A stretch of DNA of 64,000 bases from Liolophura sinensis (lineage: Eukaryota > Mollusca > Polyplacophora > Chitonida > Chitonidae). The translations under genes were made by a program, and so were the position numbers. Each line of letters starts with the position of its first letter. The stretch's first letter is position 1. The notes under the pieces were generated by a model. The model was not told the origin of the DNA. It saw nothing but the letters and a program-made list of their open reading frames with translations, and made no database searches. Positions 1 through 64,000 of the stretch are shown in pieces. Location: contig NC_088296.1 of NCBI RefSeq assembly GCF_032854445.1, positions 27,335,064 through 27,399,063 on the forward strand, written 5' to 3'.

Positions 1-3000
1 CCTGAAAAAAAACACACAAACAAGAGGAATTTTAAAGGCAAATAAAAGTCATAAGTTAATAACTGACGAGGTTTGAGGTACTTTTGTTTGTAAGACAGGC
101 AAGAGATAGTGACATTTCACCTGTGAGGGAGCAAATATCAGACAGGTGTCCGTGCTCAACGAGCGGTCAATAAACTCATCAGCCTGACGACGTAACCTCT
201 CAGGGTCTTCCACATCTCTACACCGGGTCTGGAATACAGGACAAAAATAAAATCAAAATTTAAAAAAACACCTACAAAGTAGTATCTAATACACTCTACC
301 TTTTTTTCCAATTCTTTCAATTTTAATCAAGGCTCTGTATTTCACCTAACATATAGCATTTTTCAAGTGGCAGAACATGCTTGATTCTGACTGATTCATC
401 TACGACTACACTTTATACGGCTACCTAAGAATTTTTTGTGAAGTTTGATGTATTTCTTGTCAGAAAAACTTGATTGTTGGCATTAAAAGTATCAATTTAA
501 GGCCTCTGTATGCATGTGAAAATTCAGTTTTTACATGACAACATATGAGTGAAATTCAGCGGCTAAAACAGCCTGCTAAACTTGACAATGAGATTTTTCA
601 TACCTTCACATCCAGAAGAAGTCCCTCCAGGGGCCGGAATGGGTTGTGGATGGTAAGGTGGTAGTTAAGCATCTTCATCAGCTGGAGTTCAAATCCCAGG
701 ATGATATCAGCAAACTTTTCTCTGTTGCCTTTCAGATTGCCAACATACTGCATAATGGATACGTTAAACTCTTCCACTTTACACGCCAGGTACACGCTCG
801 TTAACCTGTAATTAGTGATTAAATGATTGATTTATAGACTGATAGTTTGAATGTCTGAATCAGATAGTCTGATGTCAGGATTGGCTTTGTGGAATTGATA
901 CCTGACCTAGGACAAATCTTCATGTATGATCATTTGAACAGCCTTATACAGGTGTGCAGTCAATCGCGTTTAGTCCACCAAACCCCATGAACAGCCTTAT
1001 ACAGGTGTGCAGTCAATCACGTTTAGTCCACCACACCACATGAACAGTCTAATACAGGTGTGCAGTCAACCACACTTAGTCCACCACACCACATGAACAG
1101 TCTTATACAGATGTGCAGTCAATCACATTTAGTCCACCACACCACATGAACAGCCTTATACAGGTGTGCAGTCAATCACATTTAGTCCACCACACCCCAT
1201 GAACAGCCTTATACAGGTGTGCAGTCAATCATGTTTAGCCCACCACACCCCATGAACAGTCTTATACAGATGTGCAGTCAATCACATTTAGTCCACCACA
1301 CCACATGAACAGCCTTATACAGGTGTGCAGTCAATCACGTTTAGTCTCCCACACCACACGAACAGTCTTATACAGGTGTTCAGTCAATCATGTTTAGTCC
1401 ACCACACCCCATAAACAGTCCTATACATGTGTGCAGTCAATCACATTTAGTCCACCCCACCCCATGAACAGCCTTATACAGGTGTGCAGTCAATCACGTT
1501 TAGTCCACCACACCCCATGGACAGCCTTATACAGATGTGCAGTCAATGTCATTTAGTCCACCACACCCCACGAACAGTCTTATACAGGTGTGCAGTCAAT
1601 CATATTTAGTCTCCCACACCACACGAACAGTCTTATACAGGTGTGCAGTCAATCTCGTTTAGTCTCCCACACCACACGAACAGTCTTATACAGGTGTGCA
1701 GTCAATCTCGTTTAGTCCACCACACCCCATGAACAGCCTTATACAGATGTGCAGTCAATCTCATTTAGTCCACCACACCCCACGAACAGTCTTATACAGG
1801 TGTGCAGTCAATCATATTTAGTCTCCCACACCCCACGAACAGTCTTATACAGGTGTGCAGTCAATCACGTTTAGTCCACCACACCCCATGCAGCCTTATA
1901 CAAGTGTGCAGTCAATCCCGTTTAGTCTCCCACACCCCACGAACAGTCTTATACAGGTGTGCAGTCAATCATGTTTAGTCCACCACACCCCACGAACAGT
2001 CTTATACAGGCGTGCAGTCAATCACGTTTAGTCCACCACACCCCACGAACAGTCTTATACAGGTGTGCAGTCAATCTCGTTTAGTCTCCCACACCCCACG
2101 AACAGTCTTATACAGGTGTGCAGTCAATCATGTTTAGTCCGCCACACCCCAAAAACCAGCAAAGGCAGGAAAAACTAAGATTTTACAAATATTTACTTAA
2201 ATTGTTTACAACAACTGTAAAGGAGAGTTTTGAGTCAGCAATTTTTATCACGGTAAGTAAAAAATGTCCTACTGTAAGACGTGACCTGTCAGAAATGTTA
2301 AGCTACTATTTCTGACTACATTTGCTATCACATAAGCATCTGAAAAGGGTTTCCTAAAAGCTGTTTAAAATAAACAAACTAAGGAGAGAATTGAGGAACT
2401 AAGACTCTGTGAGGTGAAGAAGTTCCAGTGTTAGTAACGTATCCAGAAATTGACAAGACAGGGAAATTAATGTAACCGAATGTTGCCTAACTTACCTGAC
2501 AAGTCACATGACATAGAAGGACTATTTTTACCTTCAGTGACAAAAAAGTTTGAACTCAAAACATCTTTATTGGTTTTAGTAGCCAAATGACAAACACTTC
2601 GCTGTTCAAGGAAGCTTTGACTAAAAAGCTTAGGAGTCCCCACCTGAACCACAGGATCAAATCTCATAGAGCTGTGACTGTTCTGGTAACTTTTGACTGG
2701 TTGTTATCTCTCTGCATCGTTTTGCTTATCTTCCATATCTTGAAAATAGTGTAAAACTACTGACTAACAGAGTGAAGATTTTGTCTTTGCTGAGACTTCA
2801 TTTCCTGTTCATTAGACGGACGGACAGACAGACAGACAAAAAGGCAGAAAGAGGCAAACTGACAAACTGCCAAGCAGTCATTGAACAGTAAACATACATG
2901 TACTTACATGATTTCTTTAGACGGACAGACAGACAGACAGACATAAAGGCAGAACGAGGCACACTGACAAACTGCCAAACAGTCATTGAACAGTAAACAT

Positions 3001-6000
3001 ACATGTACTTACATGATTTCTTTAGACGGACAGACAGACAGACATAAAGGCAGAAAGAGGCAAACTGACAAACTGCCAAGCAGTCATTGAACAGTAAACG
3101 TACATGTACTTACATGATTTCTTTAGACGGACAGACAGACAGACAAAAAGGCAGAAAGAGGCAAACTGACAAACTGCCAAGCAGTCATTGAACAGTAAAC
3201 ATACATGTACTTACATGATTTCTTTAGACGGACAGACAGACAGACAAAAAGGCAGAAAGAGGCAAACTGACAAACCGCCAAGCAGTCATTAAACAGTAAA
3301 CATACATGTACTTACATGATTTCTTTAGACGGACAGACAGACAGACAAAAAGGCAGAAAGAGGCAAACTGACAAACTGCCAAACAGTCATTGAACAGTAA
3401 ACATACATGTACTTACATGATTTCTTTAGACGGACAGACAGACAGACAGACATAAAGGCAGAACGAGGCACACTGACAAACTGCCAAGCAGTCATTGAAC
3501 AGTAAACATACATGTACTTACATGATTTCTTTAGACGGACAGACAGACAGACATAAAGGCAGAAAGAGGCAAACTGACAAACTGCCAAGCAGTCATTGAA
3601 CAGTAAACATACATGTACTTACATGATTTCTTTAGACGGACAGACAGACAGACAAAAAGGCAGAAAGAGGCAAACTGACAAACTGCCAAGCAGTCATTGA
3701 ACAGTAAACATACATGTACTTACATGATTTCTTTAGACGGACGGACAGACAGACAAAAAGGCAGAAAGAGGCAAACTGACAAACTGCCAAGCAGTCATTG
3801 AACAGTAAACATACATGTACTTACATGATTTCTTTAGACGGACAGACAGACAGACACAAAGGCAGAAAGAGGCAAACTGACAAACCGCCAAGCAGTCATT
3901 GAACAGTAAACATACATGTACTTACATGATTTCTTTAGACGGACAGACAGACAGACATAAAGGCGGAAAGAGGCAAACTGACAAACCGCCAAGCAGTCAT
4001 TGAACAGTAAACATACATGTACTTACATGATTTCTTTAGACGGACAGACAGACAGACATAAAGGCAGAAAGAGGCAAACTGACAAACTGCCAAGCAGTCA
4101 TTAAACAGTAAACATACATGTACTTACATGATTTCTTTAGACGGACAGACAGACAGACAGACATAAAGGCAGAAAGAGGCAAACTGACAAACCGCCAAGC
4201 AGTCATTGAACAGTAAACATACATGTACTTACATGATTTCTTTAGACGGACAGACAGACAGACATAAAGGCAGAAAGAGGCAAACTGACAAACCGCCAAG
4301 CAGTCATTGAACAGTAAACATACATGTACTTACATGATTTCTTTAGACGGACAGACAGACAGACATAAAGGCAGAAAGAGGCAAACTGACAAACTGCCAA
4401 GCAGTCATTGAACAGTAAACATACATGTACTTACATGATTTCTTTAGACGGACAGACAGACAGACAGACATAAAGGCAGAAAGAGGCAAACTGACAAACT
4501 GCCAAGCAGTCATTGAACAGTAAACATACATGTACTTACATGATTTCTTTTGGGTGATAATCCATAACGGAATTGTTGATATAAAATCTTTTGAAATAAG
4601 CCAGTGAAGTGCCCTGAAAAATAAACACCAATCATGTCGCAATATGCATCAAATAAGCCAGTGAAGTGCCCTGAAAAAAAACACCAATCATGTCGCAATA
4701 TGTACCAAATAAGCCAGTGAAGTGCCCTGAAAAAAAACACCAATCATGTCGCAATATGTACCAAATAAGCCAGTGAAGTGCCCTGAAAAAAAACACCAAT
4801 CATGTCGCAATATGTACCAAATAAGCTAGTGAAGTGCCCTGAAAAATAAACACCAATCATGTTGTAATATGTACCAAATAAGCTAGTGAAGTGCCCTGAA
4901 AATAAACACCAATCATGTTGTAATATGTACCAAATAAGCTAGTGAAGTGCCCTGAAAAATAAACACCAATCATGTTGTAATATGTACCAAATAAGCTAGT
5001 GAAGTGCCCTGAAAAAAAAAACACCAATCATGTCACAATATGCATCAAATAAGCTAGTGAAGTGCCCTGAAAATAAACACCAATCATGTCACAATATGTA
5101 TCAAATAAGCTAGTGAAGTGCCCTGAAAATAAACACCAATCATGTCGCAATATGTATCAAATAAGCCAGTGAAGTGCCCTGAAAAAAAAACACCAATCAT
5201 GTCGCAATATGCATCAAATAAGCCAGTGAAGTGCCCTGAAAAAAAACACCAATCATGTCGCAATATGTACCAAATAAGCCAGTGAAGTGCCCTGAAAAAA
5301 AACACCAATCATGTCGCAATATGTACCAAATAAGCCAGTGAAGTGCCCTGAAAAAAAACACCAATCATGTCGCAATATGTACCAAATAAGCTAGTGAAGT
5401 GCCCTGAAAAATAAACACCAATCATGTTGTAATATGTACCAAATAAGCTAGTGAAGTGCCCTGAAAATAAACACCAATCATGTTGTAATATGTACCAAAT
5501 AAGCTAGTGAAGTGCCCTGAAAAATAAACACCAATCATGTTGTAATATGTACCAAATAAGCTAGTGAAGTGCCCTGAAAAAAAAAACACCAATCATGTCA
5601 CAATATGCATCAAATAAGCTAGTGAAGTGCCCTGAAAATAAACACCAATCATGTCACAATATGTATCAAATAAGCTAGTGAAGTGCCCTGAAAATAAACA
5701 CCAATCATGTCACAATATGTATCAAATAAGCTAGTGAAGTGCCCTGAAAATAAACGCCAATCATGTCACAATATGTATCAAATAAGCTAGTGAAGTGCCC
5801 TGAAAAAAACACCAATCATGTCGCAATATGTACCAAATAAGCCAGTGAAGTGCCCTGAAAAAAAACACCAATCATGTCGCAATATGTATCAAATAAGCTA
5901 GTGAAGTGCCCTGATAAAAAACCCACCAATCATGTCGCAATATGTATCAAGTAAGCCAGTGAAGTGCCCTGATAAAAAACCCACCAATCATGTCGCAATA

Positions 6001-8635
6001 TGTATCAAATAAGCCAGTGAAATGCCCTGAAAAAAAAACACCAATCATGTTGCAATATGCATCAAATAAGCCAGTGAAGTGCCCTGTAAATAAACACCAA
6101 TCATGTCGCAATATGTACCAAATAAGCTAGTGAAGTGCCCTGAAAAAAAAACACCAATCATGTCACAATATGCATCAAATAAGCCAGTGCAGTGCCCTGA
6201 AAATACACACCAATCATGTCGCAATATGTACAAAATCAGCCAGTGCAGTGCCCTGAAAATAAACACCAATCATGTCGCAATATGCATCAAATAAGCCAGT
6301 TAAGTGCCCTGAAAATAAACACCAATCATGTCGCAATATGTACCAAAGAATATACCAGTCACTAAAAAAGACTGATAAAAGTCATAGAACAATAACGGAC
6401 AATTCGTTGGAAAAAACAACAGCTTCAAAAAACTGAACTTGAATGGCTTATCTCATAGTGTGGTTCATCGTGAATTTCCATGTGGAAAAGAATGTGTTTC
6501 TTAAATCCGATTGTTGAGTGCAAACAGGCTATCTGTAAATATTTTGGCTTTATGCATTGTTAAAGTAGGAATGAATCAGTTTAGTTCATGCCAGTACACA
6601 TTTGGGCATGGGAGTTTCACAAACTGTTCATACCAGTACACATTTGGGCATGGGAGGTTTCACAAACTGTTCTAACCAGTACACATTTGGGCGTGGGAGT
6701 TTCACAAACTGTTCTAACCAGTACACATTTGGGCATGGGAGTTTCACAAACTGTTCTAACCAGTACACATTTGGGCATGGGAGTTTCACAAACTGTTCTA
6801 ACCAATACATATTTGGGCATGGGAGGTTTCACAAACTGTTCATACCAGCACATATTTGGGCATGGGAGTTTCACAAACTGTTCTAACCAGCACATATTTG
6901 GGCATGGGAGGTTTTACAAACTGTTCATACCAGCACATATTTGGGCATGGGAGTTTCACAAACTGTTCATACCAGTACATATTTGGGCATGGGAGTTTCA
7001 CAAACTGTTCGTGGGCATGTTTGGGCATGGGAGGTCTCATGAAACACTCATACCAAGACATATTTGGGCATAGGAGGTGCCACGAAACGCACATACCAAG
7101 ACATATTTGGGCATGGGAGGCTGGAACCTGTTACAGAACTCCCTCATCACCATCTCGTATCTGCGCAGTAAAATCCTCTCCTCTTTGGCTGACAGGAAAT
7201 GCCTCTGACGCTCTTCCTCCTGACAGAAGACAAAAACAATAAGTTACCTTTTTACATGTACATAAAGTTTGACATGTAAACATGAATTTTCACAAACTAA
7301 GGCCTTACAATGATCGTTTTGATGCCAACACTTATGCTGTTCTCATGAGAAATTAATCAAATGTCATGAAGAAGTAGCTCTGTGAGGTAGATAAATCAGA
7401 ATCAAGCTGAACGGGTCATCTGCCCAACACTCAACTTTACATGAAATTGATTTATTCATTTATCTGCTTGCTGAATATTTCACTTATACAACGGCAGCCA
7501 GCATTATGGTGGGAGGAAACCGAGCAGAGCCCAGGGGAAACCCATGATCTCCTGCACGTTGCTGGCAGACCTCCCCACATGCAAGATGAAAGGTAATACA
7601 TGTAGTTACATTGCAGTTACCTCAGTGACATTTCTAATTCATTCATTTATTTAACTGCTGTATGCCATAATAAAGCATTATTCACTTACGAGCTGGCGAT
7701 CAGTTGTCTGGATGGCAGACAAGTGGTCTTCAACGAATGTACCTTGGGTTGTAATAACAGCCATACAACTACTGTCAACTGCTCGCAGTCACCAAATCCC
7801 AAGCAGTGACTAATGGTAGTTGTTTTATTTAAATGCATTTGATTGGTATTTTATGCCATACTCCAGAATATTTCAATTATGTGACAGCGGCATGAGTGGT
7901 TGAGGTGGATAATGAGACAGAATATTTCACTTATATGACAGCGGCATGGGCATGAGTAGTGGAGGCGGGTAAAATGACAGAATATTTCACTTATATGACA
8001 GCGGCATGAGTGGTTGAGGCAGATAATATGATAGAATATTTCACTTATATGTCAGTGGCGTGAGTAGTGGAGGCGGGTAAAATGAGAGAATATTTCACTT
8101 ATATGACAGTGGCGTGAGTAGTTGAGGCGGGTAATATGACGGAATATTTCACTTATATGACAGTAGCATGAGTGGATGAGGTGGATAATGACACAGAATC
8201 TTTCACTTATGTAACAGCGGCATGAAGAAGTTGAGGCGGATAATATGACGGAATATTTCACTTATATGACAGTAGCATGAGTGGATGAGGTGGATAATGA
8301 CACAGAATCTTTCACTAATGTGATAGCAGTGTGAAGAAGTTGAGGCGGATAATAGGACGGAATATTTCACTTATCTGACAGCGGTGTGAGCAGTTGAGGC
8401 AGATAATGTGACAAAGTTCTGGAAGGCAACTTCTGTTTATTCTGTAAGTGACATTACATTAATGGTGTTGGTAACTAATGTCGCCTAGGGAATAACTGGA
8501 TGTTAAACAGGAACTCACGCTCATCTCACATCCATGTTTTTCAATAAACTTCCTGTTGGCTGTGTTCCTCAGCTGAATAAGCTCAGCCTCTCCATTAAAT
8601 GTCCAGTGCTTCAGCTGAGAACTGCTGGAAAACAT
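1..8635 (-). CDS. CCNH: Cyclin H (5' part of gene, five coding exons; 3' end off the window)
   Basis: Regulatory subunit of CDK7; with MAT1 it forms the CDK-activating kinase, part of TFIIH, which phosphorylates the Pol II CTD in the nucleus. I assembled the exons by reading the minus strand: 8635-8519, 7219-7097, 4613-4540, 805-604 and 228-121, all with GT-AG borders and matching phases (0, 0, 2, 0, 0). Together they give 208 residues. The start [20 protein letters not shown] resembles the cyclin H N-terminus (SSQ..HWTF). The exon at 805-604 holds the cyclin-box core [10 protein letters not shown] and HNPFRPLEG; the exon at 228-121 ends LIFAPSQ, as in the family (TPSQ). The usual length is about 320 residues, so roughly 110 residues lie to the left of position 121. 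No internal stop or frameshift was seen. Introns 1-3 are crowded with minisatellites that copy the exon borders (see repeats). The identification is from family knowledge and is firm. Confidence 0.95.
121..228 (-). CDS. CCNH: Cyclin H coding exon 5
   Basis: Thirty-six codons, phase 0 on both sides, acceptor TATTCCAG and donor GTGAAA. Encodes [20 protein letters not shown] and on to LIFAPSQ, the start of the second cyclin fold. This is the last exon visible; the next would be left of position 1. Confidence 0.93.
604..805 (-). CDS. CCNH: Cyclin H coding exon 4 (cyclin-box core)
   Basis: One base completing a Met codon plus 67 codons. Contains [16 protein letters not shown], the conserved cyclin-box helix 3, and [20 protein letters not shown]. 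Acceptor TAATTACAG, donor GTATGA. It is the most diagnostic exon of the gene in this window. Confidence 0.95.
935..2149. repeat. Minisatellite, ~54-bp unit, ~22 copies, in CCNH intron 3
   Basis: The unit reads GAACAGYCTTATACAGGTGT then GCAGTCAATC and a TTTAGTCCACCACACC stretch. It starts 130 bases upstream (in gene sense) of cyclin H exon 4. Unlike the neighbouring arrays I see no exon-border sequence in the unit. Variants CCACACC/CTCCCACACC alternate, suggesting higher-order spread. Confidence 0.95.
2150..2807. other. Non-repetitive part of CCNH intron 3
   Basis: AT-rich intron sequence between two minisatellites. I found no exon with cyclin H similarity and no recognisable mobile element here. 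Confidence 0.6.
2808..4539 (-). repeat. Minisatellite, ~100-bp unit, ~17 copies, each carrying the exon 3 5' splice site
   Basis: Read on the minus strand, each unit contains AAAGAAATCATGTAAGTACA, the last 11 coding bases of cyclin H exon 3 followed by its donor. The rest of the unit is intron-like and ends in a GTCTGTCTGTCTGTCC tract. The array abuts the real donor at 4540/4539. About 16 extra donor copies therefore lie downstream of the real one. The track of short ORFs in this array is a by-product of the repetition. Confidence 0.95.
4540..4613 (-). CDS. CCNH: Cyclin H coding exon 3, embedded between two splice-site arrays
   Basis: Seventy-four bases coding [20 protein letters not shown] then PKEI, the family's T.C.YFKRFYLNNS..EYHP segment (cyclin-box helix 1-2). 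Phase 0 in, phase 2 out; the split Met is completed by exon 4. Its first 20 bases are repeated ~30 times upstream in gene sense (4614-6350), and its last 11 bases ~16 times downstream (2808-4539). The exon is identified by being the only place where the two array motifs are joined by unique sequence that fits the missing cyclin H residues. Confidence 0.93.
4614..6350 (-). repeat. Minisatellite, ~57-bp unit, ~30 copies, each carrying the exon 3 3' splice site
   Basis: On the minus strand each unit has a T-rich tract, then TTTTTCAG, then the first 20 coding bases of exon 3 (GGCACTTCACTGGCTTATTT), then a short spacer with GCGACATGATTGG. The real acceptor copy is the last one, at 4614. A block of about ten units with a mixed pattern of GTTGTAATATG and CACAATATG variants occurs twice (about 4690-5220 and 5260-5790), a higher-order duplication. 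Confidence 0.95.
6351..6587. other. Unique stretch of CCNH intron 2
   Basis: About 240 bases between two arrays; no coding similarity or mobile element recognised. Confidence 0.5.
6588..7096 (-). repeat. Minisatellite, 42-bp unit, ~12 copies, each carrying the exon 2 5' splice site
   Basis: On the minus strand each unit contains CTCCCATGCCCAAATRTG, the coding sequence for PPMPKYV at the end of cyclin H exon 2, then a donor-like TGGTATGA or TGGTTAGA, then ACAGTTTGTGAAA. The copies next to the exon are closest to it (CCAAATATGTCTTGGTATG). Because 42 is a multiple of three, long ORFs appear on both strands here; they are not genes. Confidence 0.95.
7097..7219 (-). CDS. CCNH: Cyclin H coding exon 2
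   Basis: Forty-one codons, phase 0 at both ends, acceptor TTCTGTCAG, donor GTATGT. Encodes [20 protein letters not shown] and on to [14 protein letters not shown], matching the family segment E....L.KYYE..L.EFC..F.P.MP..V. The 3' end of this exon seeded the adjacent 42-bp array. Confidence 0.93.
7450..7585 (-). mobile_element. SINE family 1 fragment, reverse orientation
   Basis: Reverse-strand match to the 3' half of the SINE seen intact at 13269-13544: CTGAATATTTCACTTATACA, then GCATTATGGTGGGAGGAAAC and the stretch complementary to CAACCTGCRGATGG. The 5' tRNA-like head is missing. Confidence 0.75.
7640..8420. repeat. Minisatellite grown from a SINE tail (~60-bp unit)
   Basis: Begins with a reverse-oriented SINE family 1 tail (ATGCCATACTCCAGAATATT, then TGACAGCGGCATG), which is then repeated about nine times from 7860 with GAATATTTCACTTATATGAC as the constant core. 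The linker GTGGTTGAGGCGGATAATATG is not part of the SINE consensus seen elsewhere in this window. Confidence 0.85.
8519..8635 (-). CDS. CCNH: Cyclin H coding exon 1 (start codon)
   Basis: Thirty-nine codons from ATG at 8635, ending GCEMS before donor GTGAGT. HWTF near the N-terminus is a cyclin H hallmark. The upstream sequence (plus strand 8645-8800) is pyrimidine-rich with repeated CTCCTACTGACTC, probably 5' UTR or promoter. Confidence 0.92.
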
Positions 8636-10427
8636 TGCCGTTGTGACTCCTCCTCGATTTGACTCTCCCTTGTCCTCACTCCTCCTTGTCTTCCCTCTTT
8701 CTCCTACTGACTCCTATTCGTCTTCACACTTCCTCCTACTGACTCTTCCTCGCACTGACTTCCTCGTCTTGACTCTTTGATGCCTTGTGGCCTACAAGGT
8801 TTCCATGTTCCTCATTCTACAAACATGACAAAGAAAACAGAAATAAGGAATTTATTAACTTATTTGATTGATGTTGTTCATAATTATTATTACTTCAGTT
8901 TCTGTGTTAAGAGTTCTAAATGATAAATTGTATTGGTAATTATGCATGTGGGTCTATGTCTATATGCAGAGACTAGTAACAGAAGACGGATGTTTTATGT
9001 ACACAAGAAAATTCCAATTTTATGACAGTTGGATTCTTACTAGGTGCCTGAAACTTCTATACAGCATACTATGTTTACACTACATTAACATTCCACCTGA
9101 TGGTTTGGTTTGTTCTTATCACAGTGTGTTGTACTTAACAATGTTAAAGAGGTACGTCACATTTTCATGCACTATTGCTTGAAACAAGTTTCAATTTGTG
9201 ATGGTTTGGGCGACACCCTGGGTGCCTGCTTTTGTTGTTGAGAGGTATATAGGTAGGTACTTTTCTCCCAGGAAGACCTGGCCGTGGGATCACAACATAA
9301 TTAAACTTGGTCCCTTTTCTGTTATTTTTGAAAAACAATAACTGCCCCAGAAATTTACTTAGTCAAGAAATGTTTTGACCTTAACAAATAACAATTTTAA
9401 AGTGATTTGAGGGCTGCAAATGCATGCAGCTAGTACGGCTCTGTGTCAAGTCAGAGCTATAAAACGCAGTCTAGAGATGTTCAGGACCAGTTATCTTGGT
9501 TTTAAAGAAAAATGTTACAGACAAAATGTGTTTCTTAGACTTTATGGCACAAAAGCTAGAGTTAGCATTGCAAGAAGTAATATTATTAAGGGCAATAGAA
9601 GAACACTACTTGTGTCTGTCAGATGAGTGTCCAAAACACAAAGGGAGATAACCGCCATTACGCAAAATCAAAGTGATTTGTTAACAACAACAGCAAATCA
9701 AAACAAGTGTTTTAAAACAAATGAAACAAAATATCAACGAAGTAAGTGTTAGTTTACGTACAGAATACGGTTATGAAGACATTGATCTGCAACATTAGGT
9801 CATGTTGTATACGGTCTAACGGAAAATGTTAGTTTTGTCCGCTTATCAATGTGTTCAATATCTCTAGAACCCGAAGGCAAATCTACTCGCGATAAACCGA
9901 ACAATGCTGTAGTCGCGCGCGCAAGATGGCAGAACAATTTAGCGGTTGCTAGTTATGCCTTTGTCTTTTCAACATTCTTTGTCTGGTAATTATTCCAGTT
10001 ATGTGTTACTGTTTGATTGATGAAATCTGGAATCTAAAAGACAACTTTTTTGCCATTATTAACGTTAAGAAATCAGTCAGCTCTATCCCTAGATGAATAG
10101 ATTTTAGTGTTTGATGAACTGAAAATGAAATTGAAAGTGTCAACTTGAAAGCGAATAGCCCAATTAAGTTATGAGCGCAAAAGTTAAACGTTCAAACATT
10201 CCGTTTAGAATTTGACAGAAGTTGCTAACCTTTGAATCTACTCTATATTTGGTTTAATTTGAGTTCAGAATTTATTCCACCGCGTCAGTAATTGTAGTTT
10301 TTTTTAACTGTGAGGTCAATATTCCATTTCATCGTTGATATTTTGACACATTTCAGTGACAACTGATGAGAAAGCCGTGAAAAGTGTCCCAAATTTGTGT
10401 TAATACTCTAAGCTTCCAGAGTTCAAA
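8636..10427. other. Intergenic region between divergent CCNH and RAM genes
   Basis: About 1.8 kb. No coding sequence recognised. Holds a pyrimidine-rich CCNH 5' flank (8645-8800) and the candidate promoter near 9885-9935. The rest is AT-rich and unremarkable. Confidence 0.6.
9885..9940 (+). promoter_or_regulatory. Candidate core promoter of the RAM gene (possibly bidirectional)
   Basis: The only CpG-rich spot in the intergenic region: TACTCGCGATAAACC (resembles the TCGCGA core of BANP-type sites), GTCGCGCGCGC, then CAAGATGGCAG, a match to the YY1 initiator-region motif AAGATGGC. It lies ~490 bases upstream of the RAM start codon, so a non-coding first exon would be needed. Inference only. 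Confidence 0.35.
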
Positions 10428-11739
10428 ATGGCAGACATTTCATCATCAGAGAATACAAAGAACATTACTGTGGCAAAAACACCGTCTTCTTTGATGATTG
10501 ATGAGGAAACTGCCAAGAAAGATGTTGAAGATTTTGAGGAAATGTTCCAGGATCGCTTCACGGATAATGATGAGGATTTTGTGGCTACCACCTCCTCCCC
10601 AATACCTCCCCCTCCATGTGTGCTAAACTTCTTCACGCGCCAGAAAAGGAATTATTATGACAGATCTCGGTTAGTGTTCACAACAATTCTTTTCAGCAAA
10701 TTGTTTCTTTTGAGACCATTTAGTGTTATACCTATATTGGTTTAACTGTCCAAAGGGATTATTTCTTTGCTCTTATTTATCTCATCTCATAATTTTAGAC
10801 TCAGGCATTCTCAGGAGAATTATCCAGTTTAACTCACTTACTTCCTGTGTTATTTCTTATTTTATTTACACGTATAATTTTTTTTTTTTTTTTTGCAGAA
10901 TGTGAAGTTTTTGTACATATTTCTGAGTTATAACCACATTCACATCACATTGTCAATTTCTATACTGGAACAAAAGTTTTGCTCTGCATTTGCCAAACCC
11001 TCATAATTAATGAATTGCTTTAGCATTTTAAAGCTTGTGAGATACAGCCATGAAGCTGCACACAGTATTAATTTTTGAGACATTGTTACCTCAGATTCTT
11101 GTCTTAAAGTTTATAAGAGCCATAAAAGATATGTAAAGTGACCTCAAGTTTTATCCACTTGGTAGAGTGTCTGCTTCGGGAGCGGTAAATCCAGGGTCAA
11201 TCCTGGGTCGAGTCACACCTAAGACCTCAAGTTTTGTCCCCAAACATTCATAATAATACAGGCAAATTATAAATGTAATAAAGTATCATTTTGGGGACTG
11301 TTCTTGTATGCTAGCGCCCATCCTTCCAAGCAAACCTCGATCACACCTTTCTAAGATCAATACAGTTTTGAGAAGCAGGCCAAATGTTCAGTTTAGTCAT
11401 GGGTGGAATTTTAGGTCTGGAATGTTAATTGCTAAAAATAAATTAAATACATGTACTTAAAAATGCATATAAAGTCAAAGATATTTTCTAATGTTTTTTT
11501 CTTCTGTGTTTTTTGTCAATTCCAGACAGGGCCATAGAGGCAGAGGCAGAGGTGGTGACCGTGGTGATAACAGGGGTCATGGAGATTATCGGGGTTACAG
11601 AGACAGGGGATTTAGAAACCATCCCTATGGCGATCGTCGTTATGACAACAGAAATGAACAAGGGTCAAGGTATCACCCTTATCAAGACAGACACAGACAC
11701 TACCATGACAACAGGAATCGTCATGGAGATCGTTACTGA
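10428..11739 (+). CDS. RAMAC: RNMT-activating mini-protein (RAM/RAMAC-like)
   Basis: Activates the nuclear cap guanine-N7 methyltransferase RNMT and binds RNA. Two exons, 10428-10669 and 11526-11739, joined CG|A (Arg), give 151 residues. The first half holds the activation motif DFEEMFQDRFTDNDEDFVA, close to the family's FEEMFASRFTEDDKEY. The second exon is a low-complexity RNA-binding tail: GHRGRGRGGDRGDNRGHGDY followed by many R, G, Y, H, D and N residues, as in the family's R/G/N-rich tail. Human RAM is 118 residues, so this is somewhat longer at the N-terminus and in the tail. Start chosen at the first ATG in good context (AAAATGG). An ATTAAA at 12002 could serve polyadenylation. It is divergent from CCNH. 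The product name is from family knowledge; the symbol is by similarity. Confidence 0.85.
11160..11232 (+). mobile_element. SINE family 2 head fragment
   Basis: In the RAM intron. Matches the tRNA-like head of the SINE at 14004-14369: TTGGTAGAGTGTCTGCTTCG, then GGGTCGAGTCACACCTAAGA. Only the first ~70 bases are present. Confidence 0.7.
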
Positions 11740-12758
11740 GTTTTGTCTCTAGTCATCAAACCTGCCCAGAAAACAGACTTCCTCATGTAGTGGAAAGGTT
11801 TTTCTCTAAAATGTGTTTTGTCTTTTCATGTACCAAGTTATTTTACTGAAGAAATTATAAAATATAAAGAAATGAATGAGGTTATGTTTTTACATGTATT
11901 GTGTTTTAATTTGTTACATCTTGGCATTCTCTGAAAACACATAATTGCGGAGTTTCCAGTGTGAACTCTTTTGTCGTTGAAAGTAAAAACAGTTTTCTTT
12001 CATTAAACATGTATGTGGCTTGTAAAATATGTTAGACATTATTAAATTAATTAATTTGCTGATCAAATGTCTCATTATATTCCAAAGGAACAAAGGAGAC
12101 CTCTTTCTTGTTGGACCTTTTGAAGTTCACAAATGTTCAGCCCCTCAATTTTCACCACTGTTTGTCCACTCTAAATTACTTTTGGTGGGAAGCTTTTTTA
12201 TCTTTCGGAAGTTCATGCTGTAGTAAATTTGATTAAAAATAGTTGCCATGACATTTTTGACAGGTCACACGACACAGTAGAACTTTTATTTTCACCTTCA
12301 GCAATAACTGAGTTTAAACTCGAAACACCCCAACTGCTGGTGCCAGTTACCCATACTCTGTACATCAAATATATGAACTGCTTGACGGTTGTGGTTATTT
12401 GTGGAACAAAACAAAAAAATACCTGGAAACTGTGATTGTAGAATCGTTAATGTTGATTGTAGATACACAGGAATACAATACTGGGCTTGTACTTAGGCCA
12501 CACATCCGAGATACATCCATGTATCCTGTGATACATGTAACCGCCCAGTCTCACAGGAAGCTGTCATATTAAAAAGTGGTTTCAACAAGAGCTAGTACTG
12601 TAAGCCTATTTTTGTGGGGACACATTTTCCAAATAATCCAGCAGCTATGTAGAAGAATATCATTCTGCTTGTGATTAGATGCTAGTAACTCTCAGGCTGA
12701 TGATGTGAACGTCCATAGACAAGCTCCACAGACAGTTGACAGCAGTTGGATTTATTTT
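11740..12758. other. RAM 3' flank, no gene seen
   Basis: AT-rich; an ATTAAA at 12002-12007 may be the RAM polyadenylation signal. No coding similarity. Confidence 0.5.
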
Positions 12759-12875
12759 ATTCACGAAGCTCCCTTAACGTTATGAGCTCGTAACTACCAT
12801 GACGACGTAATGCTTGCAGTATTGGTTGCCGTGGTAGTTAAGTGAACGTAACGTTAAGAGTGCTGTGTGAAACTG
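12759..12875. mobile_element. Palindromic MITE-like element
   Basis: About 115 bases with long imperfect inverted repeats: CTCCCTTAACGTTATGAGCT and GTAACTACCATG on the left, answered by CGTGGTAGTTAAGTGAACGT and AACGTTAAGAGTGCTGTG on the right. A related element seeds the minisatellite at 32214-32822. No coding capacity. Confidence 0.65.
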
Positions 12876-13184
12876 GGCCCATTACCCAGAAAGTGGCAAT
12901 CTCAAAGAATGATAATACTTTTACATAGGCCACTTCCTTATGTCACATTGTAAGTTTGTCCACACCTGACCAATGTAAGCTCAGTTTTTTACCACAGTCA
13001 CTCTTGTTTCCCCCCATACTGGTGCCGTTAAGGCGGTAAGTTTTGTTTTTTTTTTTTTCGTAGATTTTTGGTGTACCTTTCTTGATTTCTCTGAAAACTG
13101 TAGTCTTTGTTTTAGAGTTTTGTTCCATGTATCCTTTATGTTATATATAGTTAGGACAGGTATAGGTGTGTGCTGGCTCAGCTA

Positions 13185-13256
13185 GACTCTAGACCCCTAG
13201 TCAGCTGGCGTAGACAAATGTCCCAGGGGTCTCTCATCAAGGCAGTCACTGTGAAT
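13185..13256 (+). mobile_element. Older SINE family 1 copy, left part
   Basis: GTCCCAGGGGTCTCTCATCA and GTCACTGTGAATTCAAG match the SINE 1 head. Its continuation lies at 13557-13730, the two parts being separated by a younger SINE. Confidence 0.75.
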
Positions 13257-13268
13257 TCAAGTCCTGCT

Positions 13269-13544
13269 GGGGGCCTCCATGGCTCAGTTGGTTAGCGCGC
13301 TAGCGCAGTGTACTGACCCAGGAGTCTCTCACCAATGCGGTCGCTGTGAGTTCAAGTCCAGCTCATGCTGGCTTCCTCTCCGGCCGTAAGTGGGAAGGTC
13401 TGTCAAACAACCTGCAGATGGTCGTGGGTTTCCCCCGGGCTCTGCCCGGTTTCCACCCACCATAATGCTGGTCGCCGTCATATAAGTGAAATATTCTTCA
13501 GTACGGCGTAAAACACCAATCAAATAAATAAATAAATAAATAAA
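13269..13544 (+). mobile_element. SINE family 1, complete, inserted in an older SINE
   Basis: A tRNA-derived head carries A-box TGGCTCAGTTGG and B-box GAGTTCAAGTCC; then a body with CAACCTGCAGATGGTCGTGG and a 3' end ATATTCTTCAGTACGGCGTA plus an (AATA)n tail. Flanked by a perfect 12-bp target-site duplication, TCAAGTCCTGCT at 13257-13268 and 13545-13556. Copies recur in the pyruvate kinase introns. Non-autonomous; mobilised by a LINE. Confidence 0.93.
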
Positions 13545-13556
13545 TCAAGTCCTGCT

Positions 13557-13730
13557 TATACTGGTTTCCTCTCCGGATGTACATTGGAAGGTCTGCCAGC
13601 AGCCTGCAGCTGGTTGTGTGTTTCTCAACCCAATTTCCGACCACCATAATGCCGAGTATTCTTGAGCACTGTATAAAACTCCAATAAAAAAATAAATAAA
13701 TAAATAAATAAATAAATACAGAAATTCTAT
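13557..13730 (+). mobile_element. Older SINE family 1 copy, right part
   Basis: Continues the copy interrupted at 13256: CTGGTTTCCTCTCCGGATGT, CATAATGCCGAG, GTATTCTTGAGCACTG and an (AAAT)n tail. Diverged from the younger copy. Confidence 0.8.
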
Positions 13731-14003
13731 GGTGATCATATACTTGTCTTCTTCCAGTTTTTGGCCTAAAAAAAATATTTTTGAATTTTCTAAGGGCCTA
13801 CACATTATTATGTGTAAGTTCATCCTGCTCTTCCCAAAGGTCGATGGTTTATGATGGGCTCTCCAGTTTATATGCCTTAATAATTGTTGTCTTCTGAGCG
13901 AAGAATTCTTGAACACTGTGTTAAACATTAATCTGGAAAATAAAACATAAATTTAAATCATGATTACCACATGATTTTTGTATTTATTTTTCAAGTTGAT
14001 TGG

Positions 14004-14369
14004 GACCGGCCCGGATAGCACAGTTGGTAGAGCGTCCGCTTCGGGACCGGTAGATCCAGGATCAATCCTTGGTCGAGTCACACCTAAGACTTTAAAAGAG
14101 GAAGTTGTAACTTCCTCGCTTGGCGTTCAGCATGAAGGGGATAGTGCAACGACTGGTTGACCCGTATCAGTATAATGGCTCGGGCGGGGCGGCTTACTTG
14201 CCTTCGGTAAGTCGTCTCAGTGATGCAGCACTAAATAAAAGAGCGGTGGAAATCCGTCCTGCAACAAGGAGGCACATTACACGTGCATGCACCCTAATGA
14301 TTCCTTCGTCGTCATATGACTGAAAAATTGTTGAGTACGACGTTAAACCCCAAGCACTCACTCACTCAC
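14004..14369 (+). mobile_element. SINE family 2, complete
   Basis: tRNA-like head GATAGCACAGTTGGTAGAGC and GGATCAATCCTTGG, a body with GGGGCGGCTTACTTGCC, a 3' domain AAAATTGTTGAGTACGACGT and a (CACT)n tail. Perfect 13-bp target duplication TCAAGTTGATTGG at 13991-14003 and 14370-14382, so the insertion is recent. The GAGTACGRCGTAAA end is shared with SINE family 1, consistent with use of the same partner LINE or a shared conserved 3' domain. Confidence 0.93.
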
Positions 14370-14382
14370 TCAAGTTGATTGG

Positions 14383-17325
14383 AATTAGTAAAAGGCATAG
14401 CTATCTGCATATAGTGTTGAGTCATATTAGCTACCTAAGTATAATAGCTCACCATTTTCTGTACATTTGCTTTTTTTCTTTTTTCATTTATTTATTTCAT
14501 TATTTATTTTGTTTCTTTAATTATACTCAATAGTTATTTCAGGCTTTGACTGAACAGTGCTTAGTCTTAGATTTAATTACGATGCAGCCTAGCTGCAGTA
14601 ACTGTCTGCATAAGTACGCGTAGGCCTACTTCGCTTACTCCGAGCATATATTATTTTAATGATGAATGCCATTTTAGTAATGTTTGAATACCGCAGATAA
14701 AAATTTAGTTAGCTTTAAGAAAGTTTGTTCATTTTGTTGGTACATGCATATATAATATTAAAGGGAGGGGGTATATCAGTAGGCTCTACCTTTTGCAATG
14801 TACTTACTGATGGCTGAGTGCAGGTTGCAGGTGGATGCGGCATGAAGCCAAGGTGAAGGTCGTCTCTACGATTCAAGGTCATTTGTAGAACGCCGCGTAT
14901 TTTGTCCTCGATGCGAGAAACGAAAATATGATACATGTCTGAGTGGATAAAATGTGTCTTTAGGTTCAATTTTCAACTCAGATAAGTACAGTTGTGCTTC
15001 ATAAAACGAAACATTTTAAAACAGGTGATTTTTCCTTGTTTCGGTGGTACGATTTAAAGGGAAATAACCCATAACGTTTTATAAATTCAGGGTTAGGGGC
15101 TGATGGAAGTCGCGATAAGTTTTATGGATGTTTACATGGGCCCAGAACCAAGCATACATGTGAAATTTTATCAGTCTGTCAACAGAGCGCACTGCGGAAA
15201 GTTGATGGTGGCCGGATAGGTGAGGAAATATTTCGAAGCCGACTTTTATCCATTTCTGTCTTTTCCCGTAGATATAACTCCTCGCTTTTACTCAGAAGGG
15301 CAAATTGTAATGTCTGTAACGACCTTCCAGTCGCTAAATTTCCGCTGTATGCCTCTCATCTTTACTAACTCGGTGCTTGAGTCGCTTGCATGGTTTGTGG
15401 AGCACGTTGTCTTGGACCTAGACTAAAAAAAAAAAGTCACAAAATCCTCATTTTCTCACGCCTTTTTGTTTATAATATTCACTGCACTTTATCCCTGCAT
15501 CTCTGTGTTAGCACAATGGTGGTGGTGGTGGTTTATGTGATGTTTTTTATTTTTTTATTTTTTTGCGTGTAAATTACTGCGCGTGTTTATTTAATGATCA
15601 ACTAAGCAGGACTTTTAAACAAGTACAGTACGGTATTTAAATTCTTAACGTGTGCGTAGCTCCTTATAATGCGTTCACTTAAATACGGCATTCATATCTT
15701 ATGCATTGTGGAGAAAAGAAGATCTATGTGGCCAGATTTTTGTATCCAGAGCCTACGTCTAAGGAAATAGTTCATGATGACAAGTTTCAAGCCTGGAAGT
15801 ACTGTAAGTTTAGCAATATAATCGTCCAGAGATAAAGTTAACTACAGAACAAGAATAATGTCTTGTGCACCCAATTGTTTTGACAGGTGCCAACTGCATG
15901 TTTGTTACATGAAAGAAAATGCCAGGTAAATAAGGTTGTAAATTTTTGATAGTGTGGGTGGCTGGAAAATTTAACAGTAATGACACCCATCGGCTGAAAA
16001 ATTATTTCCAGGCCTGAGTTTGATACCCAAACCCATGTCCCCTGAAATAAGTTTTCTGTCTAACATGAGAATAATGGACATTTATCGCACATCAAAACTT
16101 ACACAGGAGGCCTTTTCAGGGTGTAACAATGATATTCATTGGCCCAGTTAGAACAAAAGTGTTGGATCATTTCCAGCATTTCTTTGTATGTGTTGGGCAT
16201 GTCAGGGGCTGCGAAAGGTACTAAGTTTTGTTGGTTATAGGTCCCTGAACCCGTGCCAAATTTGATACTTAGCCCCCAAAACCCCCCCTTCCTCACCCCC
16301 AACCCCCACTGTGGAAATATATCAGCTGAGCCTGCCATGCCTGTAGTGAATGTGAAACTCTTTGATTTATGTAACCTAGCAAACTAAAAACGCGAAACTG
16401 CCAAACAGAAGAAGGCCTTGCTTTTATATCATGTTTCACACAGGCACATAAGATATTTGGACATAGACCTAGAAATTCCAACACAAAAGCCATTATGTGT
16501 CTCATTCTTATCTCACTTTTCAAGGTATATCACTGTATTATAGGAAGGTACAACACAGATTCCTCCTGGTTCAAATGAAGAGTGAACATGTTTACAGTTT
16601 AAATCTTTAGATTAAGGGATTGTAAACAGTAGATGTTGAAAATGCATGTATCTGTATATTCATAGACTCTCCTCAAAAAAGTGGTGGGATGACAATTTGC
16701 ACTGGCTATTTTATCACCATTGTGCCTGGAAAAAAAAAATGGAGGGGGCATGTTTCAGGGGGAGCAGCTCCTTTCGAAACCAGCCGTTTTCCAATCCACC
16801 CAGCTGCTCTCAACACAATGCTCCCCCCAACCCCACCCATGCTCCCTTCAGTGTTCTTACATGTCCTGTTATGATATAGCTAGGATTTTACAGTGAGTGC
16901 CATGTTGTGTCCCTTGCACAATGGTTGGACTCCTAAAAACTCCAAAATATTCACCTACTTTGATAATCTTTTTGGAAAGAGGTCACCTCTGGGTAGAGAT
17001 AACAATTTACAAGGTGATAATAAGGTGTAACCTTGTTTACATTTTCCTGTAGATCATGTGAAATTTTATTATCATATTTTCTGTAGTGTGAATACTCTAG
17101 ATAAAGCTTCGGTTACATTACCGTCAATTGAGCTGGCTATCAAACCAGCCTGTTTAATGTAGCTCTGGACATTCACCTCAGAAAACTGCCAGATCTGTAG
17201 GCTGGTTTATCTAACACAGATATTTCAAATGTAACTTCACCCAAATCTGGAATTAGGTCATATTAAATTTCAATAGGTTTTAATCTGACCTCTGCTTATA
17301 CTAATTTAAATTACATGTTTATAAA
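14383..17325. other. Stretch without a recognised gene
   Basis: Holds a candidate minus-strand exon at 14816-14969 (separate entry) and a GC-richer patch at 15060-15430. A TCGCGAT at 15111 recalls the candidate promoter at 9888. No protein family recognised. Confidence 0.5.
14816..14969 (-). CDS. Candidate first exon of an unidentified minus-strand gene
   Basis: Open from ATG at 14969: MNLKTHFIHSDMYHIFVSRI then EDKIRGVLQMTLNRRDDLHL, ending TCTQPS immediately before a strong donor GTAAGTAC (14815-14808). Composition looks protein-like and CpG is higher than in flanking DNA. I do not recognise the family and could not find a matching downstream exon, so it could equally be non-coding RNA or chance. 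Confidence 0.25.
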
Positions 17326-17585
17326 AATGGGACTTGCTGTTGCCTCACTGGGTACACAGCAGTGAGCGATTAGAACAAGGACACCGATTGGCCTGGTGTC
17401 CGTATAATGTGACTGGCAGGGGTGTCATGTTATGTGTCACGATGCTCCAGCAGCTCCAGCACCTTGGCGTCATGGGCTCACCCTGTCATAAGAAGACACA
17501 GTATATGTACACACACCTAATGACTCCTCAAGGTCATATGTCCAAAAAAGTGTTAAGTGCGATGTTAAGCCCAAAGCATACATAT
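17326..17585 (+). mobile_element. SINE family 2, degenerate
   Basis: Diverged copy: TGACTCCTCAAGGTCATATG then AAAAAAGTGTTAAGTGCGAT and GTTAAGCCCAAAGCA match the 3' end of the copy at 14004-14369. Confidence 0.6.
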
Positions 17586-17599
17586 ACATGTTCATAGTA

Positions 17600-17780
17600 C
17601 TAGTAAATGACGACTCAGGAGCCTCTCATCAATGTGGTCGTTCTGAGTTCAAGTCCAGCTCAGGCTGGCTCCCTCTCCAGGTATACCCGGGAAGGTCTGC
17701 CAGTAACCTAAAGATGCCTGTGGGTATCCTCTTGGACTCTGCCCAGTTATCTCCCACTGTACTGCTTCATGCGAGTTAAT
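17600..17780 (+). mobile_element. SINE family 1, degenerate
   Basis: ACGACTCAGGAGCCTCTCAT, GTTCAAGTCCAGCTCAGGCT and GGGAAGGTCTGCCAGTAACC match the SINE 1 head and body; the 3' end is lost. Confidence 0.7.
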
Positions 17781-17789
17781 TGAGCAACC

Positions 17790-19495
17790 AGCAAAGATCA
17801 TATGAAAGTACACGTACATTTTTATGTAGTAATTTTTTTTTTACTTCATTTCACACTTTTCAAAATTAAATCCTCGTCTATTCTGCCAGAGTTTTATACT
17901 TAACATGTTTGTACACCACTTAAATACATTAAGCTGCAAAATTCTTGACACATGATTCTTTAAGCTTATGTTTTTTTACTTTTAAATTTTTAAAATTTGG
18001 TTGTGTAAAACAAAACAAATATGGTTAATCAGCTTATTAATGGCTGACCGCATTATAAAGCATTGTTCAAGACTGTGATGCCTTTGTACATGAACAAAGA
18101 TAAGTCAGTCTATTGTTGGTTTGAAGAAAAGAAGACTAATGCAATGGAGAATTTATAACAAGAAAAGCAGCTGATTTATATGTGCTGTACATGCATGTGA
18201 TCAGGCTATCAGACTGATGTGTGACCTACATGTAGATATGTACATGTGACTCAGTGTACATAAAGGTGTAGAATTTCTTTACATGAATGCTGTGCCAGCA
18301 GTAATGAGGTAAGCAGTAACACCTAACCTGGCGCATATGCAAGTTTTATTTTTTCACCTTGGCCAAAGTGACCGGATCCAAATTTATGTTATATAATACA
18401 GTTATGTAATTGTGAGCCTTTAGGCAAGCTACACCTACCTGTATGATTATTATCAGTGCATATTGTCTTTAAACGTAGGTAGGTGACCCGTACAGCTACA
18501 TGTTACCGACTGCTTGAAATTAATTTACGTAATTTAATAATGTAAATATAGTAATTCAATTTAAGGAGATGAGAGTAATTAATTAGAGGATGAAGCCACA
18601 TCAGGTAAGTGTCTTGAACTGCTGTGGCTGTCATCCCTGTAGGAATTTCATTTAAGAACCTTTTTTATGTTTCTGTAAAATACACTGGCAATAGCCCAGG
18701 CCACAGTGCACTGTTAAAAAACATATGTCTTGGATCTTAGAAAATTTTGATTTAAGTTCTCTCTATCAGAATTAGCAGCTGTGAAGTTTAATATATATAT
18801 TGTTTAACATTACAAAAGACATGAAAGTTTTAGGTAATATTATGAGAGGAAATCTTACATGTACAATACAGGTTTTCCTAAGGAGCTGCTCTGCTTTTGG
18901 AACAATTTAGATTCCAAACAGTTACAGTAACTGTAAGGTGCATTTATGAATATTAAATGCACCCAAAATAGCAAGGGAAGACCTTACCTGGTAGGTTTTC
19001 TTGATACATACTGTGCCCCTCCCCTTTCTGACACACCCACCTCTCCCTCCCAACATACACAGAGGATGGGCCAGAAATGTGAATCAGGGTGTTTAAACAT
19101 TTATGTTCAGGGCTTATTTGCCAGGCATATTAGTGTGGATGTACATGTAAGATGTACCATAGGTAGACAGAGTGCGATCTTTCTGTCATGTTGTATCTCC
19201 TGACAAGGAGGCTATCAGTCCACCAATGGTCACATGACCTGGTTAGAGGGCAGTGTACTACTTCTGAGATAAAAGCTTGTGAAGCTCCTCGGGTGGGTGT
19301 GGTCAATGAGTACAAGGTGAAGGTTGCTTCCTGGATATCAGTGTGAAGGCCATGTTGATTTAGAAAGCATTGTCTTATTGAGATTAGAGACATCAGATGT
19401 GTGTGTATGAACAGTATTGATTACAGCACACAGGTATAGTAGGCCTACATGTGGATAAATGTATACCATTGTGCACTACTAATACACCCTCCACC
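17790..19495. other. Stretch without a recognised gene
   Basis: AT-rich intergenic DNA; nothing identified. Confidence 0.45.
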
Positions 19496-21245
19496 AGGTG
19501 TTCATGTACATACAGGTGTCAATGACACATTGGTGTACACATACAGCCCACGACATGACCAGTTGCTGCTCATTCATGTACATATAGGTGTCACTGACAC
19601 ATTGATGTACACATACAGCCCACAACATGACCAGTTGCTGCTCATTCATGTACATATAGGTGTCACTGACACATTGATGTACACATACAGCCCACGACAC
19701 GAACAGTTGCTGCTCATTCATGTACATACAAAACCGTAACAGGTGTCACTAACACATTGATGTACACATACAGCCCACAACACGACCAGTTGCTGCTCAT
19801 TCATGTACATACAAAACCATAACAGGTGTCACTGACACATTGATGTAAACATACAGCCCACAACACGAACAGTTGCTGCTCGTTCATGTACGTACAAAAC
19901 TGTAACAGGTGTCACTGACACATTGATGTACACATACAGCCCACGACACGAACAGTTGCTGCTCATTCATGTACATACAAAACCGTAACAGGTGTCACTA
20001 ACACATTGATGTACACATACAGCCCACAACACGACCAGTTGCTGCTCATTCATGTACATACAAAACCGTAACAGGTGTCACTGACACATTCATGTACACA
20101 TACAGCCCACGACACGAACAGTTGCTGCTCATTCATGTACATACAAAACTGTAACAGGTGTCACTGACACATTCATGTACACATACAGCCCACAACACGA
20201 ACAGTTGCTGCTCATTCATGTACATACAAAACCGTAACAGGTGTCACTGACACATTGATGTACACATACAGCCCACGACACGAACAGTTGCTGCTCATTC
20301 ATGTACATACAAAACCGTAACAGGTGTCACTGACACATTCATGTACACATACAGCCCACGACACGAACAGTTGCTGCTCATTCATGTACATACAAAACTG
20401 TAACAGGTGTCACTGACACATTCATGTACACATACAGCCCACGACACGAACAGTTGCTGCTCATTCATGTACATACAAAACCGTAACAGGTGTCACTAAC
20501 ACATTCATGTACACATACAGCCCACGACACGAACAGTTGCTGCTCATTCATGTACATACAAAACCGTAACAGGTGTCACTAACACATTCATGTACACATA
20601 CAGCCCACGACACGAACAGTTGCTGCTCATTCATGTACATACAAAACCATAACAGGTGTCACTAACACATTGATGTACACATACAGCCCACAACACGACC
20701 AGTTGCTGCTCATTCATGTACATACAAAACTGTAACAGGTGTCACTGCCACATTCATGTACACATACAGCCCACGGCATGAACAGTTGCTGCTCATTCAT
20801 GTACATACAAAACTGTAACAGGTGTCACTGCCACATTCATGTACACATACAGCCCACGACATGAACAGTTGCTGCTCATTCATGTACATACAAAACTGTA
20901 ACAGGTGTCACTGCCACATTCATGTACACATACAGCCCACGGCATGAACAGTTGCTGCTCATTCATGTACATACAAAACCGTAACAGGTGTCACTAACAC
21001 ATTGATGTACACATACAGCCCACAACACAACCAGTTGCTGCTCATTCATGTACATACAAAACTGTAACAGGTGTCACTGACACATTCATATACACATACA
21101 GCCCACGACATGAACAGTTGCTGCTCATTCATGTACATACAAAACTGTAACAGGTGTCACTGCCACATTCATGTACACATACAGCCCACGACATGAACAG
21201 TTGCTGCTCATTCATGTACATACAAAACTGTAACAGGTGTCACTG
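19496..21245. repeat. Minisatellite, 83-bp unit (first copies 72 bp), ~21 copies
   Basis: Unit: AACAGTTGCTGCTCATTCAT, GTACATACAAAACCGTAACA, GGTGTCACTGACACATTGAT, GTACACATACAGCCCACGAC. The first three copies lack the AAAACCGTAAC part. It abuts the next array directly at ~21246. Confidence 0.95.
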
Positions 21246-22462
21246 ACACCTGTATTTAATACAGGAGGTAAGGAGGTACATGTTTTGTAGAGGCATTTAA
21301 TACAGGAGGTAGGGAGGTACATGTTTTGTAGAGGCATTTCATACAGGAGGTAAGGAGGTACATGTTTTGTAGAGGCATTTCATACAGGAGGTAGGGAGGT
21401 ACATGTTTTGTAGAGGCATTTAATACAAGAGGTAAGGAGGTACATGTTTTGTAGAGGCATTTCATACAGGAGGTAGGGAGGTACGTGTTTTGTAGAGGCA
21501 TTTCTTATAGGAGGTAAGGAGGTACATGTTTTGTAGAGGCATTTCTTACAGGAGGCTAGAAGGTACATGTTTTGTAGCGGCATTTCATACAGGAGGTAAG
21601 GAGGTACATGTCTTGTAGAGGCATTTAATACAGGAGGTAGGGAGGTACATGTTTTGTAGAGGCATTTCATACATGAGGTAAGGAGGTACATGTTTTGTAG
21701 AGGCATTTCATACAGGAGGTAGGGAGGTACATGTTTTGTAGAGGCATTTCATACAGGAGGTAGGGAGGTACATGTTTTGTAGAGGCATTTCATACAGGAG
21801 GTAAGGAGGTACATGTTTTGTAGAGGCATTTCTTACAGGAGGTAAGAGGTACGTGTTTTGTAGAGGCATTTCATACAGGAGGTAAGGAGGTACATGTTTT
21901 GTAGAGGCATTTCATACAGGAGGTAAGGAGGTACATGTTTTGTAGAGGCATTTCATACAGGAGGTAGGGAGGTACATGTTTTGTAGAGGCATTTCATACA
22001 GGAGGTAGGGAGGTACATGTTTTGTAGAGGCATTTCATACAGGAGGTAGGGAGGTACATGTTTTGTAGAGGCATTTCATACAGGAGGTAAGGAGGTACAT
22101 GTTTTGTAGAGGCATTTCTTACAGGAGGTAAGAGGTACATGTTTTGTAGAGGCATTTCATACAGGAGGTAAGGAGGTACATGTTTTGTAGAGGCATTTCA
22201 TACAGGAGGTAAGGAGGTACATGTTTTGTAGAGGCATTTCATACAGGAGGTAGGGAGGTACATGTTTTGTAGAGGCATTTCATACAGGAGGTAGGGAGGT
22301 ACATGTTTTGTAGAGGTATTTAATACAGGAGGTAAGGAGGTACATGTTTTGTAGAGGCATTTCATACAGGAGGTAAGGAGGTACATGTTTTGTAGAGGCA
22401 TTTCATACAGGAGGTAAGGAGGTACATGTTTTGTAGAGGCATTTCATACAGGAGATAAGGAG
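21246..22462. repeat. Minisatellite, 41-bp unit, ~29 copies
   Basis: Unit: AGGCATTTCATACAGGAGGT, ARGGAGGTACATGTTTTGTA, G. Many units read TACAGGAGGTAAGG, in which an acceptor-like CAG and a donor-like GTAAGG are three bases apart. Confidence 0.95.
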
Positions 22463-23700
22463 GAGAGTAGTGTGTGAGTGGTTGGAATGTTACACTGTAC
22501 ACGAATAAATCACACTTGAGTAATGAGGTTTGTGCTGTAAGATCGATTAGTGCCAGGACTAGCAGTGTTAGGCCTCTCACAGAGTTTGAATTTGACCTGT
22601 AGGCATGTACACTTACCTGTACATGTATCCTTGTTGACCCTCAAAATACAAATTAAGGTCTCGTTTTGCATGGTAGACATTTGTTTGTGACATGTTTACC
22701 TTAATACTAGACAATGCTGTGTTTGTAACATGGGCTTGACAATCCATTTGTGCCTCAACTCTGCCCATCTGTCTGCTTTAACATAAATATTTATCATTCC
22801 ATTTCTGTTTGAAGAAACATGTGGTAATGTGCCCTATGGAAATTTCTCACACTCTCATCCGTGCATATTTGATCATTTTTTGCCATAAGGTATATATTGA
22901 AACATGAAAAGTGGAGTTATCTGCCCCTGATTGCTCCCAAATGGTTTGCATGTATATTGTAGATGTGAAATGCACATGCATTGTGTGACAGGTGTTTGTG
23001 AGCTTTCATGTAGTCTTGCATGTAGCATAGCATGTGTTAGTGGCGGCTCCAGCTTAACCAATTGATATCATCACTGCACATTGCACACTAACTCATCACC
23101 ATCAACACTTTGAATGTTATAACAGTTGGAAAAACGATTTTAACACAAGGTAAACTAATTCCATCTATTTAATTTCAAAACTTGGCTATTGATATATTTA
23201 CAGTGTAGTACATTTTATTTTCACTTTGAGTGTTTTAACAGATGTCAAAATGATTTTAACAGAATTCTACAAATATTGTGGTGTAAAATGTAAACGTAAA
23301 ATAATTACATCTAATTGGTGTTAAAACTTGGCTATTAATACATGTAGAACATTTTATTTTCATTCTCTTATTTTTAAGAAAAATCACTGGAATATGATAA
23401 TTTTCTAGATTTTTTTTTTCAGTGGTAAAACATAACTTTTCATGATTATAATGTTCATATCCAACATGCACATATATATGGTATAAAGATAGCTGTATTT
23501 AGTCCTATTACAAGTGCTGGAAATACATGGAAGAATGATAACCTTGTAAAAGTAAGATCGTTTCCACGGAAACTTGTAAACTCCGTCCACTTTAATTTCT
23601 GTAATGTGCCATGTGTTACAGTTTGTCATTTCATACTGTTCATTTACGGTAGCTGTGCAGTACTGGTATTAAGTAGTCACGACCAACACATCATAACATC
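22463..23700. other. Stretch without a recognised gene
   Basis: AT-rich. Two diverged copies of a ~130-base segment (ATTTTCACTTTGAGTGTTTT...; ATTTCAAAACTTGGCTATTG versus GTTAAAACTTGGCTATTAAT) at 23100-23215 and 23216-23345 look like an old tandem duplication. Confidence 0.45.
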
Positions 23701-23703
23701 CAC

Positions 23704-23796
23704 ATGGCGCAGTTACAAGTACAGGGGGCAGGGGCCATGCCCAGGACGCCTTCAACGTCCGCGCTCCCTAGGACAGCGTCTGGGGCACTGACCGAG
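23704..23796 (+). CDS. Candidate upstream exon of pyruvate kinase (uncertain)
   Basis: Open from ATG: MAQLQVQGAGAMPRTPSTSA then LPRTASGALTE, followed by donor GTAAGG. GC-rich against its surroundings and 2.3 kb upstream of the first certain pyruvate kinase exon. It ends in phase 0, while the best acceptor of the next exon (after 26095) leaves one base before the reading frame, so a direct join would hit a stop. It joins in frame only if the AG just before ATG 26112 is used. It may be an alternative N-terminus, a 5' UTR exon or not an exon. Confidence 0.3.
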
Positions 23797-23799
23797 GTA

Positions 23800-26095
23800 A
23801 GGGGGCACTTTTACCTGTTCTTAACGAGGGTACTTCAGTCCACAGGTGTAAGCTCATCACCATAATTCAGATGCATGTAACCTGACTGCCGCATTGTTTT
23901 ACAGGATTTGTTTCCACAGAAAGTGTGCATATCTGAAGTTGCCTTCTCTTTGCTTAAACCCAAAATTTTAGCATGATGAAAGCTTTACTGCTGTGTTAGC
24001 AGTTTGGAGAGCCTCCCCAAGCACACACCACATGCTGTCTATTGAAACTTCTCTTCCACAGTGTCATTATACAGCTTGGACCTCCAACACACCTAAATGT
24101 ATATTGTACAACACTCAAAGAGTCTAAACAGAAAATGTAAATGTTAGCACAAAACTTGCGCCTTGTTGACATTTTGATACCTGTGTTCCACGACATGAAA
24201 AAGAAACACAAACTGTCTTTTTCAAAATTTCAGCCATTACTGTGAAATTTTTCAATCATGATGTCAAATACACACGTACATACATAAAGCATAAATAGAA
24301 TGTGAATATTATTAATGAGCGCTTGAACAATTTACGATCTGTAGGGGTTTTCACCAAACCTCAGAAGTTCTTCGGTTCAGTTCCTCATAACTTTCCTTCG
24401 TAAAGCTGAAGTCAGGGTTTTACTGCCGCAATGGGACATGAGGAAAGTTATGAAAAATTGATCTACATCTATGAAGTAATGGGGAAATAAACCCTGAAGT
24501 TGTCTCCTAAATACACAAACCTGCAGCAGACTCAAGTCCTTCATATCAGAAGACATCAAATCCAGTTTGTCTTTTTAAATTTTCGTCATTCCAAAGCTGC
24601 TCAATGCTGTTAAACTGCTAAAGCTCCCAGTAAAGAGGCATCGGCTGTACATGCCTGCGGATGACGCATGTCATTATGTAGGCGGGTAATTTTTCGGCTG
24701 GTGAAAGATATGTACCGTATGCCACTCCTCTGCTGCTCAGAGAGTTCCCAGGTCACACCACCACAACAACAACAACAGCAGAAGAGAGACCACGCAAAGA
24801 TGGCAACCTTTGGAAACCTGCATTGGTAGGTCTGGCAGTTCAGGTTTATACATCTGGTGTACATGTGGTTAATTTTGTTCACTAATCAGTTCACTGTTTG
24901 TTGTGTTATTATCCTAACAGCCGATTGTATTCTGAATCATGTACACATTTAGTTACAGGTGTTCGTAAGTTGTGTTGTCACTTTGCCATCAATGAAAATA
25001 TGTTTCTTGGACGTACATGTAAGCTGAGTTACCCGAGAAAAAGGCCCTACTAAGGCTTCATTTGGATAGAAGTTTTTTCTTCCTCACTATGTTAATCCTT
25101 TCTTTTTCAGTAATGAGAACAAAGAACATAAAATTCCTGACTGATCTACCCCATTTTGTCTCATAGTCCTACAAAAGAATTTTTAATGATGGCCTGATAA
25201 TTGTGTTTCCTTGTTTTTTAGGGCGTCAAACTAGAGACAGCTTAATTTAAAGTTTGGAAACTTGTTACAATATGTACTCGACCGATATGCTTGTGTACAT
25301 GATACTGTAATTTAATTGGCTCACCAACCCTCTACAAAGGGAAGCAAATCTTGTAATCCATGGAACAGCAGCTTAAGCCCTGTGCTGACTTAGATGTACA
25401 ATGCATGTACCGGCTAAGATGGCAATGGGTGATCACTTGTATTGTCATTGATTCACTGGTTGTAGGATCTTATGGTAGGCCTACTACATGTATACTGTGC
25501 ATGTTGTGGGCAATACTGTGCCATGAGTTGATGTACAAGATTTGCCTCCCTTTGTTACAGGGCTGGTGAACACCATTGATCTTGTGTTATTCACTGTCCA
25601 TCTATTGTTGATGAATATTCAATTATCATAGATCAGACAGGTTTATAACCACTGGTAATGCGGGGGACGACTGTTCAGACAGGCTCAAGTCCGGGCCATA
25701 TCTACAAAAGTAATGCTCTCATCCTAAACGTCATGAGGTGGCATTGTGACCATGAGCTCTTCTTCCCAGTAGTGCAGAAAGAAATTTTATATGCCAGTCA
25801 GAATAATGCTCTTCTGAGAGTTTTAAATCTGTGAATGATATAAAATTGCATTGTATTTTATTCAAGTTACATGTTCTTGTTAGCTTTAATATGGTTTGGG
25901 CACCCAGCAGTGGGTGAACCCCAAAGTTTTCCAGAAATAAAATTACATCAGGGCGTACACCTGCCACCTGACGAAGGGCGGTGATTTCATTCAGGTATGA
26001 AATTGACCACCTTTATTAAATTGAAAAATAGTACAGCATTAATCATCAGTTAATATATTCTTGTGTATACGTATGTGAGTTGTCTCCCCTGTCAG
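23800..26095. other. Upstream region or first intron of pyruvate kinase
   Basis: No recognised element. A small open stretch at 24801-24826 (ATGGCAACCTTTGGAAACCT then GCATTG, donor GTAGGT, strong start context GCAAAGATGG) would join the exon starting at 26096 in phase as [18 protein letters not shown]; this is only a candidate. Confidence 0.35.
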
Positions 26096-26111
26096 GGCCA
26101 GCCGCTTGGAG

Positions 26112-29100
26112 ATGTCTAAGAAGGAACAGGAAGGAGGGTATTACCTGCAGTCCCAGCAACTGATGGCCTCCTACGCCAGGTCGCATCTGGAGCACATGTG
26201 CTTCCTCGACATTGACTCTGAGCCCCACATGGTCAGGATGACTGGCATTGTCTGTACCATCGGTAAGTATTTTGACTCCAGTCCTCACTGAGCACTCCCT
26301 GGGTGACTCGCAGCACAGTGGAGGTTCAGCTTCACTCAGGAGTCTCTCACCAATGTGATTGCTGTGAATTCAAGTCTAGCTCATGCTGGCTTTCTCTTGG
26401 GTCATACGTAGGAAGATCTGCCAGCAACCTGCAGATGATTGTTGGATTTCCCCAGGCTCTGCCCTTGCTGTTTTCCACCAAAATGCTGGGAGTGTCTTAT
26501 AACGTGTATGAATGAAGTATTCTTGAGTAAGGTGTAAAACACAAATCAAATGTATACATAAATAAACCCAAGCCCCCTCATGGTGTGAGCCGTCTGTAAA
26601 TCTGTTCTGGAGACATTGGTGACAGTTCAAAGTGAGGAAGCTCATGTGGCCTATTGCCAGCATATTGATCTTGGCAGATTCAGTACCTGGAGTTTTTGAT
26701 AATAGATACATGTATGTGTACTTTATGCAAGCACGATAGTTTTTTGCGCATTCCCATATTTTGTCCAAATCCATCTGTAACAATGATGTTCATTGGGGGA
26801 AAAAAACACGTTCTGTTCATGAAGTAAAGTAATCGATTCAGTGATTTTTCTTTTTTTTCAACTTCAGTATTGCACTTAAACATCTCTTATTGGATGGAAT
26901 TTTTGACAAGGGCATAATGAATAACTGGAGGCTATAATATTATTAAGACGTGATGGAAATTGGTCCCTGTGTGGTGGCTTAAACATGGTGAAAAAAAATC
27001 TGATTTGATTTCTTGACCTAAACACTTAGGTGTGTGTGTAGTTGTACATTTGAGTTAACACGGTGCATTGTACATGTACATTTGAGTTAACACGGTGCAT
27101 TGTACATGTACATTTGAGTTAACATGGTGCATTGTACATGTACATTTGAGTTAACATGGTTCATTGTACATGTATATTTGAGTAAACATGGTGCATTGTA
27201 CATGTATATTTGAGTAAACATGGTGCATTGTACATGTACATTTGAGTAAACATGGTGCATTTTACATGTACATTTGAGTGAACATGGTGCATTACATTTG
27301 AGTAAACATGGTGCATTGTGCATGAACATTTGAGTAAACATGGTGCATTGTTCATGTACATTTGAGTAAACATGGTGCATTGTACATGTACATTTGAGTA
27401 AACATGGTGCATTGTACATGTACCAGTTGTTTTGTCAGCCAGATATAGTCTGTTATTTGTTGATACAGGACCTGCCTGTGTGGCTATACCCACCCTGGAG
27501 AAGATGATCATTGAGGGCATGAACGTCGCTAGGCTTAACTTCTCCCACGGGACACATGAGGTATGACAACTCGGGTGCGAACCCCCAGCAGGGACAGGAA
27601 AGGATAATGGTTAAACACTCTTTACATTATATAGTCCGAGATTGCTCTAGCGTTAAGTTTGGCAAAATTTTGTTCGACCAAGGATGGCCCCAGACCAACG
27701 TCAGAGTGCATTTCATATAAAAACGTGATGCAATTGCCGTGATGGTTTGTCCAAAATTACCCATCAAAAGTGTCTCAACGGCCTGAAGTTTGCAGATACT
27801 TGTCTCACATCGATGTATCATAAATGTTTTTTAAAAGGTTTTTAAATGGAGTTGATTTGGGGCCATCCTGGAGAGAGCAGAATTTTGCCAAACCTAACGT
27901 GAAAGCAATCTCGGACTATCTTTATATAAGGACCAGCGCCCCTCTCCCATACATCAGTTGTCGGATTATCCCCTTTAAACACCCATTCACGGTTTAAAAC
28001 AAGTAGAAAAATGTACGACTGGCCACTTTTTCCTTTACAGAGTTTGGAAGGTACTTTTTATAAACATGTGCATGTAAACAATACTCTTTGGGAGACTAAT
28101 CTTTGTAAGGAACAAGATAGGCAAAATTACCAGCAGCAGTATTTCTTCATTTGTGTAATTTGTTATTATATATCCAGGATGAATATTATGTGAGTAAAGT
28201 ATCTTAAAGTTTGAGCAGAATTTTTTATCTGTTTGTCAGTACCATGCCAACACGATCAAAAACGTGAGAACAGCAGTGAAGAACTTCACCAATCCACGCC
28301 CTGTGGCCATAGCTCTGGACACTAAGGGACCTGAGATCAGGACAGGATTGCTGAAAGATGTGAGTATTGTGCGCTGAAAGGTGTGAGTACTGTGTGCTGA
28401 AAGGTGAGAGTATTGTGTGCTCAAAAATGTGAGTACTGTGTGCTGAAAGGTGTGAGTACTGTGTGCTGAAAGGTGAGAGTATTGTGTGCTCAAAAATGTG
28501 AGTACTGTGTGCTGAAAGGTGTGAGTACTGTATGCTGAAAGGTGTGAGTACTGGTGTGCTGAAAGGTGTGAGTACTGTGTGCTGAAAGGTGAGAGTACTG
28601 TATGCTGAAAGGTGTGAGTACTGTGTGCTGAAAGGTGAGAGTATTGTGTGCTGAAAGGTGTGAGTACTGTGTGCTGAAAGGTGTGAGTACTGTATGCTGA
28701 AAGGTGTGAGAACTGTATGCTGAAAGGTGAGTACTGTGTGCTAAAATATGTTAATACTGTGTGCTGAAAGCTGTGAGTACTGTGTGCTAAAATGTGTTAA
28801 TACTGTGTGCTGAAAGGTGTGAGGACTGTGTACTGAAAAGTGTGAAGACTGTGTACTGGAAAGAGTGAGTACTGTGTGATGAAAGATGCCAGTATTGCAT
28901 GTGTTGAAAGATGCGAGTGCTATATTCTGAAAGATGTTAGTACTGTGTGCCGAAAGGTGTGTGTGCTAAAATATATGAGCGCTTTTTATCACACTTCTAA
29001 AACAAAGAATTTTTGTAATCTGAATTACTTTTTAGTAACCGTTTTTGATTTCCTCATAATATAAAATGTCTGTGTGAGTTAAACTTCAAGCGGTCATAAG

Positions 29101-32100
29101 GATTTAATATCATACATCTGACTACATAGTAAGTGTTTTACAACAGATTAACTGTCCCATGTTTCTTTGATTTCTACTACATTTTCATCTTCTCATTTGC
29201 CATGAATGGTTTACCCATGGTACATACTTTCCTGTGGCTGAATTTTGTTGGGTGATCTTGTGATGTCAGGGCCCCAGTGCAGAAATCACCCTGAGTGTTG
29301 GTGAGAAGATTCGCATCACAACTGATGACAGTTTCTACGAGAAATGCGATGAGAAAAACTTGTGGGTGGACTACAAAAACATCACCAAGGTTGTCAACGT
29401 GGGTGACCGCGTGTTCATCGATGACGGACTCATCTCTGTTGTGGTCAAAGAGAAAGGTAAGGCCTGAATTTATCTGAATGTGAATGTCAGCAGGCAGGGA
29501 GGTAACTCGTGAAGACTGTCTACATTTCTAGATGGAAAATAGACCAGGACAGCATCACTGGACAGGAGAGTAGATCTAGTCTGCCAGGATGATGACAGAT
29601 GTAACATACAATATAACATACAATAAATAACCGTGATTACCATAAATCACCTAAAATTTAAGTGTAAATGTCCTAAAACATTACTTTTTGTCCAGAGGCT
29701 TTTGTTTGTGAAGTAGGACATCATCTTGTCTGGCTAACCAGATGATTCAAGGTCATATATGTTAAATAAATGATGCCATTCACCCACAAATACCAATCAT
29801 CCTTCATGCAGGTACGCATGTATGTTGATATAAAGTGAAACAGGGCTTCAGTATTTATTCTGTGGTATGAATAAATGGGCTTCAAAAAAATTTTCACTGT
29901 GAATAGACTTGAAGTGCATATGAACAATTTGCTCAGTAGAAGTTTAGAAGTTCTGTGCTTCTCATTTGTGAACAGAATGCACGAGAGCCTTGTTGGTGCG
30001 ATGTTCCCCACGGAGAATTGGTAATTGTTGTACATTTGTACGGTTACTGGTAGTTGTACGCTGTCAGGTTGGGTTATCCGTCCAAGAAGAATTTTGTCTA
30101 TGCACGTAGCAACCTGTAAGCCCTTGACCGCGTAAGATCTTTGAACTAAGCAAGGTTTTGGGGTTTTTTGCTTTGCCTTTTTAGCAAAGTAGCTTATGTG
30201 GCACGCAGAGCGTTGGTGTCTGCGTCCAATAACAGGGAAAGCATTGTTAATAAAACTGTTAGGAATGGTACATGTATCTTTAAAAGTACTAACAGTATTG
30301 AGATCAGGGTGTGCATACGTGTACAGACAGTGGGGTAACATAATTATTTTTGGTGCCTGTCATTGGACAGCCTGCCTCTCAGGTCAGCCTGCCCTTACTG
30401 GAAATCAGGGCAGGCTGTAGGCATTATCTACCTGCCTACAGCCAATGTTTAACATTACCAAGTGAAATGCCTACGACAGAACGGATGACACAATGAAGCA
30501 CAAGAATAACATATATTATATAAATTGATCATGCACTTGTTTTTCAGCCTATCGCAATCAAATGATAGAGTAGCTTTCTCTTTGTTTAGTTCTTTCGAGG
30601 CAAGGTTCATTAGAAACCTGTGAAAGGCCACAAAATGGCGGCTTCTCTTACGCAACGGATTTGACATTAAAAATACATACAGATTTCTGTGCCTGGGTTA
30701 TCAAACTGGATGTGTACATTATGGTTACTGTACCACAAGGAAACGAGTCACGGAGAACACAGAAAACTACCCCGCCGATTCGATTGGCTGAGCTCTTGTG
30801 TGGCAAAGGCACATTTGTCGAGTTAACAACAACAGAAGAGTAAAAAGTTGACATCCATCAGACATTACGAGTTGAATTTATCTATAAAAGGAGAGATTCG
30901 GTAATGGAAAATAGTGGCCTCCCGTTCGGGCAGGCTATGCGAGCCTATAACATGCCCGCAGAGATTTTTGCTTGCATTTAACAGCACAGTATCACCAGGG
31001 AATATTCAATTGCTGATTCTGTGTGTACATATTAAATCACATAAATTTCTGAATTCCTGACACTTAGTGTTTTGTGTATTTGAATTAGTGATGAAACAAA
31101 ATGTTATGAGTTGTATCTCAGAAAATACTGCATTTATTGAGTTCAGGGTTTGCACACATACAGAGTACAGTAACACTAGGGGGATATTCCATGGTTAATA
31201 TGGTGTGTGCACAATTACAGAGTACAGTAAACACTAGGGGGATATTCCATGGTTAATATGGTGTGTGCATATTAATTACTGTAAATTACCAAATTCATGA
31301 TTTAAGCCCTTTATACATTGAGCTGAAATTGCATTCATGTGTCTCTTACAGACAAGCTCTTTTGTTGCCTTGCTAACAAATCTAACTTTATTGGTAGTGT
31401 ACAATTTAGGTGAACAGGGACCATGTGTTCAAAAGTGTACTGAAAGTTAAGCTGGGCTCTAAATCTTGCAGGGTACATTCAGGATCGTGAAACCTTGAAA
31501 TTCGGACGTAATTTTTCTGGCCCTGATATCGAGTCTACAGAATCAACCTGAGCTACTGCATATAGTATGTTGGGCACTCTGTTGAGGAATTTGTCTGTGA
31601 TCATCTTTGAAGTTGTTTATGATGGACTGCTGTGTACACTATCTGTGTAAGACTGACAGTTTAACTCATTAAGAACACAGGTGTCAAAAAGCCAGGAAAT
31701 ATGAAATCTTTTTGGTGTACAAGCCTTGCCGTAGTAACTGTTCCAGTCTTATTCTAATAAGAAGAAAAATACTCAGAAATGACCATGAATTGTGTACTTA
31801 AAATACCTGTCCCAGCACAGGCACACTAATTCCCGAACCTTTTCGCATATGAAAGAGCAGCTTTCAGTGAAATCTACGTACATTTTTTAATTTGATTTTG
31901 GAGGACAAAACTACATTGGTTGGAGTAGCCAATTTCAGGGTTTCACAAAAGTGTAATTTTATCAGTATACAGCCAGTATTGCCTTCAGAATATACTTGAA
32001 TAAACGGCTTGCAAACAGGCGAAAAGGTTGAAGAATTACATTATAAGGTGACGAGCCCAGACAGCCAGACTAAAGATAACACTGTTTTTTTTGAGGGGGG

Positions 32101-35100
32101 GGGGGGGGGGGGTTGGGGGGGGAGTTGTCACGTTTGTTTATGGTGACATTTATTAGGCAGTCCAAAAATTGTAATTCTCATTACAAAGTTTGACGTTGGT
32201 CAGAAATGGGTTTGTGGAAACAGCCCCTTGACATGGTAAAGCACACGTAGTGCAATGTCCACGTAACTACCATGGCAACATCCCCTTGACATGTTAAAGC
32301 ACACGTAGTGTAATGTCTACGTAACTACCATGGCAACATCCCCTTGACATGTTAAAGCACACGTAGTGCAATGTCCACGTAACTACCATGGCAACATCCA
32401 CTTGACATGTTAAAGCACACGTAGTGCAATGTCCACATAACTACCATGGCAACATCCCCTTGACATGTTAAAGCACACGTAGTGCAATGTCCACATAACT
32501 ACCATGGGGACATCCCCTTGACATGTTAAAGCACATGTAGTGCAATGTCCACGTAACTACCATGGCAACATCCCCTTGACATTGTTAAAGGCCATGTAGT
32601 GCAATGTCCACATAACTACCATGGCGACATCCCTTGACATGTTAAAGCACACGTAGTGCAATGTCCACGTAACTACCATGGCGACATCCCCTTGACATGT
32701 TAAAGCACACGTAGTGCAATGTCCACGTAACTACCATGGCGACATCATATCTAAAGTACTGATCACCGTGGAAGTTAAGTGCATGTAATGTTATGTGAGC
32801 TTTGTGAAACCGGCTCCTCATCTTGTTATTAAAACAGGCTTAAGATGAGGTAAATGTAGACGAGTCTGTTGTCAGTGTGTTTCTGTTTTCAGGTGAGGAT
32901 TCCTGATATGTGAAATTGAGAACGGAGGTGACCTGGGAAGTAAGAAGGGCTGTAACCTCCCAGGTGTCGCCGTCGATCTCCCCGCAGTCTCTGAAAAAGG
33001 ACATTGAGGATCTCATATTTGGTGTCGAGCAAGGGTAAGTTTTTTGTGGTTGTTTTACTTCTACGCGATACTTTTGTGTTTCAGTGTTATTCGTGTACCT
33101 CATACATGTAGATTTAAACAAGTTTGTTTGGATTATTTAGAATCCTGACTGTTCAGATTCTTGAATTAATTTGTGGTTGGTCTTAAACTAGCAGCGATAT
33201 TGGTTTGCCTCACTTAAACTAGCAGCGATGTTGTTTGCCTCACTTAACTAGCAGCGATATTGTTTGCCTCACTTAAACTAGCAGCGATATTGTTTGCCTC
33301 ACTTAAAGGATTAGTGTCCAGATTAATTATTGATTCATAATTAGTTACCCGTGTATATATGGTTAAATTGAGTGTAAAATGTTGAAAAAAGGTACATTAA
33401 TCTGAGTAATATGGCTGTTAAAATCCCTGGATAATGATTGTGGTGGTATGCACTTTTCCGCCAACACTCGGTAGTCTCTGTGGAATTACATCATGCATGT
33501 CCAACCTTCACCAGCTATCAGAGCTTTGTCATTACATGTTAGCTCGGTGTTAGAAAGGCTTCATCAGTGCCAACAAGCATAGCGCATTTCTCCATGGAAT
33601 GGTTTGCTGTTCTGTGTACAGCTGTAAAACCAGATGGTTGAAGAACCCTGGGCCCCCAGAAGGCATGATTTTACTGCGCACGATGGAAGGATTTTGTACC
33701 TACCCAAAACAGCGATATCGTTCTATTCATTTTACATTTGAACGCTACGAGAGGAGTGCAGCTGAATTTCCACAACACCACCTGCACGCAATAGTTAGTT
33801 ATAAAATACTGTTAACTAACTGAAAACTGTAAACACTAACGTCTAAATCATACATGTTTTGATATTGTGCGTGATTATATGCCCGTATATAGGCATAGGC
33901 TAATCAGAAAGCTGAAAATAACGTATACACGTCATTATCATCAAAGACAGGTATGAATTTAGAATTCCTCTGGGAATATACTGTGATGATATTTACTGTG
34001 AACTAGGCAGAAGGAAAGAATAGTAAATAAATATGAAATCTTCAAATAGACACACGAAATGTACAGTGCAACAAAGGACAACGCCATAGCTGGACAAAGA
34101 TTAGATTCCAAATCTGAAAACTCTGACCCGAGATGTCTGTAACATGTGTCTGGCCCGAGATGTCTGTAACATGTGTCTGGCCCGAGATGTCTGTAACATG
34201 TGTCTGGCCCGAGATGTCTAACATGTGTCAATCGTAACTGCCGCATCCTCCTCTATGGGTCAAATTGATATGGCAGTATACTTACTTATCTTTAGCTGGA
34301 ATCTAAAAAATGACATCGTTTTGATACGAATTCCCAAGTTATTTAGTGCAGCTAGACTTGGATTGGTCATCCATGATGTCCCCTGCTGAGCAACGGCCCG
34401 TCGCTGGCAGAACATGGTTTGGGACATTATGGGACAGTAAATCATTTGTTGGTGGATTTTAAATCATGATCGTGTTTCTCCGATGCCCTTGGGGTCGTGT
34501 ACTGTTTAAACAGGTTATAATCTTTATAACTGGAACAGTTGGTTAATCTGGACACTAATCCTTTAAGTGCTGTGAGACAGTCCATTCATATGCCTGAATT
34601 ACTTCATCCCTCCCTGTCTTTGGGTTTTGATCCACAGTTGGAACATAGTGTTTGACATGTGTATTCAAGAGACTATACCAAAGAATTTCTGTTTTGTTGT
34701 CTATGAATTGTATTAATGGGGCAGGTTTGCATACATTAACTTCAGTACTGTCAAATTATTGCTTTCCAAAAAGCATAATTATTGTGTATAAACAGAAAAA
34801 TCACAATATGCTTGGTGAAATATGTTTTGGTGGTGTGTTGGTCAGCTTTTTTGTATAATGCTTTATCCAAAAATTTACTATCATTCTCCGTTATGGTGTG
34901 AGACTTCAAATACCTAGATAAATCGGTGTACATCTACTCCCCCCCCCCCCCCCCAAAATCTTGGTCTATTCAAATGCTTTACAGTTAGGTCATTGTTTGG
35001 TGTGCATTGTCTTACAATGTCCTTGGACCTCCGTGGTTCAGTTGGTTAGCGCGCTAGTGCAACATAATGACCCAGGAGTCTCTCACCAATATGGTCACTG

Positions 35101-38100
35101 TGAGTTCAAGTCCAGCTCATGCTGGCTTCCTCTCTGGCCATACGTGGGAAGGTCTTCAGCAACCTGTGGATGGTCGGGGTTTCCCTGGGCTCTGCCCGGT
35201 TTCCACCCACCATAATGCTGAGCGCCGTGGTATAAGTGAAATATTCTTGAGTACGGCGTAAAACACCAATCAAATAAATAAATAAATACAATGTCCTTGT
35301 GATGCGCATGATCACACACCTGACCAAATTCACCTGCTTAAAAATCCTGCTTGTGTACACAGGTTGACATGGTGTTTGCGTCGTTCATTCGAAGCGGTCA
35401 AGGTATCCGTGACATTCGCACAATCTTAGGGAGAAGGAAAAGACATCAAGATCATTGCCAAGATTGAGAACCATGAAGGGGTTAAGAGGTAAGAGGGTTG
35501 TTAGGGTTTGGTGAGGTGTTTTGTTTTAGTCATGTGAATCTTCAGTATCCAGTTCTGTGTAAATACACCTGAAGTTCATTGTCTAATGAAGGGTGTGGCT
35601 TGTTTGAGACATTTTAAAACAGCCTATTTTCATTGAAGGTCAGAATCCTTGAGGGTCTTCAGCTGTGCACCATCATTTGTGTGTGCTTTGATATTCTTTG
35701 TTTCGGTCTGCCTGTATTCTGTCTAACTTTATATTCTGTATGCCTGTATTCTATCTACCTTTAGGTTCTGTGTGCCTGTATTCTATCTGCCTTTATGTTC
35801 TGTGTGTTTCCACCCACCATAATGCTCGCCGCGGATGTATAAGTGAAATATTCTTTTTGATTACGGCGTAAAACACTAATCAGATAAATAAATTTATGTT
35901 CTGTGTGTCTTTATTCGATCTACCTCTATATTCTGTGTCTTTATTCTATCTACCTCTTTATCTGTGTGCCTGTATTCTATCTACCTCTATGTCCTGTGTG
36001 TATTTATTCTATTTTGTTGTGTCAAAATGCAGTTTCAGAAACACATAAACATGATAAATGCCTTCAAATGATACTTTTGATGCCATCACTCTCACCAAAC
36101 TTCTCAAAAAACTGGTGCTATAAAGTGGATGAATCATTGGGAGTCAAGCAAAGAGTTTCACTTGAAAAATGCTGAACTCGAGGTAAAATACTCTATATTC
36201 TATGCTCTGTTTTCTGAGTGCCTTTATGAATTATATTCTTCAGCTTTTAGCATATGATTGGGTCCATGACAGGTACATATAGCAGGAATGATGAATATGA
36301 AAGGGGGGCCTCCGTGGCTCAGTTGGTTAGTGCGCTAGTGCAGCGTAATGACCCAGGAGTCTCTCACCAATGCGGTCGCTGTGAGTTCAAGTCCAGCTCT
36401 TGCTGGCTTCCTCTCCGGCCGTATTTGGACGGTCTGTCAGCAACCTGCGGATGGTCGTGGGTTTCCCCGGGCTGTGCCCGGTTTCTACCACCATAATGCT
36501 GGCCGCCGTCGTATAAGTGAATATTTTTGAGTACGGCGTAAAACACCAATCAAATAAATAAATAAATGAATATGAAAGGTTGGAGCCTTTGGACAATGAG
36601 TCCCCATGAGTTGAAGACCTACAGCTGACCTGCATTATTGTATTAGTTGATTTTGTTCGCTGTACCTGGTAATTTTGTTGGTGTGGCAAACAGGACAACG
36701 TGTTTTAAACCAACACCCCTTACTAGCAGCCCATTCTCCAAGCAGTTGTAACAACCAACACCCCTCACTAGCAGCCCATTCTCCAAGCAGTTGTAACAAC
36801 CAACACCCCTCGCTAGCAGCCCATCTCCAAGCAGTTGTAACAACCAACACCCCTCACTTAGCAGCCCATTCTCCAAGCAGTTGTAACAACCAACACCCCT
36901 CGCTAGCAGCCCATCCTCCAAGCAGTTGTAACAACCAACACCCCTCACTAGCAGCCCATTCTCCAAGCAGTTGTAACAACCAACACCCCTCACTAGCAGC
37001 CCATTCTCCAAGCAGTTGTAACAACCAACACCCCTCACTAGCAGCCCATTCTCCGAGCAGTTGTAACAACCAACACCCCTCACTAGCAGCCCATTCTCCG
37101 AGCAGTTGTAACAACCAACACCCCTCACTAGCAGCCCATCCTCCAAGCAGTTGTAACAACCAACACCCCTCACTAGCAGCCCATTCTCCAAGCAGTTGTA
37201 ACAACCAACACCCCTCACTATCAGCCCATTCTCCAAGCAGTTGTAACAACCAACACCCCTCACTAGCAGCCCATTCTCCGAGCAGTTATAACAACCAACA
37301 CCCCTCACTAGCAGCCCATCCTCCAAGCAGTTGTAACAACCAACACCACTCACTAGCAGCCCATTCTCCAAGCAGTTGTAACAACCAACACCCCTCACTA
37401 GCAGCCCATTCTCCAAGCAGTTGTAACAACCAACACCCCTCACTAGCAGCCCATTCTCCAAGCAGTTGTAACAACCAACACCCCTCACTAGCAGCCCATT
37501 CTCCAAGCAGTTATAACAACCAACACCCCTCACTAGCAGCCCATTCTCTGAGCAGTTATAACTTACGTCTTGCATAACGTCCGTGACGACATGTTGTGAA
37601 GACATCCCACCATGGTTTATGCCTTTTCAGACATGCTCTCTAGTCACTGAAGAATAAAACTGTTAACTTTATGTGCATCCTATTTTGCGACTGATTTCAG
37701 ATTTGATGAGATTTTAGAAGAGGTAGATGGCATCATGGTGGCTCGTGGTGACCTGGGTATTGAGATTCCTGCAGAGAAAGTCTTCCTGGCCCAGAAGATG
37801 ATGATTGGCAAGTGTAACAAAGCAGGAAAACCAGTCATCTGTGCCACACAGGTTTGTGAAGGAACCAGACATTGGTGGTCAGCACACACAGCCACTGACA
37901 ATAAAAACATTGTGTCATGCACGGGCTGAAATATTAAAAGAAAAGACAACAGATCATATAATTGAGTTATTTCGGAAGAGAGGTGAAAACAGACCCAAAT
38001 TGTCACAGATATTTTTCTCAGACTTTCTTGGAAACTTTTGCTAAATCCACTTCTACTGTAAAGGTCTGGAATTGTTAACAGGCCACAGGATACGCCATGC

Positions 38101-41100
38101 TAAAACAATCAGAAACGCAATGTGGCATCTCGTACTCCACAAACATATAGCACAACTGAGTTCGGATGACGTTAGTCCTTTGGTTATAGAAACAGCCCGT
38201 GTCTGATGGGAAAAAAACTGATAAGATGACGGCACTTTTGATTGTCTCAATATGCATTAATTTGCGTTCTTTGATCTGAAATATCTCATTTGTGTAACAT
38301 AATTGCCTGTGGGATAATTTATTGATGTGTACATGTATTTGGTCTAGTGGTATCTTTTCTTTTTACATCTGGAGCCAGTGATGTAATTAATACCCATTTT
38401 GGTTTCTTGAGATATGCACTAAATCAAACTCTTCAGATGTTTTTCATATTGGAACCAATACATACATTTAAGAGCATATGGCTCCTAAAACGCCTCTTAT
38501 TCCCACCTCTGTCATAATCTCTCTCTGTCTCCAATCCTCAAATATATGAATGTGAAAATGTCCTGTGAATTTGAACTGGGGTGTTTTACTGGAATCCACA
38601 AGTACATGTGGCTTGGTTAGTATAACTGTTTACAGTTAGAAGCACAAGTACAGTACAACAAAAAAGTGACCACTATGAACACGCGTGTCGTATGGGTACC
38701 ACACGGCTATTACACGCGTGTGGAATGCATTACGTCAGGCAGACAGGCACTGCCTGGCAGGCTTTGCCTGCTTGAACAACACGGCTACGATATGCGTGTG
38801 GAGAAAACCACACGGATACCACACGCGTGTGGTTATCGTCGTTTTAAATGTCGTTATTACAAATAAAACTGTAATAAAAAATACCTATACGTGGTTTGTT
38901 TTGTTTTCTTTTCATGAGCAGTTTTTATTGCGATGTAAATCGTGTATTAATAGTGGAAAACGTTGTTTTATTACGACACGCTATCTACTGTACGTTGCCG
39001 TCGGTCGGTCGGCCGCGCACTTTTCAAATTTCTGCCGAACTTCCACTGAGAGAACTTGGGGCCTACATGTACACTGTACGTTTACCAAACAAACAGGATG
39101 TCAGAATCAGGTAACGTTGTTGTCAGTGTTGCAAAAAGTGACGTACTGTTGTAAAAAGTGACGTAGTGGGTTTTTTTTCTGTATTTGCTAATACGTTGCA
39201 GGACCAGTAAAAGTTTTTGTAAGCTCCGATCTAGTGTGCCGAAACTGCCGGTGTAAAAGTGTAAGCCCAGAGGCTTGCACAGCGTAATGCCTTCAATCAG
39301 TATTCAATTAATTTAGTGACACAGATATATTTAAAATCAAACTAATTCTTTGAATACGAACCAGCAATTGCCTACGAGCGTGTGTATTTACCTTGTGCCA
39401 TATATGGTACATTTAATCCTGAAAAAAATACTGGAAATAAACCTTCACGGGTACCGCAGCTTCTCGCCGCCATTTACATGTACGTTCAAAATGAACTTCA
39501 TCCGACTCGGTTCTCTTTTTTCAAAGCCGTTCAGATACAAACACAAATTACTCATTATGATAACAACTGCATGTATAATTCTGGACTCGTCTCTCCCTCT
39601 TCCCTCGAGCAATTGAAAACAACTTACGGGTTTTCTGCACAAGCACATTTAGGCCCCGTCTTCTGTTCGCATGATCTTAAATTACGAATACAGCAGGGTG
39701 GGCAATCTCGCATAACCTTATGCTGACATCCAACATGTACAAAATAACCTAAACTTTAAAGTAAAATGGTATAAATAAATATCGCAGCGCTGGTCTTCAA
39801 GTGGCCTACAGTACCTTTTTGTTTTTTTTTAGCAGTTCACGGTCGAATGTAGGTTAAAAAGGGAGACAATTTTGTCTATTCTTTCAAAATAACCTGCTGA
39901 AGCAAACTGGTTGCATAAATTTTATTTATTTATTTATTTAATTTATATCACTGGTGTTTTACCCCATACTCAAGAATATTGTATGCATAAAAGCAAGTTT
40001 GCCTATTGAGACAAGTTTCTATAAGCGTTGCCTTAGGAATAAAACCGCCAGTACATTTCTATATATTCATAAAAATTTTGCATTATATAACGATTTCAGT
40101 TGCCTATTTATTGATTATTGATACATGTATATGTACTATAAAACCCCTTTCTCACTGCTGTCACATCACAGGTTATATGAAAGTAAAGTAAAATGTTCTG
40201 AACTGGCAGTATACAACACAAAATTATTTCCAATGCAACGAGGAAATCATCATCATAAAAAAAAACAATTTTTTTCATGTTTTTTTTTTTCACAGTAGCA
40301 CCATGCACCGCCCGCCAGTTTTTGAAGCAGCTGGCAGCAGAGGAGAAGGAAAATGGTATGTTCATTATGGGCCTACTAAAATAGCATTCAGCATTTATTT
40401 CAACCGTAGTTTTTTTTTTTTTTTTGCCATGCTCAATAATGTGATTATATAATTTGTATTACTGATGGTCTTAATATTTCTACAGCCATTTTAAAATTAA
40501 TTTTCAATAGACTGCCATACATCTTAATAATTTTTTCTAAATCTATTTTCTCTATTTCAGAATACCTTATTCTATTCGACGAGGACGGCAAGACAACTAG
40601 AATGTCAAAACCAAAGTTTTCTGTGCCGTCCTCGGAGATCAAAATCTCCTCTGTCTGCCACCTGCTTCATGGCGGCCGGAAATATTTGGTGGAAATTCTC
40701 GCCATTGGAGGTAAATATATCATTCTGATACATAAGTAAAATGTCATTCTCTTTATGTCAGATTATTACAATAAATTATTATTCTCCATATTTTATAAAA
40801 ATAATAACCTGGGCCAAATCTTCTCTTTTCAATGTGTAGCACCAGAAGAACTGGATATTATAGATCAGGCCTGGCCCCAAACCCACAGGGGCCAGGCCAT
40901 TACAAAGTCCCTGGAGTCCCGACATGGGGCTCCCGGGGGATATATCTCCATATGGCCAGAGGGCAAGGTATCAAAAGCTCTGTTCAAGATTTGTTTAAGT
41001 TGTTCTTTATAAACATCCTTGTTTCTTTCTGTTAGTAGACTCTTTGCTGCTGTTACTGGGTTACTTTATGTTTGGTTAGAACGTTTTTGAATAAAGTTAT

Positions 41101-44100
41101 TCAGGTTGATTGATTTGTATTCACTTGTATGTTCTGAACCAAAGTATCGCCTTAACACTCTCATATCACGGATTAAAATATTGTTTACTACAAACGTTCA
41201 CTAAATGTTCAATGCAGATTATATAAAATGAAGGTAATGCTATGCAATACACAGGATTATAAATTTCAAAAGTGTTCTCTAGATGGTTAAATGTTATTAC
41301 AATGCAATGCAAATAATACTTGTAGTAACCTTTAAATTTATTTGGTTAAAATTTGCTTTTTTCTTTTTTTGCAGTTGATGGAAGAAATTGATTTTTCCTT
41401 GGGGGAAGAGTGGGGGGATTTGGGGGATTTGGGGGATTTAGGGTTTGTTAATGTATCTGGTGAGGGGATTAGTGAGGACATTTTAGAAGGGGTTAGTGTA
41501 GCTGGGGGTGGTGGGGGGGTGCTAGAGGGGGGTAGTAATCAAGTGTTGGTGGGGGGTGGGAGTGAAGGTGTAGCGGGGGGATCTAGTGTAGGCAGTAGTG
41601 GGGAAAAAACAGGGAAGGGAGTAGTTCGGGGAAAGGGGAAGGGGAAAGGGAAAGGGAAAAGAAGGATGGCACATGAGGCGGAAAGTGGGAGTAAAGCAAA
41701 GGTAAGGTTCAGTTTTAAGTGCTTGTAAACAAAAAGGCTGTGGTAATATTACCTGGAAATGACCTTTGTATTATTCCCATATAACTTGTCTGTAAATGTG
41801 TATTGAAACATGTCATGGTAAATGTAATCTCACACTAATGATATCAGTAAAAGCAGTCCTGCTGTATACAGAAATAGTCAACACCTGTATCAAGAATATC
41901 AAAGCATGCTGTTGTGAAATGCAAGTCCATTTTTATTAATTGCATAAAGTATGTAACTAATTATGTCATAGTAATCATGTCATATTTTATTCTGTTTCAG
42001 ATGGTTGTATTGAGGGATGGGGATTCGGGGAGGGATGACAGGGCGGAGGACCACAGAGTCCCTGACTTTGTGGACCTGACATCAAACAACGACCTGGTAA
42101 GAACTGTAGACATCTTACACATTTATACAATTTTAGGAAATAAATCTGTACTTCTGTGATTGTAAAACGCACAGACTATTTCACATAGCACTAAGAATAG
42201 GCTTCCAGGCGATAAACTGAAATGGAATGAGTATGTATATTCAGGATGTTAATTACATAAATATTAGTGTAACATTATTGTCCATGATTAGGGCAATATA
42301 GGATTAGAATATATTTGCCATGCTCCCAAATGAGGTTGCTTCACAAAAATAGTTTATCATGCACCTAGTTATCATGTAGACCTTTTTGAAAACAAGAATC
42401 ATTTTCAAACAACCAATCTTCATGCTAAATATTATACGCATTTACACAAATAAATTGACAAGCATAATGAGAAAAACTCGTCAAATATCTATAGCACTGA
42501 AACAAGAAGTTAATTAACATTACTTCTATTTTTTATTATTATTCATAAATCAGCGATGTTTTCGTGCCTGTGTTTTATTACAGGAGATGTCAGCCATGTG
42601 TTTTTTGTGTGTGTGTCTGTGTTCATTACAGGAAATGTGATAACATTTGTCTGCATGTAATAATCAAGCAGTACATCATACACACTCAGAGATGTCATAA
42701 CATATGAGGTACTGCATGATTATCACACGAACAGTCCACATTTTTGCCTGATTTATTTCTTTCTTTCTGTTAACAGGTTGATGCTTTCAAGACTGGCCAG
42801 GTCGTTGTTCGACATGAATCTGCTCCTCAACAGAGGGATTGCTGTCGGCACTGCCACGCGATCCCTCTGTTGCCAGACCAGATTCGAGAGATTGTTCGGC
42901 AGGAACTGGTTTCCTACACAGAAGAACTACACCGGAGGTTTCAGGGCATGCTGAAGCAACAGCTGGCTGAAATACTGCCAGGGTTGCTGGAGAGACAGGG
43001 AGAAGGCAGAGTCCTTGCCTCCCCACCTGCCTCCTCCTCAGCTGCCACCCCACTGCCTTCCACCCCTCCAGAGATGCCATCTACTGTTGGGGTGGGTATT
43101 GCTAAACAGCATTTAAGGCTTGGTGCGCACAAGGATGATTGCCATTTTATGCATGACTTGTGCGTCATCCCGGATAGTGTGGTGGCAATGGTTGAGGAAA
43201 AATCTGCAGGAAATCCACAGATTTTTGCCTCGACCTTGACCATGGCACTATTCCGGGGGGAGGAGCTGTCTGGTAGGGCTGTTGACGGCTCAAAGCAAGG
43301 GAAGGCAGCTTTGAGCCCTCGACGCCTGAATGCCATCAAACAAAAGGTGTTTGATGTGCACTCAGTGCCCCCGTCACAAAGACAGGAGAAGTGGCACAAA
43401 TGTAAAACTGCCATTAACTGCAAACTTAGGAACCTCCTTAGAAAATCCTAGTTTGCAGTTAATGCAGTTTTGCATTTTCTGCCACTTTTTCTGTTTTTGT
43501 GCGGTGATAATGAGAATTATCTGCCAAGCTGCTCCTTTTTCCAACCCTAATGTCATTTTGGTTTCCTCTTAAGCTGCTGGAGTTTACCACATAAAAATGT
43601 GGTAGATTCTATAAAAAAAATAAATGGTATATTTCAATTCCCTCCAACAAGTTGGTTCCCTCAATAAGTTATTTTCCTCCATGAAATTGGTTTCCTATTG
43701 GTCAAGGTATTGCTGAAAAAATGCTGTCTTGGCCAATTCTTGCCTTACAGTCTCTGTCCTCCGCCCTGTCCAAAAAAAAAAAAAAAAAAAAAGGGGGGGT
43801 TGGGGGGTGGGGGAAATAATGTTATTGTTTAATTTATTATTATATAAGATTTGTATATAACTGAAATTTTTATTTAAACAGTATTTATAATAGTGCAATA
43901 AAATATTTATAACTAATTGTAAAATATTTAAATATATAAATAAATTGTTCAACTTTTCATTTTGTTGTTTTAAATAAATTATAAATGTTACAAGATTGAG
44001 TGAACTTTACTGTGTTTCTTCACGTTATGGCCACATTTAAAAAAAGTACACTATTTAAAACATGGTCTTTTTGCTATATTCCCCCAATCAACATCTATAT

Positions 44101-45721
44101 GCATGTAGTTCAACATCTATTTCTGTACTTTTTGGGGTTGAAATAATGTGTGTAGAAATCAACATGAACTGACCTAAGACGTGTACTTTATTTAACTGTG
44201 GTTTTGTCTTTTAGTGTTTTCATATCAGTATCTTCAAATTCCAATGAATGCATATCTTACTGCGGCTGCGCCCAACATCTGTGATTGCAAGTTAATTCCT
44301 ACGTCTTCTCCATTGCCTCCAGAGTGCTCTTAACAGTTTATGCTGGAATTTGGCAATGTATCTTGTCCTGCCTTTCAAACTCTAAGCATGTTATAACTTG
44401 GTGAACCTAGAAGGAAAGTCTAGTTCTGGATTGAACCAGTCCCTGGAACCTGGATGGTAGATTTATTGCAGAATCATATAAAGGAGGGTCACTAATACAT
44501 TTTTACATGGTTCCTTGTGCCAGTTTACACTCTATGAAGTGTCTAGCAGCTTGGTGATAGTCAGCTGATGACATGCATTAGAACATCCCTTCAGGCCAGG
44601 TTTCCTATCACCATAATGTTGTATTACTTAGTGTAAAGAATGTTGACAGGTGGAACATAACAGCCCAGAAGTTAATGCAGTGAAGAAAATCCAAAAGTTT
44701 AATGTGAGTGAGTGAGTGAGGTGAGATAAGAACACACAAACAAACAAACAGCTGAACGTGAAAGAATACTTTTTCAACCAACAATTTATTCCAAGCAACA
44801 AGTTATGATTCACTATACAAACTACATAAATGTTCCACTTGGTAGTCCATGCATGTTAAAAACGCAGCTGTCCTGTTATTAATTATTGACAACTCGTGTT
44901 GCTTAGAGTGAAAAATATTCCCCCGCACCAAAAAACCGAAAGTGTCTCTTTCAGGAAAAAGCGTAGGGATTACAAATATATTTCCACAATTACATGTAAA
45001 TCAGATTTATGATGAAAAGTCTTCTCACAGTTAATGTTCATACCCTGTGTGCTGCACTGTCTGAAAAGAGATGAAATGTACGAAGTATTAATTTATTGGA
45101 TCAAAGTTTTGTGTTGACCTTTAATGGAAATATATACAGAATACATGTGGTGATTGCATCAACTTTGCTGCAGATGCAATTTATCAAACAGGTAGTTGAT
45201 AAAACAAGAAGTTTAAAAAAAGGATGTAGTGAAAACTTTAAAACTGAAACTAAATCTAAACTAAACTTTAAATCTTGAGACTACAAGTACCTTTGTACTA
45301 TTGCCTTCTGTCTGAAAAGATACAAAGATACTGACATATGAATAAGATATACATAAAGACAATCTGAGATGTGTCTGGTTCATTGAGAAAATATTGTACT
45401 CAATCAATAACCAGATGCAGCCCCATTACGTTCTATGGCCCGAGGAATAACTTTTCGTAAATGATCTATGAACCTTCTGCAGAGCTGTGGCGTGATACTG
45501 CGCCAACAGTCTACAATACCGTCTATAAGCTGATCCTTTGTCTGCGGCTTGTGTTTCTTTGCCAGGTTTGTCTTCAACATTGCCCATACCATCTCTATGG
45601 GGTTGAGGTCTGGAGATTCGGGTGGTGTCCTCCAGTGGTTGATTCCATGAGACTTCATAAATTCTATAATAATATATGTAAAATTCGATGTCTTGAGAAA
45701 TATATAAAAATACATTATAAA

Positions 45722-45763
<42 letters not shown>

Positions 45764-48700
45764 AGAATAGATTTTCTTTCCTAGATAAGAACAAAACAGC
45801 CGAAACTGCAGTCAAAATACGCAGGTGTAGAAAGTCACTTCCTTTTTATTCCATCATTTCTCCACGTCAAAGAAATCTTACTTTCATATATATTATATAT
45901 AACCAGCATTTGTTTACAGCAGAAGTTAATTTTTAGTTCTTACTTGTATAAAGGAGAAATACTACAACTTTATTCACTGATAAAAGTGATATTTCACATA
46001 GTTATATATCACAGTTTTTTTAATTGCACTCGCAACAATAAGTCATACAAGACAAGGTGTTACAGTGACTTTGTATAAATGGTTTATTTCTTCACCTTTT
46101 GTGCTTCTACTAGTGTGTTTAGGGTCGTTGTCCTGGATGAATCTGTGCCCTTCTGGATAAGTCTGTCACAAATAATTTACAAAAAAAAATAAGACCTGCA
46201 TTCATAATTCGTTTTGATAATGAATATGATAAATAAAATAATGTAAATTCAAAATCACCGATAGTACTAAAATCTGGCCACTTCAGCTGAACATGTATAT
46301 GCTGTTTAATGTTACATACAAGAACAGTTTTGATTTATTTGCTTTTTTGTACTTCAAACCTGATTCACATAGATGACATATGCATACGCCCATTGTAGCT
46401 CGTTTCACAAGCTTGCAATTATTATTATACTTCATGTGATTTATGACGAAAAACCAAAATTTGTAAACCTGTTTGATGAAAGGAATTAATATGTCTTCCA
46501 AAATCTTCTGGTAGCCAATGCTGTCCATGATTCCCGTGAAAATGCGAATCTTTGTGGCTCCTCTGTATGAAATTCCAGCCCAAACATGCACCTGTGAATG
46601 ACATGCATGAAACAGATTAGTTTTATATATATATATAATATATATATATATATGTCCTTATTTATTACTTCCAATATCTATATAAACTTGAGTTTCACGC
46701 AAAACAACCTGTAAATTATTAATTCCAGTACATGACGTCTGGTGTTTAATGAGAAGGCAAGTGTAGGAAATTTAATTTGTTCATATCGGTTCATACATGA
46801 GTGGTTACTCGTAAAATGTGGCATCCCCAGTTGTAAGGATTTTCACTGTTACATAAATAGTACGCCCTCGGACTGATGTCATACTTTGAAAGGATGCTTG
46901 GGCTTCCACACTTTTGCGATGATGGTCTTTTCCTCCTTGTGTATAAATCGCATCCTTCCACTTCTCATAACTTCTATGGATGCCTCATCTGAAAAGATAC
47001 AATCTTGAAATTCCTCATTATTAGAATAGCACATTAAACAGTATGTCAACCTTTTGACCTGGTTTTCTCGTCTTACCATTTGGCAGTACCTGAAAAGAAA
47101 AAAAATTTTTTAGTCTTACTAGTTTTTTTTTTGTATGGTTGATAACCAACTCTAAGTTCTAGCTTGAACTTTAAATTGACGTGTTGTTCCATATACGAAA
47201 TGTACATGTAACCATTTAGAATCACCAGTATCCTCTGAAAGTAACTAGTAAAATAATAATATGGAAAACTTTACTGCATAGTTTTTATGAGACAGTTTAT
47301 ATATAATTGCCCAGTCACAATAAAAATTTATAAATTTCCATCTTTACCTGGTTTGCTTCTTACACCATCCAAGTTTGCGGACATGCAAACGAATGCATTC
47401 CGAGCTGACCTGTATCCGGAAAACATCCAGCATCCTCTGCTGAAGCTCTGCCATGGTTATGTCCCGATTGCATCGGATCCAGTGGTCGAGAGCATCGCCA
47501 TGAGCCACCTTCAACTTGGATGGCCTCCCAGATCTGTGCCCATCTGCTAAGCTATGAGATGTTCTGTAAAAAAAATGTCAGTTCATTGAGCACATGAAAT
47601 AAACTAGTATACCTGCAACAAATTGCCAAACTTCTTAAAATAATGTTTAAAGATGTACATATACTTTGACAATAGCACAATCTCAGATGTATTTTATTTT
47701 ATTAATGTTTTACACCATACTCCAGAATATTTCACTTATAAGTCGGCGACCAACGTTACAGTTGGGGAAAACCCATAATTATATGCATGTTCACGTATAT
47801 CCGGAGAGAAAGTCATTGAGTTGGACTTGAACTCACAGCGACCACACTGGTGAGAGGAACCTGGGTTATTGAGTTGCGCTGCACTCATGTGTTAATCACC
47901 TCAGCCCCAATTATTTTCAGCTTAGCTATTTACTGTATGTCTGATATTGTGTATTTATGATGCATGTAGAGATGGTAATCTGAAGGATTATGAAGAATTA
48001 AATTGATAAGAAAAAATTGTAGTCCTAAATATTTCACCAGTATTCTGGGCGCACAGTTTAGGGGTTCTTTTTTTTTAGTCAACAGTGTGTTTAATATTTT
48101 TTTAGGTGCACCTGGAATTTTTTATTTGTCAGAGAACTTGTTTAACACGACTATTTAATATTTTTGTTGTTGTTGTCAATGTGATAGTTTGAAAGTGAGT
48201 GCGGAATATAAAATGCAACCATTTTACCAGTGTAAATGTTATTCACGACAAGCGCCTAATATTCGTGTACGTTTTGTGTGTGCATTTGAAATAAATATGT
48301 ACCTAAATTATTTGGAAAGAAAAACCTGAAAACTTCACTACATGTACATGTACATGTACGTCATGACACATCGACAGTTTCGGCCAGGAGATCGAGGGTC
48401 GCGACCTCTGACAGCGCCGGCAGATGCCATCGCTCTGAACATCGCTCGGTAGGTCTGCTAGTGAAGCATTCAAGCAGGAGGCCGACTGGAATCAAGCTGA
48501 GCGATTATCGCGAGTTTTATCTGCTTTAAACATTAGGTGTTTCAACAGGGCTATTCGAATTTTCCGCATGCTATAGGAAATCTCCACGGATCGGCTGGTT
48601 GCAGAGGTGGGTAAGCAAATTATACTGTGGTATAAAGACTTCATTAGCGTGGAGAATGTTTCCACCACAGAAAGTGTTGGGCCATTTATTCATCACATAA

Positions 48701-51700
48701 TTATATAATCGTTACCCTTATTAGTTTTACATCTGGAATTACATTGGTGGACGCATTGACTAAGCCAATGTTGTTGTTTTTTTAGACACATTTACCAACA
48801 TCATGTATGTGAGGTATAGCAGTTTCGTTCACAGGTGAACCAACAACTTCTACATTTATGACTTAATCTCGAGGCAATCCCGCGAACAAACACACCCGAC
48901 TGCATGAGACGCCGCAGGAAACAACATAATGATTTACGTGAACTCTTCTTTTTGTGTGTGTCAGTGTGTGTGTGGAGGTGACGAAGCCTAAACATTAAAC
49001 TTCGGTCATGCTTACCTGTACCGCTTGCCAAACAGGCATATGGCCTTCAATGATGGGAGAAGTCGCACACCCCGCTGCTTCAGTCCGTCTCTAATCTTTG
49101 TCGGTGACCAGTTGAAAAGCGGCCCAAGAACAAACGCGATGAGAAACCGTACACGGTAGGAAATCTTGTGAAGCTGGAAAGTAGGTACACTCTGCGTGTC
49201 GTTCGCCATGTTGCCTTTTTTCTTCTGCCGGATTACAGCACAACCTATCAGTAGTCCTGCCGAAAACTAACCACACGGCTATCACACGGCTATCACACGC
49301 GTGTGGTTGATACCACACGCGTGTGGAACGCGCACCGTAAGATCTGTTGTGTGGTCAATATGCTGTGTTTCAGAGCAAACCACACGCGTGTGATACTCGT
49401 GTGGAATGCATTCCAACTGCGGTAGTAATGCGTGTGGTATGGTGGTCACTTTTTTGTTGTACTGTACATGAAGTAACAAATCCACAAACGTTGACTTATT
49501 CACTGCCATGCTTGGTTTCCTGCATGCATAAAATTTATCGACATAATGCTGGTGAAAAATTCTCCAGTTTTTACAGTATGATGATAAACAACAGTTAGCA
49601 TGACCAGACAAATGAGTATCTGTGCTGTGTGATGCTTGGTCTAACCATTGCTATGCTCTGATTGGCCAGATGCTGGACAGTATGATGATAAACAACAGTT
49701 AGCATGACCAGATAAATGGGTATCTGTGCTGTGTGATGTTTGATCTAACCATTGCTATGCTCTGATTGGCCAGATGCTGGAGAGTATGGTGAAGAAGCCG
49801 CGGCCTACGCGTGCAGAGAGCAGTGATGTGGCCAATGCTGTGCTGGACGGTGCCGACTGCGTCATGTTGTCCGGGGAGACTGCCAAGGGACAGTACCCAC
49901 TGGAAGCCCTCAAGATGATGCATAAGGTGACATGAGCACATTACTTTTTCATCGTAATTCCTCAGTCTTTTCTCATATGAGTGCAGCTTTCAGTGCAATT
50001 CGTGCGCGCTTTTAATTTGATTTTGGAGGCAAAACTACATTGGTCGGATTAACCAATATCAGGGCTTCACAAAAAGTATAATTTTTTCAGGCTACACTTC
50101 AGTATATGCTTGAATAAACACCTTGCAAACACGCGAAAAGGTTGAATGAATGATTATGGCTAAACGCCATCGAAAATGTTGAAGAATTACAGTAGCAGGC
50201 TACATTGGTAACACTCTTATCTGTTTGGAAATACAATCTGTGCAAAGACGTAATTCTGTTTTTAGAGGTGCAGAATACATCTGCTGTACATCTATAAAAG
50301 TGTAAAGTTATTACGGATATTTTTGTCCTCATTTGTATTGATGTAATTTACAGGAAGACTTGGGAGGGGAGCGAAATATTATTTGACATGCCAGTTAATA
50401 AATTGACGTGCAAACATGGGGTTTCTATCATAAAGACCTTCAGTTATAAGTTTATTTCGGTGATATGATTTCCCCCACCCTTAAACCTGACCACCGTCAT
50501 GAAAGTGAAAAATGAGTAAAAATCTTATCAGCAGTGAAGTGCATTGAAATATCAAAACTGGACCAAAAGCCAATCACTCAACAAGAGAATCATCATAAAA
50601 GTGCTGAATGATATTGTTTATTCTCTCACCAGATCTGCCGTGAGGCTGAATCTGCAGTGTTCCACAACCAGTTGTTTGAAGAGCTTCGCCGGGAGACCCC
50701 CACTCCAACTGACCCGACCCATACCATCGCCATAGCAGCCGTGGAGGCCTCCTTCAAGTGTCAGGCTGCGGCTATTATCGTCATCACAACAACGGGCAGG
50801 TGAGCAAACCTCTGAGTGTAGGCTGTCATTGTGTGGCTGCATTGCCTGTGTGGGACACATAAGCAGAACTTTGGTTGAGTGATAAAGTTGCTTTTATGTG
50901 GCCTATTTTACAAAGCAGTTACAAACTGCTCCTGGCATAGTTTCCTTGGCCACATATTAAAATACCGTTTCTGTCACCGAATCCAGCTCCTTTAGTTCTG
51001 CTTCAGGTGAATCCAGCTGTTATTAGTGCTTACATAACTGAGCCTAGCCTCTGTACTATCTCTCATGACTAAACTCAGCTCATGTTTATCTTTTCTCTGA
51101 TGAATTCAGCTAGTGGTAGCTCTTCAGTTGCTTTGTGACTGAAGTGGTCTAGTTTTCTCTGTTCCTAGATTTAACAACCAGTGAAATAAAGTCTCTGTCT
51201 TGGCTGTCATGTTAAGAGTGAAATACAGCTCTTGCCCAGTATTAGATTTTGTGAACTTGCTCCCAGGTTTGAGTTTGACTTTCTGGTTTGAGTCAGGAAG
51301 GTTTGTCACATATGTATGGTGAATCACATTAGTTTACCCTGGGCACTCAGGTTTCCTCAAAAACATGTCACTGTCGTAAAAGCGAAGGATTCTTGAGTAC
51401 ACTCTTACGACTCTTGAGTACAGCTCGTTATGACTCTTGAGTACAGCTCGTTACGACTCTTGAGTACAGCTCTTATGACTCTTGATTACAGCTCTTGCGA
51501 CTCTTGAGAGCAATCAGTTAAATACAATGTAGGTGTAAGTCAGTCAATACTAGCAGCAGGATGACGAGTGTGCACGTTTAGAGCATTGGACAATGAGTCC
51601 CTGTGATCTGAAAACCTTCAGCTGATCTGCATGTTTATATGATTTATTAAATATTACATTTCTAGACCTTCATCCAGCCTGAAAGAACGCTGCTCAATAA

Positions 51701-53966
51701 AGTAAATATATGACACACACATGTATAATAGTTAAAATAAGTAGAGAAGTATGCTTGTGTTGAACCAGTTTAACATTCTACATTCCTGGCAGTGATTCGT
51801 GCAAAGTTTTTCTAAGTTAATACATGGATGTTTACGTGTTTTCAGATCGGCCCACCTGGTGGCTGCGTACCGCCCCCGCTGTCCCATCATCACGATGACG
51901 AGGAATGCCCAGACGGCCAGACAAGGCCACCTGTTCAGGGGCATCTTCCCTATCCATTACACAGGTAAGTCTGTCTTAGCACTGTCTTCACAGGTATCTT
52001 CTGCCTTCAACCTCCCCACATGACGAAGGTAAAGAAATCCCAGGATTTTTAAGTGAGTAGTCAGTATCATGATCCATGGGAAATAGGATGGAGATTGGAT
52101 TGTTTTACTTCCATATCTGTTTATTCATTCTACATGTATCATCTGTAGCTGTAGATTAGAAAGCTTATATTCCTGTATTCCTGTCACCCCTCCGATTTTC
52201 CCTGTCCTCAGCAAATTTTGGTTGTTCTCCACAGACGACACTATCATATCATTCACCCCGTGTAATAAAAGAGACTGTGCTTTTTGGACATTTTTGCAAG
52301 GAAGTCCTATTTTGTCATGCCTTCCTTTATGCAAGTCAGAAGTTGGGCAATTTGTGGGAGGGATTTTTGACAAGTTAGAACGTTTGTCCACTCGGCTACA
52401 TCTAGTTTTTACGCATTTGTTTTTTGCTCACATTTTTGTGGAAAATGAGAGAAATTTGCACTGCCCAGTTGGAACACAGAAGTCAGTGATGTCATTTAAA
52501 AGCTCTTGTAATTAGGTATGGATGACAGCTGTCACTCTTCTGCAGCGACCTGGTAGGCATCCGTGTTACATGTATATAGTCTTGTTTGCTCGGAGGTCAC
52601 TTTTATCTCCAATTTAAATTAATTTATTTCCTTATTTGCTCAGGCTATAACATAGTTGTCAACAGTTTTGCAGTCTGATCACAATGTTGTATCGGTGTAC
52701 TGTGTTCTGTTTGTAACTGTTCTAATAATGTGTGTTAACGTTAAATGGTTAACTTGGTGCCCTTTTCGCACTGGGTGCCACCGTCACAACTTAAACATTG
52801 AGGAAGTAGGCCATGCTTTGTTCTCTACCATATTGTACCTGAATCTACTTCAGCACCACAACTGACACAAAAACAAGCCATTTGGCCCAGCTGACCTGCC
52901 TCCTGTGGCTTTGGTGTAAGCAATAAAAACTTCCTTACATTGAATGTCCCACTTTGAGTATAGAAAATGTAATACCTCATAATAGACAGTTCCATGGCTG
53001 ACTTCGTAGATGACAGACTTCCAATTCCCATGGCATAGCATTCTCAGGCGTTGCGTGTAATTTGTGAATACACAACGCCATCGTATTGTTGTAGTTGTGG
53101 TTGTGGCATCCATCGTAACCATGGTAACCTAGGCCTTCACTGTTATGTTTTGCATGGTGGATGTATGGGCCGTTGTGCGATGTGTGTGGTTGTGTAGCAT
53201 CTAACTGGCTTCATGGGACTTTATCTGGCTGTTTTGAGATTTAACTTTCGTACACGTTAATAAAAAACAGATTGTTTAAGATTTGTTAGCATTGATTGAA
53301 GAGGAAGATTTTTGGCTTCTAAATTCCTCCGACCCTACCCCCAAAATATTTCTTTACACTGAAATAGATTTTTAAAAAAATTTGGGTTGATATATCATTA
53401 CATACATGTACTCAGGGACATGTATTTTTGAGTTACAAAAAGCCTGAAAGAATGAAGTAAATTATAAGTGTTCAAAGCATAATAGAACAGCTAGTAGATT
53501 GATGGTTCAAGATCTGGCAAAATATTAGCTACTTCAGTGACATTTGTTGTATGTGCCTGATACAGAAAATGGCTGATTCCAGCTTATGTACAATACGGTG
53601 TGCTGTCCATGAGGTCAGGGTTGATAGGAACTGTCCACTGTAGTGATTAGGGGTAACAGACTTTTGTGCTTGTAGTGTATGCGAGTGGCTTGCTGCATGT
53701 GTCTGTAATGCTTGACACATCACAATTTATCTCCCCTTACAGAGCCCCGCGAGGAAACCTGGACAGACGACATGGATAAGCGAATCCACAGCGCACTCAC
53801 GATCGGTCGCGAACGTGGCTTTATTAAGGGTGGAGACCCCATCGTCATAGTAACGGGCTGGAAGTCCGGATCCGGGTACACCAACACTCTGCGAATCATC
53901 AACACTCCGGAACAGGAGGATGGGCCAATAATGGGCACACCTATTATCAAAAACTACAATGATTAG
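26112..53966 (+). CDS. PK: Pyruvate kinase, isoform with terminal exon A
   Basis: Transfers phosphate from phosphoenolpyruvate to ADP, the last step of glycolysis; cytosolic tetramer. Coding exons: 26112-26262, 27469-27560, 28240-28359, 29270-29456, 32893-33034, 35363-35488, 37701-37851, 49774-49926, 50633-50799, 51846-51964, then 53743-53966. The product is about 544 residues, slightly over the usual ~530. Landmarks in order: MSKKEQEGG start; [35 protein letters not shown]; the active-site segment [66 protein letters not shown] (phosphate loop of the allosteric sugar-phosphate site in the vertebrate enzymes). Phases agree at all junctions except around the fifth and sixth exons, where small indels break the frame. 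The ATG at 26112 is chosen because MSK is common at the start of animal enzymes; upstream coding exons remain possible. A 10.8 kb DNA transposon sits in the seventh intron. Confidence 0.95.
26300..26575 (+). mobile_element. SINE family 1, diverged, in pyruvate kinase intron 1
   Basis: CACTCAGGAGTCTCTCACCA, GTGAATTCAAGTCTAGCTCA and AGTATTCTTGAGTAAGGTGT follow the SINE 1 consensus of this window. It lies just 40 bases after the exon ending at 26262. No clean target duplication seen. Confidence 0.8.
27040..27425. repeat. Minisatellite, 32-bp unit, ~12 copies, 44 bases before an exon
   Basis: Unit GTACATTTGAGTAAACATGG then TGCATTGTACAT. Ends immediately upstream of the exon starting at 27469, probably covering the branch-point region. 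The unit has no exon similarity. Confidence 0.95.
28240..28359 (+). CDS. PK: Pyruvate kinase exon with [12 protein letters not shown]
   Basis: Forty codons, phase 0 both sides: [20 protein letters not shown] then [20 protein letters not shown]. Carries the conserved Asp/Thr of the K+ and substrate pocket. Its last eight-nine bases (GCTGAAAG) and its donor were amplified into the array that follows. Confidence 0.95.
28352..28900 (+). repeat. Minisatellite, ~23-bp unit, ~22 copies, each carrying an exon end and 5' splice site
   Basis: Unit GCTGAAAGGTGTGAGTACTG plus TGT. The real exon ends GCTGAAAGAT followed by donor GTGAGTATTGTG, so each unit repeats the exon's last bases and a GTGAGT donor. 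Copies decay towards 28900. Some units lost two bases (AAAGGTGAGAG). Confidence 0.95.
30385..30443. repeat. Overlapping alternative hairpins
   Basis: Two perfect 11-bp inverted repeats share an arm: CAGCCTGCCCT (30385-30395) pairs with AGGGCAGGCTG (30407-30417), and GGCTGTAGGCA (30413-30423) pairs with TGCCTACAGCC (30433-30443). Only one can form at a time. Possibly the relic of a mobile element; function unknown. Confidence 0.6.
31828..32040. mobile_element. MITE family, copy 1 (~215 bp)
   Basis: Inverted ends TAATTCCCGAACCTTTTCGC and GCGAAAAGGTTGAAGAATTA. The internal core TTTGATTTTGGAGGACAAAA and TTCACAAAAGTGTAATTTTA is shared with copies at 49954-50191 and 56634-56848. No coding capacity. 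Confidence 0.85.
32096..32122 (+). repeat. Poly-G tract
   Basis: A run of G of about 22-26 bases after a T run, followed by another G run. Hard to sequence, and G-quadruplex-prone on the transcribed RNA. Confidence 0.8.
32214..32822. repeat. Minisatellite, 58-bp unit, ~9 copies, grown from a MITE
   Basis: Unit: CCTTGACATGTTAAAGCACA, CGTAGTGCAATGTCCACGTA, ACTACCATGGCAACATCC. The flank at 32767-32815 (GTGGAAGTTAAGTGCATGTA, then GAGCTTTGTGAAACCGG) is the other arm of the palindromic element type at 12759-12875, so one arm of a MITE was tandemly amplified. Confidence 0.85.
32893..33034 (+). CDS. PK: Pyruvate kinase fifth coding exon, with indels
   Basis: Splice sites are intact (TTTTCAG, GTAAGT). 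The family residues ([38 protein letters not shown]) are all present, but spread over three frames. Relative to the expected reading, one base is missing near 32903 (GATTCCTGATA), one A is extra in AAAAA near 32996, and the last codon is one base short before GTAAGT if the next exon starts in phase 0. The changes sit mostly in homopolymers, which favours assembly error over gene decay. Confidence 0.85.
33180..33310. repeat. Short tandem repeat, ~32-bp unit, four copies
   Basis: Unit TTAAACTAGCAGCGATATTG then TTTGCCTCAC, in pyruvate kinase intron 5. Confidence 0.9.
33311..35013. other. Intron 5 of pyruvate kinase, remaining part
   Basis: No gene recognised. Contains a four-copy ~28-bp repeat at 34105-34222 (CCCGAGATGTCTGTAACATG) and a poly-C tract at about 34938-34954. 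Confidence 0.55.
35026..35287 (+). mobile_element. SINE family 1, complete, with target duplication
   Basis: A-box region GTGGTTCAGTTGG and B-box GAGTTCAAGTCC; 3' end GTACGGCGTAAAACACCAAT plus (AAAT)n. Target duplication ACAATGTCCTTG at 35014-35025 and 35288-35299. Recent insertion just before the exon starting at 35363. Confidence 0.92.
35363..35488 (+). CDS. PK: Pyruvate kinase sixth coding exon (active-site Lys), with indels
   Basis: Encodes [20 protein letters not shown] then the catalytic segment [13 protein letters not shown]. It is two bases short: at 35429-35441 the expected coding for LGEKGKD is reduced to TTAGGGAGAAGGAAAAGAC, consistent with one G missing from a G run and one A from an A run. 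Splice sites are intact, and the phase out (2) fits the next exon. The conserved Lys lies downstream of the indels. Confidence 0.88.
35808..35893 (+). mobile_element. SINE family 1 3' end fragment
   Basis: TTTCCACCCACCATAATGCT, then GTATAAGTGAAATATTCTTT and TACGGCGTAAAACACTAATC with a short AAATAAA tail. Embedded in a CTGTGTGCCTGTATTCTATC short repeat region (35700-36010). Confidence 0.8.
36305..36565 (+). mobile_element. SINE family 1, complete, with target duplication
   Basis: Head GGCCTCCGTGGCTCAGTTGG, full body, GTACGGCGTAAAACACCAAT and (AAAT)n tail. Target duplication ATGAATATGAAAGG at 36291-36304 and 36566-36579. Confidence 0.93.
36712..37565. repeat. Minisatellite, 45-bp unit, ~19 copies
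   Basis: Unit AAGCAGTTGTAACAACCAAC, ACCCCTCACTAGCAGCCCAT, TCTCC. The unit length is a multiple of three and lacks stops in several frames, so ORFs of 300 and 320 codons arise on the two strands; these are artefacts. It lies 135 bases upstream of the exon starting at 37701. Confidence 0.95.
37701..37851 (+). CDS. PK: Pyruvate kinase seventh coding exon (ARGDLG motif)
   Basis: One base plus 50 codons: [20 protein letters not shown] then [15 protein letters not shown], ending PVICATQ. Holds the conserved Asp of the Mg-binding pair and the Thr of the PEP site. Donor GTTTGT, phase 0. Followed by an 11.9 kb intron that houses the DNA transposon. Confidence 0.95.
37852..38648. other. Intron 7 of pyruvate kinase, left of the transposon
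   Basis: AT-rich, no feature recognised. Confidence 0.5.
38651..38673 (+). repeat. Left terminal inverted repeat of the Tc1-type element
   Basis: Twenty-three bases beginning CAGTACAACAAAAAAGTGAC, exact reverse complement of 49442-49464. CAGT is a common terminus of Tc1/mariner elements. The similarity continues imperfectly inwards (TATGAACACG against CATACCACACG). Confidence 0.95.
38679..38833. promoter_or_regulatory. Left subterminal CACACGCGTGTG palindromes
   Basis: Copies at 38679-38688 (ACACGCGTGT), 38712-38723 (ACACGCGTGTGG), 38791-38801 (TATGCGTGTGG, half site) and 38819-38833 (CCACACGCGTGTGGT), interspersed with CCACACGGCTAT or ACACGGCTAC. Arranged as in the right end, so likely protein-binding sites for mobilisation or promoter control. 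Inference. Confidence 0.7.
39098..43451 (+). CDS. BEN-domain accessory protein of the Tc1-type element
   Basis: Exons 39098-39110, 40296-40355, 40561-40710, 40840-40967, 41375-41701, 42001-42096 and 42777-43451, all GT-AG, joined in one frame to give 482 residues ([20 protein letters not shown] ...). Residues ~20-75 ([20 protein letters not shown] ... [11 protein letters not shown]) resemble the N-terminal domain of BEND5-type proteins. Residues 118-226 are low-complexity Gly-rich, ending in a basic [12 protein letters not shown] stretch, a likely nuclear localisation signal. A helical region follows ([20 protein letters not shown]). The C-terminal ~110 residues are a BEN domain: [38 protein letters not shown], then [18 protein letters not shown] domains bind DNA and recruit chromatin factors. 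An AATAAA near 43893 can end the transcript. Chance in-frame joining of seven exons is implausible. Its role in the element is unknown. Confidence 0.88.
39918..39985 (-). mobile_element. SINE family 1 tail fragment inside the Tc1-type element
   Basis: TTTATTTATTTATTTA, then TGGTGTTTTACCCCATACTC and AAGAATATT, reverse-oriented 3' end of SINE 1, in the first intron of the BEN gene. Confidence 0.75.
41375..41701 (+). CDS. Gly-rich exon of the BEN-domain gene
   Basis: 109 codons, phase 0 both sides. Starts [20 protein letters not shown] and continues through Gly/Val/Ser repeats to [20 protein letters not shown]. The coding strand is extremely G-rich, with (GGGGGATTT)3 at 41414-41440, a good G-quadruplex candidate in DNA and RNA. 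Open throughout despite the bias, which supports real coding. Confidence 0.85.
43452..45403. other. Gap between the convergent genes of the Tc1-type element
   Basis: AT-rich, with an AATAAA at ~43893 (plus) and at ~45090 (minus, read as TTTATT on plus), suitable ends for the two transcripts. A poly-A/poly-G run lies at 43772-43812 and (GAGT)n at 44703-44720. Confidence 0.55.
45404..49209 (-). CDS. DD34E Tc1-type transposase, six exons
   Basis: Cuts and pastes the element by binding its inverted repeats. Exons on the minus strand: 49209-49016, 47563-47348, 47089-46885, 46591-46469, 46162-46096, 45663-45404. Phases agree at every junction, giving 354 residues, the usual size. The N-terminus (residues ~15-64) is a first helix-turn-helix region ([20 protein letters not shown]), then SGRPSKL, then a second one ([11 protein letters not shown] ... 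[15 protein letters not shown]), a bipartite paired-like domain. Catalytic triad: D171 in IFSDEAS, D257 in [11 protein letters not shown] and E292 in [11 protein letters not shown], with exactly 34 residues between the last two (DD34E). No stop or frameshift, so it may be active. Five introns of 0.3-1.45 kb are very unusual for a Tc1 transposase. Start chosen as the first ATG of the first exon (CCATG, 49209), 255 bases from the element end. Confidence 0.93.
45725..45759. repeat. (AT)n microsatellite in transposase intron
   Basis: About 16 TA units next to the 45663-45404 exon's upstream intron. A second AT-rich microsatellite lies at 46621-46653. Confidence 0.9.
47695..47915 (-). mobile_element. 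SINE family 1, diverged, inside the Tc1-type element
   Basis: Reverse-oriented: GTTTTACACCATACTCCAGA, ATATTTCACTTATAAGTCGG, TTGGACTTGAACTCACAGCG and GCGCTGCACTCATGTGTTAA cover tail to head. It lies in the first intron of the transposase gene. No clean target duplication, so the insertion is old. Confidence 0.8.
49294..49440. promoter_or_regulatory. Right subterminal CACACGCGTGTG palindromes
   Basis: Perfect copies at 49294-49305, 49314-49325 and 49380-49391; half sites CTCGTGTGGAATGCATT at 49397 and GCGTGTGG near 49430. GTGTGGAATGCATT also occurs next to the left-end palindrome (38716 on). Located between the transposase start and the terminal repeat. Confidence 0.7.
49442..49464 (-). repeat. 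Right terminal inverted repeat of the Tc1-type element
   Basis: Reverse complement of 38651-38673, ending ...GTTGTACTG before the TA duplication at 49465-49466. Confidence 0.95.
49574..49781 (+). repeat. 104-bp tandem duplication carrying a 3' splice site and exon start
   Basis: Two copies with a 104-base period. Each ends TGCTCTGATTGGCCAGATGC then TGGAsAGTATG: the real copy is the acceptor at 49773 and exon start MLESM, the decoy has its acceptor at 49669 and the first 15 exon bases with one change. The copy differences are few, so the event is fairly recent. Confidence 0.93.
49774..49926 (+). CDS. PK: Pyruvate kinase eighth coding exon (MLSGETAKG)
   Basis: Fifty-one codons, phase 0 both sides: [51 protein letters not shown]. 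The family's conserved ATQMLESM motif spans the junction with the previous exon across the transposon-bearing intron. Confidence 0.96.
49954..50191. mobile_element. MITE family, copy 2
   Basis: Ends GTAATTCCTCAGTCTTTTCT and GAAAATGTTGAAGAATTACA; core TTTGATTTTGGAGGCAAAAC shared with 31828-32040. Contains a ~25-base internal insertion near the right end (GAATGATTATGGCTAAACGC). Confidence 0.85.
50633..50799 (+). CDS. PK: Pyruvate kinase ninth coding exon
   Basis: [20 protein letters not shown] then [20 protein letters not shown], ending ITTTG and the first two bases of Arg. C-domain; with the next exon it makes TTTGRS, the phosphate-binding loop of the effector site in regulated isozymes (PKL has the same TTTGRS). 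Confidence 0.96.
51340..51515 (+). repeat. SINE-tail-derived tandem repeat, ~22-bp unit
   Basis: Starts with a diverged SINE 1 3' half (CACTGTCGTAAAAGCGAAGG, ATTCTTGAGTACA) and continues as five or six copies of CTCTTGAGTACAGCTCKTTA. In intron 9 of pyruvate kinase. Confidence 0.7.
51846..51964 (+). CDS. PK: Pyruvate kinase tenth coding exon (last shared exon)
   Basis: [20 protein letters not shown] then [20 protein letters not shown], ending with one base (G) of a split Glu codon. Both terminal exons (53743 and 62666) supply AG to complete it. Donor GTAAGT. Confidence 0.96.
51965..53742. other. Intron 10 of pyruvate kinase
   Basis: No gene or mobile element recognised. Confidence 0.5.
53743..53966 (+). 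CDS. PK: Pyruvate kinase terminal exon A
   Basis: [60 protein letters not shown], then [14 protein letters not shown] and stop. Holds the C-domain effector loop: Trp of EETW and Arg of DKR match human PKM2 Trp482 and Arg489, and GSGYTN matches GSGFTN. Phase 2 acceptor CTCCCCTTACAG. AATAAA at 54519-54524 is a likely end of the transcript. Confidence 0.96.
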
Positions 53967-56633
53967 TACAGCTAGCTGGTTAGCCTATACTATGATAAGG
54001 GAACTGGGTACACATAGTGACAAACCTCCTCCGTATTAACTTATTTGAAGAGAATAGTACATTGTCTGTCAAGCATTTTTCCCACTTTCATCTGTGTTGG
54101 TTGACCTTTTGGAAATGAAAAGTTGACCCGAGAGCGTGCTCCAGGATACAAGTTGGTCTTTGCGACAGTTAGGGTCTGGTGTGCGCTAAGGGTGTATCTG
54201 TTTGTACAGATTTTTCTTATTTTTAACTTGGCCGTTGTGTTTGTGATCTAATACAAAACAGACTCAGTGTTAACAGCAAGGCTAACAACCATCTAACATG
54301 GTATCAGTAACCATAACCAATGATGATGCCAGTCTTGTGAGGATGCTGTCACCTTCTGTGACTCTGTACTGGATTCAACCTACAGAACTGAATTCCACCA
54401 CTCGATGATGATAAGCGTAACTTTATGTAGAATACTGACCTACAAACTCAGCCAGCTTGTGAATATTCCATGAAACAAAATGTTTACAAAGACATGTACT
54501 TCAGAACATTATAACAGTAATAAAATGCAGCTATTAAATATTCAGAGCTCACATGCAAGGTAGTGCAGAGAGATAGCCAAGTACAATACTCTAACCTAAC
54601 GGCTTTCATCTGTGAGCAGGAAATTATATTTGTCTGTATGCATAGGATGCAGGCCAAAATAAAGCTTCAGTCCACGAGTGTTGATGTAAAACTAGCAGGG
54701 CATGGTTGTTCAGAAAGTGTTCTTGAAGACTTAACACCATATTTGACATAAAGCTAAATCCTAAATTTGTAATTTGTCCAAACTTAATGGGATAATAATA
54801 TGTTAAATTTAAACTAAATCTGCTGCCTGTTATACTTGGCCAGTTTACTGTACAACTGTATTGCTGTTCAGTTTCGCTCAAATCTGAAGTACACAAATAT
54901 AGTACCAATATTATCATATACACTTTGAGCACCCTGGCCATGATCTTTGATAATCTAAAGAAACTGTAATACTGACTAAATAGGAAAGATGTTACTAGTA
55001 TGTGGATTGTAGTTAACCTACAAAGTTGACTTACAATCTGATTTTCAGTGCATTTGTATTTGTTATTGGCCTTTCTTCAACGAACGCTCTACAAAAAGAG
55101 AATACAGGCAGAGGTTGAGAGCCTGTGCATTGATCATCAAGGAGGCTCAAACATACACAGGAATTAAACAACAGAGTTAAAGCATTAGGTAATAGGCATT
55201 AAACTGATAAATGTATAAATAAATTGTTGTAGGATAAACGTAGTACAGAAGATGCCTAGTCATAAATTGGAAAGAACTACATGTAAGTCTACATGAAAAA
55301 TAGAGAAAATGGAAAATTAACACCTTGGCTTTCAAAGTTGCATTTTACGTTAAAGTGGGTGTATATGGAGTACATTTGCATGATAGTTTTATTGTGACTT
55401 TTTAGTATGTTTTGAATTTCAAATATAAAATCTTCGTCAATCCATGTTTATTTAGGACATTTTTAAACTACTGCAAACGTGTAGTTTTGTGTTGAAGTGA
55501 AGAAGCATACAATGCAGTAGTTACAGTGTTCACAGCATTTTTATTGTGTATATTTCTTCCAATATCTGTGGCTTTTACACTGCTATCTCTTGTCTGTGAT
55601 CTAACAAGTATACATGTAGTCTGATACGTGATCATTCCGCTGGTCTTTCTTGTACGTGATTCATCAGAAAAGTAATGCTGATGAAAGGGCCATTCTCCAC
55701 TGTGCTGTCATTCTAATCTTATTCTAAGCAAAATGCAGGCCTAGATAATTGCAACCTCTGTCATTTATGAACCAGATATTTTCCTTAAAGGAAATTGTAG
55801 TCTTAATTGGAACAAGGTCTAATGTAGAGCTATCATTAGAGACAATCTAAGTTCAATGCTTTTCAGTTTGTTATTAAACTCTAGAATTGTGCTTGTGTAT
55901 TTTTATTTATTATTTTTTGGGAGGGGGGAGGGGGAGGGGGGTTATAATAATACATTATATTGTCTTCTTGTGTCAAACAAAATAGTGCTTTCTAAAATAT
56001 TTTGAAATCCCAGATAAAATTTCCTCTTAAAGTCGGGAGCAAAAACAGCTTGGAGGGGGCTAAGTGTTATTGTGTAGCTCTACCAGAAAAGTTAAACATT
56101 GTTTTGCCTGGAAGCAAATTTTCTTCTGAGTCACTACATTGTATGTACCGAGATATTGTACAGGTGAAAATTGGTGTGAAATATAAATTTATTGCTTAGA
56201 ATGACGCCCTTATTATTTTTTTTATATAGACGAGTTGTTTTCAGTTGCGTACGTTGAACTTTTAGTGAAGTCTGAATTGAAAAATAAAGACATCTGAAAC
56301 AGAAGATGGTTATTGTTATTGAAGACTAGATATTGTTGGGAACACTTTTGTGTTGGTGGGCAGTGACTCAGCTGACCATGTGCTTCATGGTTTATATCCA
56401 CTGACAGCCTGTGTAACCTGTGTTCCTATAATACAGGAATGCACACAGATTTGACGCTGGATGTTCATGCTGAATCTTGACTAAATCAGTATGATAATGG
56501 CTTTCACTAGATAATTACTTGATTGAGTGCAATGAATCCAGAATTTGTGACTGAAACGTTTGAATGCATGTACAGATGAGCGCAAGAACAGCTGCATGAA
56601 AAATGTTAAGCGTACACATTTATGGCAATTACT
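53967..56633. other. 3' UTR of isoform A and following intron sequence
   Basis: Several AATAAA signals (54519, ~54657, ~55219, ~56283). A G-run block at 55918-55942 (GGGAGGGGGGAGGGGGAGGG) is a strong G-quadruplex candidate on the transcript strand. No coding sequence recognised. Confidence 0.55.
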
Positions 56634-56848
56634 CTTATTCCTCAACCTTTTCACACATAAAAGAGCAACTTTCAGCACGATTTAAGCACCATTGTAGTTT
56701 GATTTTGAAGACAAAACTGCACTTTCGTGGGTTTGGTCATTTTTAGGGCTTCACAAAAATATAGTTTTATCGATCTACATAGAATAATACTTTCAGAATA
56801 TGCTTGAATAAACACCATTCCATCACGCGAAAAGGTTGGGGAATTACA
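56634..56848. mobile_element. MITE family, copy 3
   Basis: Ends ATTCCTCAACCTTTTCACAC and CGCGAAAAGGTTGGGGAATT; core TTTGATTTTGAAGACAAAAC and GGGCTTCACAAAAATATAGT. Third copy in the pyruvate kinase gene. Confidence 0.85.
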
Positions 56849-57403
56849 GTACGCGTAAATGGAATCCCCTGTTGTAATGAAGTGGTTGTGAGCCTACATA
56901 TATAGGAACCTGTACACTGTCATTCAAACAGATAATACAACACTGATCTCCATCACACATAGTTCCCTGAAATTCTTGAAGCCTGTAGAAAATAAGTTTT
57001 GTTGACAGGTTTTCAAGTCCTTGAAAAATGGTTTATTCTGGGATAAGGGACCTCAAAAGTGTTTTTTATTTTCCTTAATGATTAATGTCATATTGCGGTC
57101 CGTGTGAAATGGACGAATATTTAAATTGTCAAAGTTGTTTCAGTTATACTCGACATGAACGTTTGTACTTGAAAGTATTGGAAAACCTGTGATATTTAAC
57201 AGATCGGTGAAAGTACTTGAACGACATTTCCTACCACAGCTGGCAACCCTGTTCATAAACTCCAATCATTTGTGAATCATTTATTTCATCGGATGTCTCC
57301 AAAAAAATCTTCTCTTTTTCTGTTGATTTTGGTTTACCTGCACTTAACATTCCCACATGGTTCATGTATCTATTCCACATTCTTCTACTACTGACCTTCA
57401 TAC

Positions 57404-57486
57404 CACCTTGTGATGCTGACCTTCATGCGACCTTGTGATGCTGACCTTCATGCGACCTTGTGATGCTGACCTTCATGCGACCTTGT
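57404..57486. repeat. Short tandem repeat, 25-bp unit, three to four copies
   Basis: Unit ACCTTGTGATGCTGACCTTC ATGCG. Confidence 0.9.
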
Positions 57487-58067
57487 GCAATGGATGCAAA
57501 ATGTTAATGACGGCTGCACATACAGAACCGCTCGTGCACCATGTAATGTCCAAGGATTTACTGTGATATTTGAATGGAAAGTCTTATATAGAGCAAAAAC
57601 TGAATGTATTATTTGTGGACTGTTCATCTATACCTGTTGGTATATCTTCCAAACAAAAGGATTCCAAACATGCAACTTCATTGTCAATGACCCACCTAAA
57701 GTAGCGTAGGTAACTGTTGGTGTACCAGGCTCATTTCCTTGTTTTGCTATCTTGGTGTAACTGTCTAGTGACAGGAAACTTAAAATGGTGTATTTCATAC
57801 ACATATATCAAGGCCACTTAATTTTTCTTTACAAGAAACTTAAAAAGTTGACAAGAAAACTTAAGAAGTTGTTACTTTTTCAGATCAAACCAGGTTTTTT
57901 TTTTAATTTTCAGGGTGTTTGCGGTGCGTTGATGTATATTATTAAATTTCGAAAAGAACTGCATGCGGATGTATATCTGGAGTTTTCTTGGTGCGTGTAT
58001 CATGGTTTTGCTGTACTGTTCTCCTGTTGGTTAATTGGATTGCAGTTTGCATGACTAGGGCAGTTAT

Positions 58068-58305
58068 GTCGCTGCACAGGTAACTTGCTGTACAGTTTTC
58101 TTGCTGCAATGGTAACTTGCTGTACAGTTGTCTTCCTGCACAGATAACTTGATGTACAGTTGTCTTGCTGCACAGATAACTTACTGTACAGTTGTCTTCC
58201 TGCACAGATAACTTGATGTACAGTTGTCTTCCTGCACAGATAACTTACTGTACAGTTGTCTTCCTGCACAGATAACTTGATGTACAGTTGTCTTCCTGCG
58301 CAGCT
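58068..58305. repeat. Minisatellite, 32-bp unit, ~8 copies
   Basis: Unit AACTTGATGTACAGTTGTCT then TCCTGCACAGAT. Between the two terminal exons of pyruvate kinase. Confidence 0.92.
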
Positions 58306-58819
58306 TGCACTTGTTGCTTAGGCACTTGCCATATCTGTGTGACTCTCGTTTTTATGCTCATCTTAGCTGGAGAATTTTATTGTTTGTTGCCTCTTGTATT
58401 TTGCTTGCTTGTGCATCATGTTGCTTTTTAATCGTCGTTTATATTGCTTCTGCTTAGCGATGGACCTGTTTGTTGTAAGAATAGGGATATATGAATATAA
58501 AGTGACAAAAAATGCCCCAAATGACCAAACCTTTTTCATCATATGCATATATGCAGTGTCAAAGGATTGTTCACGGACGCTGGCTACTTCGCAGCGATTA
58601 GGGTGGTGGTCTACTTTAGGACAATTAACGGGTAGGGGTTTATTCTTGGCACTTGGTTTCTTCCGCAATAAACCAAACTGGCGTTGTGTAAGTGTAAAAC
58701 TGGTGAGTACTGTGTTCAGTTACACCGATCAAAAAGTACTTCTTTCCAGGAAGTCATCAGAAAAAAAATGCATTCGTTATATACGTGTGTTTAGCTCGAA
58801 ACTCAGTTCTTAAATTGTT
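58306..58819. other. Stretch with an unrecognised 139-codon ORF
   Basis: An ORF on the plus strand at 58394-58813 (MYFACLCIMLLFNRRLYCFC ...) lacks any motif I know and has no splice signals; probably chance. Confidence 0.4.
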
Positions 58820-59550
58820 ACGTCAGTGCTTGTTGTTTCCTTGACACTCATTAACATACACGAAAGTTTACCTCACGGGACTCGTCATTAGCAGTTGAAC
58901 AGTGAATGTTATTGTTTCCTTCACACATGTTAGCATCCACTAAAGTTTACCTCACGAGACTCGTCAATAGCGGTTGAACAATGAACGTTGTTTCCTTCAC
59001 ACACTTTGGCATCCACGAAAGTTTACCTCACGAGACTCGTCATTAGCAGTTGAACAATGAATGTTGTTTCCTTCACACACTTTGGCATCCACGAAAGTTT
59101 ACCTCACGAGACTCGTCATTAGCAGTTGAACAATGAATGTTGTTTCCTTCACACACTTTGGCATCCACGAAAGTTTACCTCACGAGACTTGTCATTAGCA
59201 GTTGAACAATGAACGTTGTTTCTTGGACACTCGTTAGCATCCACGAAAGTTTACCTCACGAGATTCGTCATTAGCGGTTGAACAATGAATGTTGTTGTTT
59301 CCTTCACACACATTAGCATCCAAAAAAGTTTACCTCACGAGACTCGTCATTAGCGGTTGAACAATGAACGTTGTTTCCTTCACACACGTTAGCATCCACG
59401 AAAGTTTACCTCACGAGACTCGTCATTAGCAGTTGAACAATGAATGTTGTTTCTTTGACAGTCGTTAGCATCCACGAAAGTTTACCTCACGAGGCTCGTC
59501 ATTAGCAGTTGAACAGTGAATATTGTTGTTTCCTTCACGAAAGTTTACCT
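58820..59550. repeat. Minisatellite, ~76-bp unit, ~9 copies
   Basis: Unit CATCCACGAAAGTTTACCTC, ACGAGACTCGTCATTAGCAG, TTGAACAATGAATGTTGTTT, CCTTCACACACTTTGG. Each unit contains the small palindrome CGAGACTCG. Confidence 0.95.
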
Positions 59551-62151
59551 GGTGTAAAATACAGTATCCTGACCTATTTTAGAAAATAATCCACAGATGC
59601 CATTCAAGCCCTAAACATAGATGTAGTGCGTGACCGATCCACCAGCCTCTTGGACTAACTGCAAGACATAATTTCGACTAACAAAAATTGTGATATTAAC
59701 TTAATAAAGATACATAAATACATGGAATATGGAATTATCAAAGTAAATGGGAAAGTCGGTAGACAAGCACAGGTCAACAAAGGCTTCTCTTTGTGAACAC
59801 GTGCTTAACTTGTCCTTCTGTACACAGCATGGTGTCAAACAGCAAGCGCTCGAACCTGGGCTTTTGGGAAATATGCGGAAATGATTTGAACCAAAATTGC
59901 ATCTTTTCATGAATATAACCCTCTTTGTGTAGTGGAGCTAGACATCTTATATAATTGTTAGGAGAAAACCAGACTGTAAACTGCTTCCATTTATGCGAAG
60001 GGTTAATTACGGTCGGCTAAATGTTAATAAGGGAACCTGGTGTCGGCTACGTCAACGAGTCATATGCAGCTCTCAGAATCTATACCTGTGTGACCAATGA
60101 ATGGCCAGGCGTAAGCCACACATAGTTATCTCTTCAGCTGACGAATTGAGGTTGGTTACGTCTATAGCTTAGCTCCCTGTAAGAGGAGGATTCCCGCTCT
60201 GATTGGTTCGCTCCGAATGCCTCATATTCATGCCGTACAATTACAACCGCCTTATTGTCCACAATCACAAGGATTACGGGCTCTGCCCGGTCCCCCACCC
60301 CCCCACCCGACCATAATCCATAATGATGACCGCCGTCGTATAAGTAAAATATTCTTGAGTACGGCGTAAAACACCGATCAAATAAATAAATAAACAATAA
60401 TTACGGTACATGTACAATGGGGTATAGGTCTCCAGCAGCAGCTTAATTTGTCAAAGGCATGACATACATAGCAAGTGAAGAGATGGCACAGATATAATAC
60501 AGCTGGCAAAGACGGACGCGGTGATTCGCGTTCTTGAACTGTTCCTTGAGACTGCATGGTTTGAGAATGCGGAATGGCCAAAACCCTGTAAGATTTTAAC
60601 GTCTTTAGTGTATTTATTCCAACTGAACAGCAAGAAAGAAGATAAAAACAGGCTTAATATAAGTGTTGAGATAATTAAGCGGTTACAGATTCAAAAATTA
60701 CTGTCAACAGCGCCCGATTAGAGCGTTGATTACGACGGTTCCTGAATACGGTAAAGATTTTGCGCTATTGCATCTGTAAGGTATAGCACAAGCAAATGGA
60801 ATGTTACTGAATGTATAACGGGTTATACAATTTCCCTCGTGGCTGCGATACGAGTGCAAGCCGGAAATACTTCTGTTCTCTCGTAGAATGCGAGTAGGCT
60901 TTTGTACGTTATCATCTAGTTAATCCACAAATCGTCATCGGAAAAGCGGGAACAATGGACTGCATAGCTTAGAGGCACGAATTGATTTAGGCCGGAAAGG
61001 TTTCCAGCTGTTAGACATTTTCCTTGAGAGCGTTAGAACCATGCCTCTGAGCCGACAACCTTTTTTAAGCCATGCATTTGATTGAGAACTTTAAACATGT
61101 GATGACCGTGTCTGAACCGTGTCATGGATTGTCTGAACCGTATCACGACCTTGTTTACACCGCTTTACAACCTTGTCTGAACCGTTTTACGACCCTATGT
61201 TAAATACGCTATGACCATGTCGGAAGCAAGTTATGACAAAGTCAGAACCGTGTTGTGACCTTATTTGAACCAAGATTTGACCTTGTCTCATCCAAACTAT
61301 GACCTTGTCTCATCCAAACTATGACCTTGTCTTATCCAAATTATGACCTTGTATCATCCAAATTATGACCTTGTCTTCCACGCTTTACTCGGTGAGTTTT
61401 ATGCATATTGTTTACGTTTCAGCGATCAGTAAATTTATGGCATGTTTTGTACCATGGAAGTGTTCGCTTTGCTAAACTCTAAAAATAACTAATTAATCGG
61501 TTGATTAGCGAGTCAATCAATGACGTAATGGGAGATTGACGACTTTGCTCAGGTTATTTTGTGTTTTGTGAAGACATTTGAACACTGGATGTAATATGGG
61601 AGTGGGCGTTTTCTTTTCTATAGTTATAAATAATATAGTAATACCAGAGCAGCAAAGACAGTGTGATAGCTGACAAATTTTCACACGTGACCGGTGAAAC
61701 ATGGACTCTTGTTAATTTACCTCAATTAGGGTTTTGTTCTAACTGTTCACGTAAATGCAAGGGTTAGCCAACTAAATAATCACCAGTTTGCAAAGAAGTG
61801 GCCACTGGAAAGGCAGGAATGAACAACACAGGTGTTGCACAAACAAATTCTTACAGGTGGCATACATGCAGTACAAATCAACCGAGCAATCAATCGGTCA
61901 ACTAAGAGAGCAATCAGTCAAGCAACTTAATCCAGCTCTTGGGTAGGACGCTAAGCTCAAGTCAACGGGATGAAATACATGTTCAATGAGGAAATTGCCC
62001 CATGCAAACACTAAGCGTAAGTCAAATGAATAAAAATGCAAGCCTACTCATGTATCGTAAGAGAACATTTGGCAATCCAGCTTGGAACCGAGTCGCGGGA
62101 AAAGGTATCGTAACTAATTTATCCATCCAACTGTTTTTATCGAAAAGATTA
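59551..62151. other. Intron upstream of terminal exon B
   Basis: No gene recognised. Contains a SINE 1 3' fragment (60268-60397) and a degenerate 22-bp repeat at about 61100-61385 (ACCTTGTCTCATCCAAACTA TG). Confidence 0.55.
60268..60397 (+). mobile_element. SINE family 1 3' fragment
   Basis: GGGCTCTGCCCGGTCCCCCA, GACCGCCGTCGTATAAGTAA and GAGTACGGCGTAAAACACCG, (AAAT)n tail. No head. Confidence 0.8.
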
Positions 62152-62163
62152 AAAAGATTAATC

Positions 62164-62333
62164 CTCTCCGGCCGCGCATGGGAAGATCTGGCAGCAACCT
62201 GCGGATGGTCGTGGGTTTCCCCCGGTCTCTGCCCGGTTTCCTCCCACCATAATACTGGCCGCCGTTGAATAAGTGAAATATTCTTGAGTAGGGCGTAAAA
62301 CACCAATCAAATAAATAAATAAGTAAATAAGTC
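62164..62333 (+). mobile_element. SINE family 1, 5'-truncated, with target duplication
   Basis: Starts inside the body (CTCTCCGGCCGCGC) and runs through GAGTAGGGCGTAAAACACCA and an (AAAT)n tail. A 12-bp duplication AAAAGATTAATC at 62152-62163 and 62334-62345 shows that it inserted already truncated. It ends 332 bases before terminal exon B. Confidence 0.88.
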
Positions 62334-62665
62334 AAAAGATTAATCTTAAATTTAACAGAACTTCTGTTGTCTGCATGAGTGAGGCAAGAATGTATTGTGC
62401 TATCATAACACAATATTGTGTCACATTCAGTAGAATGTCCCGTTAGGCTAATACATGTAGAATCTTTATGTTAAATTTATAGAATTTGTGTGTTACATTT
62501 AACAGGACAATCTGCAAAAGCAGAACACATTTTAGCATCACTCCAACAGCAGACTCTCAGTTAAATTTATAAAATTCTTTTTTTGAGAGTATCTATGAAT
62601 GAATGACTGTAAATTTATGTATGTTAAAAATGAGTGTTATGTTCCGTATGTCCTATCCTCCACAG

Positions 62666-62991
62666 AGAAGAGAGTTGACGACTGGACCGTGGACGTAGAC
62701 CTCCGTATATACAAGGGTATACAGGCGGGAATGGACAGAGGGTTCATCAAACCCGGAAACCCCATCATCATCATCACCGGCTGGAAACCAGGTCAAGGGG
62801 CCACCAACACCTTCCGGGTCATCTGTGCCCCGGAACAGCTGGACCCCAACACGGAAATGGCTCCCATCATGGGGGTACACAGTGTGCCGAGTCTGTCGTC
62901 AGTTGAAGAGGAGAAGCCATCCGTGGAAGTGACGGAAGCTCCCGATGAGCCCGCGAAGACGCCGGAAAGTCCCGATGTCAAGTTCGAGTGA
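62666..62991 (+). CDS. PK: Pyruvate kinase alternative terminal exon B
   Basis: EKRVDDWTVDVDLRIYKGIQ, AGMDRGFIKPGNPIIIITGW, KPGQGATNTFRVICAPEQLD, then a tail of ~45 residues (SSVEEEKPSVEVTEAPDEPA ... SPDVKFE) and stop. Acceptor CCTCCACAG, phase 2, the same as exon A, so the two are interchangeable after 51964. It is a paralogue of exon A: W.VDVDLR, RGFIK.G, TGWK.G and TNT.RV are conserved. The effector loop GSGYTN is replaced by GQGATN. Compared with exon A, it adds an acidic Pro/Glu/Ser-rich tail. The full isoform would be about 578 residues. Intact coding after 8.7 kb of intron argues for function. Confidence 0.92.
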
Positions 62992-63746
62992 ACACTTATG
63001 CTTGCATATGAAGCTGTTTCCAGTCATGCGTGCTAAAATCATAAGTTAATTTGCATAACATGGTGAGATGCGATGAGCAGCTGATTCGAACAGGCAGGTT
63101 TTTGTGCCGATATATAATTTCCACAAAAGTGTGCAAGTATTAATTATACTATAAACCCCTTAACCCGATAATGGTGAAACCCGACGTTGTATGTGGTTAA
63201 CGGACCTCAACTCCCAGCCAAAAAGTCATTGGTATCTGCTCATTTATGTTTTTAGGGTGGTTGAGTTCATAAAGTGCTTTTAAACCTTGATAAAGTGTGT
63301 TTATTAACAAACTTATCCAGTTGATGAAAACTGCCCTACATAACCGACCTATACAGACGGCTAGTACACTTTTGAACAAGGGTATGTTGATTAACTCAAG
63401 GAAATGAATTGCATTTGTGAGTGAAAAGTAAATCCGAGCGCTTGGACGTAAAAGTCAGCTTCACTCTGGTGAGTGTCAGAATTTTAATGGCTCCATTACT
63501 TAAATGTGTTTCGTTTTAGTTGTTTTCTTCGGACGTAAAATAACGACATATGTTAAGCTTTGCTCTTCATGGTTGTCTAAAACCTTTCCTTTTAAAATTA
63601 AGCAAAGTTGCTCCGCAGATTAATTAGCCTGTTGAGTTTTGCCGAGCATTTGCCCACTGGTTTTGGAAGGAAGTGTTTTCCTAAAATAACGATAACTCTA
63701 AGAGGTTTTTGTTTTGGAGGGAGAGGAAGTAGGGGTGGGGTGGTGT

Positions 63747-63777
<31 letters not shown>

Positions 63778-64000
63778 GCTATGTGGAAAAGCCAAATTGA
63801 GCTATTTGTTAAGTGTACCTTAAGATTCCTAGAATCTAGAATATTTACATTTTATATAGACGGTATATACGAACTGGGTTTGGAAATATGTCAAAAAAGC
63901 ATAGGCAATGACAAAAAAAGGGATGTAAAATCTATAATGACAAATAATAATGTTATTTTTATTGGAGCCGGTTTCTTCGGGAAATACGAGTACCTGAGTA
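62992..64000. other. 3' flank of terminal exon B
   Basis: No clear AATAAA within the first few hundred bases. A (GT)n-poly-G tract lies at 63740-63778. No gene recognised. Confidence 0.5.

Follow-up and report, generated by a model that had tools for sequence, protein, structure and literature searches.

Can Tc1, the textbook minimal transposon with one gene and two ends, support a second gene, and what might such a gene do? The question is raised by a locus in the chiton Liolophura sinensis, where a 10.8-kb Tc1-type element occupies positions 38651–49464 of the window (the whole 64-kb stretch of DNA analyzed) and carries two convergent genes inside shared terminal inverted repeats (TIRs). 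TA-flanked perfect 23-bp inverted repeats had been described here in the first-pass annotation, and they are indeed present with a TA outside each; the outer 32-nt arms are 94% complementary in the inverted-pair listing of the window. The ends are as follows.

38649–38650: left TA, target-site duplication
38651–38673, plus strand: left terminal inverted repeat, 23 bp, perfect
49442–49464, minus strand: right terminal inverted repeat, 23 bp, perfect
49465–49466: right TA, target-site duplication

A search of the 609-Mb genome with the TIR and its TA (25 bases, at most two mismatches) returned 26 matches, compared to none for the reversed control pattern. Six inverted pairs account for twelve of these matches; their outer dinucleotides are TA in 11 of 12 cases and CA in one, which is partly by construction, as the search pattern included the TA. 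There are three full-length copies, and in each of them both genes lie together inside the same TIRs. This co-travel contradicts the alternative of a short non-autonomous family whose repeats happen to enclose single-copy host genes. The second full copy is 99.98% identical to the first and sits in unrelated flanking sequence next to a TA of its own, which indicates recent transposition; the two near-identical copies (10,814 and 10,816 bp, two mismatches) have different flanks and a TA each. The third is 98.3% identical and its genes are broken. Partial copies retain parts of one or both genes, and two gene-less miniatures of 67 and 133 bp consist of little beyond the TIR and the palindromes described below. 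The element in the window is a real mobile element.

The first of its genes encodes a transposase. The six exons lie on the minus strand, are in phase and specify 354 amino acids, and the five introns, predicted from the sequence, are all GT-AG.

49016–49209, minus strand: transposase exon 1
47348–47563, minus strand: transposase exon 2
46885–47089, minus strand: transposase exon 3 (D171)
46469–46591, minus strand: transposase exon 4
46096–46162, minus strand: transposase exon 5 (D257)
45404–45663, minus strand: transposase exon 6 (E292), stop included

The catalytic triad is D171, D257, and E292, the second aspartate and the glutamate being separated by 34 residues (DD34E), and all three fall among the invariant columns of a nine-row alignment. 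At the level of the sequence, the gene model proposed in the first-pass annotation is confirmed. The DDE_3 profile scores 64.4 bits, and the Sleeping Beauty structure 5cr4 matches with E = 2.4e-18. At the N-terminus, which the nine-row alignment spans, HTH_32 (24.1 bits) and HTH_Tnp_Tc3_2 (16.8 bits) are both below cut-off. Relatives among the matches listed are 38%–54% identical, leaving out the chiton's own P0001; transposase relatives occur in the molluscs Mytilus and Pinctada and the cnidarian Paramuricea (P0002–P0004). Some relatives must be intronless, such as P0007, with 340 amino acids on a 1,109-base contig, and the introns of the chiton gene may have been acquired, as first proposed.

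Two features by which the Tc1 family is recognized are found here: a TA duplication on both sides in three of three full-length copies, and terminal inverted repeats (23 bp, perfect). The small size and single ORF that are usual for Tc1 elements, although not essential, are absent, as the element has 10.8 kb, two genes, and eleven predicted introns. Tc1 elements average about 1,300 bp with a single ORF, according to an excerpt of PMC7325037, and so great a difference in length might suggest that the TIRs belong to some larger, unrelated element into which a short Tc1 has jumped, the Tc1 transposase being inactive on these ends. We regard this as very improbable, given that the transposase ATG is only 255 bp from the right end of the element, that the 25 longest of the window's 118 inverted pairs include no evident inner TIR-like pair around the gene, and that the architecture is common to the three full-length copies. 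The TA target and the CAGT ends also fit Tc1.

The second gene lies on the plus strand, opposite to the transposase, as was first proposed, and its seven exons are in phase and separated by six predicted GT-AG introns. Its length had been put at 482 amino acids and is corrected here to 481 plus the stop.

39098–39110, plus strand: BEN gene exon 1, 13 nt, predicted
40299–40355, plus strand: BEN gene exon 2
40561–40710, plus strand: BEN gene exon 3
40840–40967, plus strand: BEN gene exon 4
41375–41701, plus strand: BEN gene exon 5, Gly-rich linker
42001–42096, plus strand: BEN gene exon 6
42777–43451, plus strand: BEN gene exon 7, a predicted long helix (exon residues 34–76) and the BEN domain, stop included

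The BEN domain (PF10523) scores 24.9 bits on exon 7 against a Pfam cut-off of 23.2, and 23.1 bits, 0.1 under that cut-off, on the full 481 residues; in two other copies the profile scores 31.1 and 30.4 bits. AlphaFold without an alignment gave a low-confidence model (pLDDT 50.5 for exon 7 alone) in which the BEN part forms five helices with a mean of 66.6, and Foldseek with this model returned no match at E ≤ 0.001 among 17, and none described as a BEN protein. Word-based searches of 5.8 billion proteins returned no relative of the whole protein at E ≤ 1e-3, a search whose candidates were probably crowded by words of low complexity, and none of residues 258–481 at E ≤ 1. No relative was found among viral contigs, and no match by sequence in the PDB. 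The product is probably a DNA-binding protein.

A captured host BEN gene might be simply a passenger in a Tc1 transposon, without a role in transposition; the function of the protein is, after all, only predicted, and it is an orphan in sequence searches. The substitutions among copies speak to this. Of the changes that insertions have in common, 24 are synonymous and 12 nonsynonymous (omega about 0.18, p = 7.3e-7), whereas private changes are nearly neutral (63:138, omega 0.81). With the N-terminal 117 residues removed, the shared changes still stand at 12:11 (p = 0.009). Pairwise omega is 0.29–0.64 (p from 0.00028 to 0.015) in five of seven compared copies, the five being those that have enough of the BEN gene and differ in it, and two of the five representing one insertion. 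Since shared, pre-insertion changes are skewed to synonymous and private ones are not, the gene is no mere passenger: purifying selection has acted on it, at the element level, while the element was spreading to new sites. The signal falls mostly outside the BEN domain proper (residues 395–481), where shared changes are 0:1 and private changes 4:17 and constraint is not shown, a point that counts for the passenger explanation. Weighed against the whole-gene skew, and against the BEN-like gene that holds the same convergent position in a second Tc1 family, we consider that explanation improbable. The same shared/private test on the transposase gives 4:6 (p = 0.22, not significant), and one partial copy has 1:10 in this gene.

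At three loci of the same genome (C3, C4, and C7), this second family pairs an intron-containing Tc1 transposase (43% identical) with a BEN-like gene in convergent orientation. PF10523 is the only family among the matches listed for the BEN-like gene of this family (sequence L061), at 13.2 bits (E = 0.1), below the Pfam cut-off. BLASTP of the L061 exon against the BEN exon of the window gave no match, hhalign gave P = 0.041 (probability 1.3, 33% over 70 columns), and NCBIfam has no family for either exon. In the BEN-like exon, the copy at C4 shows 71% identity, whereas the C3 and C7 loci may have arisen by segmental duplication. A candidate TIR of this family at L061:1477 was rejected, because the C3–C7 homology continues through it to at least L061:1339. 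The distinct lineage of large Tc1-type elements proposed in the first-pass annotation gains support from this second occurrence of the convergent gene pair, while the below-cut-off score of that family's BEN-like gene weighs on the other side.

What the BEN protein might bind is suggested by the ends of the element. Exact ACACGCGTGT palindromes occur six times in the window, three beside each end and none elsewhere, all within 180 bp of an element end (Markov mean 0.0 exact).

38679–38832: left subterminal array, exact ACACGCGTGT at 38679, 38712, and 38821
38819: 14-bp CCACACGCGTGTGG in the left array
49295–49391: right subterminal array, exact ACACGCGTGT at 49295, 49315, and 49382

Across the genome, 20 of the 26 TIR matches have an exact palindrome within 220 bases, and six ends are without one. 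In an excerpt of PMC11472053, the human BANP BEN domain is described as binding CGCG palindromes, with the BANP oligomer rejecting methylated ones. The palindromes could instead be bound by the transposase or by a host protein.

With moderate confidence, we favor a two-gene Tc1 cut-and-paste transposon in which the transposase cuts and the BEN protein binds the end palindromes for synapsis and/or promoter control. The transposase would cut at the 23-bp TIRs and join the ends to TA. The BEN protein, probably oligomeric via its long helix, would bind the CGCG-centered palindromes at both ends, and could so bring together the ends of an unusually long element; it could also turn the two promoters on or off, perhaps depending on CpG methylation. 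Miniatures would be moved in trans.

Tc1-type transposases are known to bind sites inside their ends (in Sleeping Beauty, the inner direct repeats), and by this precedent the palindromes might be the transposase's own inner binding sites, with BEN doing something else. A symmetric CGCG-centered palindrome is, however, unlike the paired-domain sites of Tc1. It resembles the BANP-type BEN sites in the excerpt of PMC11472053, and we think this alternative unlikely. Somewhat less unlikely is that the BEN protein modulates chromatin or silencing (anti-silencing or self-repression) at the two promoters and is not an end-synapsis factor: each array separates a TIR from the start of the neighboring gene, the nearest palindrome of the right array being 86 bp upstream of the transposase ATG, and BEN proteins are described as transcription regulators in the same paper. 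The gene-less miniatures, only two elements, keep their palindromes and are a better fit to a function at the ends.

Under the favored two-gene reading, an animal Tc1 with introns, a selected accessory gene, and matching end sites would show that the superfamily can evolve a two-protein, Spm-like architecture. BEN proteins are known as chromatin factors, and mobile elements would become a place where they may act and from which they may come. With copies so nearly identical, the question is open to direct test. We suggest, with considerable doubt, that Tc1-BEN elements form an ancient branch of Tc1, widespread in animals, whose BEN protein is sensitive to methylation, marks and pairs the ends via CGCG palindromes, and so lets a Tc1 transposase mobilize elements several times larger than usual; some animal and viral BEN genes may descend from this branch. 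Searches of the open-access literature listed no study of a transposon-borne BEN gene and, by title, no animal Tc1 element with an additional gene for a DNA-binding protein; PMC5704228 has "BEN domain" in the reference list only, and PMC12730594 contains neither "mariner" nor "BEN".

Among known systems, the element is like the Tc1 family (DD34E, IS630-Tc1-mariner; Sleeping Beauty, Tc1, and Minos) in its TA duplication, short TIRs, DDE_3 transposase, and 34-residue spacing, and unlike it in its length of 10.8 kb, six-exon transposase, second gene, and subterminal palindrome arrays. It shares the BEN domain with BANP/BEND3-type proteins (BANP has a coiled coil before its BEN domain, as stated in the PMC11472053 excerpt), but these are host transcription factors and not transposon-encoded. 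The ciliate TBE and Tec elements are likewise Tc1/mariner relatives with a DD34E transposase and extra genes, and one of the three ORFs of TBE encodes a zinc-finger protein, purifying selection having been reported for the TBE ORFs; their accessory proteins are different, their TIRs longer (about 80 and 700 bp), and BEN is not mentioned in the excerpt of PMC7325037 that describes them. The role proposed for the BEN protein would parallel that of TNPA in maize Spm. CACTA Spm/En is a plant system whose transposase superfamily is unrelated to Tc1, and TNPA is not a BEN protein. In Spm/En, as an excerpt of PMC2613891 describes it, the transposase (TNPD) is accompanied by the element-encoded DNA-binding TNPA, which recognizes subterminal repeats and is required for transposition.

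The window (C2:27335064-27399063, in a genome of 609 Mb and 632 contigs) holds an element whose outline agrees with the first-pass annotation, which had claimed TA-flanked perfect 23-bp inverted repeats, a six-exon 354-aa DD34E transposase and a seven-exon BEN protein; only the length of the last, put at 482 aa, had counted the stop codon.

Window 38651-49464, the element: perfect 23-bp terminal inverted repeats (TIRs) at both ends, TA outside each
Minus strand, transposase: six exons, 354 aa, D171, D257 and E292
Plus strand, BEN-domain gene: seven exons, 481 aa

The two genes are convergent, the BEN start lying 447 bp from the left end and the transposase start 255 bp from the right end, and all 11 introns are GT-AG. 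The transposase scores 64.4 bits against Pfam DDE_3, and its match to the Sleeping Beauty structure 5cr4 (E=2.4e-18), together with its relatives, marks it by sequence as Tc1-like. Within its intron 1, window 47692-47880 matches several fetched loci at ~80% and looks by eye like a SINE now carried by the element. BEN exon 7 matches Pfam BEN at 24.9 bits (cut-off 23.2), and the whole protein at only 23.1 bits. Ahead of the BEN part, the exon is modelled as a single long helix (exon residues 34-76; pLDDT ~80 at 51-70) that would be compatible with oligomerisation; the model of the BEN part itself is of low confidence, and structure comparison gave it no match. At the BEN stop codon, two 52-nt arms that are 77% complementary (window 43375-43426 and 43450-43501) fold the last part of the coding sequence onto its 3' flank.

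The element is mobile. Searched together with its TA and at two mismatches or fewer, the TIR matches the genome 26 times and the reversed pattern not once, and the search for inverted pairs that had been proposed found them as follows.

Window copy: 10,814 bp between TAs
C8:50400113-50410932: 10,816 bp between TAs
C6:1866269-1877006: 10,734 bp between TAs
C4:9866445-9873773: shortened copy, ~7.3 kb, left TA now CA
C13: miniature without genes, 67 bp between TAs
C6:16584774: miniature without genes, 133 bp between TAs

The window and C8:50400113 copies differ by two mismatches and four gap columns and have unrelated flanks, with TA at each; both reading frames are intact in both. At C6:1866269 the copy has 98.3% identity, and both of its genes are broken by frameshifts and stops. 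Partial copies lie at C4:10412396, C6:44195921, C8:50333264, C8:6578121 and C4:1135217. On C4, the copies at about 9.87 and 10.41 Mb have a right flank in common: 159 of 229 bases agree ungapped, and by eye the first 120 agree almost throughout. They are therefore counted as one insertion, which was probably duplicated along with the surrounding sequence, the two copies lying 0.5 Mb from each other in inverted orientation. The best transposase match, NCBI model LOC135472697 (P0001), is, judged by its residues, the C8:50333264 copy, and it also uses the first three splice junctions of the window transposase.

Putative pyruvate kinase motifs lie on the plus strand of the window (27516-49940) at ~27.5, 28.3, 33.0, 35.4, 37.7 and 49.8 kb; by these motifs, the element seems to sit within an intron of that gene, with BEN in sense and the transposase in antisense. 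Two 104-bp tandem copies, 96% identical, stand immediately outside its right end (49573-49780).

The 64-kb window has six exact copies of a perfect 10-bp palindrome, ACACGCGTGT, the core of CCACACGCGTGTGG; each element end has three of them within 180 bp, and there are none elsewhere. A first-order Markov control (20 runs) gave 0.0 exact and 1.1 one-mismatch occurrences per 64 kb. Each array lies between a TIR and the start codon of the adjoining gene. Across 27 fetched stretches totalling 181,739 bases, all 28 exact palindromes fall in element ends. A recognisable TIR lies within 200 bp of 25 of them; the other three (L051) belong to the C8:50333264 copy, at its right end, where the terminal bases have diverged. 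Both miniatures keep palindromes. An exact palindrome stands within 220 bases of the end at 20 of the 26 genome TIR matches; the six with none in that span are L005, L009 (the 7.3-kb C4 copy at its deleted right end), L013, L018, L027 and L028. Further inward, exact palindromes are present at only one of the 26 loci (3,025 bases each, the count covering loci picked by their TIRs), L025 (C11:11868471), where 26 copies stand at 31-bp multiples over ~1 kb (locus 1627-2628), 24 of them beyond 220 bases and reaching ~1.1 kb from the TIR. This is tandem amplification of the end site. The array looks as if an element end site were becoming a satellite.

Selection was measured against the non-coding substitution spectrum, with CpG handled separately. 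Seven copies were compared with the window; one is identical in BEN and one retains 13 nt of it. All five others show a synonymous excess in BEN (omega 0.29, 0.37, 0.64, 0.44 and 0.45; p=0.00031, 0.0047, 0.015, 0.00046 and 0.00028, respectively). Since these comparisons share history, changes in six copies (excluding the near-identical C8 copy) were split into shared ones, found in at least two insertions and made while the element was mobile, and private ones, found in one. Shared BEN changes number 24 synonymous to 12 non-synonymous (omega 0.18, p=7.3e-7), and private changes 63 to 138 (omega 0.81, p=0.09). The BEN gene is under selection, and this contrast is the pattern expected of a gene that the element needs. 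Split by region, the shared counts come to 12:1 for residues 1-117 (p=1.4e-6) and to 12:11 for the remainder of the protein (p=0.009); constraint was not detected in the BEN domain itself (residues 395-481; shared 0:1, private 4:17). The same test was not significant for the transposase (shared 4:6, private 27:76), which in the C8:50333264 copy has one synonymous and ten non-synonymous changes.

A genome search with the transposase (120 matches listed; 115 of 1,456 candidates scored) revealed a second intron-containing Tc1-type family, and a search with the BEN-like exon of its reference locus, L061, gave 14 matches at six places, three of them with a convergent transposase.

C3:23775500-23781500 (L061): BEN-like exon and adjoining transposase (match at 23777878-23779089)
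C7:31222760-31225830 (L063-L065): BEN-like 31225175-31225815, transposase 31224602-31225000
C4:320390-321546: BEN-like 320909-321546, transposase 320390-320737

The other three places (C1:20778562, C12:31049133 and C1:78071692) have no adjoining transposase among the matches listed. The C7 and C4 copies contain stops, and a search for family ends at the C3 and C7 copies found none. The L061 transposase is open (346 aa, three exons) and 43% identical to that of the window over 329 aligned columns; its intron 1 occupies the same codon boundary as window intron 3 (phase 0, before VHVWAGIS), and its intron 2 lies five codons upstream of window intron 4. About 175 bp past it, on the opposite strand, is the exon with a BEN-resembling end, for which Pfam lists BEN as sole family at 13.2 bits (E=0.1, under the cut-off). 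BLASTP found no match between this exon and the window BEN exon, and hhalign aligned the same part at 33% over 70 columns (P=0.041, probability 1.3); on these scores the exon is BEN-like rather than proven BEN. A BEN gene may also accompany another transposon superfamily, at the other two BEN matches in the genome, L001 (C4:9956684) and L004 (C3:6898990). These two are alike by eye, and L001 has a coiled-coil-like stretch ahead of BEN and a fragment that resembles, by eye, a Harbinger transposase.

Some relatives have no room for introns (P0007, with 340 aa and a contig of 1,109 bases; P0055, with 329 aa and contigs no longer than 1,173 bases), and the same genome holds ordinary uninterrupted Tc1-type frames, such as a 337-aa frame without stop at C2:5110811-5111722. 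A midpoint-rooted tree was built from 34 rows, of which 32 were picked from 120 listed matches and the other two are the chiton families. It places both families in a single supported group of ten (97/91) that also holds P0055 and proteins from octocorals, pearl oyster and mussel. They are not sisters there, and the AU test does not reject a common clade (p=0.30). The BEN partnership is either old in this group, or arose twice, or was lost by relatives.

We class the window element within the Tc1 family, as a new variant; searches of an open-access library listed no description of a BEN gene inside a transposon. A typical Tc1 has a single ORF and a mean length of ~1,300 bp, as given in PMC7325037, which also describes the ciliate TBE and Tec elements as multi-ORF relatives of Tc1; one of the TBE genes encodes a zinc-finger protein, whereas the accessory gene of the window element encodes a BEN-domain protein. 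The BEN domain of BANP is described as binding CGCG palindromes, its oligomer refusing methylated ones (PMC11472053), and TNPA of Spm/En as binding subterminal repeats and being required together with TNPD (PMC2613891). From these two precedents we infer that the BEN protein may play a TNPA-like role: it would bind the end palindromes and, so bound, would bridge the element ends, control both promoters, or both, much as TNPA binds the subterminal repeats of its own element.
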